A stretch of DNA of 64,000 bases, from contig CP082844.1 in NCBI GenBank assembly GCA_019930625.1, forward strand, positions 1,364,001 to 1,428,000, in the 5' to 3' direction. Below are positions 1-64,000 of this stretch, piece after piece. Made by a program: the position numbers and the translations under genes. The notes under the pieces were generated by a model. That model searched no databases. It was not told the origin of the DNA and saw nothing but the letters and a program-made list of their open reading frames with translations. Within the stretch, counting starts at the first letter, position 1; the number at the start of each line of letters is the position of its first letter. The stretch is from Nocardia asteroides. GTDB taxonomy: Bacteria > Actinomycetota > Actinomycetes > Mycobacteriales > Mycobacteriaceae.

Positions 1-2
1 CC

Positions 3-107
3 GAACTCGGCGCCGAGGTCGCCGCCCACTTGGAGGCGCTCATCCAGGTGCTGGAGACCAACATGCCGCGGGTGCGCGAGGCCCAAGCGGCCTATCACCG
101 CGACTGA
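3..107 (+). CDS. C-terminal end of an unidentified protein (cut by window edge)
   Basis: Only the last 34 codons before a TGA stop are inside the window. The visible tail is hydrophilic and predicted helical (a heptad-like run of Leu, Ile and Val around LEALIQVLET), as often found at the end of small regulators, but this is too little to name a family. Codon use is GC-rich in the third position as in the genes around it, which supports it being real coding sequence. Confidence 0.5.
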   Translation, partial: ELGAEVAAHLEALIQVLETNMPRVREAQAAYHRD

Positions 108-153
108 ACCGCGACGGCGGGAAGAGACCGGCGTCACCGCGGGTTACACGGGC

Positions 154-570
154 ATGGAACTCGCCGCCGCAGTCGCTTTCGCGCGCGACCACCGCAGGTC
201 CGTGCTCACCACGATCCGCCGCAACGGACGGCCGCAACTGTCCAACGTGCTGCACGTCGTCGGCGATGACGGCCGCATCCGCATCTCCATCACCGCCGAC
301 CGTGCGAAGTATCACAACCTCGTTCGCGACCCGTGGGCGGCGCTGCACGTGACCCGCGACGACTTCTTCGCCTACACCGTGCTCGAGGGCACGGCCGAGC
401 TGACCCCCGTCGCCGCCGCGCCCGGCGACCCCACCGTCGACGCGCTCGTCGACTACTACCGCACCGCCACCGGAGAACACCCCGACTGGGACGAGTACCG
501 CAACGCGATGGTCACCGATCGCCGCGCCTTGGTCCTGTTCACACCGACCCACGCCTACGGCATGCTCTGA
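154..570 (+). CDS. PPOX-class F420/FMN-dependent oxidoreductase family protein
   Basis: A 138-residue protein with the split-barrel pattern of the pyridoxamine 5'-phosphate oxidase-like superfamily. It has an N-terminal helix (FARDHRRSVLTTIRRNGRPQ), the strand pair where the flavin or F420 phosphate binds (RISITADRAKYHNLVRDPWA) and the usual closing segment RALVLFTPTHAYGML. The length and layout fit the small PPOX-class F420-dependent reductases common in mycobacteria and Nocardia (Rv1155-like), which reduce small molecules with F420H2. Substrate cannot be told from sequence. The ATG lies directly behind a GC-rich leader without a clear ribosome site. It stands alone between a gene fragment on the left and decayed sequence on the right. 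Confidence 0.8.
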   Translation: MELAAAVAFARDHRRSVLTTIRRNGRPQLSNVLHVVGDDGRIRISITADRAKYHNLVRDPWAALHVTRDDFFAYTVLEGTAELTPVAAAPGDPTVDALVDYYRTATGEHPDWDEYRNAMVTDRRALVLFTPTHAYGML

Positions 571-606
571 TACAGGGTCGTCGAAGCACCGTTCGCCGGT
601 CCACGA

Positions 607-786
607 TCACGCGGGCTGGTCTTTGTCCGAGGCCAGCCAGACTTGCAGGTTCTCCGGGTTGATCGGAATCGAGACATGCTCGTGCCCGATCAGCCGTGTG
701 CCGTTCGACTGTCGAAGGCACACGGTCTCTCGCACCCATATCGCGCTCTGAAACCCTCCCTTGCGCGTTCCCGAGTCCGGCCGCAT
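607..786 (-). pseudogene. Remnant of a SnoaL-like (NTF2-fold) protein, C-terminal part only
   Basis: A minus-strand reading frame of 59 codons ends in TGA at 607-609. Its last about 45 residues contain VRETVCLRQSNG followed by IGHEHVSIPINPE, the typical last two strands of the SnoaL/DUF4440 NTF2-like fold (pattern V-L-R-x-x-G-x-W-x-I-x-H-E-H-x-S-V-P). Nothing resembling the N-terminal helices precedes it: upstream the frame runs into the inverted sigma-factor fragment at about 764-786. I read it as the surviving end of a deleted gene. An alternative is a very short expressed peptide from the ATG at 784-786, but there is no ribosome site. Confidence 0.55.
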
Positions 787-1347
787 CTGCCTCGACCTGC
801 TCGGCTCGGCGAGCGCCAGAGGGGAACGCTATGTGGGCGAGTGGATTCCCGCACCCCTGCCCGACCACGGAGAGTGGACCGGCAACCGGTCCGGCGGCGC
901 CGCCGACCCCGCCGACCGGATCACCCTCGACGAGTCGGTCGACATGGCGTTCCTCGTCGTGCTCGAATCCATGACCCCGGCCGAGCGCGTGGCCTTCATC
1001 CTGCACGACATCTTCCGCTTCCCCTTCGGACATCAACGCCCTCATCGGCCTGCTCGACCCCGATGCCATCGGAATCGCCGACGGCGGCGGCCAGGCCAAC
1101 GGCCCTCCCGCACCCGATCGAAGGCGGCGAGCGGATTGCTCGCTACATCATCGGTCTCACCGCCAGGACATCCGGCCAAACGATGCTGGAACGCACGGTC
1201 AACGGCCGTCCCGGTCTGGTACTCCAGCTGGGCGAGACCACAGCGACGGTGGTGGCGTTCGAGATCGCGGGCGACCGGATCAAACGCCTCTGGGCCGTCC
1301 GCAATCCCGACAAGCTCCGCCAGTGGACAACCGGAGGCAACGACTGA
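764..1347 (+). pseudogene. Decayed ECF41/SigJ-type sigma factor with SnoaL-like tail
   Basis: Three pieces of one protein lie in three frames. Frame 2 (to about 1027) encodes the linker and start of sigma region 4: ICLDLLGSA, YVGEWIPAPLP, DPADRITLDES and LTPAERVAF-like text ending in LHDIFRFPFG. Frame 3 (from 1029) continues with DINALIGLLDPDAIGIADGGG, the start of the C-terminal SnoaL-like domain. Frame 1 (from about 1100) carries IEGGERIARYIIGL to AVRNPDKLRQWT. Compared with an intact family member, region 2, the helix-turn-helix of region 4 (about 50 residues between FPFG and DINAL) and the reading frame are lost, so it cannot work as a sigma factor. An intact relative is at 23410-24339. 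Confidence 0.8.
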
Positions 1348-1404
1348 GCGAAGGGCCGCGGGATGGCCGACCACGGCCGCATCGGCGGTGGGCCGACGAG
1401 AGAC

Positions 1405-2106
1405 TCAGCGGGACATCAAGTCCGATACGGTGACGAACTGGTAGCCCGCCGCACGCAACTCGGTCACGATGCGCGGGATGGCGTCCAAAGCGGCGGTCGT
1501 ACCGAACATGACGTGCAGCAGGATGATCGAGCCGGGACGGACCTCGGCGAGGGTCTCGGCGACGATGTCGTCCGCGGTGGCGCTCTTCCCGGAATCGGGT
1601 TCGACGTCCCACATCACGGTGGTCCGGTCGTGCTCGGCCAGGTAACGCGGCAGCGTGAACAGCTTCTTGCCGTAGGGCGGGCGGAAGGTGATCGGACCGA
1701 CGTAACCGGTCTTCATGATCTCGGCGTCGGTGCTCTCGACCTCCTCGCGGACCGTGCCGGGGGTGACGAAGACCATCCGCCGATGCGAATAGGTGTGGTT
1801 GCCGATCTCGTGGCCCGCCGCGGCGATCGCCCTGCCGTGCTCCGGGCGCGCCACAAGATCGCGGCCGTTCAGATAGAAGGTGGCCGGAACCTGAGCGGCG
1901 GCGAGCACTTTCAGCACTTCGGGCGCGCGATCTGACGGCCCGTCGTCCAAGGTCAGTGCGACCACCCGCGCGTCGGTGTCCACCCGGCTGACCACGTGAC
2001 CGGCCAATTGGAAGGTGCGCGCTTTCGTCAGATAGTAGGTGCCCGTCACCAGCAGCACCACCACGACGAGCACCGGCACACTTCCGATCAGCCACCTGCG
2101 AAACAT
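1405..2106 (-). CDS. Membrane-anchored polysaccharide deacetylase (NodB-homology domain)
   Basis: A 233-residue protein with one N-terminal membrane segment (residues 6-25, VPVLVVVVLLV) and no signal-peptidase site, so probably anchored with the catalytic domain outside. The carbohydrate esterase 4 motifs are in order: LTLDDGPS with the catalytic Asp pair at 54-55, HTYSH with the metal-binding His at 104 and 108, RPPYG at 142-146, and LLHVM with His198. The usual Asp after the last His is replaced by Val, seen in some members. The family removes N- or O-acetyl groups from peptidoglycan, chitin-like or other cell-wall sugars. The gene is monocistronic; TATACA lies just upstream of the ATG as a possible -10 box. 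Confidence 0.88.
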   Translation of the reverse strand: MFRRWLIGSVPVLVVVVLLVTGTYYLTKARTFQLAGHVVSRVDTDARVVALTLDDGPSDRAPEVLKVLAAAQVPATFYLNGRDLVARPEHGRAIAAAGHEIGNHTYSHRRMVFVTPGTVREEVESTDAEIMKTGYVGPITFRPPYGKKLFTLPRYLAEHDRTTVMWDVEPDSGKSATADDIVAETLAEVRPGSIILLHVMFGTTAALDAIPRIVTELRAAGYQFVTVSDLMSR

Positions 2107-2185
2107 GCACGCTGTATAACAGAATTCGCGTATCGGCGCCGTGTCCCGCCGTCGCTACCGACGCGGAAACCATTGCCCGGGAGAC

Positions 2186-2218
2186 GAAAAGGGCGTGCGA
2201 TCGATGACCGCACGCCCT
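2186..2218 (-). terminator. Intrinsic terminator of the lipoamide dehydrogenase gene
   Basis: On the minus strand, 14 nt after the lpd stop codon, the arms CGCACGCCCT and AGGGCGTGCG form a perfect 10-bp GC-rich stem with a 9-nt loop. It is followed directly by TTTTC, the T-run of a classical rho-independent terminator, which is rare in this GC-rich genome. Confidence 0.8.
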
Positions 2219-2231
2219 CGTCGGGGACAGC

Positions 2232-3635
2232 TCAGAAGTTGATCATGTGGCCTGCCAAGCCGTGGAAGGCTTCCTGCAGGGCCTCGCTGAGCGTCGGGTG
2301 GGTGTGCACGTTCCTGGTCAGCTCGTTGACGGTCAGATCCCACTTCTGCGCCAGCGTGAGCTCGGGCAGCAGTTCGGAGACGTCCGGGCCGATGAGGTGC
2401 CCGCCGATCAGCTCGCCGTACTCGGCGTCGGCGATGAGCTTCACGAAACCGGTCGGGTCGCCGAGGCCGTGCGCCTTGCCGTTGGCGGTGAACGGGAAGG
2501 TCGCGACCTTCACGTCGTAGCCCTCGTCGCGGGCCTGCTGCTCGGTCAGGCCGAAGCTGGCGACCTGCGGCTGGCAGAAGGTGGCCCGCGGCATCATCCG
2601 GTAGTCGCCGAGGGTGACGGTCTCCGCACCCGCGATGGTCTCGGCCGCGACCACGCCCTGCGCCTCCGCGACGTGCGCGAGCTGGAGCTTGCCGGTGACG
2701 TCGCCGATCGCGTAGATGTGCGGCACGTTGGTGCGCATGTAGTCATCGATCCCGATCGCCCCGCGGTCGGTGACCTGCACGCCGGTGGTCTCCAAGCCGT
2801 AGCCGTCGACGCGCGGGGCGAAGCCGACGGCCTGCAGCACCTTGTCGACGGTGACGGTCTCGACCGAGCCGGTCTTGTTGTCCTTGATCGCGACGGTGAC
2901 CTTGGCGCCGTCGTCCTCGATGGACTGCACGGCCGCACCGGTGGTGATGGTGATGCCGAGCTTCTTGTACTGCTTGGTGATCTCCTTGGAGACGTCCGCG
3001 TCCTCGTTCGGCAGCGCGCGGTCGAGGAACTCGACGATGCGCACGTCGACGCCGTAGTTCTTCAGAACGTAGCCGAACTCCATGCCGATCGCGCCCGCGC
3101 CCACGATGAGGATCGAACCGGGCAGGTCCCGGGTGAGGATCTGTTCCTCGTAGGTGACCACATTGGCACTGAGCTGGGTGCCCGGCAGCAGTTTGGTGAC
3201 GGTGCCCGCCGCGATGATCGCGTTGTCGAAGGTGATGTTCTCGGTGCCGCCCTTACCGAGTTCGACCGAGAGCGAGTTCGGGCCGGTGAAGGTGCCCTTG
3301 CCGTCGAACTCGTCGATCTTGTTCTTCTTCATCAGGAAGTGGACGCCCTTGACCCGGCCGTCGGCGACCTTGCGGCTGCGGTCGAAGGCGACCCCGAAGT
3401 CGAAGTTCACTTCGCCGGAGATGCCGAAGGTCTTCGCCTCCTTGGTGAAGATGTGGGCGAGCTCCGCGTTGCGCAGGAGCGCCTTGGACGGGATGCAGCC
3501 GACGTTCAGGCACACACCGCCCCAGTATTTCTGCTCGACGATCGCTGTTCGCAGGCCGAGTTGAGCGGCGCGGATCGCGGCGACGTATCCGCCGGGACCA
3601 GCACCGAGAACGACGACATCGTAGTGGGAAGTCAC
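2232..3635 (-). CDS. lpdA: Dihydrolipoyl dehydrogenase (E3)
   Basis: A 467-residue class I pyridine nucleotide-disulfide oxidoreductase. It has the FAD fold at the N-terminus ([19 protein letters not shown]), the redox-active disulfide [13 protein letters not shown] (Cys at about 41 and 46), a central NAD-binding Rossmann motif ([15 protein letters not shown]), the second FAD contact YAIGDV, and the C-terminal active-site His-Glu pair in [13 protein letters not shown]. It reoxidises lipoamide of pyruvate and 2-oxoglutarate dehydrogenase complexes and, in mycobacteria, the Lpd (Rv0462)-dependent antioxidant system. Length is standard. A terminator follows and an AraC-type gene is divergent 131 bp away. 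Confidence 0.95.
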
Positions 3636-3755
3636 GACCCGAGCCTAACTCCGCGGCGGGAAGTTCACCCACCCGTCCCCCACTACTGTGAGGCGTGGAC
3701 CACACCGGCGGGCGAACTTCCCCTGATCGGGAAGAACGCGGTGGCTGTGCGGGGT

Positions 3756-3761
3756 TAGCAT
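3756..3761 (+). promoter_or_regulatory. Leaderless -10 box of the AraC gene
   Basis: TAGCAT fits the actinobacterial TANNNT -10 element and lies 5 nt before the GTG at 3767. There is no Shine-Dalgarno sequence, so the transcript probably begins at or very near the start codon. Confidence 0.55.
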
Positions 3762-3766
3762 GCCGC

Positions 3767-4834
3767 GTGAGCAGCCGTGTCGACCCGATCGCGGCACCCG
3801 TTCGCGGCGCGGCCGAGACCCCCTCCGACCCGCTCGACGGGACCGCTTCCACCCATCTGACCCGGCTGGTGCGCGACACCGCCGCGGCCGCGGGAGTCGG
3901 GCCCGACCTGCTGGCCGCCATTCCCGGCACCGATGACGCGACGCTGACCGGCGAGTTGAACCGGATTCCGCTGAGCTCGGTGATCCGGCTGTGGGACCTG
4001 CTCGCCCGCACCGCACCCGAACCGGGCGCCGGGCTCGCCGTGGCCGCCGCCGCACCGCTCGGCACCCTCACCACCTGGGACTACCTGGTCACCAACGGGC
4101 CGACGCTGGCGGATTCGCTGCGCACCGCCCAGCCCTACCACCGCCTGGTCACCGCGGCCCCCGAACGCTTCGATCTCGGCGAGGACGGCGCGCTGACCGT
4201 CGCCTTCCACACCACCGCCCCGGACCCCGCGACGGTCTCCGTGGTCACCGAATACGTGCTCGCCTACTACCTGCGCCGCGCCCGCGAAGCCACCGGCCGT
4301 CTCGTGGTCCCCGAACGGGTCGTCCTCAGTCGCTCCGCGCCGCCCGGCCACCGGATCCTCACCGAGGCGTTCGGCACCGCACGTATCGACTTCGACGCTC
4401 CCTTCGACGCGATCACCTTCGCCGAAGCCGATGCCCGAGCGCCGCTGGTACGCGCCGATCCCCGACTGGCGGAACTGCTGCGCAGCCACGCCGACCTGGT
4501 GCTGGCCGCCGCCCGGCCGATCCCGGGACCACTGGAGTCCTTGCGGCTGGCGATCGCGGCGGCGATCGATGACGGCGATGCCTCACTCGGCGCCCTTGCC
4601 CGCAGACTGACGGTGAGCACCCGCACTCTGCAACGCCAACTGGCCGAGCAGGGCACCACGTGGAGCAAGGAATACGACCGCGTCCGCTACGAGCGGGCGC
4701 GCACCCTGCTGACGGAGGGACGGCTGACCACGGCCGCGATCGCGGGGCGGCTCGGGTTCGCCGACGACCGCGCGCTGCGCAAGGCCTATCAGCGGTGGAG
4801 CGGCTCACCGCCGTCGCGGGCCAGAGGGCGGTAG
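3767..4834 (+). CDS. AraC-family transcriptional regulator (arabinose-binding-like N-domain)
   Basis: A 355-residue regulator. The first about 220 residues match the all-helical N-terminal ligand-sensing domain seen in OruR/ArgR-like AraC proteins of actinobacteria (LTRLVRDTAAAAGVGPDLLA, TWDYLVTNGPTLADSL). The last about 100 contain two helix-turn-helix units: LGALARRLTVSTRTLQRQLA and LTTAAIAGRLGFADDRALRKAYQRW. The GTG start is chosen because a TAGCAT -10 box lies 5 nt upstream; an in-frame upstream start at 3695 would overlap that promoter. It is divergent from lpd, so it may regulate lpd or the following MDR oxidoreductase, though neither is shown. Confidence 0.85.
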   Translation: MSSRVDPIAAPVRGAAETPSDPLDGTASTHLTRLVRDTAAAAGVGPDLLAAIPGTDDATLTGELNRIPLSSVIRLWDLLARTAPEPGAGLAVAAAAPLGTLTTWDYLVTNGPTLADSLRTAQPYHRLVTAAPERFDLGEDGALTVAFHTTAPDPATVSVVTEYVLAYYLRRAREATGRLVVPERVVLSRSAPPGHRILTEAFGTARIDFDAPFDAITFAEADARAPLVRADPRLAELLRSHADLVLAAARPIPGPLESLRLAIAAAIDDGDASLGALARRLTVSTRTLQRQLAEQGTTWSKEYDRVRYERARTLLTEGRLTTAAIAGRLGFADDRALRKAYQRWSGSPPSRARGR

Positions 4835-4932
4835 CGCTTCCTGCCAGGTCTCTGATCGCCCGGCGCGTCCGGACCGGTTGATGGCGGCGGAGGACCTGGG
4901 CGCGGGACCTCGGCGCTCATAGCGTCGTCGGT

Positions 4933-4949
4933 GCCGGATCGCATCCGGC
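4933..4949. promoter_or_regulatory. Perfect inverted repeat upstream of the MDR oxidoreductase
   Basis: GCCGGAT-CGC-ATCCGGC is a perfect 7-bp inverted repeat about 48 nt before the ATG at 4997. It could be an operator (for the AraC protein just upstream, or another regulator) or a small leader hairpin. Confidence 0.35.
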
Positions 4950-4996
4950 GAATCCTGAACAACCGGCCGCCCCGCGGCCGTACGAAAGGCACCGCC

Positions 4997-6004
4997 ATGA
5001 CCCTCCCGCTCACCGCGCGTGAGTTCCACCTCGCCGCACGCCCGACCGGCGCGCCGACGGCGGCGAACTTCGCTCTGGTCGAACGCCCGATCCCCGAACT
5101 CGCCGAAGGACAGATCCTGGTGCGCAACACCTGGATGTCGGTCGACCCGTACATGCGCGGCCGGATGGACGACCGTCCGTCCTACATCCCGCCGTTCCAG
5201 GTGGGCGCGGCGCTGGAAGGCTCGGCGGTGGGCGAAGTGATCGCCTCGGCATCCGGCATCCCGGTCGGCGCGACCGTCACCCATTTCGCGGGCTGGCGCG
5301 ACTACTCGGTGGTCGACGCCGCCACCGCCACGCCGGTCGACACTTCGCTCGCCGCACCGCAGCACTATCTCGGCGCACTCGGCACCACCGGCTTGACCGC
5401 CTATGCGGCGCTGACCGATGTCGCCCGGGTCGATTCCGGCGACACCGTGTTCATCTCCGCGGCGGCAGGCGCGGTCGGCAGCGTCGCGGGGCAGATCGCC
5501 AAGAAGCTCGGCGCGGCGCGGGTCATCGGGTCAGCGGGCGGCGCGGCCAAGACCACCCTGCTGCTCGACGAGTTCGGTTTCGACGCCGCCATCGACTACC
5601 GAAAAGGTGACCTCGCCGGACAGTTGACGTCGGCTGCCCCCGAAGGCATAAACGTGTATCTCGACAGCGTCGGGGGGGAACACCTGCGCGTCGCGGTAGA
5701 GGCCATGCGGCCCACCGGCCGCATCGCGCTGGTCGGCGCGGTCAGCGGGTACAACGGCCCCACCGCCGAAGCGGGCCCCGACCTGTATCTCGCCGCGACC
5801 AGGGAGCTCTCGCTACGCGGCATGCTGGTCAGCAGCTATTTCCCGATCTTCGGCGAGTACATCACCAAGGCCGCCGGCTGGCTGACGGACGGCACCCTAC
5901 GCACCAGGCACACCGTGTACAACGGCCTGGAACAGGCCCCCGCCGCATTCCTCGGCGTCCTCTCCGGCGCCAACACCGGCAAAATGCTGGTCCGGCTGGC
6001 GTAA
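4997..6004 (+). CDS. NADP-dependent medium-chain oxidoreductase (CurA/leukotriene B4 dehydrogenase-like)
   Basis: A 335-residue zinc-free MDR enzyme. It has the family signature RNTWMSVDPYMRGRMDD near residue 45, a GroES-like N-domain, and the nucleotide-binding motif AAAGAVGSVAGQIAKKLGA (about 155-175) followed by GSAGGAAK, which suggests NADP(H). The substrate-side tyrosine region (YFPIFGEY) and the C-terminal GLEQAPAAFLGVLSGANTGKMLV are typical. Members reduce the double bond of alpha,beta-unsaturated aldehydes and ketones, often in detoxification. The ATG is chosen because AAAGG lies 7 nt upstream. It follows the AraC regulator in the same direction after 162 bp that contain an inverted repeat. 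Confidence 0.88.
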   Translation: MTLPLTAREFHLAARPTGAPTAANFALVERPIPELAEGQILVRNTWMSVDPYMRGRMDDRPSYIPPFQVGAALEGSAVGEVIASASGIPVGATVTHFAGWRDYSVVDAATATPVDTSLAAPQHYLGALGTTGLTAYAALTDVARVDSGDTVFISAAAGAVGSVAGQIAKKLGAARVIGSAGGAAKTTLLLDEFGFDAAIDYRKGDLAGQLTSAAPEGINVYLDSVGGEHLRVAVEAMRPTGRIALVGAVSGYNGPTAEAGPDLYLAATRELSLRGMLVSSYFPIFGEYITKAAGWLTDGTLRTRHTVYNGLEQAPAAFLGVLSGANTGKMLVRLA

Positions 6005-6041
6005 TCCCCCGACTTGTCTCGCGAGCGGCACAGGGCGGCTG
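6003..6041. repeat. Imperfect repeat copy A (copy B at about 6455-6495)
   Basis: AATCCCCCGACTTGTCTCGC plus the next bases GAG at 6003-6025 recurs at 6455-6476 with one base deleted and one changed, and similarity continues more weakly for about 18 nt (GGCTG, GGCAA). The copies flank the small secreted-protein gene at 6087-6341. Origin and function are unknown. Confidence 0.45.
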
Positions 6042-6086
6042 CGGCAAGCTGGGTCGAGGACTATTGCGAGGGCGACTACAGGTGCG

Positions 6087-6341
6087 TCACACGCTGGGGA
6101 CGCTACCCCAGCAGGTCGGTCGTGAGCCGGTCAGGGCGCAGAGGGCGTTGAGTGCCGCTTCCAGCAGATAGCCCGAGCCGGATGAGGATCCGGAATCGAC
6201 CGGCGACGCTACCGAACCAGCGGTAGCGGGTTGGCCGGGGAAGGCCGACGCGGCAGGGGCTCCGGCCACGGCCAGCGTCAACCCGATGATGACAGTTGTC
6301 ACAGCCCTGTGGAGACGGGTGCGGGTGGTTTCGGTTCGCAT
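6087..6341 (-). CDS. Small secreted protein, unknown function
   Basis: From the ATG at 6341 the product is 84 residues: a basic N-region (MRTETTRTRLHRA), a hydrophobic core (VIIGLTLAVAGAPA) and a signal-peptidase site after ASA, leaving a mature peptide of about 50 residues. The mature part is Gly/Ser-rich (SPVDSGSSSGSGYLLEAA), then ALNALCALTGSRPTCW with two cysteines that could form a disulfide. It resembles the secreted peptide at 54870-55091 in plan. A longer frame begins at 6500, but the signal peptide fixes the start. No family recognised. Confidence 0.6.
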   Translation of the reverse strand: MRTETTRTRLHRAVTTVIIGLTLAVAGAPAASAFPGQPATAGSVASPVDSGSSSGSGYLLEAALNALCALTGSRPTCWGSVPSV

Positions 6342-6629
6342 GGTGTTCGACCATGCGCCGCCGAATCGAGAATCACAAGCCCCTATTAGATACGGCTGGC
6401 TTCGCGCCGGACGACGGACTAATAGTTCCGGTAAGACCGGCACGGGCACGACACAATCCCCGACATGTCTCGCGAGTGCTACATGGCTGTGGCAAAACAC
6501 GAGTAGGTCCTACGGCGATGTGCCTCCATGGCAGGGTTCGGTGGGACCACCTGGCTGGGTGGGGGCGAGGCGTCGGCGCGGCCGACGGGTGTCGATGCGA
6601 GATTCGGCCCCACCCGCAGGTGATCGGGC

Positions 6630-7004
6630 TCAGTTCAGCAAGCGGTCACAGACACTCGCGTCCGCCCCACGACCGTAGGCCCGTTCGATATCGGAGTAAT
6701 CCGGATCGACTTTGTCCAGATAGTATGGAATCAAGGCCGCCTCGACGGTGCCGCATACCCACTTTTCACCGGTCGCACTGTTTTCCATTTGGAAAGTGAT
6801 CATGTGCCAACCGCCCAGTGGGGCACCCCCCGAGGAAGTGCATTCGCGGCCTTTCACGGATCCGAAATGCGGTTCGTCGAGCGTGTATTTGCAGGTGTAA
6901 GTCGGCAGGGCTTGCGCGGCAGCGGTGGCGTCGGTCATCAGACAGGCGGTGGCGGCCAGCACGAGTGCGGGCAGCCCGAGGCGGAACAGGGGAGTCGTGA
7001 TCAT
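6630..7004 (-). CDS. Secreted four-cysteine protein, paralogue 1
   Basis: A 124-residue protein with a signal peptide (MITTPLFRLGLPALVLAATA, cleavage probably after AAA-Q near residue 31). The mature domain has four conserved cysteines shared with the neighbouring gene: LPTYTCKYT, GRECTSS, GEKWVCG and the C-terminal ASVCDRLLN, which suggests two disulfides. It aligns over its full length with the product of 7082-7456 (shared LPTYTC-YT, GAPL, MEN--TGEKW-CG). No known domain is recognised; small extracytoplasmic proteins of this type are lineage-specific in Nocardia-like genomes. Upstream frames extend further but the signal peptide start is clear. Confidence 0.72.
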   Translation of the reverse strand: MITTPLFRLGLPALVLAATACLMTDATAAAQALPTYTCKYTLDEPHFGSVKGRECTSSGGAPLGGWHMITFQMENSATGEKWVCGTVEAALIPYYLDKVDPDYSDIERAYGRGADASVCDRLLN

Positions 7005-7081
7005 CGTGTTTCTCGTTCCGAATAGAAATCGGCAATTATCAGAAGAGGCGGCTCGCATGCTGCATCGTTTGCGTCGCGCGG

Positions 7082-7456
7082 TCAGATCGGGCGGCAGTTG
7101 CTCGCGTCGACCCCGGCGTTGAGCACCTGCTCCGCGTCGTACTGAGACATTCCCGGGTGGATCGGATTGTCGAGGTACACGAATGCGGCGCCGCAGTCCC
7201 ATTTCTCACCGGTGAGGCCGTTTTCCATCCTGACGGGGTGGAAATAAATATCGTCCAGCGGGGCGCCCGGTGACGCCGTGCATTTGCGCCCCCTCATGGA
7301 GTTCAATACTACGAAGTAGTGCTCGATGTGCGTGTATCGGCACGTGTAAGTCGGCAGCGGGTTTTGCGCCGCTGCGACCGGAGTCGTCGCCGGACCGGCA
7401 ACAGCGGCCAGCACGAGCGCGGGAAGCCCCAGGAGGGCGAGGCGGGTGGTGATCAT
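7082..7456 (-). CDS. Secreted four-cysteine protein, paralogue 2
   Basis: A 124-residue protein, same length as its tandem paralogue at 6630-7004. Signal peptide MITTRLALLGLPALVLAAVA, then a mature domain beginning LPTYTCRYTHIEHYF with cysteines in LPTYTC, GRKCTAS, GEKWDCG and ASNCRPI at the C-terminus. The start ATG at 7456 is preceded by GGAG with a 5-nt spacer; another ATG six codons upstream has no such site. The two genes run in the same direction, 77 bp apart, and arose by tandem duplication followed by clear divergence. Function unknown. Confidence 0.75.
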   Translation of the reverse strand: MITTRLALLGLPALVLAAVAGPATTPVAAAQNPLPTYTCRYTHIEHYFVVLNSMRGRKCTASPGAPLDDIYFHPVRMENGLTGEKWDCGAAFVYLDNPIHPGMSQYDAEQVLNAGVDASNCRPI

Positions 7457-7771
7457 CAAGGCTCCGTTCGACATCGAAATCACTGCCGCAATGGAAATCC
7501 GGCCGCACAGTCCGAGTCTTGTCAAGTTCTCGTACCGACCGGCGGATTCGCGATCACACTCGCCGATCAGCCTTGCGAAATCCTTAACGACAGGTGAAGA
7601 GGCCGACCGGTATCGCTGCCGTACAGACCATTTCCTACCGCAGCGCATTCGACATCCTCCCGATACGATTGCGCCGCTCAGAGCAACGGGTCCAGCCTTG
7701 CTGAAATCGCCTCGGCTACATTGCCGTCGGTACCCGGATCCGCCCATGCGGTTCCGCATCACCTGTGGCCT
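7457..7771. other. Intergenic stretch without a recognisable gene
   Basis: About 315 bp between the second four-cysteine gene and the dipeptidase. It must hold the promoter of the secreted paralogues. The only structure I see is a short hairpin ATGCGG-TT-CCGCAT at about 7746-7759, just behind the dipeptidase stop codon, which could be its transcript end. Reading frames that cross it have no coding character. Confidence 0.5.
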
Positions 7772-8764
7772 TCAATTCCTCCACACCAGCGCGGCGGCGC
7801 GCCGGAAGTTCTCACCGAATACCGCCGCCAGATCCGCAGCGGTGAACCCGCGCCGGGCCAGCGCCTCGGCGAGGGCGGGCACGTCGGCGGCGCCGAGCAG
7901 ATCCTCCGGCGGAACCCACTGCAACGGACCCCATTTCGTGTATGCCTCGGAGAAGGCGTGCGGATTCTGCCGCATTTCGGCGTTGAAGTCCTCGGCGTCG
8001 AAGGAGTAGTCCGAACCGATCCCGATGTGCTCGATTCCGACGAGTTCGGCGCCGTACTCGATGTGCCGCGCCATCGCCTCGATCCGTTCGGCACGCTCGC
8101 CAGGAGCGTTGCGGCCGAGAAAGATTCCCACGCCGTTGATCCCGATCACGCCGCCGGTCGCCGCGCAGGCTCGCGCCTGCTCGTCGGTGATATTGCGCGG
8201 ATGCTCCCACAGCGCGGCGAAGTTCGAGTGGCTGTAGATCATCGGGACGACACTCAGCTCGGCGATCTCCAGCCCGGTGCGCCGGGAACAGTGCGACCCG
8301 TCCGCGAACATCCCGGCTTCGTTGAGCGTGTGTACGAGGTCGCGCCCGTACCCGGTGAGTCCGGTGTCCTCGGTGTCCAGACACCCACAGCCCGCGGCGT
8401 TGGCGTGGTTGTAGGTGGGCAGCAGCGAGCGCACGCCGAACTCGTAGAACCGCGCGACGTTGTCCAGGTCGCCGCCGAGCGGCCCGGCGTCCTCCAGATC
8501 GAACGCCAGCCCGATGGTGCCGGGATCGCCGATGTCGTCCACGGTGCGGACCAGGCGGAACCGGTCGTCCGCCTGCGCCTCCCGGCGGAAACGGCGCAGC
8601 AGGGCCAGAGAGTCGTCGGTCGACTGCCGGGAGTACCCGACGTTCACCGACAGGTAGGACCCGGCCGGGTAGCGCGCGAGGTCGCCGATGCGCGCGGCGG
8701 GCGACAGCGGTAGACAGCAGTGCTGCTCCCATAGCAGTGGTGGCAACCTCAGCAGTGGTGGCAA
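7772..8764 (-). CDS. Dipeptidase, peptidase family M19 (membrane dipeptidase-like)
   Basis: A 330-residue metallopeptidase-fold protein. It shows the M19 landmarks: LLWEQHCCLPL at the N-terminus (metal-site region; the classical H-x-D is replaced by E-Q-H as in related actinobacterial proteins), LAFDLEDAGPL with the bridging acidic residue, FADGSHCSRR and IYSHSNF with metal-binding His, and IGSDYSFD for the late Asp. The family cleaves dipeptides, including D-amino acid ones. The start is a TTG at 8764 preceded by AGGAGG with a 7-nt spacer. An 18-bp tandem duplication has copied this start codon, giving the N-terminus LPPLLRLPPLLWEQH. Confidence 0.85.
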   Translation of the reverse strand: MPPLLRLPPLLWEQHCCLPLSPAARIGDLARYPAGSYLSVNVGYSRQSTDDSLALLRRFRREAQADDRFRLVRTVDDIGDPGTIGLAFDLEDAGPLGGDLDNVARFYEFGVRSLLPTYNHANAAGCGCLDTEDTGLTGYGRDLVHTLNEAGMFADGSHCSRRTGLEIAELSVVPMIYSHSNFAALWEHPRNITDEQARACAATGGVIGINGVGIFLGRNAPGERAERIEAMARHIEYGAELVGIEHIGIGSDYSFDAEDFNAEMRQNPHAFSEAYTKWGPLQWVPPEDLLGAADVPALAEALARRGFTAADLAAVFGENFRRAAALVWRN

Positions 8765-8768
8765 CCTC
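8733..8768. repeat. Perfect 18-bp tandem duplication across the dipeptidase start
   Basis: AGCAGTGGTGGCAACCTC occurs twice head to tail (8733-8750 and 8751-8768). In the gene's direction each copy contains GAGG, the TTG start codon and PPLL codons, so the duplication adds six codons and an alternative TTG start at 8746. Confidence 0.9.
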
Positions 8769-8935
8769 GAACCTCCTGGTCGGATCGGCCTCGGAGCAGC
8801 GATCCTACTGTCCGGTCGCAGCGGGCGTCCGCAGACAGCAAACGATGAGCCCCGATGCGCCACACAGTGGCCGAGTTGCCGCGTTCGACAACGCTTTTGG
8901 GTCGCTGCAGCTGTAACAGGGCGCCCGCGATGACC

Positions 8936-8952
8936 GATGCATATTACGCATC
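8936..8952. promoter_or_regulatory. Inverted repeat upstream of the AMIN-like gene
   Basis: GATGC-ATATTAC-GCATC lies 32 nt before the ATG at 8984 in an otherwise GC-rich region. It contains TATTAC, a possible -10 element, so it may be an operator overlapping the promoter. Confidence 0.3.
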
Positions 8953-8983
8953 AATACTCCTGTGCCCCGAAGGCGGTGCGGCC

Positions 8984-9526
8984 ATGCGTCGCTTGCTTCT
9001 CCTGTTCTTCTCCTTCGTGACATTCGCCGGTCTCTGGATCGCGCCCGTCCCCGCCTCCGCCGCCCCGGAGTGCGCCTCCGGCTGGGGCTCGATCCCCAAG
9101 GTGAGCCAGGCACGAACGCCCGCGCCGCTGACCGGCGTGCGCGCCGGGCGGCACGACTGCTTCGACCGCTTGGTCTTCGACATCGCCGGGCCCGCGACGG
9201 GCTACCACGTCGGCTACGTCGAGCGGGTGGTCATGGACGGCTCCGGCGCACCTGTCCCGTTGCGCGGCGCGGCGTTCCTGAGCATCACCGTCAACGCCCC
9301 CGCCCACGACGACGCGTTCACCCCCACCTACAACCCCGCGAACCGGGCCGAACTCGCCGACGTGCGGGACTACCGGACCTTCCGCCAGGTGTCGTGGGCC
9401 GGTTCCTTCGAAGGCCAGACCACGGTCGGTCTGGGTACGCGCGCCCGGTTGCCGGTCAAGGTGCACACCCTCGGCGGGCCGGGCAACGGATCGCGCGTCG
9501 TGGTGGACGTAGCGCACTCCTGGTGA
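8984..9526 (+). CDS. Secreted AMIN-like domain protein
   Basis: A 180-residue protein with a signal peptide (MRRLLLLFFSFVTFAGLWIA, cleavage after ASA near residue 26). The mature part reads as a beta-sandwich of the AMIN-like type found in many actinobacterial secreted proteins: ECASGWGSIPK, VRAGRHDCFDRLVFDIAG, VPLRGAAFLSITVNAPA, and the closing RLPVKVHTLGGPGNGSRVVVDVAHSW. Two cysteines (ECASG and HDCFD) probably form a disulfide. AMIN-type domains usually bind cell-wall polymers; no ligand is known here. The ATG directly before the signal peptide is preferred over upstream frames. Confidence 0.72.
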   Translation: MRRLLLLFFSFVTFAGLWIAPVPASAAPECASGWGSIPKVSQARTPAPLTGVRAGRHDCFDRLVFDIAGPATGYHVGYVERVVMDGSGAPVPLRGAAFLSITVNAPAHDDAFTPTYNPANRAELADVRDYRTFRQVSWAGSFEGQTTVGLGTRARLPVKVHTLGGPGNGSRVVVDVAHSW

Positions 9527-9560
9527 CCCCGCCGCGGCAGGGCTCGGCAACAATGTGGGG

Positions 9561-11618
9561 ATGAGCGGCGTTGAGCAGAACGTGACCGACCCCTACCTCT
9601 GGCTCGAAGAAGTGACCGACGAGCGTGCCCTGGACTGGGCCCGCGCGCACAATGCCGTCGTACATGCCCGGTTCGCCGAATCCGATCGCTTCCGCGAACT
9701 GGAGCGCCGCATCCTCGACATGCTCGACACGGACGCCAAGATCGCCTACCCCGGCCGCCGCGGCCGCTGGCTCTACAACTTCTGGCGGGACGCCGAGCAC
9801 CCGCGCGGCCTCTGGCGGCGCACCACGTTCGCCGAGTACGCCAAGGACGCGCCGGACTGGGAGGTGCTGATCGACGTGGACGCGTTGGCCACCGCCGAGG
9901 ACGAGAACTGGGTGTGGGGCGGGGCCGGGGTGCTGCGGCCCGAACAGTCCCGCGCGCTGATCAGCCTGTCGCGCGGCGGCGCGGACGCCAAGGTGGTGCG
10001 CGAGTTCGACATCGAGCGCAAGGTATTCATCGATCCGGCCGACGGCGGCTATTTCCTGCCCGAGGCCAAGTCGGAGATCCGCTGGATCGATATCGATTCG
10101 GTGTACGTGGGCACCGACTTCGGCCCGGGCTCGCTGACCGATTCGGGGTATCCACGGATCGCGAAGCTGTGGCGCCGCGGCACCGCTCTGGCGGAGGCGA
10201 AGACCGTCTTCGAGGGCGAGCCCGGTGACGTCGCGGTCTCGGCGGGTTACGACCGCACTCCGGGTTACGAACGGCACTACGTCGGCCGCGCCACCGACTT
10301 CTTCAACGAAGAGGTCTACCTGCTCGAGGAAGACGGCACGCTGCGGCATCTCGACATCCCGAGCGACGCCAGCGAATCCTGGTACAAGGATTGGCTGCTG
10401 GTGCGGCTGAAGTCGCCCTGGGAGGTCGGCGGCGCGAGCTATCCCGCGGGTGCGCTGCTGGCCACCGACTTCGAGAAGTTCCTGGCCGGCGCGCGGGAAT
10501 TCGAGGTTCTCTTCACCCCCGACGCGCACACCGCGCTGCACGGCTACGGCTGGACCGAGAATCACCTGTTGCTGGTCACGCTCGAGGACGTGCAGACCGA
10601 GCTCTACGTGCTGACCCCCGGTACGGAGGGCTGGCGCCGCGAACCGCTGGCCGACAGCCCGTCGATGGCGACCACCAGCGTGCTGAACCTCGACCCGCTG
10701 GAGGGCGGCGACGAGTTCATGTTGAGCACCAGTGGATTCACCACTCCGGCGACGCTGCTGACGAGTTCGGTCGGCGGGCGTACCGAGCGGCTCAAGCAGG
10801 AGCCCGGGTTCTTCGATGCCGACGGAGTCGAGACCGAGCAGTTCTTCGCCCGCTCCGACGACGGCACCATGGTGCCGTACTTCGTGATCCGGCGCGGTGA
10901 CCGCAAAGACGTTCCGGGACCGACGGTGATGTCCGGCTACGGCGGCTTCGAAGTGTCGCGCACCCCCGCCTACAGCGGCGCGTCGGGCATGGGCTGGCTG
11001 GAGCGCGGCGGAACGTGGGTGATGACGAATATCCGCGGCGGCGGCGAGTACGGGCCGCAGTGGCACACCTCGGTGCAGAAAGCCAACCGGCACAAGGTCT
11101 ACGAGGACTTCTCCTCGATCGCCGAGGATCTCGTCAGGCGCGGGGTCACCACCGCCGATCAGCTCGGCGCGGTGGGGGGCAGCAACGGCGGACTGCTCAT
11201 GGGCGTGATGCTGACCCGCTACCCGGAATTGTTCGGCGCGATCGTCTGCCAGGTGCCGCTGCTGGACATGAAGCGCTACCACCTGCTGCTCGCGGGGGCC
11301 TCGTGGATGGCCGAGTACGGCGACCCCGACAAGCCGGAGGAATGGGAGTACATCAGCAAGTACTCGCCCTACCAGAACGCTCGCGCCGACCGCGCCTACC
11401 CGCCGATCCTGCTCACCACCTCCACCAGGGACGACCGGGTGCACCCCGGCCACGCCCGGAAAATGGCCGCGCTGCTGGAGGAGCAGGGCCACGAGTTCTG
11501 GTATCACGAGAACATCGAGGGCGGTCACGGCGGCGCCGCCGACAACAAGCAGTCGGCTTTCCAGGCGGCGCTGATCTACGAGTTCTTCACGCAGATGTTG
11601 ATCGAACGCCGCGCCTGA
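9561..11618 (+). CDS. Prolyl oligopeptidase family serine peptidase (S9A)
   Basis: A 685-residue cytoplasmic peptidase with the two-part S9 layout: a seven-bladed beta-propeller (about 70-410) opening after the family motif TDPYLWLEEV, and an alpha/beta-hydrolase domain. The catalytic Ser is in GGSNGG, the Asp in STRDDRVHPGHARK and the His in EGGHGGAAD. The enzyme cuts short proline-containing peptides. AACAAT lies 6 nt before the ATG at 9561 as a possible leaderless -10 box; a GTG at 9555 is the alternative start. A 17-bp tandem duplication covers the stop codon. Confidence 0.9.
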   Translation: MSGVEQNVTDPYLWLEEVTDERALDWARAHNAVVHARFAESDRFRELERRILDMLDTDAKIAYPGRRGRWLYNFWRDAEHPRGLWRRTTFAEYAKDAPDWEVLIDVDALATAEDENWVWGGAGVLRPEQSRALISLSRGGADAKVVREFDIERKVFIDPADGGYFLPEAKSEIRWIDIDSVYVGTDFGPGSLTDSGYPRIAKLWRRGTALAEAKTVFEGEPGDVAVSAGYDRTPGYERHYVGRATDFFNEEVYLLEEDGTLRHLDIPSDASESWYKDWLLVRLKSPWEVGGASYPAGALLATDFEKFLAGAREFEVLFTPDAHTALHGYGWTENHLLLVTLEDVQTELYVLTPGTEGWRREPLADSPSMATTSVLNLDPLEGGDEFMLSTSGFTTPATLLTSSVGGRTERLKQEPGFFDADGVETEQFFARSDDGTMVPYFVIRRGDRKDVPGPTVMSGYGGFEVSRTPAYSGASGMGWLERGGTWVMTNIRGGGEYGPQWHTSVQKANRHKVYEDFSSIAEDLVRRGVTTADQLGAVGGSNGGLLMGVMLTRYPELFGAIVCQVPLLDMKRYHLLLAGASWMAEYGDPDKPEEWEYISKYSPYQNARADRAYPPILLTTSTRDDRVHPGHARKMAALLEEQGHEFWYHENIEGGHGGAADNKQSAFQAALIYEFFTQMLIERRA

Positions 11619-11644
11619 TCAATCGACGCGCCTGATCAATCGAC
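11611..11644. repeat. Perfect 17-bp tandem duplication across the S9 peptidase stop codon
   Basis: GCGCCTGATCAATCGAC is repeated head to tail (11611-11627, 11628-11644). The first copy contains the last Ala codon and the TGA stop; the second is outside the gene, so the protein is unchanged. Confidence 0.9.
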
Positions 11645-11648
11645 GCAG

Positions 11649-11680
11649 CCGTGCGCAGTCCGTTCCGTTCCCGCGCACGG
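11649..11680. terminator. Possible bidirectional terminator
   Basis: CCGTGCGC at 11649-11656 pairs with GCGCACGG at 11673-11680 (16-nt loop) between the convergent S9 peptidase and hydrolase genes. There is no T-run, so the call rests on position and stem only. Confidence 0.35.
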
Positions 11681-11721
11681 CGCGGCGGCCTGCGCACGGT
11701 CCAGCGAAGGCGCAGGTTGGG

Positions 11722-12579
11722 CTATCGGTCGCGCAGCCACTTCTCGATCTGGTCGACGGTGCTGGTGTACTGGCGGATCCAGCCGTTGTGGCCCAGCGGT
11801 TCCGGCTGACGCCAGCGCGTCACCTCGGCGTTGGGCAGCTTCTCCAGCAGGTGCTCGGCGGAGCTGGGCGGGGTGAGGTCGTCGCCGGTCATCGTGATCG
11901 ACAGCACCGGCAGTTTCAGCCTGGCGATGCGTTCCTCGTAATCGATGTCCGCGCCGACGGGTACGAACCGGCCGGTGCGCGCCAGCCGGGCCCAGTCCGA
12001 GATCAGGACCTTGGACTGGCGACCGAAACCCATCGACACGCGGTCGCCGGGCCAGAAGCCCGCCAGGTTCGCCGTCAGCGACATCGCCGCGGTGCCGACC
12101 AGCATGCCCGGACCCGAAAGTCCCCGGTAGCCACGGTAATACGGGGTGCCCGACGCCACCAGGATCAGCCCGCCCAGCCTGCCCCGGATGCGCGCGGCGT
12201 ACATGACGCCGAGCTGGCCGCCCATGCTGTGACCGAGCAGGTAGGGCGTGCTGTCCGGGAACTGCTCGCGGACCACCTCGAAGATCGCGGGGAAGTCCAC
12301 CGAGACCAGTTCGTGGTAGCCGAAGGTGCTGGCGGAACTCGGCCTCGGCCTGCTGTCGCCGTTGCCGCGCATCTCGCCGATCGCCACGTCGAATCCACGC
12401 GCCGCCAGACCCGAGGCGAACAGTTCGTAGTAACCCCCCGGAACGCCGAGCCCGGGCACAATCACCAGGACCGGGCGCGGTGCGTCGGGGGTGACCGGGT
12501 GCCGGTGCGCGCCCTCGGCGGGTATCAACCGCACCGGAACCGTGGTGCCGTCCGGCATCTGGATCGGAACTGTCTGCAT
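11722..12579 (-). CDS. Alpha/beta-hydrolase (serine hydrolase, lysophospholipase-like)
   Basis: A 285-residue alpha/beta-hydrolase. The oxyanion region is LVIVPGLGVPGGYYELFA, the nucleophile elbow is LGHSMGGQLG (Ser at about 118), the acid is likely in SITMTGDDLTPP and the His in EPLGHNGWIRQY. The layout resembles the actinobacterial hydrolases annotated as membrane-proximal lysophospholipases or esterases; substrate unknown. A TAGCGT -10 box exactly 6 nt before the ATG supports the start and a leaderless transcript. It faces the S9 peptidase tail to tail and follows the TetR gene at 12628-13260 in the same direction. Confidence 0.85.
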   Translation of the reverse strand: MQTVPIQMPDGTTVPVRLIPAEGAHRHPVTPDAPRPVLVIVPGLGVPGGYYELFASGLAARGFDVAIGEMRGNGDSRPRPSSASTFGYHELVSVDFPAIFEVVREQFPDSTPYLLGHSMGGQLGVMYAARIRGRLGGLILVASGTPYYRGYRGLSGPGMLVGTAAMSLTANLAGFWPGDRVSMGFGRQSKVLISDWARLARTGRFVPVGADIDYEERIARLKLPVLSITMTGDDLTPPSSAEHLLEKLPNAEVTRWRQPEPLGHNGWIRQYTSTVDQIEKWLRDR

Positions 12580-12585
12580 GTTCGC

Positions 12586-12591
12586 ACGCTA
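12586..12591 (-). promoter_or_regulatory. Leaderless -10 box of the hydrolase
   Basis: TAGCGT, 6 nt upstream of the ATG at 12579, no Shine-Dalgarno sequence. The hydrolase therefore has its own promoter in the short gap after the TetR gene. Confidence 0.55.
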
Positions 12592-12627
12592 CCGCGCCCG
12601 TCGCCCCTGGTCGCGCAGGCCGGGACG

Positions 12628-13260
12628 CTAGGCGCGGACCGCGCCGATGATCACTCTGCTCAGCACCCGGATGACGTCGTCGAGCGGCGGGCGCGGCTCC
12701 GCGCCGCTCCACGAGTCGACCACGTAGTTGACGGCGCCGATGGTGGCGAGCATGCGCATCTCGTAGTCGCCGGTGGGTATCTCACCGTGCAGCGCGGCGT
12801 CTTCGGCGGCGCCCGCCAGCAACGAACCCCACTCCCGGCGCACCGCGAGGCGGAACTTCTCCACCTTCGGGCCCGCCCCGACCACTTCGACCAGGGCGAC
12901 GCGCGCCTTACGCGGATCGGATCCGAGGGATTCGACGTAGGCGCGCACGGCGGCGTCGATGACGTCCAGCGCCTTGGCGCCGGACTTCGCGTCCAGCGCC
13001 TTCTTCACGGCGTCCCGCGACTCCCGGTCGATCTGCTCGTAGAGTTCTAGGAGTAGCGACTCGCGACCGGTGAACTCCTCGTAGAACTGTCGCGAGGAGA
13101 GTCCGGCGTCCTTGCAGATGGCGCCGACCGAACTGTTGGCGTAGCCGTCTCGTGCGAAGACCGTCAGGCCTGACTCCAGAAAACGCGCACGCCGCTGACG
13201 CTGCCGGTCCTCGACGGGTTGCCCGGCATACATTCGACCTGTATTCGCATCCTGTGACAT
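12628..13260 (-). CDS. TetR/AcrR-family transcriptional regulator
   Basis: A 210-residue repressor-type protein. The N-terminal DNA-binding domain reads RRARFLESGLTVFARDGYAN followed by the helix-turn-helix VGAICKDAGLSSRQFYEEFTGRESLL (about residues 45-70). The C-terminal helices form the ligand and dimer domain with no recognised effector. I use the ATG at 13260; another in-frame ATG at 13299 would overlap a long inverted repeat upstream. It sits directly upstream of the hydrolase gene in the same direction, so the hydrolase is a natural candidate target. Confidence 0.85.
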   Translation of the reverse strand: MSQDANTGRMYAGQPVEDRQRQRRARFLESGLTVFARDGYANSSVGAICKDAGLSSRQFYEEFTGRESLLLELYEQIDRESRDAVKKALDAKSGAKALDVIDAAVRAYVESLGSDPRKARVALVEVVGAGPKVEKFRLAVRREWGSLLAGAAEDAALHGEIPTGDYEMRMLATIGAVNYVVDSWSGAEPRPPLDDVIRVLSRVIIGAVRA

Positions 13261-13584
13261 TGGGGCAGACAATACAGAAGGGCCCGAACTCATCGTCATC
13301 GATCGGGCCCTTCGTTACAACCCTCGGCGGACCAACAATTAGCCGAAAGTTGGCTGAGCAGTTGCTACCTCATTGATCGGTCGCCGAGCCTGAGCCCGGC
13401 GACCATAGTAGCCTGCGCACTAGCACGCTCATCAGCGGATCGAACATCCGGCAACTCCGATCTGACCGTTGAACTTTCCTTGTCACTGGCTATTTGCCGA
13501 AACAGACCATACCGAGACACCTTGTGATTGCGGGCAATTTTAGAGGGAAACTGTAGAATTTTTTGTTCCATTCCGATTCGTCGG
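13261..13584. other. A/T-rich intergenic region upstream of the TetR gene
   Basis: About 324 bp between the HAD phosphatase stop and the TetR start, noticeably richer in A and T than its surroundings (for instance TGTAGAATTTTTTGTTCCAT at 13551-13570). It holds the inverted repeat at 13277-13313 and probably the TetR promoter. A 68-codon minus-strand frame from an ATG at 13571 uses A- or T-ending codons about half the time, unlike real genes here, so I do not call it. Confidence 0.5.
13277..13313. repeat. Long inverted repeat upstream of the TetR gene
   Basis: GAAGGGCCCGA (13277-13287) and TCGGGCCCTTC (13303-13313) are perfect 11-bp complements with a 15-nt loop, 17 bp upstream of the TetR start. 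It may be a transcription terminator for the HAD gene or an operator; there is no T-run. Confidence 0.5.
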
Positions 13585-14391
13585 TTACGGCCGGTTCGCC
13601 CACTTTGTCGGAACACCCAATAATTCCGGCAGCGCGGCCACGGAATCGAGAACGTGATCGGGCGCGCGGTCGGCCGAAGCGAGCACACCGGACCGGAACT
13701 TTCCGGTGCGTACCAGGACGCCGGTCAAACCCGCGTCTTGCGCCGCAAGCACATCCGAGTGCAGGTCGTCACCGATCATCAGGACTTGCGCCGGGTCCAG
13801 GCGCATCAGCGCCGCGGCGGTCCGGAATCCTGTCGCGGCCGGCTTGCCGACCACCTCGATACGGGCGTTGCCCGCCGCTTCCAAGCCGGGTAGGTAGGCG
13901 CCCGCGTCGATGCGCAGACCCTCCGCCGTCGCCCAGGTCAGCCCGCTGTGCATGGCGACGACGGGCACGCCGTCCAGCATCAGTTCCGCCACCCGGCTCA
14001 GCGCCGCATGGGTGAATTCCGGTCCGGCTCCGCCGACCACGACGACGTCGGGATGATCGTCGTCGAGCGGCAGACCGGTGAGGTCCGCCGCGATGTCGCC
14101 GTGATTGAGCACCCAGACGGTGGCGTCAGGGTAGCGGCCGCGCACGAACTCGGCGGTCAGGCGTGCGGCGGTGACGATTTCGGCGCCGTCGACCTCGATA
14201 CCGGTGTCGCACAGGCGTTCCGCGATCTCGGCGCAGGTGCGCGAGGTGGTGTTCGTCAGGAAGGCGCGGCGCAGCCCGCTGTCCCGGATCCGGCGCACCG
14301 CGGCGGCGGCGCCCTCGATCTCCTGCCAGGAGGTCACCAGGACGCCGTCGATGTCGTAGAGCACGCCCTGAATCCGATCGCGGTCCGGCAT
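13585..14391 (-). CDS. HAD-superfamily hydrolase, subfamily IIA (LHPP/NagD-like phosphatase)
   Basis: A 268-residue phosphatase. Motif I is LYDIDGVLVTSW with the nucleophile and acid Asp near residues 12 and 14, motif II is AFLTNTTSRT, the IIA-type cap occupies about 85-175, motif III Lys is in EVVGKPAATGF and motif IV is MIGDDLHSDVLAAQDAGLTGVLVRTGK. The family dephosphorylates small phosphorylated metabolites or phospholysine/phosphohistidine. TACGCT exactly 6 nt before the ATG marks a leaderless start; a longer frame to 14715 is not used. Confidence 0.88.
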   Translation of the reverse strand: MPDRDRIQGVLYDIDGVLVTSWQEIEGAAAAVRRIRDSGLRRAFLTNTTSRTCAEIAERLCDTGIEVDGAEIVTAARLTAEFVRGRYPDATVWVLNHGDIAADLTGLPLDDDHPDVVVVGGAGPEFTHAALSRVAELMLDGVPVVAMHSGLTWATAEGLRIDAGAYLPGLEAAGNARIEVVGKPAATGFRTAAALMRLDPAQVLMIGDDLHSDVLAAQDAGLTGVLVRTGKFRSGVLASADRAPDHVLDSVAALPELLGVPTKWANRP

Positions 14392-14397
14392 GGCTTC

Positions 14398-14403
14398 AGC
14401 GTA
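14398..14403 (-). promoter_or_regulatory. Leaderless -10 box of the HAD phosphatase
   Basis: TACGCT, 6 nt upstream of the ATG at 14391, with no ribosome-binding site between. Confidence 0.55.
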
Positions 14404-14438
14404 CGACCGCCACCCCCGCCAGACGCCGGGAGCCGCGG

Positions 14439-14891
14439 CTACGAGGCCGGGTCGGGACGGATCGAGTCCAGTCGGTCGGCGCATCGAGTGAGCAGGTCTT
14501 GCAACGTCGCTCGTTCGGCGGCGGTGAATTCCTCGGCCAAGGCGCGTTCGACGCGGATCGCGCGGGCGTCCGCCTCGCGCATGAGCGCCGTGCCTTGCTC
14601 GGTCAACGTGGTCTCCAGGACGTTCTTGTGCCACGGGTGCGGTGTGCGCTCGATGAGGCCACGGTCTTGCAGATTGCTCAACACGGTGTTCATCGACGGT
14701 GGGGTGACGCCGCACAGCCGCGCCAGGGCGGCGGCCGAGATGCCGGGATTCTCGGCGAGGTACAGCAGCGCGGCGTACTGGGGGACGGTGACGCCCGCCG
14801 GCTTCAACGCGGCGTTCTTGGCCGCGTTGAGGGATTGCTCGGCACGTTTGAGATACGAGCCGATCCGTTCGGCGGCGGGCATGGACGTCAT
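14439..14891 (-). CDS. MarR-family transcriptional regulator
   Basis: A 150-residue winged-helix regulator: helix 1 and 2 (LKRAEQSLNAAKNAALKPAG, VPQYAALLYLAENPG), the recognition helix-turn-helix ISAAALARLCGVTPPSMNTVLSNL, the wing DRGLIERTPHPWHKNVLETTLT, and a C-terminal dimer helix. It is divergent from the SMP-30-like lipoprotein gene. The shared 123-bp gap contains two palindromes placed over the lipoprotein promoter, so this protein probably represses that gene. TAGCAT lies exactly 6 nt before its ATG, so it is probably leaderless. Confidence 0.88.
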   Translation of the reverse strand: MTSMPAAERIGSYLKRAEQSLNAAKNAALKPAGVTVPQYAALLYLAENPGISAAALARLCGVTPPSMNTVLSNLQDRGLIERTPHPWHKNVLETTLTEQGTALMREADARAIRVERALAEEFTAAERATLQDLLTRCADRLDSIRPDPAS

Positions 14892-14897
14892 GAACGC

Positions 14898-14903
14898 ATG
14901 CTA
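14898..14903 (-). promoter_or_regulatory. Leaderless -10 box of the MarR gene
   Basis: TAGCAT, 6 nt upstream of the ATG at 14891. Confidence 0.6.
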
Positions 14904-14927
14904 TCCGCCTGATCTGTTATTCGACCC

Positions 14928-14957
14928 TTGACTGATATTAGAGTTCTAACTTATGTT
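14928..14957 (+). promoter_or_regulatory. Sigma-A-type promoter of the SMP-30-like gene
   Basis: TTGACT (14928-14933) and TATGTT (14952-14957) are spaced by 18 nt, close to the housekeeping consensus, 57 nt before the ATG at 15015. Confidence 0.6.
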
Positions 14958-14970
14958 CTATGACATAGAA
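14938..14970. promoter_or_regulatory. Two palindromic operators between marR and the SMP-30-like gene
   Basis: TTAGA-GT-TCTAA (14938-14949) lies between the -35 and -10 boxes. TTCTATGACATAGAA (14956-14970), a perfect 15-bp palindrome, overlaps the end of the -10 box and the likely transcription start. Both share the TTCTA/TAGAA half-site, and the position is suitable for repression by the divergently encoded MarR protein. Confidence 0.65.
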
Positions 14971-15014
14971 TGATGTAAGTCGATTCGATCGCCCTGACCC
15001 GAAGAGGTAGACCG

Positions 15015-16013
15015 ATGTCCCACGCCCTGTCCCGCCGCCTGCTGTCGAGCCTGGCGTCCGCGAGCGCCTGCGTCACGCTTGTGGCCTGCGGCGCGAGCGA
15101 CGCGCCCGCCACCGCCGTCCACACCGCCTACGCACTGCCGGGCGAGCATGTCTACCCGGAGGGCATCGCGGTGGACGAGCGCACCGGCGACAGCTACGTC
15201 GGCTCCTACACCACCGGGGCGGTCTACCGCGCGACTCCGAACACCCGTCGAGCCGAGGTCTTCCTGCCCGAAGGCGCCAACGATCACAAAACCGCCAACG
15301 GCTTGGAAGTCGACGCGGCGGGCCGGCTCTGGGTCACCGACTCGACCACGGGAGTCGCGGTCTACGACCTCGCGACTCGCGCGCTGCTGGCCGACTTCAC
15401 CGTGCCCGGCCCCGACCCGCGCTTCGTGAACGATCTCGCCATCGCCCCGGACGGCACCGCGTATCTGACCGACAGCATCCGAGCGGTCGTCTACAGCGTC
15501 AGCCCCGACCAACTCGCCGCTGCCAGAGCACAGGGCGGGCGCGGCGAACTGACCCCGCGGTTCGACCTGCGCTCCGCTCTGCCGCCGATCGAACCGGGCG
15601 CCTTCAGCCTGAACGGCATCGTCGTCGATCCGGCGGGCCGCTATCTGCTCACGGTCGACATGCCGCGCGGCGACCTCTACCGCGTCGCGTTGACTCCGCA
15701 AGCGAGCGCGATCAGCGAAGTCACCCTTCGGGGCGGTGATCTCCGGCAGGGCGACGGCCTCGAACTGCGCGACGGCACGCTGTGGGCAGCGCACAATACG
15801 ACCAACACCATCAGCCGCTGGACCGTCTCCGACGACGGCGCCACCGCGGCGCTGGCGCAGCAGCGCACCGACGAAGCGCTTTCCATCCCTACGACTCTGG
15901 CCCGCGCCGGTGACCGCACCCTGATCGTCTCCTCCCAATTCGACAAGGGCGGTCCGATGGGGCCAGGCAGCCCGCAGACGCCGTTCGCCGTCGTCACCCT
16001 CGACGGGATCTGA
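15015..16013 (+). CDS. SMP-30/gluconolactonase-like beta-propeller lipoprotein
   Basis: A 332-residue protein with a lipoprotein signal (lipobox LVAC at residues 24-27, so lipidated at Cys27 and anchored outside the membrane). The mature part has repeated propeller strands: YPEGIAVDERTGDSYVGSYT, TANGLEVDAAGRLWVTDS, VNDLAIAPDGTAYLTDS, SLNGIVVDPAGRYLLTVD, GDGLELRDGTLWAAHN, typical of SMP-30/gluconolactonase/LRE proteins. Metal-ligand positions (Glu in PEGIAVDE, Asn in VNDLA, Asp in GDGLEL) appear kept, so it may be a lactonase, but substrate is unknown. It is expressed from a promoter overlapped by two operators for the divergent MarR regulator. Confidence 0.85.
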   Translation: MSHALSRRLLSSLASASACVTLVACGASDAPATAVHTAYALPGEHVYPEGIAVDERTGDSYVGSYTTGAVYRATPNTRRAEVFLPEGANDHKTANGLEVDAAGRLWVTDSTTGVAVYDLATRALLADFTVPGPDPRFVNDLAIAPDGTAYLTDSIRAVVYSVSPDQLAAARAQGGRGELTPRFDLRSALPPIEPGAFSLNGIVVDPAGRYLLTVDMPRGDLYRVALTPQASAISEVTLRGGDLRQGDGLELRDGTLWAAHNTTNTISRWTVSDDGATAALAQQRTDEALSIPTTLARAGDRTLIVSSQFDKGGPMGPGSPQTPFAVVTLDGI

Positions 16014-16022
16014 GCGGAAACG

Positions 16023-16060
16023 CCGGAAGCCGGCCCACCTCACGGTGGGCCGGCTTCCGG
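16023..16060. terminator. Strong bidirectional terminator between the lipoprotein gene and groEL
   Basis: A perfect 17-bp stem (left arm 16023-16039, right arm 16044-16060) with a TCAC loop lies between two convergent genes. Confidence 0.85.
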
Positions 16061-16088
16061 TTCGAAATGTGCTGCCGGGTGGCCGGAC

Positions 16089-17780
<1,692 letters not shown>

Positions 17781-17854
17781 TTACGCTGGCCAGGTTCGGT
17801 GCCCGCGACGGACGACCGAGGGTGTCGATGGAACCCGGTCTCACCGTCCCGACC

Positions 17855-17879
17855 TGGCACTCACAGGTCGAGAGTGCCA
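17855..17879. promoter_or_regulatory. CIRCE element 1 (HrcA operator)
   Basis: GGCACTC-N9-GAGTGCC, matching the CIRCE consensus TTAGCACTC-N9-GAGTGCTAA in the core. Upstream of groEL. Confidence 0.88.
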
Positions 17880-17888
17880 AAAGCATTT

Positions 17889-17914
17889 TTAGCACTCGAT
17901 GGTGGCGAGTGCAA
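17889..17914. promoter_or_regulatory. CIRCE element 2 (HrcA operator)
   Basis: TTAGCACTC-N9-GAGTGCAA, an almost perfect CIRCE match, 10 bp beyond the first element. Confidence 0.9.
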
Positions 17915-17938
17915 GGTCCCCCGGCGCCGCCGCGCCGG

Positions 17939-18232
17939 TCAATACCGGTCGTCGACGCGCAGGACCAGCGCGACGAAGGCGTCGGTGCGGCGTTCCTCGG
18001 GCGTGCGGGGCTCCCCGCCCTCGACGGTGACGAGCTCGGCGTCGTGCAGCAGCAACTCCGCCTCCACGCGCATGATGGCGCGGATGAAGGGCGGCGCGAC
18101 GTCGGGCGGCAGGTCGCCGTTCACCACGTAGCTGCCGTCCGGTTGGGACTCGGTGGACACATACGAAAGCGCGCGCAGCAGATCTGCGCGCCGTTCCCCC
18201 GCTATTAGGTCGGAATCCGTTTCATCCGCCAT
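17939..18232 (-). CDS. Conserved hypothetical protein upstream of groEL
   Basis: A 97-residue acidic protein with no membrane segment or signal peptide. Notable text: GERRADLLRALSYVST, then YVVNGDLPPDVAPPFIRAIMRVEAELLLHD, and EERRTDAFVALVLRV near the end. I do not recognise a family. Coding is supported by strong third-position GC, by a TAAGCT -10 box exactly 6 nt before the ATG, and by its compact position. It is co-directional with groEL but separated by the CIRCE region, so it has its own promoter. Confidence 0.65.
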   Translation of the reverse strand: MADETDSDLIAGERRADLLRALSYVSTESQPDGSYVVNGDLPPDVAPPFIRAIMRVEAELLLHDAELVTVEGGEPRTPEERRTDAFVALVLRVDDRY

Positions 18233-18238
18233 TGCTAT

Positions 18239-18244
18239 AGCTTA
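18239..18244 (-). promoter_or_regulatory. Leaderless -10 box of the small protein gene
   Basis: TAAGCT, 6 nt upstream of the ATG at 18232. Confidence 0.5.
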
Positions 18245-18422
18245 GCCGCCAGCGGTTCGCCTCTGCCCGACCTACGATTCGCCCGCTCCGGCGCCGACGG
18301 CGAAAGCGCAGTTCAGAACGCCGCCTCGGGGACCTTCGGCATTCCGACGCCGCGCCCGCACGGCCGTGGCGGCGTAGATTCCGGGTGCGACCATGATCAA
18401 CCCGATCCCGAGAGGGGAGCCG

Positions 18423-20480
<2,058 letters not shown>

Positions 20481-20527
20481 CCCGGCGAAGGGTTCGACGC
20501 CCCGGCGTCGGCCGGATGCGCCCTGCC

Positions 20528-20533
20528 TATGGT
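20528..20533 (+). promoter_or_regulatory. Leaderless -10 box of the SUFU-domain gene
   Basis: TATGGT, exactly 6 nt before the GTG at 20540, no Shine-Dalgarno sequence. Confidence 0.6.
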
Positions 20534-20539
20534 GGCTGG

Positions 20540-21214
20540 GTGAGTGAAAAACCCGGCTGGGATGCCATCGATGAGGCGTTGCGGCCGCTGTACGGCGATA
20601 TCGAGCCCTTCCACTGGGCGTCCGACCAACCGTGGTCTCTCGGCGGGTCCGACCCGCTCGACGGGATCAGCGCCTACGCCCGCACCGAACCGGTGCCGCA
20701 CTGGCACTACATCAGCTACGGCATGACCGAGCTGTACGAGAAGGAATGGGACAACCCGGCGGAGTCGGGGTGGGGCTTCGAGTTCACCTTCCGCTTGGCA
20801 CGCAGGCCCGACGAGACCGAACCGCCGGTGTGGCCGACGAACTTCGTGCAGAACCTCGCCCGCTACGTCTTCCAGTCGGGCAAGTGGTTCGAGCCCGGAC
20901 ACACCATCAAAGCGAACGGGCCGATCGCGGCGGGACGTGCCGACTGCACCAATCACGCCGTCTGCTTCGCGGTCGACCCGGAACTGGGCAGCATCCACAC
21001 CCCGCACGGCCGCGTCCTGTTCTTGCAGATCGTCGGGCTGACCATGCGGGAATACCGAGCCGCGCAAGGTGGGCGCGCCCTTTCTCTGCTCGCCGAACTC
21101 CAACCGCGGCTTCCCCTGTACGTCACCGATATCCACCGCGAGCCTTTGATCACCGAGCCGAAGCCGCAAGCTCGATGGCCGCGCTGGGGAGGCGGCCTGG
21201 CGGGGCGAGGGTGA
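20540..21214 (+). CDS. Suppressor-of-fused (SUFU) domain protein
   Basis: A 224-residue protein. It has the bacterial SUFU-domain pattern: GWDAIDEALRPLYGDIEPFHWAS at the N-terminus, DGISAYARTEPVPHWHYISYGMTELYEKE, the strand WGFEFTFRLARRPDE and the block PPVWPTNFVQNLARYVFQSGKWFEPGH. The C-terminal segment (FLQIVGLTMREYRAAQ) closes the fold. Bacterial SUFU proteins are often immunity proteins to polymorphic toxins or of unknown role; no toxin gene is beside it. Start fixed by a TATGGT box 6 nt upstream of GTG. It follows nadE after 59 bp. Confidence 0.82.
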   Translation: MSEKPGWDAIDEALRPLYGDIEPFHWASDQPWSLGGSDPLDGISAYARTEPVPHWHYISYGMTELYEKEWDNPAESGWGFEFTFRLARRPDETEPPVWPTNFVQNLARYVFQSGKWFEPGHTIKANGPIAAGRADCTNHAVCFAVDPELGSIHTPHGRVLFLQIVGLTMREYRAAQGGRALSLLAELQPRLPLYVTDIHREPLITEPKPQARWPRWGGGLAGRG

Positions 21215-21451
21215 TCAAGCCGCGTGCATCATCCGTCGTTCGACCGGAGCGCGCCGGGGCGGCCCGGCGCTCCACGCTCCTCGGGTGCGCAGCGCCCGGC
21301 GACGGCGCACCCGTGCGCTGTGCGCGCCACGCATCCCGTTGACGGCGTTGCGTATTCGGTGACCGGAATCCGCTCGCAAAGACTCGGTGATCACCAGTAG
21401 GGCCACCGTGACAGCGAGTACGATCCCCGCGCGGAGCTTCCCGCCGCTCAT
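21215..21451 (-). CDS. Small single-pass membrane protein, unknown
   Basis: A 78-residue product with one membrane segment (LRAGIVLAVTVALLVI, residues about 6-21) followed by a very basic tail rich in Arg. Its ATG lies 6 nt after the stop of the HTH-Clp_N gene in the same direction, so it may be translationally coupled to it. No family recognised. The Arg-rich C-terminal half is low in complexity, and the gene ends opposite the tail of the SUFU gene, so a shorter or non-coding interpretation is possible. Confidence 0.45.
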   Translation of the reverse strand: MSGGKLRAGIVLAVTVALLVITESLRADSGHRIRNAVNGMRGAHSARVRRRRALRTRGAWSAGPPRRAPVERRMMHAA

Positions 21452-21457
21452 CGGGGA

Positions 21458-22183
21458 TCAGGATTGCCCGGAGGTGAACGTCGCGAGCAGCTCGCCCAAA
21501 TGCAACTCGGCCCTGGCCTTGTCGACGCCGAGATCGCTGAGCAGACCGGCGCCGTTCTCCTGTTCCAGCAGCGCGAGCAGGACGTGCTCGGTGCCGATGT
21601 AGTTGTGCCCGAGGCGAAGCGCCTCGCGGAAGGTGAGCTCGAGTACTTTCTTGGCGTCCGTGCCGAACGGGATGAGCGTGGGGACCTCCCCCTCGCTCGG
21701 CGGCAGGGACGCCGACGCCGCGGCGGATAGCACATCGAGGGAGACGCCCTGGTGGACGAGCTCGTGCACCGCGAGTCCCTCCGGTTCCGTGAGCAGTCCC
21801 AGCACCACGTGCCCGAGCGCGATCTCCTGGTTGCCCGCGGTGCGCGCGGCCTCCTGCGCCGCCATCACGACCGCGCGCGCCCGCGGGGTGAACCGCGCGA
21901 AGCCCGCGTTCGGGTCCATGGCCGAGGCGGCGGCCGGATCGGGCGCTTTGGGCACGAACCGCTTCTGCGCGGCCTGTTTGCTGACGCCCATGCTCGCGCC
22001 GATGTCGGTCCACGAGGCGCCGGAGCGACGGGCTTGGTCCACGAAGTGGCCGATCAAGTGGTCGGCCACCTCGTCGAGGTGATTGGCCACGACGACGGCG
22101 TCGGACAGCTGCTCGAGCACGTTGTCGGGGCGGGCTTTCTTGATGCCTTCGATCAAATCGTCGAGGCGGAATTGTGAGGTCAT
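21458..22183 (-). CDS. HTH and Clp N-domain protein (ClpA/ClpC N-terminal domain without ATPase)
   Basis: A 241-residue protein in two parts. Residues about 20-78 form a helical DNA-binding region with the helix-turn-helix GASWTDIGASMGVSKQAAQKRF. Residues about 95-235 contain both halves of a Clp N (R) domain: FTPRARAVVMAAQEAART then IALGHVVLGLLTEPEG, and AKKVLELTFREALRLGHNYIGTEHVLLALLEQENG. No AAA ATPase follows, so it cannot unfold proteins itself; it may sense or deliver Clp substrates, or regulate transcription. Two palindromes cover its own -35 and -10 regions, suggesting autorepression. The start is fixed by the TATGGT box 6 nt upstream of the ATG. Confidence 0.85.
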   Translation of the reverse strand: MTSQFRLDDLIEGIKKARPDNVLEQLSDAVVVANHLDEVADHLIGHFVDQARRSGASWTDIGASMGVSKQAAQKRFVPKAPDPAAASAMDPNAGFARFTPRARAVVMAAQEAARTAGNQEIALGHVVLGLLTEPEGLAVHELVHQGVSLDVLSAAASASLPPSEGEVPTLIPFGTDAKKVLELTFREALRLGHNYIGTEHVLLALLEQENGAGLLSDLGVDKARAELHLGELLATFTSGQS

Positions 22184-22185
22184 GC

Positions 22186-22230
22186 GTCAACCATAGGTTG
22201 ACGACAGCGCGTCGTCAACCAGTAGTTGAC
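22186..22230. promoter_or_regulatory. Promoter with paired operators for the HTH-Clp_N gene
   Basis: Read in the gene's direction: GTCAACTACTGGTTGAC (22230-22214) then GTCAACCTATGGTTGAC (22202-22186). Both are 17-bp inverted repeats with GTCAAC/GTTGAC half-sites, centres 28 bp apart. The second contains the leaderless -10 box TATGGT (22195-22190), 6 nt before the ATG; the first lies where the -35 region would be. Bound repressor would block the promoter. Confidence 0.75.
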
Positions 22231-22240
22231 GATTGCCGCC

Positions 22241-23329
22241 TCAGGGTCGGGCAGCCCAGACCGCGCTGCGCACAATCCGCTCCTTCACCCATGCGCCCGT
22301 CCGTCCGGTCAGCACGATCCGGGCAGGAGTGTCGTCGGCGTGCACGGCCTGGACTACCGCGTCGCGCCGCCCGAGGCTGATGCACTGCAGCACATAGCGG
22401 AACCGCAGCGGCGCGGGCTCGCGGCCGCGTATCCGGGCGACGGCGGCGTCGGCCGCGTGCTTGCCGGTGGGCAGGGCCGTAGCACAAGCCATGCGCAGGT
22501 CACGCCCGCCCGGTCCCGCGATGACGGCCGCGTCCCCCGCCGCGTAGATGTCCGGGTGCGACACCGAACGCAGGGTGACGTCGGTCAGCACCCGGCCGTC
22601 GGAATCCACCGCCAAGCCGGCGCGCGCGGCGAGGGCGGGCACGCGAAAACCGGTGGTCCACACAGTGGTAGCGGCCTCGACCAGCGAACCGTCCGCCAAG
22701 CGCGGCCCCTCGGGCGAAACCTCGATCACCTTGGCGCCGGACCGGATCTCGACCCCCAGACGTTCCAAGGTCCGCCTGATGTGCGCCTGCGCCCGCGCCG
22801 AGAGCCAGGCGCCCGGTTCCTCCGAGCCGAGCAACAGCACCTTGGTCCCCGGGTGCGACTCGGCCAGTTCCGCCGCCAGTTCGATCCCCGTCGCCCCGGC
22901 CCCGACGATCGCCACGGGTCCGCGGACAGCCGACAGCGCGTGCACGTCTTCTTGCGTCGCGACCGAATACGCGTGCTCCGCCACGCCGGGGACGCTCTCG
23001 GCATCGGCGACGCTGCCGAGAGCGTAGATCAGGATGTCGTAGTCGAGGGCGGGTGCCACGTCGAGCACCACGCGCTTCGCAGCCGTGTCGACGTCCGTCG
23101 CCATGGCGCGCACGAAACCGATCTTCTTGCTTTCCAGCGCTTCCCGCAGATCCCACGAGGAAATCCGTTGCCCTGCCGCCTGCTGGTGCAGTCGTACTCG
23201 CTCGACGAACGACTCGTGAGCGTCCACCACGGTGATCCGCGCGCCCCGCGCCGTGCGAGCGAGCCTGCGTGCCGCCGCCAACCCCGCGTACCCCGCGCCG
23301 AGAACAACGATCCGATGCTGTCCGGTCAT
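22241..23329 (-). CDS. NADH dehydrogenase-like FAD oxidoreductase (ECF41 partner)
   Basis: A 362-residue flavoprotein of the NDH-2/AIF type. FAD-binding motif IVVLGAGYAGLAAARRLAR at the N-terminus, ADP-contact VDAHESFVERVRLHQQAAG, second Rossmann fold VAIVGAGATGIELAAELAE for NAD(P)H, and the late FAD contact PDIYAAGDAA. No membrane anchor helix is obvious. It starts 80 bp after the stop of the sigma factor gene, with GAAAGGAG 8 nt before the ATG. ECF41 sigma factors are regularly encoded next to an oxidoreductase, carboxymuconolactone decarboxylase or epimerase which they control, so this is the likely target. Confidence 0.88.
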   Translation of the reverse strand: MTGQHRIVVLGAGYAGLAAARRLARTARGARITVVDAHESFVERVRLHQQAAGQRISSWDLREALESKKIGFVRAMATDVDTAAKRVVLDVAPALDYDILIYALGSVADAESVPGVAEHAYSVATQEDVHALSAVRGPVAIVGAGATGIELAAELAESHPGTKVLLLGSEEPGAWLSARAQAHIRRTLERLGVEIRSGAKVIEVSPEGPRLADGSLVEAATTVWTTGFRVPALAARAGLAVDSDGRVLTDVTLRSVSHPDIYAAGDAAVIAGPGGRDLRMACATALPTGKHAADAAVARIRGREPAPLRFRYVLQCISLGRRDAVVQAVHADDTPARIVLTGRTGAWVKERIVRSAVWAARP

Positions 23330-23409
23330 GATGTGGCTCCTTTCGATCGGCCATCACCCTTCAGACCGGACAGGCCCCCCGATCCTGACAACCCCGGCGG
23401 TGAAGCGCG

Positions 23410-24339
23410 TCACAGCCGGTGGTGGCGCCGGTCGGGCAGCGCGCCGACGCCGCCATCCGGCCCGCTCGACTCGGCGAAGTAGGACAATTTGTCCGGATTG
23501 ACGATCAACCGCAGCGCGGTGACCACGCCGTCGGCCACATCGATGCCCATCACGAGCAGTGGCGCGCCGTCCACGCGCGCGACCACGGCGGGCGCGCCGT
23601 TGACCTCTTCCACCAGCAGCCGCATTCCCGGCACCTCCCAGCGCAACAGGCCCGCCAGGTAGCGCGCCACATTGTTCGCGCCGTGCACCGGGCGCCGTGC
23701 CGCGTTGATCTTGCCGCCGCCGTCGGCCGTCGCGCTCACGTCGGCGGCGAGCAACCGCTCCAGCGACTCGACATCACCTTCGCGTGCCGCCTTCGTGAAC
23801 CGTTCGACCAGTTCGCGGGCATGCTCGGCCGAAATATCGAAGCGCGCCTTGCCTTCTCGCACGCGCAGGCCCGCCCGGCGGAAGATCTGCTGGGAGTTGG
23901 TCTCGGTCACGTCGAGCATGTCGGCGATCTCGCGGTGCGCGTACCCGAATGCCTCGCGCAGCACGAAGACGGCGCGCTCGATCGGGGTCAGCCGCTCCAG
24001 CGCGGTCAGCAGCGCGAGGGAGACCAGTTCGCGCTCTTCGACGGTCTCCAGCGGACCGAGTTCACCGCGCGCGGTCGGCACCGGCTCCGGCAGCCATGGG
24101 CCGACGTAGCTCTCCCGCCTGGCCCGCGCCGAAACCAGCCAGGTACGACAGATATTCACCAGCACGGTGGTCAACCACGCCTCGGCGGAGCGGATATTGC
24201 CGCGGTCGGCGCCGTCCCAGCGCAGATAGGTCTCCTGCACCGCGTCCTCGGCCTCACCCGCCGCGCCGAGCATTCGATAGGCGAGCGCGAACAGCCGCGG
24301 CCGATGCTCTTCGAATTCCCGCAGCCCGTCCGGCTCCAT
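23410..24339 (-). CDS. ECF41-group sigma factor (SigJ-like) with SnoaL C-domain
   Basis: A 309-residue sigma factor. Region 2 is RLFALAYRMLGAAGEAEDAVQ with WLTTVLVNICRTWL. The linker has SYVGPWLPEPVP, the mark of this group. Region 4 is LTPIERAVFVLREAFGYAHREIADMLDVTETNSQQIFRRA. After about residue 185 comes the SnoaL-like NTF2 domain (ELVERFTKAAREGDVESLERLL, DGGGKINAARRPVHG, MRLIVNPDKLSYF-like end), which in ECF41 controls activity in place of an anti-sigma factor. GGGGAGG precedes the ATG. It is followed by its probable target, the oxidoreductase. Confidence 0.93.
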   Translation of the reverse strand: MEPDGLREFEEHRPRLFALAYRMLGAAGEAEDAVQETYLRWDGADRGNIRSAEAWLTTVLVNICRTWLVSARARRESYVGPWLPEPVPTARGELGPLETVEERELVSLALLTALERLTPIERAVFVLREAFGYAHREIADMLDVTETNSQQIFRRAGLRVREGKARFDISAEHARELVERFTKAAREGDVESLERLLAADVSATADGGGKINAARRPVHGANNVARYLAGLLRWEVPGMRLLVEEVNGAPAVVARVDGAPLLVMGIDVADGVVTALRLIVNPDKLSYFAESSGPDGGVGALPDRRHHRL

Positions 24340-24511
24340 CGCTGTCCCGCCTCCCCGAGTATTCAGGCCGTGCCGGTCACTGCCGCGAGATTCGCGTGCA
24401 GCTCCCGCGTTCGGTGCCGCTCAGCTCTGGGCGTACCCGATGAGTCACCCATGTGCTCACGAATGCAATTGTTACCCGCTAGATGCCGGTTCCCGGCGGT
24501 GGGTGGCCGTT

Positions 24512-25399
24512 CTAGCGTTGCTTCGCACCAGGTCGGCGCAGGCGCAGACGAGCCGAGGAGCCACGAATGGCCGGACGCCGGATCGCGGGCAGCCGCCGGT
24601 TCGCCCGTCGTTGCGCACGCCGCTCGGCGGGCTTGTGGGTCCAGGTCTCCGGGCGCGCGGCCACCCAGCGCTGGGAATGCCAGGCGAAGGGGATGTGCCC
24701 CAGATACAGCGCGACCAGCACCAGCAGCAGCACGATCGGATAGGTGACCAGCGCCGCCGCGGCGAGCGCGACCAGCACCAGCAGCCCGGCCGCGGCCTGC
24801 GGGGCCACCGAGACCGACTTCATGGCCAGCGTCGGGATGGTGCTGACGCACAGCGCGGCCGCGAACACCGTCCACGCCGCGACCTCGTAGAAGCCGACCC
24901 ACCAGCCGTCACCGAACTGCACGAGCAGCGCGACCGGCACCATCGCGATGAGCGCGCCCGCCGGAGCGGGCACGCCGACGAAGTACTCCCGCGCCCAGTC
25001 CGGCCGGGTGTCGTCGTCCATCAAAGTGTTGAACCGGGCCAGGCGCAGCACGATGCTGACCGCGAACAGCAGTGCGACGATCCATCCCACGCTGTTGCTG
25101 CTGAGCAGGGTCACATACAGCACAAGCGCGGGCGCGACGCCGAAGGAGATGGCGTCCGACAGCGAATCCAGCTCGGCGCCCATCTTCGTGGTGGCGTCGA
25201 GCATCCTGGCCAGTCTGCCGTCGAGGGTGTCCAGCACCGCTGCCGCGCCGATCATGGCCAGCGCGATACCGAGCTTGCCGTCGAGGCCGAACTTCACCGC
25301 CGACAGCCCGGAGCACAGCGCCAGGATGGTGACGATGCTGGGCAGCAGCCGGATGCTTCGCCGCCTGCGCCGCTGGGTGGGTACCGCCGCCTCCATCAC
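24512..25399 (-). CDS. pssA: CDP-diacylglycerol--serine O-phosphatidyltransferase
   Basis: A 295-residue integral membrane enzyme that makes phosphatidylserine from CDP-diacylglycerol and serine. The CDP-alcohol phosphotransferase signature D-G-x2-A-R-x8-G-x3-D-x3-D is in [23 protein letters not shown] (about 58-80). There are six to eight hydrophobic segments, and a basic C-terminal tail of about 50 residues. Its ATG overlaps the psd stop by 4 nt, so the two are translationally coupled; psd then converts the product to phosphatidylethanolamine. Same order as Rv0437c-Rv0436c. Confidence 0.93.
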
Positions 25400-26124
25400 G
25401 CGTCAGCGGGTGAGCCGAGCACGGCGAGCACGGTCTCGCCGCCGATGGTGCGCTGGCCGGGCTGTACGAGCAGTTCGGTGCCGGGCGGGAAGTACGTATC
25501 GACCCGCGAGCCGAAGCGGATCAGTCCATAGGTGTCGGCGATGGTCAGCACGTCACCGACCTGGGCGTCGCAGACGATGCGGCGCGCGAGGAGCCCGGCG
25601 ATCTGCACCACGACGATCCGTTCGCCCTCCGGGGTCTCCAGGACCATGCTGTTGCGCTCGTTCACCGAGCTCGCCTCGGGCAGGTCCGCGGAACGGAACT
25701 GACCGGGCTGGTGCAGCACGGTTCGCACTGTGCCGGAAACCGGCGTCCGCTGCACGTGGACGTCGAGCACGGACAAGAAGATGCTGACCCGGGGCAGCGG
25801 TTGATCGCCGAGACCCAGCTCGGCGGGGGGAGCGGCGGTGTCGACCAAGGCGATCTCGCCGTCGGCGGGGGCCACCACGACGCCAGGCCGGTTCGGCGGC
25901 ACGCGATGCGGGTGGCGGAAGAACGTCGCGCAGGCAGCCGCGGCGAACAAGCCCGTACGCCGCACCCACTTGCGCTTGCCGCCGACCACGGCGACCGCGA
26001 TGGGTGCGGCGACGAACGGAAGCCCGGCGGGATGCAACGGAGGGATCGCATTGCGGACCAGATCGACGACGTGGCCGACTCCGGTTCGTTCAGGCGTGCC
26101 GGGCGGGGTGGGACGGCGGGCCAC
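25396..26124 (-). CDS. psd: Phosphatidylserine decarboxylase
   Basis: A 242-residue short-type, bacterial/archaeal PSD. It decarboxylates phosphatidylserine to phosphatidylethanolamine. After a helical membrane-associated start ([17 protein letters not shown]), the core shows [32 protein letters not shown] and [12 protein letters not shown]. The self-cleavage site that makes the pyruvoyl group is the Gly-Ser in [13 protein letters not shown] near residue 211. The GTG start at 26124 has GAGGAG 5 nt upstream; an ATG at 26193 has none. First gene of the psd-pssA operon. Confidence 0.94.
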
Positions 26125-26226
26125 AGGCTCCTCTTTCGTGCTCGATGCAGACGGATTGCGCCCCTCAACGATAGGACCGGCGCAAGCGTTCACACCTTAC
26201 GGGAAGGGAGCCTGTGGCACGCGAGG

Positions 26227-26499
26227 TCAGGACCTGACGCGGGAGCCCATGACCAGCCGAACCAGGAACAGCAAGATGATCGCGCCACCCAGGCAGGTGA
26301 AGAAGCTGAACCAGAGTCCGGCGCCCTCGACATCGACTCCGAACAGCCTCAGCAGGAACCCACCGAGCAGGCCACCGATCACCCCGACGACGATATTCAG
26401 CAGAATGCCCTGCTGCGCGTCCGTCTTCATGATCTTGCTGGCGATCCATCCGGCGAGACCGCCGATGATGATCCATCCGATAATCCCGAGACCGAGCAT
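26227..26499 (-). CDS. GlsB/YeaQ/YmgE-family small membrane protein
   Basis: A 90-residue protein of three membrane segments: GIIGWIIIGGLAGWIAS, GILLNIVVGVIGGLLGGFLLRLFG and FFTCLGGAIILLFLVRLV. The Gly-rich pattern LGLGIIGWIIIGGLAGWIASKI at the N-terminus is the signature of the transglycosylase-associated/GlsB stress-response family, whose molecular role is still unclear. The start at ATG 26499 has GAGGAC upstream and fits the family; the frame extends 9 codons further without support. Divergent from fabH. Confidence 0.85.
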   Translation of the reverse strand: MLGLGIIGWIIIGGLAGWIASKIMKTDAQQGILLNIVVGVIGGLLGGFLLRLFGVDVEGAGLWFSFFTCLGGAIILLFLVRLVMGSRVRS

Positions 26500-26720
26500 G
26501 GTGTCCTCGCATCCTAGTTGGGCCACGCCTCGTGCAGCGGTGGCGTGCGTCGGGGGAGATACCCACCGATTGTCGAAATACGCGCGGCAAATGAGCGACT
26601 TTCGGGCTAATATGAGGAGGCCTCATGTCTATCCACCGATGGACAGTGGCTGATGAGGGACCGATTTCGATGCTTCGGGGAACACCCGGCGGCGCCGCCG
26701 CAGGTACATAGGAGACGCAG

Positions 26721-27749
26721 ATGGCTGCTCGAATCGCCCAGACCACCGGGGCAGAGCACACGGCGATCCTCGGGCTCGGCGTTTACCGCCCTGCTCGAGT
26801 GGTCACCAACGACGAGGTGGCGGGTCCGATCAACTCGAGCGACGAGTGGATCAGGACCAGATCGGGCATCAAGACCCGGCGGTTCGCCGACGAATCGGAG
26901 ACGATTCAGAGTATGAGCGTCGCGGCTTCGCGCGGCGCGCTGGAATCTTCGGGCATCGCGGTCGACCAAGTCGATTGCGTGATCGTTGCTACCTCCACCC
27001 ATCTGTTGCTGACCCCGGCCGCTGCCCCGCGCATCGCCACCGAGCTCGGCATGAACGGCGCCGCCGCCTTCGACGTCTCGGCCGGTTGCGCGGGTTTCTG
27101 TCACTCGATCGCGCTGGCGTCGGATCTGGTCCGGGCCGGTACCGCCGCGCACGTGCTCGTGATCGGTGTGGAGAAACTGACGAACACGGTCAACCCCACC
27201 GACCGCTCCACCGCCTTCCTCTTCGCCGACGGCGCGGGCGCGGTGATCGTCGGCCCCTCCGACGAGCCGGGCATCGGCCCCACCGTATGGGGCTCGGACG
27301 GCACCCAGCATCACGCCATCCGGCAGGACAAGGACTGGATGGAGTACTTCCACGAGATCGACGAGAAGGGCTTGGACGCAGTGCGGCCCTATCTGGCCAT
27401 GGAGGGCACCGCGGTGTTCCGGTGGGCCGCGCACTCGTTGGAGAAGGTGTGCCGCGACGCCATCGACCGCGCCGGTCTGTCCCCAGAGGACCTGGACGCG
27501 ATGATCCCGCACCAGGCCAACGGCCGGATCATCGAGATCATGGCCCGGGTGCTGAAGCTGCCGGAGCACTGCGCGCTCGCCAACGACATCGAGGAGGCGG
27601 GCAACACCTCCGCCGCCTCGATCCCGCTGGCCATGGAAGGGCTCCTGCGCAAGGGCGAGTCGAAGCCGGGTGACACGGCGCTGCTCATCGCGTTCGGTGC
27701 GGGTCTGTCCTACGCGGCCCAGGTCGTCAACCTGCCCAACTGGAAGTAG
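26721..27749 (+). CDS. fabH: 3-oxoacyl-ACP synthase III
   Basis: A 342-residue condensing enzyme of the FabH type, which joins acyl-CoA to malonyl-ACP to begin fatty acid elongation (in mycolic-acid bacteria it links FAS I and FAS II). The catalytic Cys is in FDVSAGCAGF (about residue 120), the His in MIPHQANGRI and the Asn in EEAGNTSAAS. The C-terminal FGAGLSYAAQVV is typical. The overall wording is close to M. tuberculosis FabH (Rv0533c). AGGAG lies 7 nt before the ATG. A strong terminator follows. Confidence 0.92.
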   Translation: MAARIAQTTGAEHTAILGLGVYRPARVVTNDEVAGPINSSDEWIRTRSGIKTRRFADESETIQSMSVAASRGALESSGIAVDQVDCVIVATSTHLLLTPAAAPRIATELGMNGAAAFDVSAGCAGFCHSIALASDLVRAGTAAHVLVIGVEKLTNTVNPTDRSTAFLFADGAGAVIVGPSDEPGIGPTVWGSDGTQHHAIRQDKDWMEYFHEIDEKGLDAVRPYLAMEGTAVFRWAAHSLEKVCRDAIDRAGLSPEDLDAMIPHQANGRIIEIMARVLKLPEHCALANDIEEAGNTSAASIPLAMEGLLRKGESKPGDTALLIAFGAGLSYAAQVVNLPNWK

Positions 27750-27773
27750 CTCACGCGAACAGCTCCGCCCTCC

Positions 27774-27834
27774 CGGTCGCTCGCCGCGGTGCCGGTCACG
27801 GCTTCGGCGTGACCGGCACCGCGGCGAGCGACCG
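27774..27834. terminator. 27-bp perfect hairpin terminator
   Basis: The arms 27774-27800 and 27808-27834 are perfectly complementary over 27 bp with a GCTTCGG loop. The hairpin lies between the convergent fabH and SRPBCC genes, so it can end both transcripts. Confidence 0.88.
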
Positions 27835-27841
27835 CGTGCGC

Positions 27842-28297
27842 TCAGGCGCCGGTCTCGACCGCCTTCTTGATCTTGCCCAGCGTCTCGTTCATGCCGCGCA
27901 CCAGATCTTCCTCGAACGAGGCCTCGCCACCGAGCGCTACATCGATCCCTTTGCGGGAAAACCAGGTGGTGCCGTTGGGCACATCCCGCCGCTCGATCAG
28001 CCGCGTGCCGGATTCGGTCGGCTCCAGGGTGTAGCTCCACACCGTCCGGTTCTCGTTGACCTTGAAGGCCCAGGCCTGGTTCGGCTCGAACCGCACGATA
28101 CGGGCGGTGGTCGGCCAGAATTTCTTGCCGTCCCGGTTGAGGTTGATCGTCCAGGTGCCCGCCGCGGGCCTGCCCAGCGCCACCATGCGGACGCACTGTG
28201 GGCTGAACTCCGGCATCCGCTTCAGATCGGCGACCACCGCCCACACCCGCTCCGGGGGCGCGGCGATGTCGATGCTGGCTTCGAGATTTTTCGGCAA
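27842..28297 (-). CDS. SRPBCC-family (START/Bet v1-like) protein
   Basis: A 151-residue polyketide-cyclase/START-like protein: SIDIAAPPERVWAVVADLKRMPEFSP is the standard opening, then strands IVRFEPNQAWAFKV, TVWSYTLEPTESGTRLIERRDV and the long C-terminal helix FEEDLVRGMNETLGKIKKAVE that covers the ligand cavity. The family binds lipids or other hydrophobic molecules. The TTG start at 28297 is chosen because GGAGG lies 5 nt upstream (gives LPKNLEASIDI); an ATG 23 codons upstream has no site. Ligand unknown. Confidence 0.83.
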   Translation of the reverse strand: MPKNLEASIDIAAPPERVWAVVADLKRMPEFSPQCVRMVALGRPAAGTWTINLNRDGKKFWPTTARIVRFEPNQAWAFKVNENRTVWSYTLEPTESGTRLIERRDVPNGTTWFSRKGIDVALGGEASFEEDLVRGMNETLGKIKKAVETGA

Positions 28298-28513
28298 CGC
28301 TGCCTCCGGGTGACGAGCGACGGACCGACGACCATCCGTCCGAGCGCTTACGGTCGATTCGCGCACATTTTAGACGGGAGGACAGTTGCGTCACATTTCC
28401 GCTATACGCGCACCGGCCGCTGTAATGAACGGCGCACAATAACGGATAGATGAAGCAACAGACCAACAGACACTGCCTCCGACTTTCGACGTCCCCACGT
28501 GAGGTGATCGGCC

Positions 28514-28711
28514 GTGAAACTGCGCTCCCTGCTGCATCGTCGACCAGCGGACCAGGTTCCGCTACTGCCGGCTATCGAGCCCGAGAACGGGCGAAGAGCC
28601 TCCGGCGCCTCGGCGTCCCTGCGCAGCGTCCGCGCGGCCGCGCAGGAAGAACGCCTGGAGCGCCTGCTCACTCCGAGTGAGCTCGATCTCGTCCTGCGTC
28701 GTCGGCTCTGA
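28514..28711 (+). CDS. Small basic protein ahead of the redox-signalling operon, unknown
   Basis: A 65-residue product from a GTG with GAGGTGAT about 6 nt upstream. Charged, predicted helical, with SLRSVRAAAQEERLERLLTPSELDLVLRRRL at the end; no membrane segment. Strong third-position GC in this frame supports coding. It lies 53 bp before the response-regulator/TrxR gene in the same direction, but that gene seems to have its own leaderless promoter. No family recognised; it could be spurious. Confidence 0.45.
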   Translation: MKLRSLLHRRPADQVPLLPAIEPENGRRASGASASLRSVRAAAQEERLERLLTPSELDLVLRRRL

Positions 28712-28764
28712 GCTCTGCGCGAACGCCCACGACAGAGCCCGTCCAGAGGCTCCATACTCGTCAG

Positions 28765-30432
28765 GTGACTTCACCCGCTGCTACGAAACCGGCCATCCTG
28801 AGCGTCGATGACGATCCGGGTGTTTCCCGGGCGGTCGTGCGCGACCTGCGCCGCCGTTATGGCGCCGATTACCGGATTCTGCGCGCGGAATCGGGTGCGC
28901 AAGCGCTCGACGCGCTTCGCGAGATGAAGCTGCGCGGCCAGCCGGTCGCGGTATTGATCGCCGACTATCGGATGCCGGGCATGGATGGCATCGAGTTCTT
29001 GGAGCAGGCCATGGACCTGCACCCCTACGCGCGTCGCGTGCTGCTGACCGCCTATGCCGACACCAATGCCGCGATCGACGCGATCAACGTCGTGGACTTG
29101 GACCACTACCTGCTCAAGCCGTGGGATCCGCCGGAGGAGAAGCTCTACCCGGTGCTGGACGGCCTGCTGGAGGCCTGGCGCAGCAGTGAGCATCGTCCGG
29201 TCACCGAGACGAAGGTGGTCGGCAATCGCTGGTCGCCGCGCTCGTCGCAGGTGCGGGAGTTCCTCGCCCGCAACCAGCTGCCCTACCGGTGGTACCTGGC
29301 CGACGAGCCCGAGGGCGCGCGGCTGCTGGAGGCGGCGGGAGCCGACCCGGAGCGCTGTCCGGTGGTGATCACCTCGGCGGGCGAGGCGCTCGTGCAGCCC
29401 ACCGACAGCGAACTGGCGCAGAACGTCGGCCTGACCGTCGACCCGGCGGGCGAGTTCTACGACCTGATCGTGGTCGGCGGCGGTCCCGCCGGTCTCGGCG
29501 CGGCGGTCTACGGCGCGTCCGAGGGTTTGCGCACGGTGCTCGTGGAGCGGACCGCCACCGGCGGACAGGCCGGGCAGAGTTCGCGCATCGAGAACTATCT
29601 CGGCTTCCCCGACGGCCTGTCCGGCGCGCAGCTGGCCGACCGGGCGCGGCGGCAGGCCGCGAAATTCGGCGCGGAGGTGATCACCACCCGCGAGGTGGTC
29701 GGGCTGGAGGTCAACGGGTCCGCGCGCACCGTGCGGTTCGCCGACGGCGGCAGCCTGTGCGCGCACACCGTGATCATCGCGACCGGCGTCGACTACCGCC
29801 GCCACCCGGCGCCCGGCGTCGACGACTTCACCGGGCGCGGCGTCTACTACGGCTCGGCCATGACCGAGGCCTCCGAGTGCGCCGATCACGAGGTCTACAT
29901 CGTGGGCGGCGCGAACTCCGCGGGGCAGGCCGCAGTGTTCCTGTCCCGCAACGCGCGCACCGTGCACCTGGTGGTCCGGGCGGATTCGCTGGAACAGTCG
30001 ATGTCGCACTACCTGATCCAGCAGATCGCGCAGATCGCGAACATCGAGGTGCACACGAACACCGAGGTGATCGCCGCCGACGGTGGCGATCACCTGCAGC
30101 AGATCGTGCTGCGCGACAACCGGACCGGAGCCGAGGAGAAGGCCGACGCGGAGCGGCTGTTCCTGTTCATCGGCGCCGCGCCGCAAACCGATTGGCTCGA
30201 CGGCGTGGTCACGCGCGACAGCGCCGGTTACGTGCTCGCCGGGCCGGACCTCATGGTCGACGGCGCGCGCCCCGCCGGCTGGGAACTACCCCGGCCCCCG
30301 CATCATCTCGAGACGAGCGTGCCCGGTGTGTTCGTGGCAGGCGACGTGCACGCCGAATCGGCCAAGCGCGTCGCCTCCGCCGTCGGCGAGGGTGCGATGG
30401 CCGTCATGCTCGTGCACCGCTATCTCGCCTGA
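28765..30432 (+). CDS. Response regulator - thioredoxin-reductase-like fusion
   Basis: A 555-residue fusion. Residues about 10-130 form a receiver domain: acidic pocket at 15-17, phospho-acceptor Asp67 in IADYRMPGMDG, Thr95 and Lys118 (LLKPW). About 150-215 resembles a glutaredoxin-like fold without the CxxC pair (RWSPRSSQVREFLARN, CPVVITSAGEALVQPT). From about 222 comes a TrxB-type flavoprotein: FAD motif VVGGGPAGLGAAVYGAS, NADPH motif IVGGANSAGQAAVFLSR and FVAGDVHAES. The usual redox CxxC after ATG-x-x-Y is missing (GSAMTEASECADHEV), so it is not an ordinary thioredoxin reductase. GTG start with CATACT 6 nt upstream. First gene of a three-gene unit. Confidence 0.88.
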   Translation: MTSPAATKPAILSVDDDPGVSRAVVRDLRRRYGADYRILRAESGAQALDALREMKLRGQPVAVLIADYRMPGMDGIEFLEQAMDLHPYARRVLLTAYADTNAAIDAINVVDLDHYLLKPWDPPEEKLYPVLDGLLEAWRSSEHRPVTETKVVGNRWSPRSSQVREFLARNQLPYRWYLADEPEGARLLEAAGADPERCPVVITSAGEALVQPTDSELAQNVGLTVDPAGEFYDLIVVGGGPAGLGAAVYGASEGLRTVLVERTATGGQAGQSSRIENYLGFPDGLSGAQLADRARRQAAKFGAEVITTREVVGLEVNGSARTVRFADGGSLCAHTVIIATGVDYRRHPAPGVDDFTGRGVYYGSAMTEASECADHEVYIVGGANSAGQAAVFLSRNARTVHLVVRADSLEQSMSHYLIQQIAQIANIEVHTNTEVIAADGGDHLQQIVLRDNRTGAEEKADAERLFLFIGAAPQTDWLDGVVTRDSAGYVLAGPDLMVDGARPAGWELPRPPHHLETSVPGVFVAGDVHAESAKRVASAVGEGAMAVMLVHRYLA

Positions 30433-30447
30433 TCAGGAGGCTGCCAG

Positions 30448-31950
30448 ATGACTTCGAACCCGACCGCGGACCGCCGTAGCCGGCTGGTCTGCGACCCCGC
30501 CGAGCTGCGCACCTTGTTCCTGTTCGAGAAGCTGAGCGACGAGCAGCTGGCCTGGCTGTGCGCCGACGGCCGGATCGAGACCATCGAGCCGGGGGTCGTC
30601 TACCACGAAGGCGAACCGGCCACCTGCCTCTACGTGCTGATGGACGGCGAGGTGGTGCTCACCAAGCAGTCCAGCGGCGCGGAGATCGAGCTGGTCCGCA
30701 CCGACCACCGCGGCTCATACGCGGGGGCGTGGATGTCCTACATCGGCGACAAGGTCGAGCAGACCTACAACAGCTCGCTGCACGTGACGCGGCCGTCGCG
30801 GTTCTACGTGCTCGACGCCGAAGTCTTCGCCCGGATGATGCGCGAGTGGTTCCCGATGGCCGTCCACCTGCTCGAGGGCGCGTTCTTCGGCAGCCGCAAC
30901 ACCAATGCGCGCATCGGTGAGCGCGAACGGCTGCTCGCGCTCGGTTCGCTGTCGGCGGGTCTCACCCACGAGCTGAACAATCCGGCCGCCGCCGCGGTGC
31001 GCGCCACCTCGGGTCTGCGCGAGCGGGTCGCGGGCATGCGGCACAAGCTGGCGATGATGGCGGAAGGCAAGTTCGACGCGGCGTCCTTGGGCGCCTTGGT
31101 GCGCCTGCAGGAGGAAGCCGCCGCCCAGGTCGCGAAGGCGCCGGAACTCACGCCGATGGAGGCCGCCGACCGGGAGGACCTGCTCGGTGAATGGCTCGAG
31201 GAGCACGGGATCGCCGACGGCTGGAACCTCGCGCCGAACTTCGTGCAGGCCGGTTTCGACACCGACTGGCTGGAGCGGGTGGCCGCCACCCTGGAGGGTT
31301 CTCCGGAGCAGGTGTTCCAAGGCGCGATCCGCTGGTTGAACTACACCATCGAGACCGAGCTGCTGATGAACGAGATCGCCGACTCGACGACGCGCATCTC
31401 CTCGCTGGTCGACGCCGCGAAGCAGTATTCGCAGATGGACCGGGCGCCCTTCCAAGTGGTCGATGTGCACGAACTGCTGGACAGCACGCTGGTGATGCTC
31501 AGCCGCAAGATCGGCGACGGGGTGCGCGTGGTCAAGGAGTACGACCGGAGCTTGCCGCAGGTGCCCTGCTACGCGGCCGAACTGAACCAGGTGTGGACCA
31601 ACCTGATCGACAACGCCGTATACGCGATGAACGGCAGCGGCACGCTGACCATCCGCACCAGGCACGAGAACGACTGCGCGGTCGTGGAGATCGGCGACAC
31701 CGGGCCGGGTATCCCGCCGGAGGCCCGCAACCGGATCTTCGAACCGTTCTTCACCACCAAGCCGATGGGCGAGGGCACCGGGCTCGGGTTGGACATCTCG
31801 TTCCGCATCGTGGTCAACAAGCACAACGGCGACATCCGGGTGGACTCCGAGCCGGGCGACACCAGGTTCACCGTCTGGTTGCCGCTTCGCCGCCCCGAAC
31901 AAGAGCAGATCGATGCCGTCGCCGCGACGATCACGGAAGGACAGTCATGA
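30448..31950 (+). CDS. Cyclic-nucleotide-binding-domain histidine kinase
   Basis: A 500-residue soluble sensor kinase. Residues about 20-135 form a cNMP-binding (CAP_ED-like) domain: LFLFEKLSDEQLAWL, EPGVVYHEGEPATCLYVLMDGEVVL. The phospho-acceptor is His174 in the H-box SLSAGLTHELNNPAAAA. The catalytic ATPase domain has the N-box NQVWTNLIDNAVYAM, G1 GDTGPGIPP, F-box FFTTKPMGEG and G2 GTGLGLDISFRIV. No membrane segment. GGAGG lies 8 nt before the ATG, and the gene follows the REC-TrxR gene by 15 nt, so that protein is the probable phosphotransfer partner. Its stop overlaps the next start (ATGA). Confidence 0.9.
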   Translation: MTSNPTADRRSRLVCDPAELRTLFLFEKLSDEQLAWLCADGRIETIEPGVVYHEGEPATCLYVLMDGEVVLTKQSSGAEIELVRTDHRGSYAGAWMSYIGDKVEQTYNSSLHVTRPSRFYVLDAEVFARMMREWFPMAVHLLEGAFFGSRNTNARIGERERLLALGSLSAGLTHELNNPAAAAVRATSGLRERVAGMRHKLAMMAEGKFDAASLGALVRLQEEAAAQVAKAPELTPMEAADREDLLGEWLEEHGIADGWNLAPNFVQAGFDTDWLERVAATLEGSPEQVFQGAIRWLNYTIETELLMNEIADSTTRISSLVDAAKQYSQMDRAPFQVVDVHELLDSTLVMLSRKIGDGVRVVKEYDRSLPQVPCYAAELNQVWTNLIDNAVYAMNGSGTLTIRTRHENDCAVVEIGDTGPGIPPEARNRIFEPFFTTKPMGEGTGLGLDISFRIVVNKHNGDIRVDSEPGDTRFTVWLPLRRPEQEQIDAVAATITEGQS

Positions 31951-32300
31951 CCGAGCAAGTCGCGGGCATCGATCCCGCGGTCCCACCCAGCGGCCCCGGT
32001 TGCCTGGAGTGCGAGCAGAACAGCGGCTGGTGGGTGCATCTGCGCCGCTGCGCCCAGTGCGGGCATGTCGGCTGCTGCGACACCTCGCCCGCGCAGCACG
32101 CGACCCAGCACGCGAAGAGCACCGGACACCCGTTCATCCAGAGTTTCGAGCCGGGCGAGGACTGGTACTACAACTTCGAAACCGAGCAGATGTACACGGA
32201 CGGACCGGAATTGGCTCCACCGCGCAGTCATCCAGCCGATCAGGGCGCGCCGGGCCCGCGTGGGCGGGTTCCGTCGGATTGGCAGGCACACATCCACTGA
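31947..32300 (+). CDS. UBP-type zinc-finger protein
   Basis: A 117-residue protein built almost entirely of one UBP/ZnF-type zinc finger. Ligand candidates are Cys19 and Cys22, Cys35 and Cys38 (CAQCGHVGCC), Cys43 or 44, and His51, His55 and His61 (HATQHAKSTGHP). After it come FEPGEDWYYNFETEQMY and a Pro-rich tail. In eukaryotes this fold binds the free C-terminus of ubiquitin; actinobacteria have no ubiquitin, so another C-terminal peptide is the likely ligand. ATG overlaps the kinase stop by 4 nt, tying it to the kinase and REC-TrxR fusion. Confidence 0.9.
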   Translation: MTEQVAGIDPAVPPSGPGCLECEQNSGWWVHLRRCAQCGHVGCCDTSPAQHATQHAKSTGHPFIQSFEPGEDWYYNFETEQMYTDGPELAPPRSHPADQGAPGPRGRVPSDWQAHIH

Positions 32301-32372
32301 CCCCGGGAAAACCGGTACGCTGCTGCGAACGCCGGGCCTTCCGGCGCCACGATCCACCCGGGAAAGCACGGT

Positions 32373-32813
32373 ATGAAACGAATTTCCACCATCGTCCTGG
32401 CTGTCGGGACGGTGGGTTTCCTGCTGGCAGGCTGCGGCGGAGCGGACGAGTCCAGCGACGCGAACGCATCGCGCCAGAGTTCCCTGAGCGCGACGATCTC
32501 CGCCCCGGCCACGCGCACCACGACCGCTCCCGACGCCGCGACGACGAGCGATTCGGCGCCGACCGACACCCCGGCCACGACGAAGGACAGCGACTCCTCC
32601 CTCGGTCCCGCCTCCAGCACCACCTGCGGTGAGTTCCGGAAGCTGGACACCGACGCGGAGAAGGCGCTGATCGAGCAGATCCTGGCGGAAAACCCGGGTG
32701 GCCCGTTCGACGGCAGTCCGAACGTCGCGCTGGGCACGGCCAAGCTGGTGTGCCTGTCGCCGAGCGTCGCCGACACCTCGGTCGCGGTGGCCGCCGGAAT
32801 CGTGCGGAAGTAG
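32373..32813 (+). CDS. Secreted lipoprotein, unknown function
   Basis: A 146-residue protein with a lipoprotein signal peptide (MKRISTIVLAVGTVGFLLAGC, lipobox LAGC, Cys21). A Ser/Thr/Ala-rich linker of about 60 residues leads to a small C-terminal domain: STTCGEFRKLDTDAEKALIE, ILAENPGGPFDGSPN, LVCLSPSVADTSVAVAA. The two cysteines there probably form a disulfide. The domain plan (C-E-F-x-x-L-D-x2-A...V-x2-A) is like small mycobacterial lipoproteins with a HdeA/DUF732-like domain, but I cannot assign it firmly. Not part of the upstream operon by obvious coupling (72-bp gap). Confidence 0.75.
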   Translation: MKRISTIVLAVGTVGFLLAGCGGADESSDANASRQSSLSATISAPATRTTTAPDAATTSDSAPTDTPATTKDSDSSLGPASSTTCGEFRKLDTDAEKALIEQILAENPGGPFDGSPNVALGTAKLVCLSPSVADTSVAVAAGIVRK

Positions 32814-32890
32814 CCGGTAGATCGCGGTCCGCGGCCATACCGAGACGACGGACCGTGACCGAGGGCGGGGGCGCGCGGCAGAATGGCACA

Positions 32891-35158
32891 GTGGCAGAAC
32901 TGGCACTCACCGCCCGCCTGAATCCCTCGGCCGCCGACGCCCGGCGGGGGGTGGTCCGACTGCATCCGGAAGCGCTGACCGCGCTGGGGTTGCGGGAGTG
33001 GGACGGAATCATGCTGGTCGGCTCACGACGCACGGCCGCTGTGGTCGGCGTCGCTCGCCAGGGAACGCCCGCCGGGGTCGCCCTGCTCGATGACGTCACG
33101 CTGTCCAACGCCGGACTGCGCGAGGATTCGACGGTGGTGGTCTCCCCCGCGACCGTCTACGGCGCGAAACAGATCGCGGTGAGCGGCTCGGTGCACGCCA
33201 CCCGCACGATCCCGGCCGCGACACTGCGGCAGGCGCTGCTCGGGAAGGTCGTCACGGTCGGCGACGCGGTCTCCTTGCTGCCGCGCGACCTCGGACCCGA
33301 CATCAGCTCCACGGCCGCCACCTTGGCGCTGTCGCGCACCTTCGGGATCGCGTGGACCACGGAGTTGCTCACCGTCACCGCCACCGATCCACGCGGGCCG
33401 GTGAGCGTGCAGCCGAATACCGCGGTGGTCTGGGGCGCGGGAGCGGTCGCCGCGCGGTACGCCGCCGATCTGGCCTCGGCCGGGACCCCGATCCCGGTTG
33501 GCGAGGCCTCGCGCGGCGCCACCGAAGCCGCCGTCTTCGGCACGGCGGCGGGCAACAACGGCGTCGCGACCGGGCGGACCGCGGCGGCCAGGGACACCAC
33601 GCCGAGCATCTCGGTCGATGACCTGCCGGGAGTGCGCGGCCAAGCCGCGAAGCTCGACGAATGGCTCAGTCTCGCCTTGGACGAGCCCGAACTGCTGCGC
33701 ACGCTCGGCGCACGACCTCATCTCGGCGTGCTGATCACCGGCCCGGCCGGCGTCGGCAAAGCCACTCTGGCCAGGGCGGTCGCGTCGCCGCGGCGCGTCG
33801 TGGAACTCGACGGTCCCACCATCGGTGCGGCCGAGAGCGGCGCACGGCTGCGCGAAGTCGCCGAGGCGGTGGCCGACATCGGCTGCGGCCAGGGCGGCGT
33901 CCTGCTGATCACCGACATCGACGCGCTGCTGCCCGCGGATGCCGAGCCGGTCGCCACGCTCATCCTCGACCAATTGCGCGCCGCGATCGCCGAACCCTGC
34001 GTCGCGTTCCTCGCGACCACGGCGCACCCCACCGGAATCGACCAGCGACTGCGGGCGCCCGACCTGTGCGACCGCGAACTCGCGCTGCCGCTGCCCACCG
34101 CCGCCGTGCGCAAGCAGCTGCTGGAACAGCTGCTGCGCAAGGTGCCGACCGCGGAGCTGAAACTCGACGAGGTCGCCGCGCGCACGCCGGGCTTCGTGGC
34201 CTCCGATCTCGCGGCGCTGTGCCGGGAGGCGGCGCTGCGCGCGGCGTCGCGGGCCAGGGAGCACGGCGAACCGCAGCTCACCCAGCCGGACCTGCTCGGC
34301 GCGCTGGAGGTCATCCGGCCGCTGTCGCGCTCGGGCATGGAGGAACTCGCCATCGGCAGCCTGGGTCTGCACGACGTCGGCGACATGGTGGAGACCAAGC
34401 AGGCGTTGACCGAGGCGGTGCTGTGGCCGCTGCGGCACCCGGACTCCTTCGCCCGCCTCGGCATCGAACCGCCGCGCGGGGTGCTGCTCTACGGCCCGCC
34501 CGGCTGCGGCAAGACTTTCCTGGTGCGCGCGCTGGCGGGGACCGGTCAGCTCAGCGTGCACGCGGTCAAGGGCGCCGAGCTGTTGGACCGGTGGGTCGGT
34601 TCGTCGGAGCGGGCGGTGCGCGAACTGTTCCAGCGAGCGCGCGATTCGGCGCCCTCGCTGATCTTCCTGGACGAGGTGGACGCGCTGGCCCCCCGCCGCG
34701 GCCAGAGCGCCGACGCCGGCGTCGGCGACCGAGTGGTCGCGGCTCTGCTCACCGAGCTCGACGGCGTGGAACCGCTGCGCGACGTAGTGGTTCTCGGCGC
34801 GACCAACCGCCCCGATCTGATCGACCCGGCGTTGCTGCGGCCGGGCAGGTTGGAACGGCTGGTCTTCGTGCCGCCCCCGGATGCCGCCGCCCGCAGGGAG
34901 ATCCTGCGCACGGCGGGCCGCGCGGTGCCGCTGGCCGACGACGTCGACCTCGAAGCCCTCGCACAGCAATTGGACGGCTACTCAGCGGCCGACTGCGCCG
35001 CGCTGCTGCGCGAGGCCGCGCTCACGGCGATGCGCCGGGACCTGCAAGCGGCCGACGTCACCGCGGATGACGTGCAGGCCGCCCAAACGGTGGTGCGGCC
35101 ATCGCTCGACCCGTCGCAAGTCGACGCGCTGCGCCGCTACGCCCTGGATCGAGGATAG
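32891..35158 (+). CDS. p97/Cdc48-like double AAA ATPase (Rv0435c homologue)
   Basis: A 755-residue AAA protein. Residues 1-185 are a Cdc48-like N-domain (VVRLHPEALTALGLREWDGI). D1 has GPAGVGK at 284-290, but the next residue is Ala instead of Thr/Ser, and its Walker B reads LLITDIDALLP instead of a D-E pair, so ATP hydrolysis there is doubtful. D2 is intact: GPPGCGKT at 535-542, Walker B LIFLDEVDALAPRRG and second-region-of-homology text LGATNRPDLIDPALLRPGRLERL. The family remodels or unfolds proteins. GTG start with CAGAAT 6 nt upstream. Neighbour of psd-pssA in M. tuberculosis, here 6.7 kb away. Confidence 0.92.
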   Translation: MAELALTARLNPSAADARRGVVRLHPEALTALGLREWDGIMLVGSRRTAAVVGVARQGTPAGVALLDDVTLSNAGLREDSTVVVSPATVYGAKQIAVSGSVHATRTIPAATLRQALLGKVVTVGDAVSLLPRDLGPDISSTAATLALSRTFGIAWTTELLTVTATDPRGPVSVQPNTAVVWGAGAVAARYAADLASAGTPIPVGEASRGATEAAVFGTAAGNNGVATGRTAAARDTTPSISVDDLPGVRGQAAKLDEWLSLALDEPELLRTLGARPHLGVLITGPAGVGKATLARAVASPRRVVELDGPTIGAAESGARLREVAEAVADIGCGQGGVLLITDIDALLPADAEPVATLILDQLRAAIAEPCVAFLATTAHPTGIDQRLRAPDLCDRELALPLPTAAVRKQLLEQLLRKVPTAELKLDEVAARTPGFVASDLAALCREAALRAASRAREHGEPQLTQPDLLGALEVIRPLSRSGMEELAIGSLGLHDVGDMVETKQALTEAVLWPLRHPDSFARLGIEPPRGVLLYGPPGCGKTFLVRALAGTGQLSVHAVKGAELLDRWVGSSERAVRELFQRARDSAPSLIFLDEVDALAPRRGQSADAGVGDRVVAALLTELDGVEPLRDVVVLGATNRPDLIDPALLRPGRLERLVFVPPPDAAARREILRTAGRAVPLADDVDLEALAQQLDGYSAADCAALLREAALTAMRRDLQAADVTADDVQAAQTVVRPSLDPSQVDALRRYALDRG

Positions 35159-35223
35159 GCCGCGCAAATCGCCCCGTTAAGGGCAATTTGTCGGCAATCA
35201 CAAGATCGCGCGCGAACCACGGG

Positions 35224-35229
35224 TATGTT
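35224..35229 (+). promoter_or_regulatory. Probable leaderless -10 box
   Basis: TATGTT, 8 nt before the GTG at 35238, no Shine-Dalgarno sequence. Confidence 0.5.
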
Positions 35230-35237
35230 CGACAACC

Positions 35238-36539
35238 GTGCGCAGGGTCGGCGACATTCTCGACGCGACCACGGCCTTCACGGGAGCCGCGGTCGCGGGC
35301 GTCACGCTGTTCCTGCCCGTCAGCGTCGGCACGCAAGGTCAGGCCTCGTCGTACCGGATCGCGGGCCTGCTCAACAGCGTGCCCCGCGGCGCCGCGCTGG
35401 GGATGATCGTCGCCGTGACGGTGGCCGTGCTGGTCACCACCACCAAGCGGCCGCTGACCGGGTGGGCGACGGCGACGGCCGCCGCGCTGGCGCAGCTGAT
35501 CAACCACTTCGCCGGACGGCGGGGGTCCACGGCCGAGATGCTGACCACGCAGAACTACATCGACGCGGTGTGCGCCGCGGTGCTGCTCGGCGGGCTGGGC
35601 GCGGTGGTGCTGCGCCGACCCCTGCCCGGCGCGGCGTTCGCGGTCGGCGGGGTCGGAATCTTCGGCTTCGGCGATCTCGCGGCCCTGCTGAACATCACCG
35701 CGGATCCGTACGCGGTGCTGGAGACCCCGACGCACTGGATGATCGCCGCGGCGCTGGCCATGCTGATGATCAGCACCATGCACAACTGGCGGCGCACCGA
35801 GGAGCCGAAGACATCGCGGATGGCGATCGCGCTGCCGGTGGCGCCGATCCTCGCCGCCATGGTGCTCGCGCTGGTGGTGCTGGCCGGCACCGAATGGCTG
35901 GGCCGGCAATACAGCAAACTTCCCGCGGAGGGTCACGCGGTCGAGATCGGGATCGTCGTCGCCGCGACGATCGTCAGCGCGACCGCCGCGGCGATGCTGC
36001 TGCCCGGACGCGACGGCACCGGCGTGTACCTGGCCGTCAGCCTCACCGCGGCGGTCGACGCCGTGGGTTACGCGGTCCGTCCCGGGTGGACCTCCGCGGT
36101 GCTGATCGCGCTGACCGCGGCTGGCGTGGCCATCGGCGCCCGTGTGCCCTCGACGGCAATCGCCATCCTGCTGCTGGCGGGCATCGCGGTATTCGCCATC
36201 GTCACCTCCACGTCCGCGGGCACCGTCGCCTTCGCCGTCATCAGCGGCGTCATCGCGTTGACCGCTGGTTACTGCTGCGGTACGACACGACCGCAGTACG
36301 CGCCCAGCGGTGTCCTGGCGATCACCGCTCTCTACCTTCCCTCGGCGGTGTCGGTGATGCCGGACAAGTTCAAAGACTGGCGCGAGGACGTGGCGATCCA
36401 CGACGCGACGCCCGGCCGCACCGCGCTGGCCATTGTCGTCGGCAGCGCGATCGGCCTCGTCATGCTGCGCAAACTCCGGCCGCGCAGCAAGTCGCAGGCG
36501 AAAGGGCAACTCGAGAGCGAATCATTAGCGGACATATAG
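35238..36539 (+). CDS. Polytopic membrane protein, unknown function
   Basis: A 433-residue protein with about ten hydrophobic segments, for example FTGAAVAGVTLFLPVSVG, ALGMIVAVTVAVLVTT, VPSTAIAILLLAGIAVFAIV and LAIVVGSAIGLVML, and a basic C-terminal tail. No transporter signature is visible; the internal LPVAPILAAMVLALVVLAGTEWLG and the regular spacing suggest a duplicated five-helix unit, which I cannot confirm by eye. It precedes the Mrp antiporter operon in the same direction with about 100 bp between, so a link is possible but unproven. Confidence 0.7.
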   Translation: MRRVGDILDATTAFTGAAVAGVTLFLPVSVGTQGQASSYRIAGLLNSVPRGAALGMIVAVTVAVLVTTTKRPLTGWATATAAALAQLINHFAGRRGSTAEMLTTQNYIDAVCAAVLLGGLGAVVLRRPLPGAAFAVGGVGIFGFGDLAALLNITADPYAVLETPTHWMIAAALAMLMISTMHNWRRTEEPKTSRMAIALPVAPILAAMVLALVVLAGTEWLGRQYSKLPAEGHAVEIGIVVAATIVSATAAAMLLPGRDGTGVYLAVSLTAAVDAVGYAVRPGWTSAVLIALTAAGVAIGARVPSTAIAILLLAGIAVFAIVTSTSAGTVAFAVISGVIALTAGYCCGTTRPQYAPSGVLAITALYLPSAVSVMPDKFKDWREDVAIHDATPGRTALAIVVGSAIGLVMLRKLRPRSKSQAKGQLESESLADI

Positions 36540-36642
36540 CCCCGCTTCGAACCGATGGCGGACGCCATACTTGCCCCGTCCGCGAAAAATGCAGGGTTTA
36601 CGTAGGATTGTCCCGAACACCCCGCCGCCCCTACTCGACGGA

Positions 36643-39561
36643 GTGAGTTTGCTCGCAATCCTGCTCGTCCATGCCGCAGCCGCCTTGTCGGCTCCGCTGT
36701 GGGTGCGGGCACTGGGGCGCAACGCTTTCTACCTGCTGGCTTTGGTCCCGCTCGGCTGTCTCGGCTGGGTGATCGCGAATTGGTCCGTTCCGCAGCGCGT
36801 TCGGCTGACCTGGGCGCCGAGCATCGCGCTGAACGTCGACCTGCGCTTCGACACCCTCGCGGCCGTCCTGTGCGCGCTCGTGCTGGGCATCGGGGCGCTG
36901 GTGCTGGTCTACTGCGCCAGGTACTTCCAGGACGACGAGCCGCGGCTGGAAGTGTTCGCCGCCCAGCTGGTGGCGTTCGCCGGGGCGATGTTCGGCCTGG
37001 TCACCAGCGACAACATGCTCTTGCTCTACGTGTTCTGGGAAGCGACGACAGTGCTGTCGTTCCTGCTGATCGGTCACAACGCCGAACAGGCGGCCGGCCG
37101 CAGAGCCGCGATCCAGGCGCTGCTGGTGACCGGCGCGGGCGGATTGGCGATGCTGGCCGGCATCGTCGTGCTCGGCACGGTGACCGGCAGCTATCTGCTC
37201 TCGGACCTGCTGTCGGGAGCACATTCCCCGAGCGGGGTGGCGGTCGAGATCGCGGTGGCGTTGGTGCTGGTGGGCGCGCTCACCAAATCCGCTGTGGTAC
37301 CGCTGCATTTCTGGCTGCCCGGCGCGATGGCCGCGCCGACACCGGTGAGCGCGTACCTGCACGCCGCGGCGATGGTGAAGGCCGGTGTGTACCTGGTCGC
37401 CCGGCTCGCACCGGTGTTCGCGCAGCACCCGGTGTGGCATCCGCTGGTGCTCACCCTCGGCTTGGCGTCGATGCTGCTGGCCGGGCTGCGAGCACTGCAA
37501 GTGGTGGACCTGAAACTGGTGCTGGCCTTCGGCACGGTCAGCCAGCTGGGCTTCCTGATCGTGCTGGTCGGCATCGGCACGCCCGGCGCCGCACTGGCCG
37601 GAGTCACCCTGCTCGTCGCGCACGCGCTGTTCAAGGCGTGCCTGTTCCTGGTGGTCGGGATCATCGATCACGGTGCGGGGACCCGCGATCTGCGGCGGCT
37701 GTCGGGTCTCGGCCGCCGTGCTCCGGTGCTGTGCGGCACCGCGATCCTCGCCGTGCTCAGTATGGCGGGCATCCCACCGCTGCTCGGGTTCGTGGGGAAA
37801 GAGAGCGCCCTGAGCGCCGTACTGGACGCCGGCGTGCTCCCCGCCTGGGCTCGCGGCACGGTGCTCGCCGGAATCGTGCTCGGCTCGATGCTGACAGTCG
37901 GCTACAGCATCCGGTTCATCTGGGGAGCTTTCGCGGACAAAGGCAACGAGCCGCGGGCCGCTCCTCGCGCCGCATCCATGGCCCACCAGCCCAGCGACGT
38001 ACCCGTCATCGGGGGCCGGCCGGAGGCGGTAAGCAGTTTTCGCTGGCACGCGCCGGGCGCTGTCTTCGTGGCGGCACCGGTGATCCTCGCCATCGCGAGC
38101 CTGGTGGCAGGTCTCGCACCGTCCTGGCTGGACGCACGGCTGCGCCCCTACGCCGAAACGCTGACCGGCCCCGCGTTCCCCCCTCTGGCGCTGTGGCACG
38201 GATTCACCCCGCCGCTGGCGTTGACGGTGCTGATCGTCACCGTGGGCGTCCTGCTGTTCCGGCTGCGCGACCGCTTCCCCGAATCCGCGGCCGCGCAGCC
38301 CCGCCTGGGCAACGCCGACCGCGCCTACGACGCCACGCTGCGCGCGATGGACACCCTCTCGCTGCGGATGACCGGCGCCGTGCAGCGCGGGTCGTTGCCG
38401 CTGACCCAGGCGACGATCCTGGTCACGCTGATCATCCTGCCGACCGTCCTGCTCGCCCTCGGCGCCCGCACCGGCGTGACGCCGCGCCTGTGGGATTCGC
38501 CGCTGCAAGCGGCCATCGGCGCGATCATGGCGGTGACCGCGATCGCCGCGACGGTGCTGCGCAACCGCTTGGCCAGCGTGCTGGTCGTGGGGGTGACCGG
38601 GTACGGCTGCGGGGTGATCTTCGCGCTGCACGGGGCGCCCGACCTCGCGCTGACCCAATTCCTGGTGGAGACGCTGACCCTGGTGATCTTCGTCCTCGTC
38701 CTGCGCGCTTTCCCCGCGCGGATCGAGGCCCGCCGCAGGGCCGCGTTCAAGGTGCGCAGGGCGATCCTGGCGGTGGGGACGGGAACGGCGGTCGCGGTGC
38801 TGGCCGGTTTCGCCGTCGCGGCCCGCACCGCCGAACCCGTCTGGCCCCGGATTCCCGATGCCGCCTACGAGTTCGGCGGCGGCAAGAACGCCGTCAACGT
38901 CCTGCTCGTCGACCTGCGGGCGTGGGACACCCTCGGCGAGATCTCGGTGCTCGTCGTCGCCGCTACCGGCGTCGCCTCACTGGTGTTCCGCAGCAGGCGT
39001 TTCGGCAGCGCGCCGCGCGCGACGGACTCCCCCGACTACGACCCGGAACTGGTGAGCTGGCTGCCCGCGGGCCGTCTGGTCGACCGGGCCGAACGGTCGA
39101 TGGTCCTGCAGATCACCACGCGGCTGGTGTTCCCGACCATCATGGTGCTGTCGGTCTACTTCTTCTTCTCCGGCCACAACGCACCCGGCGGTGGATTCGC
39201 CGGTGGGCTCACCGCTGGACTCGCGCTGACCCTGCGGTATCTCGCGGGTGGCCGCTACGAATTGGGCGAGGCGCTGCCCGTCGACGCGGGTCACGTCCTG
39301 GGCGCGGGTCTCACCTTGGCCGCGGGCACGGCCGTTTCGTCGCTGCTGCTCGGCGCGCCCCCGCTGTCCTCGGCGATCTTCGAGGTGTCGCTACCGGTTG
39401 TCGGCCACGTCAAGGTGGTCACCGCTCTGTTGTTCGATCTCGGGGTCTATCTCATCGTGGTCGGCCTGGTGCTGGATGTGCTGCGCAGCCTGGGCGCGCG
39501 GCTCGACAGCGAACTGGCCGACGCCGAGAACCCCTCGGCGAAAGGCGACCCCGGCACATGA
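36643..39561 (+). CDS. mrpA: Mrp Na+/H+ antiporter subunit A with fused subunit B domain
   Basis: A 972-residue membrane protein. Residues about 1-480 are the NuoL/ND5-like proton channel: WEATTVLSFLLIGHN, KSAVVPLHFWLPGAMAAPTPVSAYLHAAAMVKAGVYL and AGIPPLLGFVGKESAL. The middle and C-terminal part contains the MnhA-specific region (GAPDLALTQFLVETLTLVIF) and, from about 825, a complete MnhB domain (LVFPTIMVLSVYFFFSGHNAPGGGFAGG), so A and B are one polypeptide. GTG at 36643 begins at the first membrane helix with GGAG just upstream; ATG 36589 and TTG 36571 are alternatives. The Mrp complex exports Na+ for H+ in pH and salt tolerance. Stop overlaps mrpC. Confidence 0.93.
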   Translation: MSLLAILLVHAAAALSAPLWVRALGRNAFYLLALVPLGCLGWVIANWSVPQRVRLTWAPSIALNVDLRFDTLAAVLCALVLGIGALVLVYCARYFQDDEPRLEVFAAQLVAFAGAMFGLVTSDNMLLLYVFWEATTVLSFLLIGHNAEQAAGRRAAIQALLVTGAGGLAMLAGIVVLGTVTGSYLLSDLLSGAHSPSGVAVEIAVALVLVGALTKSAVVPLHFWLPGAMAAPTPVSAYLHAAAMVKAGVYLVARLAPVFAQHPVWHPLVLTLGLASMLLAGLRALQVVDLKLVLAFGTVSQLGFLIVLVGIGTPGAALAGVTLLVAHALFKACLFLVVGIIDHGAGTRDLRRLSGLGRRAPVLCGTAILAVLSMAGIPPLLGFVGKESALSAVLDAGVLPAWARGTVLAGIVLGSMLTVGYSIRFIWGAFADKGNEPRAAPRAASMAHQPSDVPVIGGRPEAVSSFRWHAPGAVFVAAPVILAIASLVAGLAPSWLDARLRPYAETLTGPAFPPLALWHGFTPPLALTVLIVTVGVLLFRLRDRFPESAAAQPRLGNADRAYDATLRAMDTLSLRMTGAVQRGSLPLTQATILVTLIILPTVLLALGARTGVTPRLWDSPLQAAIGAIMAVTAIAATVLRNRLASVLVVGVTGYGCGVIFALHGAPDLALTQFLVETLTLVIFVLVLRAFPARIEARRRAAFKVRRAILAVGTGTAVAVLAGFAVAARTAEPVWPRIPDAAYEFGGGKNAVNVLLVDLRAWDTLGEISVLVVAATGVASLVFRSRRFGSAPRATDSPDYDPELVSWLPAGRLVDRAERSMVLQITTRLVFPTIMVLSVYFFFSGHNAPGGGFAGGLTAGLALTLRYLAGGRYELGEALPVDAGHVLGAGLTLAAGTAVSSLLLGAPPLSSAIFEVSLPVVGHVKVVTALLFDLGVYLIVVGLVLDVLRSLGARLDSELADAENPSAKGDPGT

Positions 39562-39935
39562 CCGTCAATCTGACACTGCTGGTGGTAATCGGCATCCTGG
39601 TCGCGTGCGGGGTGTATCTGATCCTGGAACGCGCCGTGTCGAAGATGCTGCTCGGGCTGATCCTGTTCGGCAACGCGGTGAACCTGCTGATCCTCACCGC
39701 GGGCGGCGGCGACGGCAAACCGCCCATCCGCGGCGAGGCGGACGTCGACGAGATGGCCGACCCGCTCGCCCAGGCGATGGTGCTCACCGCGATCGTGATC
39801 ACCATGGGCATCGCGGCATTCGTTCTCGCCCTGGCCTACCGCGCCTACACGCTCACCACCAGCGACGACGTCGCCGACGACCAGGAAGACGCGGATGTCG
39901 CACGGCGGCGCGCCGGAGAGGACCCGGAGACGTGA
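39558..39935 (+). CDS. mrpC: Mrp antiporter subunit C
   Basis: A 125-residue NuoK-like subunit with three membrane segments: LLVVIGILVACGVYLILE, MLLGLILFGNAVNLLIL and VLTAIVITMGIAAFVLALAYR. The sequence ADPLAQAMVLTAIVI is the conserved core of MnhC/MrpC. A charged tail of about 25 residues follows. ATG overlaps the mrpA stop (ATGA) and its own stop overlaps mrpD (GTGA), so the genes are translationally coupled. Confidence 0.93.
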   Translation: MTVNLTLLVVIGILVACGVYLILERAVSKMLLGLILFGNAVNLLILTAGGGDGKPPIRGEADVDEMADPLAQAMVLTAIVITMGIAAFVLALAYRAYTLTTSDDVADDQEDADVARRRAGEDPET

Positions 39936-41545
39936 ACCTGTCCCCCGGCCTGCTGCCGATTCTCGCGCCGCTGCCGGTGCTCGTTCCGCTGCTCGGCGCC
40001 GCGGCCACGCTCGTGTTCGGCCGCAGGCCCCGCGTCCAGAGCGTGGTCATCGTCGCCGCGCTCGCCGGTGTCGTGGTGATCTGTGGTCTGCTGCTGTACC
40101 TGGCCGATCGGGACGGCACCACCGCGTTGCAGGTCGGCGGCTGGGCGGCCCCGATCGGCATCACGCTGGTGGTCGACCGGCTCTCGGCGGCGATGCTGCT
40201 GGTCTCGTCGGTGGTGCTGCTGTCGGTCGCGCTGTACGGCGCGGGCCAGAACATCCGCGACGGCGACGAGCGACAGCCCACCTCGATCTACCGCCCCACG
40301 TATCTGGTGCTGACCGCCGGTGTCTGCGCCGCCTTCCTGGCCGGTGACCTGTTCAACCTCTTCGTGGGCTTCGAAATCCTGCTCGCGGCGTCGTTCGTCC
40401 TGCTCACCGTAGGCGCGACCACCGAACGCATCCGGGCGGGCGTGGCCTACGTGATGGTTTCGATGGTGTCGTCGCTGATCTTCCTCACCGGCATCGGCCT
40501 GGCCTACGCGGCCACCGGAACGCTGAACCTGGCCCAGCTCGCCGTCCGGTTCGGCGACGTGCCGGAGGGCACACGCACGGCGATCTTCGCGGTGCTGCTG
40601 GTGGCGTTCGGCATCAAGGCGGCCGTGTTCCCGCTGTCGAACTGGCTGCCCGACTCCTATCCGTCCGCCCCGGCCCCCGTCACCGCAGTTTTCGCCGGCC
40701 TGCTCACCAAAGTCGGTGTGTACGCCATCATCCGGACGCACTCGCTGTTGTTCCCCGACGGCGGCTTCGACTCGGTGCTGCTGGTGTGCGGCCTGCTCAC
40801 CATGCTCGTAGGCATCCTCGGCGCCATCGCGCAGAGCGACATCCGCCGTCTGCTGTCGTTCACGCTGGTCAGCCACATCGGCTACATGGTGTTCGGGGTC
40901 GGACTGGCCAATGCGGCCGGACTGTCGGGCGCGGTGTTCTATGTGGCGCACCACATTCTGGTGCAGACCGCGCTGTTTCTGGTGGCGGGCCTGATCGAAC
41001 GGCAAGCAGGATCCACTTCGCTGCGCAGATTGGGCGGGCTGGCCGCGGCCAGCCCGCTGCTGGCCGTGTTGTTCCTGATCCCCGCCTTGAATCTCGGTGG
41101 CATTCCGCCGTTCTCCGGGTTCGTCGGCAAGGTCGCGCTGTTGCAGGCGGGCGCCGAGCGGGGCAGCGTGCTGGCCTGGATGCTGGTCGGCGGCGCCGTG
41201 CTCACCAGCCTGCTCACCCTCTATACCGTCGCACGGGTATGGAGCAAAGCGTTCTGGCGACCGCGCGAGGACGCGCCCGAGGGCCATCTCACCGCGGCGA
41301 GGCCGCCGACGCTGATCGAGGAAACGACCGACGTGCACTACGACGAGCGCACCGATCCAGGCCGGATGCCGCCGCTGATGGTGTTGTCCACCGCGGCGCT
41401 CGTGCTGGCCGGTCTGTGCCTGACGGTGCTGGCCGGTCCGATCCTCGCGATCGCCGACCGGGCCGCGCTCGACCTGCGCGACCCCGGCGTGTACATCGTT
41501 GCGGTGCTGGGTGATACGCCCGGCGATCGAGGAGGTCCGCGATGA
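39932..41545 (+). CDS. mrpD: Mrp antiporter subunit D
   Basis: A 537-residue NuoM/ND4-like subunit of the antiporter with about fourteen membrane segments. The proton-channel motif region reads FGIKAAVFPLSNWLPDSYPSAPAPVTAVFAGLLTKVGVYA with its key Lys residues, and FVGFEILLAASFVLL carries the conserved Glu. GIPPFSGFVGKVALLQA is also characteristic. GTG start overlaps the mrpC stop; the stop overlaps mrpE. Confidence 0.94.
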   Translation: MNLSPGLLPILAPLPVLVPLLGAAATLVFGRRPRVQSVVIVAALAGVVVICGLLLYLADRDGTTALQVGGWAAPIGITLVVDRLSAAMLLVSSVVLLSVALYGAGQNIRDGDERQPTSIYRPTYLVLTAGVCAAFLAGDLFNLFVGFEILLAASFVLLTVGATTERIRAGVAYVMVSMVSSLIFLTGIGLAYAATGTLNLAQLAVRFGDVPEGTRTAIFAVLLVAFGIKAAVFPLSNWLPDSYPSAPAPVTAVFAGLLTKVGVYAIIRTHSLLFPDGGFDSVLLVCGLLTMLVGILGAIAQSDIRRLLSFTLVSHIGYMVFGVGLANAAGLSGAVFYVAHHILVQTALFLVAGLIERQAGSTSLRRLGGLAAASPLLAVLFLIPALNLGGIPPFSGFVGKVALLQAGAERGSVLAWMLVGGAVLTSLLTLYTVARVWSKAFWRPREDAPEGHLTAARPPTLIEETTDVHYDERTDPGRMPPLMVLSTAALVLAGLCLTVLAGPILAIADRAALDLRDPGVYIVAVLGDTPGDRGGPR

Positions 41546-42114
41546 GCGTCGAGCAGACCGGCCGCGGCAGGGCGCGCGACACTGTCGTCCGGGTCGGCAT
41601 CCTGGTCTGGCTCACCCTGGTGTGGCTCGCCCTGTGGGGTGATCTCAGCACCGCGAACCTGTTGGGCGGACTGGTGATCGCCGCACTGATCATGGTGGCG
41701 CTGCCGCTGCCGCGAGTGCCGGTGTCCGGCCGGCTGAATCCGTTTCCGCTCCTCGAATTGGTCGTGGTGAGCGCTTATTACGCGGTGGAATCGAGTCTCC
41801 AGGTCGCCTGGCTCGCGATCCGGCCCGCCCCGATGCCGGTGTCCGGGGTGCTGCGCGTGTACGCCCGCACGCGATCGGACTTGGTGCTGGTGTTGTGGAG
41901 CGATCTGCTGAACCTGATTCCCGGCACCATGGTGCTGGAGATCGACCGCGGGCGCTGTGTGGTCTACGTCCACGTCCTCGACGTCGGCAGCGACGCGGCC
42001 GTCGACAAGTTCTACCGGACCACCCGGCGGCTGGAACGACTGCTGATCGAAGCGTTCGAGCGCTCGACGGGATGGCCGTACTCCCGACCGGTCGAGCCTC
42101 CGGAGGTGACATAG
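41542..42114 (+). CDS. mrpE: Mrp antiporter subunit E
   Basis: A 190-residue MnhE family protein: two or three membrane helices (VGILVWLTLVWLALWGDLS, LLGGLVIAALIMVALPLP), then the soluble part with LVVVSAYYAVESSLQVAWLAIRPAPMPVSGVLRV and NLIPGTMVLEIDRGRCVVYVHVLDVGS, the signature of the family. It is needed for assembly and activity of the complex. ATG overlaps mrpD; TAG shares a base with the mrpF GTG. Confidence 0.93.
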   Translation: MSVEQTGRGRARDTVVRVGILVWLTLVWLALWGDLSTANLLGGLVIAALIMVALPLPRVPVSGRLNPFPLLELVVVSAYYAVESSLQVAWLAIRPAPMPVSGVLRVYARTRSDLVLVLWSDLLNLIPGTMVLEIDRGRCVVYVHVLDVGSDAAVDKFYRTTRRLERLLIEAFERSTGWPYSRPVEPPEVT

Positions 42115-42374
42115 TGACCGTGGTCGCCGTGGTCGCCGCCGTCATCCTGACCGCGGCCGCGCTGCTCACCACTTACCGCGTCGTCATGGGGCCGAGCACT
42201 TTGGACCGGGTGGTCGGTGTCGACTCGCTGATGGCCATCGCGGCCTCCGGACTGGCCGTGTGGGCGGCTTACAGCGCCGACACCACCGTGGTGCCCGCGA
42301 TCGTCGCGCTGGCGCTGGTCGGGTTCCTGGGCTCGGCCGCGGTGTCCCGATTCCGGGTGCGGGACGACAAATGA
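42114..42374 (+). CDS. mrpF: Mrp antiporter subunit F
   Basis: An 86-residue protein with three membrane segments. It has the MnhF motif YRVVMGPSTLDRVVGVDSL followed by VPAIVALALVGFLGSAAVSRF. Starts at GTG sharing its first base with the mrpE stop codon; ends overlapping mrpG (ATGA). Confidence 0.92.
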   Translation: MTVVAVVAAVILTAAALLTTYRVVMGPSTLDRVVGVDSLMAIAASGLAVWAAYSADTTVVPAIVALALVGFLGSAAVSRFRVRDDK

Positions 42375-42706
42375 ATCTGTGGCATGTGCTCGCGGGCACC
42401 TTGATCCTGTTCGGCTCGACGCTCGCGCTGACCGCCGCGGTCGGCATCGTGCGCTTCCCCGACACGCTGACCCGGATGCACGCCGCCACCAAGCCGCAGG
42501 TCATCGGGCTGATCCTGGTGCTCGCGGGCGCCGCGATCCAGCTACGCGGGCACGGCAACGTCTGGGCGCTGGCGCTGGTCGGCCTGTTCACCCTGCTCAC
42601 CGCACCGGTGATCGCCCATCTCATCGGCCGCACCGCCTATCGCGAGCAGCGCCACCGCGACGGGCTGTTGCGCATCAACGAGATGCGCGACGACGACATC
42701 GACTAG
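42371..42706 (+). CDS. mrpG: Mrp antiporter subunit G
   Basis: A 111-residue MnhG/PhaG-type subunit: LILFGSTLALTAAVGIVRFPDTLTRMHAATKPQ holds the invariant G-x-x-R-F-P-D-x-x-x-R-x-H-A-x-x-K motif, followed by two more membrane segments and a charged tail. Last gene of the mrpACDEFG operon (B is fused to A). A hairpin terminator follows after 15 nt. Confidence 0.93.
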   Translation: MNLWHVLAGTLILFGSTLALTAAVGIVRFPDTLTRMHAATKPQVIGLILVLAGAAIQLRGHGNVWALALVGLFTLLTAPVIAHLIGRTAYREQRHRDGLLRINEMRDDDID

Positions 42707-42721
42707 CTCGGGTCTCGAAGT

Positions 42722-42752
42722 CGGTGAGGGCGGGCCTTGCCCACCCTCACCG
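42722..42752 (+). terminator. Terminator of the mrp operon
   Basis: CGGTGAGGGCGGGC (42722-42735) pairs with GCCCACCCTCACCG (42739-42752) with one mismatch and a 3-nt loop, right behind mrpG. Confidence 0.7.
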
Positions 42753-42817
42753 GTGTCGGATCCATTGGTTGGTGGCGGCGATGTGGAGTGCGGCAGGTAG
42801 AGGTAACCCGTCAGTGG

Positions 42818-43510
42818 TCAGGCCGGAACCCGGTCGGCGGCGAGGAAATCGTCGACGAAGCCCAGCGCCCGGTTCTCGAAGCCCACATAGTGGGCTTCAC
42901 GGACCGCGCCGGTGAGGGCTTCATCGAACAGCAGATTGCCCGCGGCGTCCAGACGCTGCCGCTTTTCCTCCGCGCCGGCCAACAGCCCCACCGACGACTG
43001 TGCGAGGCCGCAGTAGTAGGCGACACCGTCGTTGAGTTGCGCGCTCAGGGCATCCTGCATGAGTTCGACGACCGCGTCGTCGTCTGCCGCGCCCGCCAGG
43101 CCCAGCCACAGCATCCGCTTGCCCGCGAGCCGGGGCTTGCTGCGGCCGTAGGCGAATCCGTAGTTCCACACCCGATCGATCCAGCCCTTCAGGATCGCCG
43201 GGACCTGCATCCAGTACACCGGGAACACGGCGACGATCACGTCGGCGGCGCGGATGCGCCGCATATGGCTCTCGACTTCCGGAGAGTAGGTCTTCTCCCG
43301 ATTGCCCCAGTCCGGGAGGTCGGCGGCGGTCATCCGGGGATCGAAGTTCTCGGCGTGCAGGTCCAGCAGGTCGATCCGGTAGCCGGCCGCGGTGAGCCGC
43401 CGGGTGGTCAGTTCAGCGATATGGGCGGTCAGCGAATCGGGCCGGGGGTGAGCGACGACAACCAGCGCGGTGCGGGTGGTCGTGGTGTCCACGGTCGGGT
43501 TGTGCTGCAC
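42818..43510 (-). CDS. Flavodoxin-fold NAD(P)H:quinone oxidoreductase (MdaB/KefF-like)
   Basis: A 230-residue FMN/FAD enzyme of the NQO1/MdaB flavodoxin-like type. The phosphate-binding start is ALVVVAHPRPDSLTAHIA, then a strand VIDLL-like segment (RIDLLDLHAENFDPRM) and the isoalloxazine-binding block VIVAVFPVYWMQVPAILKGWIDRVWNYGFAYG. Such enzymes reduce quinones or electrophiles by two electrons. GTG at 43510 is used because GGAGG lies 5 nt upstream. Divergent from an AraC-type regulator that is its probable controller. Confidence 0.87.
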   Translation of the reverse strand: MQHNPTVDTTTTRTALVVVAHPRPDSLTAHIAELTTRRLTAAGYRIDLLDLHAENFDPRMTAADLPDWGNREKTYSPEVESHMRRIRAADVIVAVFPVYWMQVPAILKGWIDRVWNYGFAYGRSKPRLAGKRMLWLGLAGAADDDAVVELMQDALSAQLNDGVAYYCGLAQSSVGLLAGAEEKRQRLDAAGNLLFDEALTGAVREAHYVGFENRALGFVDDFLAADRVPA

Positions 43511-43630
43511 GGGGGCCTCCCATGTGAGTCCGGAGTTCCGGACGAGTCGGTTTGTGCGGTCTGGTCCCATTCCACACTCCCGACAATGGACGATCTATGG
43601 GTAAAGATCTACATTCGATAGGAGTTCGTC

Positions 43631-43636
43631 TACCAT
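43631..43636 (+). promoter_or_regulatory. Leaderless -10 box of the cupin-AraC gene
   Basis: TACCAT, 7 nt before the GTG at 43644, without Shine-Dalgarno. Confidence 0.5.
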
Positions 43637-43643
43637 CGACGGT

Positions 43644-44579
43644 GTGGACCCATTGAGCAAACTGCTGGGCGGTATCCGTGCCGAGGGAGCCGTGCTCACC
43701 ACCGCGGTTTTGGAAGCACCGTGGAGCATCCGGTTCGCCGACGAAGCGCCGCTGACCATGGTCACCGTGCTGCGCGGTGGGGGAACACTGCTGCTGCCGG
43801 GCGGTCTCGAGCGTCGGATCACGGTAGGGGACACCGCGATCGTGCGCGGCCCGGAACCCTTCGTCCTCGTCGACAGCGCGGATACTGTCCGCCTACCGCA
43901 CGAGGAATACGAGGTCGCCTGTTTCGCGCCGGACGCGAAATGCGATCCCGTGCTGGACGGCGGTCGCTGGGGAAACGGCCCCGCCGGTGAGACCGCTCTG
44001 ATCGTCGGCGCCTACCGCGCGTCCGGCCGGCGCCACGAACGGCTGCTGAGTGCTATACCACCCGTCCTGGTCGTGACCGACGATGTCGAGGTGTGCGCGT
44101 GGATGGAGTCGATCGCCGTGGATGCGGCCCGGCGTCCGGCCGGAGCGCAGGCGATGATGGACCGGCTGCTCGACTGGGCGCTGGTGTGCACGCTGCGCGA
44201 CTGGTTCGAGGGGCTGGACGCTGCCGCGCCGGGTTGGTACCGCGGGTCGGCCGATCCGGTGGTCGGGCCGGCGTTGGAGGCCATGCACGGAAAGCCGGCC
44301 GCCGGTTGGACGGTCGCGTCACTGGCCGCCGAGGCGGGGGTATCGCGGGCGCTGTTCGCACGGCGGTTCTCCGAGGTCATGGGACAGTCGCCGCTGGCGT
44401 ATCTCACCGAATGCCGGATGGATGAGGCGGAGGAACTACTGGTCGACCGGAGTCTCACCGTGGCGCAGGTGGCGAAGGCCGTCGGTTATGCGGACGCTTT
44501 CGGTTTCAGTGCGGCGTTCAAGCGCCATCGGGGTATCCGGCCCAGCGATTTCCGCGCCACCGCCGATCTCGGAGCGTGA
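43644..44579 (+). CDS. AraC-family regulator with cupin sensor domain
   Basis: A 311-residue regulator. The N-terminal cupin_6-like domain (about 10-180) starts WSIRFADEAPLTMVTVLRGGGTLLLPGG with ITVGDTAIVRGPEPFVLVD. The C-terminal AraC DNA-binding domain has both helix-turn-helix units: WTVASLAAEAGVSRALFARRFSEVMGQSPLAYLTECRM and TVAQVAKAVGYADAFGFSAAFKRHRGIRPSDFR. Family members often control the adjacent oxidoreductase, and this gene is divergent from the quinone reductase with a 133-bp shared gap. Confidence 0.9.
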   Translation: MDPLSKLLGGIRAEGAVLTTAVLEAPWSIRFADEAPLTMVTVLRGGGTLLLPGGLERRITVGDTAIVRGPEPFVLVDSADTVRLPHEEYEVACFAPDAKCDPVLDGGRWGNGPAGETALIVGAYRASGRRHERLLSAIPPVLVVTDDVEVCAWMESIAVDAARRPAGAQAMMDRLLDWALVCTLRDWFEGLDAAAPGWYRGSADPVVGPALEAMHGKPAAGWTVASLAAEAGVSRALFARRFSEVMGQSPLAYLTECRMDEAEELLVDRSLTVAQVAKAVGYADAFGFSAAFKRHRGIRPSDFRATADLGA

Positions 44580-44592
44580 ACCGGTACCGGTC

Positions 44593-45951
44593 TCAGCTCG
44601 CGACGGGCTCGACTTCCCGCTCGGCCTGCCGCGGCTGCCGCACGGTCGCGAACCACGTCGCGTGGAATGCCGCGGCGAGTCCGGCCAGCAGCCCGAGCAC
44701 GACCGTGCCCGCGAACACCGGGTACTCGGCCATGGGCACGGCGAGGTACCGGTAGGACAGCAACAGCACGGCCAGCACGACCGCACCGGAGGCGACCAGC
44801 CGGACCCGGAACCATCCCCAGCCGCGCTCCGGCTCGCGCAGCGCCGACTCGACGGTCAGGCACAGCACCGCGCCCGCGACCAGGTCGACGCCGTAGTGGT
44901 ATCCGAAACCCAGGGTGGCGGCCAGAGTGGCCAGCAGCCAGAACGCACCACCCCAGCGCAGCCAGGCCGGTGCGGGCTCGCCGTCGCTGTCGCGACGGGT
45001 GTGCAGGAACACCGACAGCGCCCAGGCCGTGTGCATGGAGGGCATGCAATTGCGTGGAATCGCGGCGTCGAACGGCAGCGGCATCGGAGTCCGGTCGATC
45101 GGCGGCACCACGCCCGGCCAGTAGTTGCCCAGTTGCAGCCCGTCGCCGTCCGGTCCGTACGCGAACATCGGCCCGACGACCGGGAACAGGACATACACCA
45201 AAGGGCCGATCAACCCCAGCACCAGAAAGGTCCGCACCAGGTAGTGCGACGGCCAGCGGCCCGACGACATCACGCGGCGCAGCTGCCACACCGCCACGAC
45301 GATCGCCGCCACCGGCAACTCGATATAGACCCAGTGCAACACCGCGTAGACCACTGGGCCGAGCGCGTCGACCGCACGGCCGAGCACCCACGACGGATCG
45401 CCCAGCGCGTGGTCGGCCAGCATCACGTACTCGTCGAGCACCGTCGGCCTGCCGATGACGGTGACGTGCAGCCACACGTCGCCGACCTTGGTGGCCAGGA
45501 TGAGCAGCGCGCCCAGCGCGGCCGCGTGCAGCGCGGCGCGTCGTTCGGCGCCCGGCCAGCGCAGCCAGGCCACCAGCGCCAAGCCGGTCAGCACGATCAC
45601 CGGGCCGTTGCCTATCGCGAACGGCTCGCCCGCCAGCAAGCGGGCCCCCGCCCACACCACGTCGACGGACACCGCGATGCCGACCGCGACCAGCCGCCTG
45701 CGGGCCGAGATGCCCACCAGCGCAAGGACCAATCCGGCCCAGGGCACCGACATGGATTTGGGTGTACCGACGTAGTCCCGCGCCAAACTCTCCAGCGGGC
45801 CTTCGAACCTCTGCCAGGTCGCGACGACCTGCAACACGATCAGCAGCACCGGCACCGCGGCCACCGCCGCGGTGACCCGAACCCGGGTCTGTGGCACGCG
45901 GCGGCTCGATACCGCTCTTCCTGCTTTGGAACCCGGGTCTTCGACTAGCAT
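44593..45951 (-). CDS. Polytopic PAP2-superfamily membrane phosphatase/phosphotransferase
   Basis: A 452-residue membrane protein with about ten hydrophobic segments. The catalytic PAP2 motifs are C-terminal: MPSMHTAWALSVFLH (acid-phosphatase motif 2 His) and LGFGYHYGVDLVAGAV (motif 3 His and Asp). The organisation resembles the inositol phosphorylceramide synthase/Aur1-like PAP2_3 group and mycobacterial membrane PAP2 proteins, which act on lipid phosphates. Substrate unknown. The start ATG at 45951 is supported by TACTAT exactly 6 nt upstream; an ATG at 46005 would include the promoter. Confidence 0.85.
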   Translation of the reverse strand: MLVEDPGSKAGRAVSSRRVPQTRVRVTAAVAAVPVLLIVLQVVATWQRFEGPLESLARDYVGTPKSMSVPWAGLVLALVGISARRRLVAVGIAVSVDVVWAGARLLAGEPFAIGNGPVIVLTGLALVAWLRWPGAERRAALHAAALGALLILATKVGDVWLHVTVIGRPTVLDEYVMLADHALGDPSWVLGRAVDALGPVVYAVLHWVYIELPVAAIVVAVWQLRRVMSSGRWPSHYLVRTFLVLGLIGPLVYVLFPVVGPMFAYGPDGDGLQLGNYWPGVVPPIDRTPMPLPFDAAIPRNCMPSMHTAWALSVFLHTRRDSDGEPAPAWLRWGGAFWLLATLAATLGFGYHYGVDLVAGAVLCLTVESALREPERGWGWFRVRLVASGAVVLAVLLLSYRYLAVPMAEYPVFAGTVVLGLLAGLAAAFHATWFATVRQPRQAEREVEPVAS

Positions 45952-45957
45952 CCGACC

Positions 45958-45963
45958 ATAGTA
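45958..45963 (-). promoter_or_regulatory. Leaderless -10 box of the PAP2 gene
   Basis: TACTAT, 6 nt before the ATG at 45951. Confidence 0.6.
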
Positions 45964-46027
45964 AACGGGGGGTGAACTGCGTCCCCCTGGCCAGCTGAAC
46001 AGCAACCGACCTGTCCGCGGCCGGACG

Positions 46028-47173
46028 CTACTGTTTCAGCTCCTCGACCAGCGCGTCCACCACCGCGACCAAATCGCCCTGCGACGCCGCGGCAACTCGG
46101 CGTTGACGCTGATAAGAGGCCCCGCGCTTGGGGATCTCGGCGACCAGCGCGAGCTCGTCCGCGCAGTTCAGCCGTGCCGCCGTCGGTTCCAGCCGGTTCA
46201 GCAGATCGTTCAGGTCGTCGGTGACCAACCGCTCATTGCTGTCGGAGTCGGTGATGATGATCGCGTCCAGCCCGTAACGGGCTGCCCGCCACTTGTTCTC
46301 CTGCACATGCCACGGAGGCAGGGTGGGCAGGTCCTCGCCGTTCTCGACGCGGCGATCCAGGTCGACGATCAGGCAGTGGATGAGCGCGGCCATCGCGGCG
46401 AGCTCGGCGCGCGTGGAGATCCCGTCGCACACCCGCACCTCGATGGTGCCCCACTTCGGCGCCGGACGGATGTCCCAGTGCATGCCGCCGAGCTGTGTGA
46501 AGACGCCGGTCTTGATCTGATCGTGCACGAAATGCTCGAACTGGGTCCAGTTCTCGAACTGGAACGGCAGGCCCGCGGTCGGCAGCTGCTGGAACATCAG
46601 CGTTCGGTTGCTGGCGTAGCCGGTGTCCGATCCGGACCACATCGGCGAGGACGCCGACAACGCGAGCAGATGCGGATACGACAGCAGCAACGAGTTGAGG
46701 ATCGGGAACACCTTGTCGCGGTGGGAGACTCCGACGTGCACGTGCACGCCCCAGATCATCATCTGCCTGCCCCACCACTGCGTGCGGTCGATCAGCTCGT
46801 CGTAGTGCTCCGACCGGGTCAGCTGCTGAGCCGACCACTGCGCGAACGGATGGGTTCCCGCGCAGAACACGTCGACGCCGAGCGGGTCGCCCGCGCGCCG
46901 CACCGTGTTCATGGTGCCGGTCAGATCCTCCACCGCCGCGCCGACGGTCTCGTGCACGCCGGTGACGAGTTCCACGGTATTGCGCAACAGCTCCTTGGTC
47001 ACCTGCTGCGTGCCGTCGTGGGCGCGCAGGTCACCGAGCGAATCGAAGACCGCCGCAGCGGTATTCGACAGATCGCGGGTCACCTTGTCCACCAAGGCGA
47101 TCTCCCATTCGACCCCGATGGTGGGCCGGGGCGAACCTTCGAAGGGAACGTGCTCGATTCCTGCCCCGGCCAT
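46028..47173 (-). CDS. Carboxylate-amine ligase, glutamate-cysteine-ligase family (YbdK-like, Rv0433 homologue)
   Basis: A 381-residue GCS2-family enzyme. It opens with PTIGVEWEIALVD, the E-x-E metal motif of the family, and has IWGVHVHVGVSHRDKV, QLTRSEHYDELIDRTQWWGRQMM, HWDIRPAPKWGTIEVRVCDG and WRAARYGLDAIII. YbdK-type proteins show weak gamma-glutamylcysteine synthesis in vitro; as mycobacteria and Nocardia make mycothiol, the true substrate is unclear. Followed by sodC upstream in the same direction with a 12-nt gap, the same order as Rv0433/Rv0432. Confidence 0.88.
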   Translation of the reverse strand: MAGAGIEHVPFEGSPRPTIGVEWEIALVDKVTRDLSNTAAAVFDSLGDLRAHDGTQQVTKELLRNTVELVTGVHETVGAAVEDLTGTMNTVRRAGDPLGVDVFCAGTHPFAQWSAQQLTRSEHYDELIDRTQWWGRQMMIWGVHVHVGVSHRDKVFPILNSLLLSYPHLLALSASSPMWSGSDTGYASNRTLMFQQLPTAGLPFQFENWTQFEHFVHDQIKTGVFTQLGGMHWDIRPAPKWGTIEVRVCDGISTRAELAAMAALIHCLIVDLDRRVENGEDLPTLPPWHVQENKWRAARYGLDAIIITDSDSNERLVTDDLNDLLNRLEPTAARLNCADELALVAEIPKRGASYQRQRRVAAASQGDLVAVVDALVEELKQ

Positions 47174-47185
47174 ATGCCACCCGCG

Positions 47186-47869
47186 CTACTGGATCACGCC
47201 ACAGGCGACACGGCCACCCGCGTCGCCCGTCGCTAGGGTCGTGTCGTCGGGGCCCGCGACGCCATCGGCACGGACGTAACGGTTGGGAATGTTGCCGAAG
47301 TTGTCGGCGTCGGCGTGGATGATCAGGGCCTTGCCCTTCACCTCGTCCAGGGTCACCGAATCGGTGGTGGTGACCAGCTTGGCGGCGCCGTCGGAGCGCA
47401 CCTCCAACGATGTCAGGTCACCGCTGGCCGGGTGGGTGTTGGCGCTGCCGACCTGGAGGTGACCACCGGCGGACAGGAAGTCGCCCGCCGGGCCTCCGGT
47501 CGGCGCGACCGAGTTGGGCTCGCACTTGCCGACCTGGTGCACATGCATGCCGTGGAAGCCGGGACGCAGTCCGCGGACCTCGACCGTGACCTGCAGGTGC
47601 TCGCCCTCCTCGGCGAAGTTCGCGGTGCCGATCGAGGCGCCCGAGGGGTCCTTCAGCTGCACGGTCACCCCCGGAGCGGTGTGCGGCGTGCCGTGCTCGG
47701 TGCTCGACTGTCCGGCCGGAGCGGGGGACCCGGTCCACACCGGCGGGGGCGTTCCCTGGACGTCACTCGACTCCTGGCTGTTCGAGCAGGCGGCGAGGCC
47801 GAAGACCGCGACCGCGAGCACCGGGGTCACAGTCCGCCAGGACGGGCGTCGAGTTGGGGACGGGGCCAT
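47186..47869 (-). CDS. sodC: Cu,Zn superoxide dismutase, lipoprotein
   Basis: A 227-residue extracytoplasmic enzyme with a lipobox (GLAAC, Cys28) and a Ser/Pro-rich linker. Copper and zinc ligands are visible in GFHGMHVHQVGKCEPNS, GGHLQVG, HPASGD and IIHADADNFG; the C-terminal GGRVACGVIQ gives the second disulfide Cys. It removes superoxide at the cell surface. First gene before the ligase; AAAGGAG precedes the ATG. Short TTTAC/GTAAA repeats lie just upstream. Confidence 0.93.
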   Translation of the reverse strand: MAPSPTRRPSWRTVTPVLAVAVFGLAACSNSQESSDVQGTPPPVWTGSPAPAGQSSTEHGTPHTAPGVTVQLKDPSGASIGTANFAEEGEHLQVTVEVRGLRPGFHGMHVHQVGKCEPNSVAPTGGPAGDFLSAGGHLQVGSANTHPASGDLTSLEVRSDGAAKLVTTTDSVTLDEVKGKALIIHADADNFGNIPNRYVRADGVAGPDDTTLATGDAGGRVACGVIQ

Positions 47870-47880
47870 CGGGGAACTCC

Positions 47881-47905
47881 TTTACGAGTACCGAGTTTAC
47901 GAGTA
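47881..47905. repeat. 10-bp direct repeat in the sodC promoter region
   Basis: TTTACGAGTA occurs at 47881-47890 and 47896-47905, 15 bp apart. In the gene's direction the distal copy reads TTTACTCGTAAA, a small palindrome. Position immediately upstream of the ribosome site suggests an operator. Confidence 0.45.
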
Positions 47906-48031
47906 AAGCTGGGTGGACACGTTCGTTACCGGACAAGATGATGCCACGGCCGCCGTGTCGCGCCCCCGACAGGGCGGCACGCCCTCACCTGACCTTCACC
48001 GCTGCGTGCGCGCGAACGGCGACCACACGGG

Positions 48032-48595
48032 TCAGTTACCCGTGACGATCACCGTTACACCCGGCCCGGTGTCCCCGATCCCGGCCGACTTCGGCTCCAC
48101 GGATGCGTCGAGTTCGTCCGCGACGGCCTGCGCCGCCTCCTTGTCGCCGGGCGAATTGCCGTAGTACACCGTGGTTTTCGCGATATTGGCGCCGGGATAG
48201 TTGCCGGTTCCCGCGATCGTCCACCCACTTGCCGAGAGCTGATCGGCCGTCTTGGCGGCGAGCCCGGCCACCATGCTGTTGTTGAGCACGCGCACCGGCA
48301 CCGAACGGGCTGCCGTGGAAGTGGACGCCGCGGGAGTCGACGTCACGGTCGCCCGCGCGGTGGACGAGGACGCGGCCGAGGTGGGCGCCTTGGGCGCGGT
48401 GGTGCTCGCCGGTACCTGGGGCGCGGCGGTCGCGCTGGTGGTCGGCGATTCGCTGGTTCCCGAGGCGTCGGTGTCGGCATCGGAATTCGACAGCGACATC
48501 GCCCCGAGACCGGCGAAAACGATGGCCAACGCGATCAGCACCATCGCCAGGGCGCGCAACGGTGGCCCACCGGAGGTGGGATTCGGGTAGCTCAC
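48032..48595 (-). CDS. LytR C-terminal (LytR_C) domain protein, Rv0431 homologue
   Basis: A 187-residue protein with one N-terminal membrane helix (ALAMVLIALAIVFAGLGAMSL), an Ala/Thr/Ser-rich extracytoplasmic linker (about 35-90), and a LytR_C domain: VPVRVLNNSMVAGLAAKTADQLSASGWTIAGTGNYPG, then TVYYGNSPGDKEAAQAVADELDA. LytR_C domains are found on cell-wall-assembly proteins. In M. tuberculosis the homologue Rv0431 regulates membrane vesicle release. Same gene order as there (sodC - Rv0431 - Rv0430). Confidence 0.87.
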   Translation of the reverse strand: MSYPNPTSGGPPLRALAMVLIALAIVFAGLGAMSLSNSDADTDASGTSESPTTSATAAPQVPASTTAPKAPTSAASSSTARATVTSTPAASTSTAARSVPVRVLNNSMVAGLAAKTADQLSASGWTIAGTGNYPGANIAKTTVYYGNSPGDKEAAQAVADELDASVEPKSAGIGDTGPGVTVIVTGN

Positions 48596-48643
48596 CCTCG
48601 CGAGCCTAGTCGCACCGGGCGGGTCCGGGTCCGCATCGCCGGG

Positions 48644-48997
48644 TCAGACCTGGAATCCCAGCCGCCGCGCCGCGCGCGCCTTCTGCCTGCTCGCGCGCAG
48701 CCTGCGCAGCCGCTTGACCAGCATCGGATCGGCGGCCAGCGCTTCCGGCCGGTCGACCACCGCGTTCAGCACCTGGTAGTACCGGGTCGGCGACATGGCG
48801 AACAGCTCGCGGATGGCCTCTTCCTTCGCCCCGGCGTACTTCCACCACTGGCGCTCGAAGGCCAGGATGTCGAGGTCGCGACGGCTCAGCCCGTCGCCGT
48901 CGGCCTGCTCGGCCGCAGTGTGCCCCGCCGTGGCATCCGCGCTTGCGGAAGGGTCGTCCTGGATCGCGGAAAGATCCCGTGCCGCTGCGCCGTCCAT
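48644..48997 (-). CDS. DUF3263 protein (Rv0430 homologue)
   Basis: A 117-residue protein with a disordered acidic N-terminal third and a DUF3263 domain: GLSRRDLDILAFERQWWKYAGAKEEAIRELFAMSPTRYYQVLNAVVDRPEALAADPMLVKRLRRLRASRQKAR. The helix-turn-helix look of EAIRELFAMSPTRYYQVLN suggests DNA binding. Start at ATG 48997 with GAGGGAG upstream; the frame extends to 49174 without coding support. Divergent from def and upstream of the Rv0431 homologue. Confidence 0.87.
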   Translation of the reverse strand: MDGAAARDLSAIQDDPSASADATAGHTAAEQADGDGLSRRDLDILAFERQWWKYAGAKEEAIRELFAMSPTRYYQVLNAVVDRPEALAADPMLVKRLRRLRASRQKARAARRLGFQV

Positions 48998-49167
48998 CTC
49001 GCTCCCTCGCCGAGTGACCACCAGACGAAAATGGTGCTTGTACGTCGCGGAACATTCAACCACGCGCACCGGGAATCGCCCGGTCCGCGGCGCGGCGTGT
49101 TCCCTACCGGCCGGTAGCGGCGGTACCCGAGGCGCTGTGACGTGGCACCCACGGCAATAATCGGCAT

Positions 49168-49758
49168 ATGGCAATCCTCCCGATCGTGATCGTCGGCGAC
49201 CCGGTTCTGCACAACCCGACCGCGCGGGTCACCCAATCGCCGGAGGAATTGGCCCCGCTCATCGCGGACATGTACGACACGCTCGACGCGGCACACGGCG
49301 TCGGGCTCGCGGCCAACCAGGTCGGCGTCGGGCTGCGCCTGTTCGTCTACGACTGCCCCGACCTCGGCCCGGACGGCACCGCGACCCGGCGTCGCGGGGC
49401 GGTGATCAACCCGGTGCTGGAGACCTCGCAGATCCCGGAGACCATGCCGGACCCGGACGACGACGAGGAGGGCTGCCTGTCGGTGCCCGGCGAGCAGTTC
49501 CCCACCGGCCGCGCCGAATGGGCCAAGGTGACCGGCACCGATGAGCACGGGCAGCCGGTCGAGGTGGAGGGCAAGGGCTTCTTCGCTCGGATGCTCCAGC
49601 ACGAGGTCGGGCATTTGGACGGGTTCCTGTACGTGGACGTGCTGCTCGGCCGCAACGCGCGGGCCGCCAAGAAGGCGATCAAGCGAAACGGCTGGGGCAC
49701 ACCGGGTTTGAGCTGGCTGCCCGGCACCGATCCCGACCCGTTCGGGCATGACGACTGA
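49168..49758 (+). CDS. def: Peptide deformylase
   Basis: A 196-residue metalloenzyme that removes the formyl group from nascent proteins. All three motifs are present: [17 protein letters not shown] (Cys metal ligand) and QHEVGHLDG (two His and the catalytic Glu). The insertion [15 protein letters not shown] and the C-terminal extension are as in mycobacterial Def (Rv0429c, 197 residues). AATAAT lies 6 nt before the ATG, so initiation is possibly leaderless. Its end overlaps the GNAT gene by 11 nt. Confidence 0.95.
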
Positions 49759-50755
49759 CCCCGCCGCCGGCCTGCCCGATATTCCGCTCGGCCGCCGCGT
49801 GGTGCTGCGCTATCAACTGCCCGCGGGTTATCCCCAACCGCTGACCGACGTGATCGGCGAGCTTCTCTCGCTGGATCCGCCCACCGTGCGCGGCGCCGAC
49901 GGCCAGGTCGTCTCGGTGGCGCCGGACCGGGTGGTCGCGTTGAAAGCCATCGGCCCCAGACCGATTCGCACGAAGGAGATCCGCGCGCTCGAGGCCGCGG
50001 CCGCCTACGCCTGGCCCGGTGTCGAGCACAGCTGGATCGACGGGTGGTTGGTGCGCGCGGGCCACGGCTACACCGGCCGAGCGAACTCCGCTGTGCCGCT
50101 GGGCAACTCCGGCAGCCCCGCCGTCGTGTCCGCGGAGACGCTGCACCGGATCGGCGAGTGGTACACCGCGCACGGCCTGCCCTTGCAGCTCGCGCTGCCC
50201 GACCGGCTGGCACCGACGCCGCCCGGCTGGCACAGCTGGCGGGAGACGCTCATGCTGGCACTCGACATCGACAATTTCGTCCTGCCGCGGGGTCCGTCGA
50301 TGGTGCGGATCGCGCCCGCCCCCGACGCCGACTGGCTGGAGATGCACCGCTATGGCGGCGAGGCCCCGGCCGCGCAGGCGGTGCCCGCCCCCGCGCCGGT
50401 TCCCGAGGTGCTGACCGCGGTCCTGGACGGCGAACTCGGCTTCGCCTCGCTGGGCCTGCCGCGTCCCATCGCGATCGGCCGCGGCGCGCTCACCACCGCC
50501 CCGGACGGACGCCGGTGGGTCGGGCTCACCTGCGTGGCCGTCGCGGCCGCGCACCGCAGGCACGGGCTCGGCTCGCTGGTCTGCGCCGAACTGGTGCGCT
50601 GGGGCCGCGAACGCGGCGCGAGGCACGCCTATCTCCAGGTGGAAGCCACCAACGAGCCGGCCCGCGCGATGTACCGCGAACTGGGATTCGTCGAACACCA
50701 CGCCTACCGCTACGCCGCGCCCGAACCCCTCGCCGGGCCCGGCGGCCTGCGGTAG
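49748..50755 (+). CDS. GNAT-family N-acetyltransferase (Rv0428c homologue)
   Basis: A 335-residue protein. The first about 75 residues form a small beta-domain ([52 protein letters not shown]) found with this GNAT group. The acetyltransferase core is at the C-terminus: [42 protein letters not shown] (acetyl-CoA-binding R-x-x-G-x-G/A) and [23 protein letters not shown]. Acceptor unknown. Coupled to def (11-nt overlap) and xthA downstream, as in M. tuberculosis. Confidence 0.9.
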
Positions 50756-50790
50756 AACAGACCTGTCACCCCGTGCGAAGGAAGTCCGCA

Positions 50791-51621
50791 GTGCGTCTCG
50801 CCACCTGGAATGTCAACTCGATCCGCTCCCGGCTCGACCGCGTCGCGGACTGGCTGGACCGCCAGGACATCGACGTGCTGGCCCTCCAAGAGACCAAGTG
50901 CCGCGACGACCAGTTCCCGTTCGAGCGCTTCGACGAGCTCGGCTACGAAGTGGCCCACCTCGGGATCAATCAGTGGAACGGGGTGGCGATCGTCTCCCGG
51001 GTCGGTCTGACCGACGTCGAGTTCGCCTTCCCGGACCAGCCGGGCTTCGACAAGGACGCGGAAGAGTCCCTGATCAGCACGCCGGTGGTCGAGTCGCGCG
51101 CGATCGGGGCCACCTGCGGTGGCGTGCGGGTATGGAGCCTGTACGTGCCCAACGGCCGCACGCTGGGCGATCCGCACTACACCTACAAGCTGGAATGGCT
51201 TGCCGCGCTGCGCGACAACGGCGCGCGCTGGTTGGCCGAGGACCCGCAGGCCAAGATCGCGCTGGTGGGCGACTGGAACATCGCGCCGACCGACGACGAT
51301 GTGTGGTCTGTGGAGTACTTCGCCGACAAGACGCACACTTCGCAGCCCGAACGCGACGCTTTCCAGGCCGTCGTGGACGCCGGCTACGCGGACGTCATGC
51401 GTCCGTTCGCGCCCGGGCCGGGCGTCTACACCTACTGGGACTACACCCAGTTGCGCTTTCCGAGGAAAGAAGGGATGCGCATCGATTTCATCCTCGCCTC
51501 CCCCGCGCTGGCCGCCACCGCGACGGACGCGATGGTCGATCGCGAGGCGCGAAAAGGCAAGGGCGCCAGCGATCACGCTCCGGTGATCGCCGAGTTCGCC
51601 GACGGCCCCGGGCACTCGTGA
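50791..51621 (+). CDS. xthA: Exodeoxyribonuclease III (AP endonuclease)
   Basis: A 276-residue EEP-fold nuclease for repair of abasic and 3'-blocked DNA. Motifs: LATWNVNSIRSRL, LALQETKCRDDQFP (metal-binding Glu), VWSLYVPNGR, VGDWNIAPTDDDVW (Asp-Asn) and GASDHAPVIAEF (Asp-His). GTG start at 50791 with AAGGAAG 6 nt upstream. Last gene of def-GNAT-xthA. Confidence 0.94.
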   Translation: MRLATWNVNSIRSRLDRVADWLDRQDIDVLALQETKCRDDQFPFERFDELGYEVAHLGINQWNGVAIVSRVGLTDVEFAFPDQPGFDKDAEESLISTPVVESRAIGATCGGVRVWSLYVPNGRTLGDPHYTYKLEWLAALRDNGARWLAEDPQAKIALVGDWNIAPTDDDVWSVEYFADKTHTSQPERDAFQAVVDAGYADVMRPFAPGPGVYTYWDYTQLRFPRKEGMRIDFILASPALAATATDAMVDREARKGKGASDHAPVIAEFADGPGHS

Positions 51622-51689
51622 CCCGCCCGGCGCAGCCGCCCTTCCCCCGCCGCAGCGGGAGCCGGACGACCGGCGCCAGGTTGGGCGGA

Positions 51690-52316
51690 ATGAACAACGA
51701 CGCGGCCGTGGGGCCACGGCAACGTGCGCAACACCTCGGCCCGGAGCGCCGCCGCCCGCAGGTGCTCGACACCGCGCTCGCCATCGCCGTGGAGGACGGC
51801 ATCGCCGCGGTCACCATGGCCGCGATCGCGGAGCGCATGAACGTGACCAGGCCGGTGGTCTACGCCTGCTTCGCCGATCGCGTGGAGCTGATCGAGGCAC
51901 TGATCCAGCGCGAGGAGGGCTACCTGGTCAGCGGCGTGCTCGAGGTGGTCACGCCGCGCCCCGTGAACGCGGACGAGACCGTGTTCGTCGAGGGGTTCCG
52001 CGCCCTGCTGACGAAAGCCGCGATCCGGCCCGAAGCCTGGCGGCTGGTCTACGGCAATCCCGATCCCGCGGTGGCGAATTCGTTCGGTCGCGGCCGCGCG
52101 CTCGTCATCGAGCGCTGTACGAAACTGTTGCGGCCGACGCTGCGCGCCTGGGGCACCGCGGACGCCGAGCGCAAGCTGCCCGTGCTGGTGGAGCAGTGGG
52201 TGTCCGCGGGCGAAGGGGCGGTGCGCGCGCTGCTCGCGGACCAGCAGGGCTGGACACCGGCGGATCTCGGCGCGTTCGTCGGCGCGGCGGTCTACCGCGC
52301 CCTGCGCAACGCCTGA
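51690..52316 (+). CDS. TetR/AcrR-family regulator upstream of homogentisate genes
   Basis: A 208-residue repressor. DNA-binding part: RRRPQVLDTALAIAVEDGIAAVTMAAIAERMNVTRPVVYACFADRVELIEALIQRE. The C-terminal domain (about 75-208) belongs to a common actinobacterial type with GEGAVRALLADQQGWTPADLGAFVGAAVYRAL. ATG at 51690 has GGGCGGA directly upstream. It is 89 bp upstream of hmgA in the same direction, so it may regulate tyrosine/homogentisate degradation. Confidence 0.86.
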   Translation: MNNDAAVGPRQRAQHLGPERRRPQVLDTALAIAVEDGIAAVTMAAIAERMNVTRPVVYACFADRVELIEALIQREEGYLVSGVLEVVTPRPVNADETVFVEGFRALLTKAAIRPEAWRLVYGNPDPAVANSFGRGRALVIERCTKLLRPTLRAWGTADAERKLPVLVEQWVSAGEGAVRALLADQQGWTPADLGAFVGAAVYRALRNA

Positions 52317-52405
52317 TTGTCAGGCTGCGTTTCCACTGCCCTCGCCCGGCCCGGTCACTACGATGGTGATCAACTATCCGACCACCGGCTGGCGGAGGAA
52401 CGGTC

Positions 52406-53602
52406 ATGGCGTTCTATCGGCAAGTGGGTGCGGTGCCGCCGAAGCGGCACACCCAGCATCGTGACGAGCGGGGCCGGCTCTACTACGAGGAGCTGATGGG
52501 CGAGGAGGGCTTCTCCGGCGACTCCTCGCTGCTCTATCACCGCGGCCTGCCACCGGCACTGGTCGACTCGACAGTGTGGGAACTGCCCGATCAGCGGACG
52601 ACGCCGAATCATCCGCTACGCCATCGGCATCTGCGCCTGCACGCCCTGTTTCCCGGCGACGTTGCGGCGGAGACCGATCCGGTCACCGGGCGGCGCCTGC
52701 TGCTCGGCAACGCGGACGTGCGCATCTCCTACGTCGTCGCCGAGAACGAATCGCCGCTGTACCGCAACGCGATCGGCGACGAGCTGGTGTACGTGGAATC
52801 CGGCACCGCGATGGTCGACACCGTATTCGGCGCGCTGCCCGCGCGGCAAGGCGATCAGGTGCTCATCCCGCGTGCCACGACCCACCGCTGGCGGCCTACC
52901 GGCCCGGACCCGTTACGGGCATATGTGATCGAGGCGACCGGGCACATCACGCCGCCGAAACGCTACCTGTCGAAGTTCGGCCAGTTGCTCGAGCATGCCC
53001 CGTATTGCGAGCGCGACCTGCACGGACCGACCGAGACGATCACCGAATCCGGCGCGGAGGTGGAGGTGCTCGTCAAGCACCGCCCCGGTGGAAAGATCGT
53101 CGGCACCCGGATGGTCTACGCCACCCATCCGTTCGACGTGGTCGGCTGGGACGGCTGCCTGTATCCGTGGACGTTCAATATCGCCGATTTCGAACCCATC
53201 ACCGGCCGCATCCATCAACCGCCCCCCGTGCACCAGGCATTCGAGGGCGGCAACTTCGTCGTCTGCAACTTCGTTCCGCGCAAGGTGGACTACCACCCGC
53301 GATCGATCCCGGTGCCGTACTACCACTCCAACGTCGATTCCGACGAAGTCATGTTCTACTGCGGCGGGGACTACGCGGCGCGGAAAGGATCGGGTATCAG
53401 CCAGGGCTCGGTGTCGGTGCACCCCGGCGGCTACGCCCACGGGCCACAGCCCGGCGCCTACGAGAACAGCATCGGCGTGGAGTACTTCGACGAGCTGGCC
53501 GTCATGGTCGACACCTTCCGCCCGCTGGAACTCGGTGAAGGCGCCTTGGCCTGCGAGGACCCGGCCTATGCGTGGACCTGGTCCGGGCGGAGCCCCGAGT
53601 GA
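52406..53602 (+). CDS. hmgA: Homogentisate 1,2-dioxygenase
   Basis: A 398-residue cupin dioxygenase that opens the ring of homogentisate to maleylacetoacetate in tyrosine and phenylalanine breakdown. It starts with MAFYRQVGAVPPKRHTQHRD, has the central LYRNAIGDELVYVESGTA, the iron ligand region PFDVVGWDGCLYPW, YYHSNVDSDEVMFYCGG and HPGGYAHGPQPGAYE. Length fits the shorter bacterial type (about 390). GGAGGAAC precedes the ATG. Its stop overlaps the GTG of the fumarylacetoacetase gene. Confidence 0.93.
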   Translation: MAFYRQVGAVPPKRHTQHRDERGRLYYEELMGEEGFSGDSSLLYHRGLPPALVDSTVWELPDQRTTPNHPLRHRHLRLHALFPGDVAAETDPVTGRRLLLGNADVRISYVVAENESPLYRNAIGDELVYVESGTAMVDTVFGALPARQGDQVLIPRATTHRWRPTGPDPLRAYVIEATGHITPPKRYLSKFGQLLEHAPYCERDLHGPTETITESGAEVEVLVKHRPGGKIVGTRMVYATHPFDVVGWDGCLYPWTFNIADFEPITGRIHQPPPVHQAFEGGNFVVCNFVPRKVDYHPRSIPVPYYHSNVDSDEVMFYCGGDYAARKGSGISQGSVSVHPGGYAHGPQPGAYENSIGVEYFDELAVMVDTFRPLELGEGALACEDPAYAWTWSGRSPE

Positions 53603-54777
53603 GGACCGAGCTCGAGGTACCCCCGGAGTCCTTGTTCGGTCCGGACAACCTGCCTTATGGAGTGTTCGCACCGGCCGGCAGCGCCCCTCGGGTGGGCGTC
53701 CGGCTCGGCGAATACGTCATCGATCTGGCTGTGCTCCTCGATGATCCGGTGTTCGCCGCGCCGAATCTGAATGCTTTCCTGGCGCAGGGCCCCGCACGCT
53801 GGCGCGAGGTACGCGATCGGATTCGTGAATCCGTGGGCGGTGAGATCGACAGCGCCGCGGTACACCACCTGGACCGAGTGGAACTGCGGCTGCCCGTGCG
53901 AATCGGCGATTACGTGGACTTCTACGCGAGCATCGATCACGCGACGAACCTCGGCCGCCTCTTCCGGCCGGACGGTGACCCGCTGCTGCCGAATTGGCGC
54001 CACCTGCCGGTCGGCTACCACGGGCGTGCGGGCACCGTCGTGGTCTCGGGCACCGAGGTGACGCGGCCCTGCGGCCAGCGCAGGAGCGATTCGGGCGCAC
54101 CGGATTTCGGCCCGTCGCGGCGGCTGGACATCGAGGCGGAACTCGGCTTCGTAATCGGCGTCGGGTCCCGGCTCGGCGTGCCGATCGGCATCGATGAGTT
54201 CGCCGACCGGGTCTTCGGCGTCGCGCTGGTCAACGACTGGTCCGCGCGCGACATCCAGGCCTGGGAATACCAGCCACTCGGGCCGTTTCTCGGCAAATCG
54301 TTCGCGACATCGATCTCGCCATGGATCACTCCGCTGGCAGCCCTGGAGTCCGCGCGGATACCGCTGCCTGAGCAGTCCCCCGCGCCTCTGCCCTACCTGC
54401 GGGGAACCGAGCCCTGGGGCTTGGACATCGATCTCACCGTGACATGGAACGGGCAACCGGTCGCCCACCCGCCCTATGCCCGGATGTACTGGTCACCGGC
54501 GCAGATGCTGGCCCACCTCACCGCGAACGGCGCGTCCACCCGTACCGGCGACCTGTATGCCTCCGGCACGATCTCCGGGCCGGCGCCGGACCAGCGCGGA
54601 TCGTTCATCGAGTTGTCCTGGGGCGGAGACCGGCCGGTGGTGGTGAACCACCAGCGGCGCACCTTCCTGGAGGACGACGACGAAGTGACGATCTCCGCAT
54701 CGGCTCCCGGTCCGGGTACGGCGCGCGTCGGATTGGGCGATGTCACCGGCCGCATCCGCCCCGCACACACGCGCTGA
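53599..54777 (+). CDS. fahA: Fumarylacetoacetase
   Basis: A 392-residue FAH enzyme hydrolysing fumarylacetoacetate to fumarate and acetoacetate, the last step of the pathway. An SH3-like N-domain (ESLFGPDNLPYGVFA) precedes the catalytic beta-roll: DYVDFYASIDHATNLGRLFRPDG, LPVGYHGRAGTVVVSG, RLDIEAELGFVIG, GVALVNDWSARDIQAWEYQPLGPFLGKSFATSISPWI, YWSPAQMLAHLTANGA and GTISGP. Metal ligands Asp/Glu are in place. GTG overlaps hmgA stop. No maleylacetoacetate isomerase is adjacent. Confidence 0.94.
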   Translation: MRTELEVPPESLFGPDNLPYGVFAPAGSAPRVGVRLGEYVIDLAVLLDDPVFAAPNLNAFLAQGPARWREVRDRIRESVGGEIDSAAVHHLDRVELRLPVRIGDYVDFYASIDHATNLGRLFRPDGDPLLPNWRHLPVGYHGRAGTVVVSGTEVTRPCGQRRSDSGAPDFGPSRRLDIEAELGFVIGVGSRLGVPIGIDEFADRVFGVALVNDWSARDIQAWEYQPLGPFLGKSFATSISPWITPLAALESARIPLPEQSPAPLPYLRGTEPWGLDIDLTVTWNGQPVAHPPYARMYWSPAQMLAHLTANGASTRTGDLYASGTISGPAPDQRGSFIELSWGGDRPVVVNHQRRTFLEDDDEVTISASAPGPGTARVGLGDVTGRIRPAHTR

Positions 54778-54869
54778 TACCCAGGAATCGAGGGCTACGC
54801 AGAAATTCCTACTGTCCGTAGCGTCTCTCATCGGAGGAGGAACCATCGGGGACGGATAGAGAGAAGGAT

Positions 54870-55091
54870 ATGAAGCGCTCGTTTGCCGGATTCGTCGTCG
54901 CCGGTGCACTGTTGATTGCCGGGCAGTTCGCCCCCGCGGTCGCCACGGCCGCCCCGGTCGCCGACTCCGGCTCGGCCAACACCGGCTCCGGCTGCACCTC
55001 CAGCCAGCCGCCGACCTGCAGCTCTCCCCTGGCCTCCCTGCTGGTCCAGATCATCCAGGCCGTCAACACGGGCTCGGCCAACGCCAGCTGA
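54870..55091 (+). CDS. Small secreted protein, unknown function
   Basis: A 73-residue product: signal peptide MKRSFAGFVVAGALLIAGQF with cleavage after ATAA (near residue 28) and a mature peptide of about 45 residues. The mature part is small-residue-rich (ADSGSANTGSGCTSSQPPTCSS) with two cysteines six residues apart, then an amphipathic segment LASLLVQIIQAVNTGSANAS. GAGAAGGA lies 3-9 nt before the ATG. It has the same plan as the product of 6087-6341. Function unknown. Confidence 0.7.
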   Translation: MKRSFAGFVVAGALLIAGQFAPAVATAAPVADSGSANTGSGCTSSQPPTCSSPLASLLVQIIQAVNTGSANAS

Positions 55092-55253
55092 CGCGATCAC
55101 GGTGCTCCGCGCACTCCTCGCCTACGCCATGTCGTAGGCGTGGAGTGGGAGAGTTCCGGGCTGTGGGGCAGCCACGGCAACCTCCCAGTGCTTGAGCGCG
55201 ACGCTCTCCGGGTACGCCGCTAGCGCCCCATACGCCGGACAAGGAGCCAGGTC

Positions 55254-55700
55254 ATGAGCGATCGCCCGGACATCGCGCACCGCCGCCCGGACGGCGTCGA
55301 CGACGCCACCGTCGCCGCGACCGGCAAACTCTCCGAAGCGCTGGAGACCGTCGAACGCGCCCGCGGCCACCTGTACGCCTTCCATCAGCTGACCGGCGGC
55401 GCCGACCTGGCACTGGACGAGGCGGTGGAGATGTTCCGCGCGGCGGGCCACGCCCACATCGCCGACCGCATATCGACCGAGCTGATCGGGCGCAACGTCC
55501 TGGCCGGGCGCTGGACGTTCCAGATCGTCGAGGATTACGACGACAATTACTACGACGTGTTCCGCGGCATCGAACGGGCCACCCGGGAGGAACTGCTCGG
55601 CGGCCGCCGCCATCTCTACGAAGCCGAGATGAAGGAATCGCGGCGCACCCACGGTTTGCCCGGCCATTCGGCCACCCCCGAAACGGCGGAAGGCTCGTAA
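55254..55700 (+). CDS. Conserved hypothetical protein
   Basis: A 148-residue soluble helical protein: LSEALETVERARGHLYAFHQLTGGADLALDEAVEMFRAAGHAHIADRISTELIGRNVLAGRWTFQIVEDYDDNYYDVFRG and a polar tail. The His and acidic residues in the helices (YAFHQ, GHAHIAD, EDYDDNYYD) could bind metal, but I do not recognise the family. GGAG lies 9 nt before the ATG. It stands between the small secreted gene and the thiC riboswitch. Confidence 0.75.
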   Translation: MSDRPDIAHRRPDGVDDATVAATGKLSEALETVERARGHLYAFHQLTGGADLALDEAVEMFRAAGHAHIADRISTELIGRNVLAGRWTFQIVEDYDDNYYDVFRGIERATREELLGGRRHLYEAEMKESRRTHGLPGHSATPETAEGS

Positions 55701-55850
55701 CCCGGGCGTCGACACGACATTCGGCGCCTCGGATCACCCATGACCCGCACGAGCGCTGCCCCGGCTGCCTGGCATTTCAGTCGATCCTGCCGAATCGCCG
55801 GGCGCTCGTCGAACCGGTCCGGGTATGGTCAGGCGGGACAATTTCACACC

Positions 55851-57609
<1,759 letters not shown>

Positions 57610-57615
57610 CGATTC

Positions 57616-57648
57616 GCTGCCGCCCGCCGCGCTCCGGCGGGCGGTAGC
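57616..57648. terminator. Bidirectional terminator between thiC and marR
   Basis: GCTGCCGCCCGCCG (57616-57629) pairs with CGGCGGGCGGTAGC (57635-57648) over 14 bp with one G-T pair and a 5-nt loop, 7 nt after the thiC stop and 4 nt before the end of the convergent gene. Confidence 0.8.
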
Positions 57649-57651
57649 GCT

Positions 57652-58113
57652 CTACTGGTCCCCGCGCAGCAACGCGGTCACGCGCAACGACGTCTCGTGC
57701 AGACGGTCGAACACGTCGAGCACGAGTCGCAACTGTTCGGCGGTGTAACCCGCCATGGCCGCGCCGAATTCGTTCGCCAGAATTTCGTAGTGCGGCGCGA
57801 TCTCATCGATCTTCTCTTCGATCACGCTCACGATGACCCTCCGCCGGTCCTGCTCGTCGTGTTCCCGGCGGACGTAACCGGCTTTCAGCAGTCGATCGAT
57901 CATCCGGGTGACGGCGCCGGTGGTCAGGCCCGTCTGCGTGGCCAGCTCGCCCGCCGTGGCCGGGCCGCCGAGGCGCAACAGGTTCAGGCAGCGCAGGTCG
58001 GTCACGTGCAAGCCGAGTCGATCGGCCACTGCCTGGTGCAACATCACGGCGTCGGTGGCGCTGCGCTGGGCGGCCATGGTCAGCGCCAGGTCCAACTCCG
58101 CACGGTTCGACAT
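57652..58113 (-). CDS. MarR-family transcriptional regulator
   Basis: A 153-residue winged-helix protein: VTDLRCLNLLRLGGPATAGELATQTGLTTGAVTRMIDRLLKAGYVRREHDEQDRRRVIVSV is the full DNA-binding unit, including the D-x-R-R-R wing. ATG at 58113 is preferred since GAGG lies 6 nt upstream; an ATG two codons earlier has no room for a ribosome site. Divergent from a SnoaL-like gene, with inverted repeats in the shared A/T-rich gap. Confidence 0.88.
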   Translation of the reverse strand: MSNRAELDLALTMAAQRSATDAVMLHQAVADRLGLHVTDLRCLNLLRLGGPATAGELATQTGLTTGAVTRMIDRLLKAGYVRREHDEQDRRRVIVSVIEEKIDEIAPHYEILANEFGAAMAGYTAEQLRLVLDVFDRLHETSLRVTALLRGDQ

Positions 58114-58146
58114 TGACATCCTCGTCTTACTCGGTAATTATCTTAT

Positions 58147-58179
58147 CGAGTCAACTATTTACTCGATCAGTTATTGATC
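58147..58179. promoter_or_regulatory. Inverted repeats between marR and the SnoaL-like gene
   Basis: CGAGT-CAACTATTT-ACTCG (58147-58165) and GATCA-GTTAT-TGATC (58165-58179) lie back to back in an A/T-rich stretch between the divergent genes, a likely MarR binding region. Confidence 0.5.
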
Positions 58180-58201
58180 CAGTCATCTTACGGGAGATGC
58201 C

Positions 58202-58657
58202 ATGTCCGTAGACCAGCGCACCGACGAATCGGCTATCCGCGACCTGCTCGACCGGCAGGCCGAGGCGTGGACCAACGGCGACGCCGAAGCCTTCGCCGCC
58301 GTATTCACACCCGACGCGGACTACGTCACATGGCTCGGCAGCCACTTCAAAGGCCGCGCGGCCATCGCCGCCAGCCACGTACCGCTGTTCGAGAAGTATC
58401 TGAAGGGCACCCGCCTGGACGGTGAGATCACCCAGTTCCGTTTTCTGACACCCGATGTCGCCGTCGTCCACGGCAAAGGCGCGGTACTCAAAGGCAAGCA
58501 GCGGCGCACTCGGCGCAACACCAAGGTGCAGACCACCGTCGCCGTGCGGCAGGACGGACAATGGTTGCTCGCCGCGTTCCAGAACACCAAATATCACTGG
58601 TTGCTGGAAACACTCGCTTCGAAGTTCGATTCCCGCCAGGCTCCGTCGCAGCTCTGA
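58202..58657 (+). CDS. SgcJ/EcaC-type SnoaL-like (NTF2-fold) protein
   Basis: A 151-residue NTF2-fold protein: AIRDLLDRQAEAWTNGDAEAFAAVFTPDADYVTWLGSHFKGRAAI is the standard opening, followed by LTPDVAVVHGKGAVL, QTTVAVRQDGQWLLAAFQNTKYH. The SgcJ/EcaC group is of unclear activity, often in stress or secondary metabolite loci. CGGGAGATGCC precedes the ATG. Divergent from its probable MarR regulator. Confidence 0.87.
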   Translation: MSVDQRTDESAIRDLLDRQAEAWTNGDAEAFAAVFTPDADYVTWLGSHFKGRAAIAASHVPLFEKYLKGTRLDGEITQFRFLTPDVAVVHGKGAVLKGKQRRTRRNTKVQTTVAVRQDGQWLLAAFQNTKYHWLLETLASKFDSRQAPSQL

Positions 58658-58707
58658 CAGGCACAACCAGGGCGTGGATCTGCTGCGAGGACATACCGGA
58701 CCGCGAC

Positions 58708-59262
58708 TCAGCGCACCGTCTGCTCGATGAGGCGGCGGGCCGCCCGATCGGTGCGCTCGACTTCGCCGGTGATCAGTTGATCTTGGAGTATGCCCCGCAA
58801 TCCCGAAACAAGCAGCGTGGCAACCACTTCCGGGTCATCGAGCCCCAGGCTGCGCAGCCCGTCGGTCAGCGCCGCCACGAAGGCGGCGATGGCCGCGGTG
58901 GCGTAGTCGATATAGGGACTACGTGGAGCGCAAGCCGCACCGAGAACTTGGAGCATCACTCGGACGCTCACCCGGCCGTGGCCGGAGGTGTTGGCGGTCC
59001 AGAAGTCCCATAGCCGGTCCCGGAGTTCGGATGCGTCGGCGATGTCGGCGAAGAGGGCCGCGATGTCCGGACGCTGTGTCGCCAGCGCCTGGACCAGCAA
59101 CTCCTCCTTGGTCGTGAAGTAGTAGATCAGCATGCGCGAGCTGGTGCCGAGTTCGGCGGCCAGCGGGCGCAGCGACAGGTCCGCGAGTCCGTGATCGGCG
59201 ATGTAGCGCACGACGGCGGCGAGCAATTCGGCACGTTTGGCGTGATCGAGGGGGCGGGCCAT
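58708..59262 (-). CDS. TetR/AcrR-family regulator (divergent from KasA-like gene)
   Basis: A 184-residue repressor. DNA-binding part: [54 protein letters not shown]. The start ATG at 59262 is fixed by TACAGT exactly 6 nt upstream; an ATG 11 codons earlier lies beyond the promoter. The C-terminal domain is of the TetR_C type with no recognised ligand. It is divergent from the KasA-like gene with only 39 bp between, so its binding site must overlap both promoters. Confidence 0.87.
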
Positions 59263-59268
59263 GAGTTG

Positions 59269-59274
59269 ACTGTA
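59269..59274 (-). promoter_or_regulatory. Leaderless -10 box of the TetR gene
   Basis: TACAGT, exactly 6 nt before the ATG at 59262. Confidence 0.6.
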
Positions 59275-59301
59275 GCGATCGGTACAGGTATTCATGACAT
59301 C

Positions 59302-60546
59302 GTGACTGTAACAATCGCTTCAGAAACTACGGATTCGGTCGTGGTCACCGGATACGCGGCGACCACGTCGCTGGCCGACGACATGGACTCGACCTGGTCG
59401 GGGTTGCTGGCCGGACACAGCGGGATATCCCTGCTCGACGACGATTTCGTGGCCGAGTACGACCTCCCGGTCCGCATGGGCGGCAAGCTGAAGTCACAGC
59501 CCGGGGCCGAACTGACCCGCGTCGAACAGCGCCGGCATTCCTACGTCGAGCAAATGGCACTGGTGCTCGGCCGCCGAGTCTGGCGCTCGGCGGGCGCGCC
59601 CGAGGTGGACGGTGACCGATTGGCGGTGGCTATCGGCACCGGGCTCGGCGGCGGCGACGCGTTGATCGGCGCGGTCGACGCGCTACGCGCGGGCGGGTAC
59701 CGCAGGGTGTCGCCGATGTCGGTGCCGATGGTGATGCCCAACGGGCCCGCCGCCACTGTGGGGCTCGAGATCGGCGCCAGAGCTGGGGTTTTCGCGCCGG
59801 TCTCGGCCTGCTCGTCGGGTTCGGAGGCGATCGCGCACGCCTGGCGGCTGATCACCACCGGCGAGGCGGACATGGTGGTGACCGGCGGCGTCGAAGGACA
59901 CATCGACGCCGTGCCCATCGCGAGCTTCGCGATGATGCGCGCCATGAGCACCCGCAACGACGAGCCGCAACGCGCGTCCCGCCCGTTCGACCGGGACCGC
60001 GACGGGTTCGTCTTCGGCGAGGCCGGCGCGCTACTGGTGCTCGAGTCCGAGCGGCACGCACGCGCACGCGGCGCCACCGTGCACGGGCGGGTGCTCGGCG
60101 CGGGCATCACCTCCGACGCCTACCACATCGTCGCCTCCGAACCGGAGGGGATCGGCGCGGCCCGCGCGATGCGCAAGGCCATCGAGACCGCGGGGCTGCG
60201 CGCTTCGGATATCCAGCATGTGAACGCGCACGCCACGTCGACGTCCATCGGCGACGCCTCGGAGGCCAGCGCGATCGCCGCCGTCGTGCCCGATGCCTCG
60301 GTCTACGCGCCGAAATCCGCACTGGGCCACTCCATCGGGGCGGTCGGCGCGCTGGAATCGCTGGTCACCATGCTCACCCTGCGGGACCAGGTCATCCCGC
60401 CCACCCTGAATCTCGACCATCCCGACCCGGCGATCGATCTGGACATCGTCGCGGGCGGCCCGCGTGCCCAGCGCGTGAACTTCGCGTTGAACAACTCGTT
60501 CGGTTTCGGCGGGCACAACGTGGCGCTCGTGTTCGGCCGGGTCTGA
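59302..60546 (+). CDS. Beta-ketoacyl-ACP synthase, KasA/KasB (FabF) type
   Basis: A 414-residue condensing enzyme, close in length and wording to mycobacterial KasA (416). It begins [30 protein letters not shown]; the catalytic Cys is in [17 protein letters not shown], and the two His in [13 protein letters not shown] and [42 protein letters not shown] and [18 protein letters not shown] are family signatures. It elongates fatty acyl-ACP, possibly meromycolate. Unlike the usual kas genes it is alone, without acpM or a second kas, beside a TetR regulator. GTG at 59302 is the most likely start. Confidence 0.9.
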
Positions 60547-60669
60547 TCTCGAGTCCGGTCAGGGTGCGGGCTACCGTCGTCGTAGAACGGATCGATCGGC
60601 CCGGAGGATGGACGAGGACGTGAGCGAGCGCCAGCGAGGGAACACAACGGAGCCGGGCGAGGCGCGGCC

Positions 60670-61464
60670 ATGAGCGACGCCTTCTACCTCCCCGACCCGC
60701 AGCGTCCGGATCGCTTCGTCTCCACCGAACTCACCCGCGGCCCCTGGTCGCCGGACGCCCAGCACGCAGGTCCGCCCTCTGCCCTGCTCGGTCACGTGAT
60801 CGAGCGGTGCGAGCCGCGCCCGGGATTCCAGGTCGGCCGAGTCGCGGTCGAGATCCTCGGCCCGGTGCCGATGGAACCGCTGACCGCGGCCGCGCGTGTC
60901 GCCCGTCCCGGCCGCAGCGTCGAGCTCATCGAGGCGACGTTGTCCACCGATCGCGGCCCGGTGATGCGGGCCAATGCCTGGCGGTTCAAGCTCGCGGAAC
61001 CGGAATTGCCGCTGCCGGAACGTTTCCTACCGACCGGCACGCGGCCCGGCCCCGAGCAGGCGGACCTGCCCGCGCCGTTCCCGTCCACCCAGCCGGTGGG
61101 CTTTCATACTGCCATCGAATACCGCTTCATCAGCGGGTCCTTCACCGAGCCCGGCCCCGCGACCTGCTGGATCCGGATCAAACACCCGATTGTCGCCGGC
61201 ACCGAGCCGAGCCCGCTGGAGCGTACCCTCGCGGCCGCCGATTCCGGCAACGGCGTCAGTGCCATCCTCGACTGGTCGAAGTACTTGTTCATCAACACCG
61301 ATCTGACGGTCACCCTGCACCGCCAACCGGCGGGTGAATGGGTCTGCCTCGACGCCGTCACCTACCCCCAACCCCATGGCATAGGTATGGCCGAATCGGC
61401 GCTCTACGACGAAAAGGGCCCCTTGGGCCGCAGCACGCAAACCCTCTTCCTCGGCACCCGGTAG
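60670..61464 (+). CDS. Acyl-CoA thioesterase family protein (double hot-dog)
   Basis: A 264-residue protein with two hot-dog halves. N-half: LTRGPWSPDAQHAGPPSALLGHVIERCEP, VGRVAVEILGPVPMEPLTAAARVARPGRSVELIEATLSTDRGPVMRANAWRF. C-half: HTAIEYRFISGSFTEPGPATCWIRIKHPIVAGTEPSPLERTLAAADSGNGVSAILDWSKYLFINTDLTVTLHRQPAGEWV, including the Asp-containing active-site strand. The family hydrolyses acyl-CoA thioesters. It follows the KasA-like gene by 123 bp in the same direction, consistent with a fatty-acid role. Confidence 0.87.
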   Translation: MSDAFYLPDPQRPDRFVSTELTRGPWSPDAQHAGPPSALLGHVIERCEPRPGFQVGRVAVEILGPVPMEPLTAAARVARPGRSVELIEATLSTDRGPVMRANAWRFKLAEPELPLPERFLPTGTRPGPEQADLPAPFPSTQPVGFHTAIEYRFISGSFTEPGPATCWIRIKHPIVAGTEPSPLERTLAAADSGNGVSAILDWSKYLFINTDLTVTLHRQPAGEWVCLDAVTYPQPHGIGMAESALYDEKGPLGRSTQTLFLGTR

Positions 61465-61650
61465 CCGAGACAGACCCACCCGAGGTTCGTCACGGATCCG
61501 CTCACGGACGGGTCGAGATCTGTTGTGTTGTATGACCGTTGCGATCGAAGTCCCGATAACGGAGCCACAATAGTCTCCGCTGTCCAACCAGCAGAGGGAC
61601 GACCGCGGCCACGGCGCAGGCTGAGGAGATGCGCGCAAACAGCTCCAGCC

Positions 61651-61827
61651 TCACCCGCACACCGCCGAGGCTCGCTTCAGCGCGCCCAGGAACTGCATGC
61701 AGCACTCGCCGTGCCCAGCGTGCTGGGTCAGAATTATCTTCGCGACGGCGAGTGAGATTTCGCCGGGTTGTTCGCCGCAGACGCGATGGCGGATTCGAAC
61801 GATATCCGCGCTGACGGGTAGGGTCAT
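61651..61827 (-). CDS. 58-residue microprotein overlapping the membrane-protein gene
   Basis: From the ATG at 61827, which overlaps the stop of the upstream membrane-protein gene (ATGA), the frame encodes 58 residues with TGA at 61651-61653. GGAGGGC lies 3-9 nt before the ATG. The text SADIVRIRHRVCGEQPGEIS and LAVAKIILTQHAGHGECCMQFLGALKRA is protein-like, with three Cys and three His near each other (HAGHGECC), so metal binding is conceivable. No family recognised. The overlap and ribosome site are the main evidence. Confidence 0.5.
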   Translation of the reverse strand: MTLPVSADIVRIRHRVCGEQPGEISLAVAKIILTQHAGHGECCMQFLGALKRASAVCG

Positions 61828-62114
61828 GGCGCCCTCCGCTGCACGCGTTCGTCCGGGACGATCTGCCCGGCACCGACCAGCGTCCAGTACGCGAAAGCCT
61901 TGTCCTGGCAGGAATCAATGCTGCATTCGACGTGGTCTTGCATCGTCGCATGTGCGTCCTCGATGTCGAGGCGGTCGATGATGTCGCCGAGGGGTACTGC
62001 TGATTTCAGTAGGGCGTCGTCTCTGTCGAGCAGGTAGGGCAGAACGTAGAAGGTACCGACGGCCAACAACCCCAAGCCGACGGCAACGATTCCTGCGGTG
62101 ACGATCTGAACCAT
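61824..62114 (-). CDS. Small single-pass membrane protein, unknown
   Basis: A 96-residue protein: one membrane helix at the N-terminus (QIVTAGIVAVGLGLLAVGTFYVLPYLL), then a soluble part SAVPLGDIIDRLDIEDAHATMQDHVECSIDSCQDKAFAYWTLVGAGQIVPDE with two Cys. ATG at 62114 gives the helix at once; the frame runs 15 codons further up. Its stop overlaps the start of the 58-residue microprotein, so both are likely one small operon. It is divergent from the DUF5919-like gene. Confidence 0.55.
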   Translation of the reverse strand: MVQIVTAGIVAVGLGLLAVGTFYVLPYLLDRDDALLKSAVPLGDIIDRLDIEDAHATMQDHVECSIDSCQDKAFAYWTLVGAGQIVPDERVQRRAP

Positions 62115-62254
62115 GCGAAGAGTTTCGGCAGCGCACCAGTCTGTCCGCGTCGCCACCAATGCATCACCTTGATCAGCGAAACCGACGGAGGTATCTTCTA
62201 TGTCTCATCTTCGCTGCGTGGCTGGAGTCAGAAAACCCGAGAGCCGGTGCACCT

Positions 62255-63106
62255 ATGCCAACCGTACTGAAAGCACTACTGCAACAGCGCCACCTCCAAA
62301 CCGTGTCCGCGTTCAACCGCGAATACGACAGGGTCGCGAGCGAATCCGAACCCGAACTCGTCGGCGCAGGACCGAAGAAGGCGCAGTTCTATCGTTGGCT
62401 CTCCGGAAATCTCACCAGCCTCCCCTACCCCCATCACCGCCGGATCTTGGAGGCCATGTTCCCCGGCTGGTCGGCCGACGAGTTGTTCGAAGACTGTGCG
62501 AGTTCCAGCGATGTTCGATCAGGCCGCAAAATACGCAATATCGCAGACTTTTCCGTTCGGGACATGGCCGACGTCGAGGCGATCTTCGCAAACCGAACCG
62601 ACTTCCTGCACGCCATGCCGCCACGAAAGCTGTTCGAGAGTACCCGGCGGATCGATATGGCGGGCCTGTCGCTGAATCTGCTCTGCCAGCAGTATTCGGA
62701 TACCGACCTCATGAAGTTGCTCGAGTCCGGTGTCACCCTCCGCTGCCTATTCCTCGACCCGAGCGGAACCCATATCCGCCTTCGAGAGACCGAGGAGGGT
62801 CATGCACCTGGTGTGCTGTCAAGCCTGACGGAACTGAACATGAAGTGCTTGATACGAGTGCAGAAAAAATTCGCCCCATCACAGGCGAAGCCCATTCGAA
62901 TCCGCACCTACGATGAAACCGTCCGCTTCAATATCACCATTGTCGACTCGGCAGTCTGCATCATCCAGCCCTACCTACCCAGAGCCCGAGGAGTCGAATC
63001 ACCGACACTGGTCGCTCGAAAATCAGAGTCAACAGGGCTTTTTGACACGTTCTCCGAAGTTTTCGAAACGATGTGGTCCAGTGGCCGGGAGGTACCGTCG
63101 ATATGA
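62255..63106 (+). CDS. DUF5919-like protein with N-terminal helical (XRE-like) region
   Basis: A 283-residue protein. The N-terminus MPTVLKALLQQRHLQTVSAFNREYDRV and FYRWLSGNLTSLPYPHHRRILEAMFPGWSADELF reads as a helical DNA-binding type domain of actinobacterial regulators. The C-terminal part (about 120-280) has ADVEAIFANRTDFLHAMPP, LLESGVTLRCLFLDPSGTHIRLRETEEG and VRFNITIVDSAVCIIQPYLPRARG, resembling the DUF5919/phospholipase-D-like segment found on such regulators. Role unknown. It overlaps the next gene by 4 nt. Codons here end in A or T more often than elsewhere in the window, which may reflect transfer. Confidence 0.65.
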   Translation: MPTVLKALLQQRHLQTVSAFNREYDRVASESEPELVGAGPKKAQFYRWLSGNLTSLPYPHHRRILEAMFPGWSADELFEDCASSSDVRSGRKIRNIADFSVRDMADVEAIFANRTDFLHAMPPRKLFESTRRIDMAGLSLNLLCQQYSDTDLMKLLESGVTLRCLFLDPSGTHIRLRETEEGHAPGVLSSLTELNMKCLIRVQKKFAPSQAKPIRIRTYDETVRFNITIVDSAVCIIQPYLPRARGVESPTLVARKSESTGLFDTFSEVFETMWSSGREVPSI

Positions 63107-63903
63107 CAGTGAGTCGCGACGAACTGCTCGCGGTCGCCCGTTCGGCTGTCGAGCGGGGAGCGGCACTGCTCCGCACGGCTGACCGAGGAAGCGTCCGCGC
63201 AAAGAGCGACCGAGATTACGTGACCGACCTCGATCATCTGATTCAAGACCAGATCAGGAGATATCTGGCCGATACGACGCCCACGTTCGGTTTTCTGGGG
63301 GAGGAAATCGATGACATGTCGATCCCCAGCTCTGGAGAATCCCTGTGGGTGCTCGACCCGATCGACGGTACATCCAACTTCATCCATGGACTCCCGCTCT
63401 GCGCGGTGTCGCTGGCTCTGGTTCGCGACAGGAAACCAGTGATCGGAGTCGTCGGCGCACCTTTTCTCGGCCTGGAGTACCACGCTGCCGCCGGGCAGGG
63501 TGCGTTCTGCAATGACAAGCCGATCTACGCGAGCAAAACCGAAACACTCGGTGGGGCGATCGTCTCGATTGGTGATTACGCGGTCGGACCGGAGGCGGAG
63601 CTGAAGAATAAGCGGCGGATCGCTCTCACCGCCGCACTGGCGGCAACCATGGAGCGAGTACGCATGTTCGGATCTGCTGCTCTCGATCTCGTGTGGGTTG
63701 CCGAGGGACGAACCGACGCCTGCGTTATGCTGTCCAATAAGCCCTGGGATACAGCCGCTGGTGTGCTCATCGCACGAGAGGCGGGCGCAATCGTCCTCGA
63801 CTCCGCCTCCCGCCGGCACAGCCTCGACTCCGCTGACACGATCGCTGCCGCACCCGCCATCGCCGATCAACTCATGAGCCTGATCGATGAAACGATCCGC
63901 TGA
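63103..63903 (+). CDS. Inositol monophosphatase family protein
   Basis: A 266-residue Mg2+-dependent phosphatase: the metal site is in FLGEEIDD, LWVLDPIDGTSNFIHGLPLCAVSLAL (D-P-I-D-G-T) and NKPWDTAAGVLIAREAGAIVLD (W-D-x-A-A). GSAALDLVWVAEGRTDAC is also typical. The family acts on inositol phosphate, fructose bisphosphate, histidinol phosphate or 3'-phosphoadenosine phosphates; the short neighbourhood gives no hint. ATG overlaps the DUF5919-like gene stop (ATGA), so the two are coupled. The remaining 97 bp of the window hold only a weak hairpin near 63915-63932. Confidence 0.9.
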   Translation: MTVSRDELLAVARSAVERGAALLRTADRGSVRAKSDRDYVTDLDHLIQDQIRRYLADTTPTFGFLGEEIDDMSIPSSGESLWVLDPIDGTSNFIHGLPLCAVSLALVRDRKPVIGVVGAPFLGLEYHAAAGQGAFCNDKPIYASKTETLGGAIVSIGDYAVGPEAELKNKRRIALTAALAATMERVRMFGSAALDLVWVAEGRTDACVMLSNKPWDTAAGVLIAREAGAIVLDSASRRHSLDSADTIAAAPAIADQLMSLIDETIR

Positions 63904-64000
63904 CTACCGACGACCTGACCCGACGGGGTCGGCCAGGCTCTCCATCGGTAGCTGATCATCCTCTGGCGCTCCAAACGGATGCGCCCGTAATCCGCAGCAA

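Follow-up and report, generated by a model that had tools for sequence, protein, structure and literature searches.

What might a UBP-type zinc finger do in a bacterium, and why should its gene follow those of a histidine kinase and a receiver-bearing flavoprotein? The UBP zinc finger is familiar mainly as a reader of ubiquitin, a protein that bacteria are not known to have. The question is raised by three genes of Nocardia asteroides (contig CP082844.1) in the window analysed here, a stretch of 64,000 nucleotides. The genes, and a box directly upstream of them, are as follows.

28753..28758, + strand: conserved box CATACT, 6 nt 5' of the GTG start of the first gene, likely the -10 element of a leaderless-type promoter
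28765..30432, + strand: RT, a receiver, glutaredoxin-like and thioredoxin-reductase-like flavoprotein of 555 amino acids
30448..31950, + strand: HK, a soluble histidine kinase of 500 amino acids
31947..32300, + strand: ZF, a UBP-type zinc finger protein of 117 amino acids

The three open reading frames lie where the initial annotation had placed them, and their positions in the window give a 15-nt gap between RT and HK and a 4-nt overlap between HK and ZF. Each of 21 Nocardia loci (L092-L112) has CATACTCG directly 5' of the RT GTG, and the box is kept while much of the surrounding upstream DNA diverges.

The reading that we favor, with a probability of about one half, is that the unit comprises an NAD(P)H flavoprotein controlled by phosphorylation, with a zinc finger as its adaptor, functioning in redox and protein-damage stress. 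RT, HK and ZF would form a single operon encoding a soluble two-component system, with an enzyme as its output instead of a transcription factor. Established directly are the anatomy of the locus, its conservation and gene order, the association of the kinase with one class of receiver, and the position of ZF beside the reductase core in four architectures; phosphotransfer, catalysis, docking by ZF and the role in stress are inferred.

RT has three parts.

28795..29133, + strand: receiver domain, residues 11-123, with phospho-acceptor Asp67 (Pfam PF00072, Response_reg, 56.4 bits)
29209..29424, + strand: glutaredoxin-like fold, residues 149-220, with Ser-x-x-Ser instead of Cys-x-x-Cys (AF2 model and residue counts)
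29452..30429, + strand: thioredoxin-reductase-like FAD/NAD(P)H core without CxxC, residues 230-555

The acid pocket, phospho-Asp, Thr and Lys of a response regulator are all present in RT, and D15, D16, D67, T95 and K118 are invariant among the 64 distinct relatives that bear a receiver. The AF2 model is poor across most of the receiver; in the following segment it has the beta-alpha-beta-alpha-beta-beta-alpha secondary structure of a glutaredoxin fold. A CxxC or CxxS active site is absent from this fold. Its position is occupied by S157-P-R-S160, and none of the 108 covered relatives has cysteine at both 157 and 160, with Ser157 found in 103 of them. The core matches Pyr_redox_2 (108 bits), and the 50 Foldseek matches listed for it are thioredoxin reductases and AhpF (E 3e-32 to 3e-27). 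It has the folds with which a thioredoxin reductase binds FAD and NAD(P)H but not the redox CxxC over the flavin, and RT misses the TrxB cut-off (TIGR01292; 223.9 bits against 343.45); a different gene in the same genome scores 395.7 bits against that profile. The CxxC position in the core is G363-S-A-M366, and all 108 relatives covering it (of 110 distinct) lack cysteine at 363 and at 366. These alignment columns are confirmed by an outgroup with 35% identity (L208) in a second set of relatives, since it keeps cysteine at both reductase positions. Pfam, the model and the residue counts therefore bear out the earlier description of RT as a receiver fused to a glutaredoxin-like segment and a thioredoxin reductase fold, both without CxxC.

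RT resembles TrxB and AhpF in its fold and in its FAD and NAD(P)H domains, and AhpF also in having a thioredoxin-like domain at the N-terminus, but differs from them in having a receiver in front and no CxxC in either domain. Since neither domain has a cysteine pair, RT should be incapable of a normal thioredoxin reductase cycle, and electrons from the flavin would have to leave to an outside acceptor. We consider flavin chemistry without a disulfide of its own quite probable for RT.

HK also has three recognizable parts.

30505..30897, + strand: CRP/FNR-like N-terminal sensory domain, residues ~20-150, without the phosphate-binding Arg (Pfam PF00027; DNR structures)
30967..30984, + strand: H-box HELNNP with His174 (His in 78 of 78 covering relatives, out of 80 distinct)
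31579..31890, + strand: HATPase_c domain, residues 378-481 (92.9 bits)

With both an H-box and HATPase_c present, HK is the soluble kinase that it was annotated to be, although Pfam HisKA stays below its cut-off (14.3 against 26.9). The same annotation called the N-terminal domain cyclic-nucleotide-binding. The family assignment stands (cNMP_binding, 32.6 bits against a cut-off of 27.5), but the canonical phosphate motif is absent from the window's HK and was found in only 2 of 76 relatives. The phosphate-binding cassette of cyclic nucleotide receptors has a characteristic Glu and Arg. Of the 76 HK relatives, 4 have Arg in the corresponding alignment column, and in the CRP-type reductases discussed below the Glu is mostly retained and no Arg was seen in alignment slices read by eye. 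The closest solved structures, and the only ones matched, are those of DNR, a heme/NO sensor (E 2e-6). On these sequences, binding of a cyclic nucleotide by HK is doubtful, and the domain would sense a ligand that is probably something else. HK would then autophosphorylate at His174 and pass the phosphate to Asp67 of RT, and the receiver, once phosphorylated, would switch NAD(P)H/FAD chemistry in the core on or off.

The three families are conserved together, which answers the question of co-occurrence and gene order left by the initial annotation. Both RT and HK are present, in the order RT-HK-ZF, in 40 of 80 loci retrieved through ZF; two of these (L131 and L134) appear broken. Among 118 Nocardia genomes, 108 have a receiver-bearing RT; a close ZF, with E of 1e-49 or better, is present in 106, and the two occur together in 104. 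For 87 of the 109 Nocardia RT matches, a ZF among the matches listed follows on the same strand at a distance below 4 kb. The phylum sample of 198 genomes contains 31 HK matches. Of these, 25 lie within 500 bp of a receiver-bearing RT, always on its strand, and four of the other six are extra tandem copies close to such a gene. All 24 HK-bearing genomes in that sample have a receiver-bearing RT. Several neighbors were considered as further members of the unit and rejected: the cluster of a CDC48-like ATPase encoded downstream is represented in 13 of 80 loci, all Nocardia, which makes it a local neighbor, and a downstream LuxR-type AAA regulator and an upstream DUF4032 gene are found mostly in Streptomyces and are clade-local. 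A role in anti-phage defense was also discarded, as PADLOC profiles match no family for RT, HK or ZF.

The kinase belongs to the receiver class of reductase found in the window. Other classes lack HK, and many have a CRP-like domain of their own. In the 20 Nocardia reductase loci without a receiver that were fetched (of 22 among the matches listed), no HK-type kinase was found within 4 kb at a threshold of E 1e-4, and 17 of the 20 have the CRP-like domain on the reductase itself; L188 adjoins a large, unrelated-looking open reading frame with a kinase match. A receiver alone does not imply an HK-type kinase, since a second class of receiver-reductases (38-47% identity) has none within 4 kb in 18 of 18 loci, two of which (L243 and L251) have less than 1 kb of contig downstream. 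The architecture classes are largely separate in a tree of the cores, a quick tree with long-branch warnings from which two rows were dropped (one with a stop, one short). As the triad is conserved and the kinase and receiver class go together, a relay from the kinase to Asp67 that gates the flavoprotein is the best reading, and this gene association makes it very probable that HK acts on RT.

The flow of information could also be reversed, with RT as a redox sensor whose NAD(P)H or flavin state sets the lifetime of Asp67 phosphorylation or feeds back on HK, the output being a further protein, perhaps reached through ZF. The invariance of glycines and other FAD/NAD(P)H motif residues in relatives that have lost both cysteine pairs is consistent with a sensor, and two inputs would be possible where the kinase is soluble and carries a ligand domain itself. 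However, a sensory domain is already present on HK, and is fused to the reductase in the sister class, which places the core downstream; moreover, no second response regulator was found among the ten neighbors scanned. We consider this reversal rather unlikely.

The proposed phosphorylation control of RT leaves the zinc finger to be explained.

32001..32192, + strand: zinc finger core, residues 19-82, with C19, C22, C35, C38, C43, C44, H51, H55 and H61 invariant and Asp45 near-invariant
32202..32297, + strand: conserved actinobacterial C-terminal tail, residues 86-117

ZF has the fold and zinc ligands of a UBP zinc finger (zf-UBP, 51.2 bits against a cut-off of 22.7). It was described earlier as a bare UBP finger, which is correct as to the finger but not quite as to its bareness, given the PGPxGRVPxDW tail common to the actinobacterial members. 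C43 and C44 are invariant in 115 of 115 covered relatives and residue 45 is Asp in 111; the motif CC[D/N/E] is found in all 156 distinct cores of those that fit the motif pattern, non-fitting rows being excluded from this count. In an ungapped alignment with USP16, C44 stands at the Gly and Asp45 at the Arg of CGR. We take the latter position to be that of the Arg contacting the C-terminal Gly of ubiquitin (USP5 R221, HDAC6 R1155).

The initial annotation proposed that ZF recognizes a C-terminal tail, possibly that of Pup, and ZF does correlate with Pup across the phylum (odds ratio 5.9). Yet the Arg required of a reader of the ubiquitin C-terminus is absent, and its replacement by Asp makes recognition of a C-terminus or of Pup unlikely. 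Pup was not detected in 10 of the 45 ZF-bearing genomes of the phylum sample, where some genomes are incomplete and Pup was scored absent if PF05639 gave no match at its default limit. ZF relatives also occur beyond the phylum in Proteobacteria, Deinococcus and cyanobacteria, some of them on plasmids, in Rhizobium, Agrobacterium, Burkholderia, Deinococcus and Nostoc, groups that are not known to have Pup. We have therefore rejected this proposal as the main account and regard it as highly improbable.

The association of ZF is instead with the reductase family. In the 198 phylum genomes, 31 have both, 14 have ZF alone, 12 have a reductase alone and 141 have neither (p 6e-16), and the association persists within the Pup-positive and within the Pup-negative genomes. 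ZF adjoins reductases of four architectures: receiver with HK, receiver only (one locus, L209), CRP-type and bare. It is missing beside the CRP-type or bare reductases of L184, L186, L187, L199, L201, L202, L204 and L205, and near RT-HK in Deinococcus, Nostoc, Gloeothece and Caballeronia. Of the 61 ZF matches in the phylum sample, only 14 have a reductase within 8 kb, and 33 of the 40 non-triad loci gave no reductase match above 80 bits. Because ZF occurs beside four architectures, the shared reductase core is probably its partner. ZF would dock a client or target through its acidic pocket, which may be of the type that reads internal basic motifs rather than a free C-terminus.

Co-expression in a stress regulon, with ZF and RT acting separately and never in contact, could produce part of this pattern. 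For the 109 Nocardia RT matches, ZF is distant or on another contig in 18 cases and missing among the matches listed in 4, and many ZF genes stand alone. A physical link is nonetheless indicated by the adjacency in four architectures, by a 4-nt overlap of the ZF start with the HK stop, which 32 of 39 triads have when ZF is given the nearest start codon in frame, and by a genome (G097) in which HK and ZF are joined in a single open frame of 586 codons. A mere regulon thus seems doubtful to us.

The invariant cysteine pair suggests another arrangement, in which RT reduces C43-C44 in trans and ZF either forwards the electrons or acts as a redox switch by releasing zinc. C44 should not be a zinc ligand, since it stands at the Gly of the USP16 motif. 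C44 is equally invariant in fingers away from reductases, however, including a copy fused to an antiporter, and the ZF of the sister operon has a conventional thioredoxin, with a WCAPC site, as its neighbor. A thiol relay is accordingly improbable, and an adaptor partnered with the core remains our preferred role for ZF.

A physiological role is suggested by the sister operon. In each of the 14 Nocardia loci fetched with ZF beside a CRP-type reductase, the two genes end a GrpE-DnaJ-CbpM-ClpB-thioredoxin operon, which is present in none of the 6 fetched Nocardia non-receiver loci without ZF. Four plasmids add to the cases of association with chaperone genes, and the sister module may otherwise lie near genes for a Clp-type ATPase, Hsp20, HdeD or PsiE. 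The chaperone link is not strictly ZF-dependent, since in L203 a reductase that lacks a neighboring ZF adjoins GrpE, DnaJ, CbpM, ClpB and TrxA. The surroundings of the 80 triad-search loci include ClpB in 1, Hsp20 in 2 and a universal stress protein in 15, with no match to the GrpE, DnaJ, CbpM or TrxA queries. As the triad itself has no adjoining chaperone operon, a stress role is transferred to it from the sister module. That module is a parallel form, with the CRP-like domain fused to the core in place of such a kinase, and because it shares an operon with DnaK, DnaJ, ClpB and thioredoxin genes, redox or protein-damage stress is the most likely setting for the module; we regard a role in stress and proteostasis as evenly balanced. 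The pairing of ZF with a CRP-type reductase in a DnaK-ClpB-thioredoxin operon is a new lead that goes beyond the initial annotation.

Receiver-thioredoxin reductase response regulators have been described as a "Mycobacterium-like combination" (PMC5847659). They embody the same two-domain idea, and the available part of that paper gives no kinase, zinc finger, lost cysteines or function. The sister protein is named "cyclic nucleotide-binding domain-containing thioredoxin-disulfide reductase" at NCBI. It has the same glutaredoxin-like and reductase core and is sometimes beside ZF, but has a CRP-like domain in place of the receiver and no HK-type kinase; the disulfide activity in its name is, as judged from its residues, unsupported. 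DnaK-ClpB operons and loci of heat resistance (PMC4563881) are comparable to the GrpE-DnaJ-CbpM-ClpB-TrxA run ended by the sister module and to its other stress-gene surroundings, but the triad is not inside such an island. The zf-UBP domains of USP20 and USP33 do not bind the ubiquitin tail and read an internal [KR]xxL[NED] motif through acidic residues (PMC13376213). Theirs resembles the mode proposed for ZF, although the domain is that of a human deubiquitinase and its acidic residues may not correspond to Asp45. A bacterial UBP finger, RPA1320 (PDB 2ida), was deposited as a hypothetical protein, and our literature search found no paper naming it. The earlier statement that the three-gene combination has no described function held in the literature searched, where subscription titles are thinly covered; nor was a function found there for bacterial UBP fingers.

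With this unit the family gains a recurring partner, a logic of control and a functional neighborhood, and a class of proteins comes to light that bear the name thioredoxin reductase but are without the residues for that reaction. Much more tentatively, these may be parts of a ubiquitin-free bacterial UBP pathway, in which a CC-D finger reads internal basic motifs of damaged or client proteins and works with a cysteine-less reductase-like flavoprotein. The pathway would take its input interchangeably from a kinase-receiver relay or from a CRP-like sensor fused to the core, and would feed redox repair or triage of DnaK-ClpB-thioredoxin clients.

One search returned 6882 homologues of ZF. The finger has additional uses, since another copy in the same Nocardia genome is fused to a Na+/H+ exchanger. 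Aminoacyl-tRNA editing proteins, which we do not link to the unit, lie beside stand-alone ZF in Actinoplanes.

The three-gene unit claimed in the initial annotation was found as contiguous plus-strand reading frames, followed by two further genes:

28765-30432, plus strand, RT, a receiver, glutaredoxin-like and thioredoxin-reductase-like protein
30448-31950, plus strand, HK, a soluble histidine kinase
31947-32300, plus strand, ZF, a UBP-type zinc finger protein
32373-32813, small lipoprotein-like ORF between ZF and the ATPase gene
32750-35158, plus strand, AAA+ ATPase bearing a CDC48 N-domain, directly after the lipoprotein-like ORF and downstream of the triad

The receiver occupies RT residues 11-123, a glutaredoxin-like fold residues 149-220 (in a structure model), and a thioredoxin-reductase-like core the C-terminal portion. 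HK has a CRP-like N-domain, the H-box HELNNP at His174, and a HATPase domain. The closest solved relative of the UBP zinc finger ZF is RPA1320 from Rhodopseudomonas, and its nearest named relatives are Nocardia proteins. The best-supported reading of these sequences is a predicted cytosolic two-component system in which phosphotransfer would run from HK to the RT receiver, flavoenzyme catalysis by the RT core would be the output of this response regulator, and ZF would dock as an adaptor. Its predicted role is in redox or protein-damage stress. Excerpts of one paper mention the receiver-reductase fusion as a Mycobacterium-like combination (PMC5847659), and our literature search found no function for this fusion or for bacterial UBP fingers among the matches listed.

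The co-occurrence and gene order proposed for checking were recovered outside the window. RT and HK lie upstream of ZF, in the same order, in 40 of 80 ZF loci; these were the best 80 of 104 confirmed in a scan of genome contigs, a sample biased towards close relatives. By title, the triads belong to Nocardia, Streptomyces, Kitasatospora, Rhodococcus, Aldersonia and Antrihabitans, and two of the 40 (L131, L134) appear broken. With the in-frame start closest to the upstream stop taken in 39 triads, a 4-nt overlap joins the HK stop to the ZF start in 32 and the RT stop to the HK start in 17. Of 118 genomes of the genus, 108 carry receiver-bearing RT (REC-RT), 106 carry a close ZF and 104 carry both (Fisher p 3e-8). 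For 87 of 109 REC-RT matches a same-strand ZF lies downstream at ≤4 kb; for 18 it is located at another site of the genome or on a different contig, and four are without a close ZF, so ZF may also work in trans. A CATACT box six bases 5' of the RT GTG start is kept in all 21 Nocardia loci L092-L112, though much upstream DNA varies, and L113 has a near-copy at a shifted position. Such a box would fit a leaderless mRNA covering the whole unit. A gene resembling that of the CDC48-N-type ATPase lies after the triad in 13 of the best 80 loci, every one Nocardia. On a Tsukamurella plasmid (L183:7556-9264), genes for S-(hydroxymethyl)mycothiol dehydrogenase and an MBL-fold hydrolase follow it.

The reductase fold was thought to have lost its CxxC, and this was borne out: none of the 108 relatives covered there (of 110 distinct ones) has Cys at that position. 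The sole exception in a later set (n = 108) was the outgroup L208, which has both Cys and is a relative at 35% identity. The glutaredoxin-like segment likewise lacks CxxC as described, with Ser157 in 103 of 108 covered and Cys at both places in none of the set. The glycines of the dinucleotide-site motif and the NSAGQ stretch are invariant in 19 aligned proteins. The canonical phosphate-binding motif is present in the CRP-like domain of 2 of 76 HK relatives, and the only solved-structure matches of this domain were to DNR (E 2e-6), a heme/NO sensor, a lead that HK may sense heme or NO. ZF keeps C19, C22, C35, C38, C43, C44, H51, H55 and H61 without exception wherever these are covered; Asp stands at residue 45 in 111 of 115 covered, and in an ungapped alignment CGR of USP16 stands opposite CCD. 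The UBP finger of human USP20 and USP33, as described in part of one source, does not bind the ubiquitin tail and uses acidic residues to read an internal [KR]xxL[NED] motif (PMC13376213); by analogy it is a precedent for an acidic pocket in ZF, on the assumption that the residues are equivalent.

The main argument that HK would signal to RT, with the core as output, is a swap of architecture. Across 198 genomes from the phylum there are 31 HK matches, of which 25 lie ≤500 bp from REC-RT, all on the same strand; the other six are four tandem copies within 3 kb, one unlinked and one on a contig fragment. REC-RT is present in all 24 HK genomes. The pair occurs without ZF on plasmids of Deinococcus, Caballeronia, Nostoc (C052) and Gloeothece. 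Profile models of the kinase part and of the CRP-like part placed a kinase next to every REC-RT of our class in L175, L177-L179, L210-L219 and L248; the kinase of L176 (Nostoc edaphicum) is 2.6 kb away and lacks a CRP-like match. A second REC-RT class (38-47% identity) had an adjoining kinase in 0 of 18 loci, L243 and L251 having <1 kb of contig downstream. No such kinase was found within 4 kb at 20 receiver-less Nocardia reductase loci, and 17 of these reductases bear a CRP-like domain themselves. In L188, receiver-less and from outside Nocardia, a large neighbouring ORF matches the kinase models without a CRP-like match. A quick core tree groups the CRP class (98; L184 outside, L203 inside), the kinase-less receiver class (99) and, less firmly, the receiver class with kinase (91; L210 and L215 outside, receiver-less L221 and L222 inside). 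One type of sensory domain thus appears to work either through kinase and receiver or directly on the core, which suggests that HK signals to RT. In L214 and L217 the CRP-like kinase stands in three consecutive copies beside a single REC-reductase. Genes for low-temperature-requirement protein A recur near REC-reductases of Deinococcus and Nostoc plasmids (L175, L176, L178), and in the cyanobacterial L176, L178 and L179 glgX and an AGE-family epimerase gene precede the reductase.

ZF adjoins reductases with receiver and kinase, as in the window, a kinase-less receiver reductase in 1 of 18 loci (L209), CRP-type reductases (a CRP-like domain fused to the core) and bare ones. In genome G097 one 586-codon frame spans HK and ZF, and another ZF lies on the opposite side of RT. 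Across the 198 genomes, 31 have both ZF and the reductase family, 14 ZF only, 12 reductase only and 141 neither; the association holds in Pup-positive (24, 11, 8, 49) and Pup-negative genomes (7, 3, 4, 92). Against such a tie, only 14 of 61 ZF matches in the phylum lie ≤8 kb from a reductase, a reductase above 80 bits is absent from 33 of 40 non-triad ZF loci, no ZF occurs in the stretches fetched around the CRP-type or bare reductases L184, L186, L187, L199, L201, L202, L204 and L205, and the second ZF of the window's own genome is the end of a Na+/H+ exchanger. Judged from gene context, ZF follows the core but is, for these reasons, a module with several uses. The exchanger (L002:1486-3156, near 6.13 Mb of G000:C1) carries the finger C-terminally with the same CCD motif, and Deinococcus plasmids encode similar 'cation:proton antiporter' proteins. 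Stand-alone Actinoplanes-type ZF genes (L156:9485-9952, L163:9482-9973) follow an aminoacyl-tRNA editing domain protein, whose own protein cluster is represented in six loci.

The triad itself has few chaperone or stress neighbours: in the best 80 of 104 ZF loci, ClpB was matched in 1, Hsp20 in 2 and a universal stress protein in 15, with no match for GrpE, DnaJ, CbpM or TrxA. Among Nocardia reductases without receiver, ZF is directly upstream on the same strand in 15 of 22 matches. In the 20 such loci fetched, GrpE-DnaJ-CbpM-ClpB-TrxA lies upstream in constant order in 14 of 14 with ZF and 0 of 6 without. L203, which belongs to a different family of the phylum, carries the same chaperone genes beside a reductase and no ZF, which argues against a strict ZF-chaperone tie. 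By annotation, plasmids of Nocardia or Rhodococcus, four in all, bear the chaperone operon, and DnaK and GrpE can be seen on three of them. A bare reductase and ZF of Paraburkholderia neighbour a Clp-type ATPase together with Hsp20 and PsiE genes, or HdeD, a setting that by analogy recalls loci of heat resistance, for which excerpts of one paper mention a sodium/hydrogen antiporter (PMC4563881). In Microbacterium, an NhaA fused to a DsbA/thioredoxin domain (L145:6485-8317) directly precedes a CRP-type reductase and ZF.
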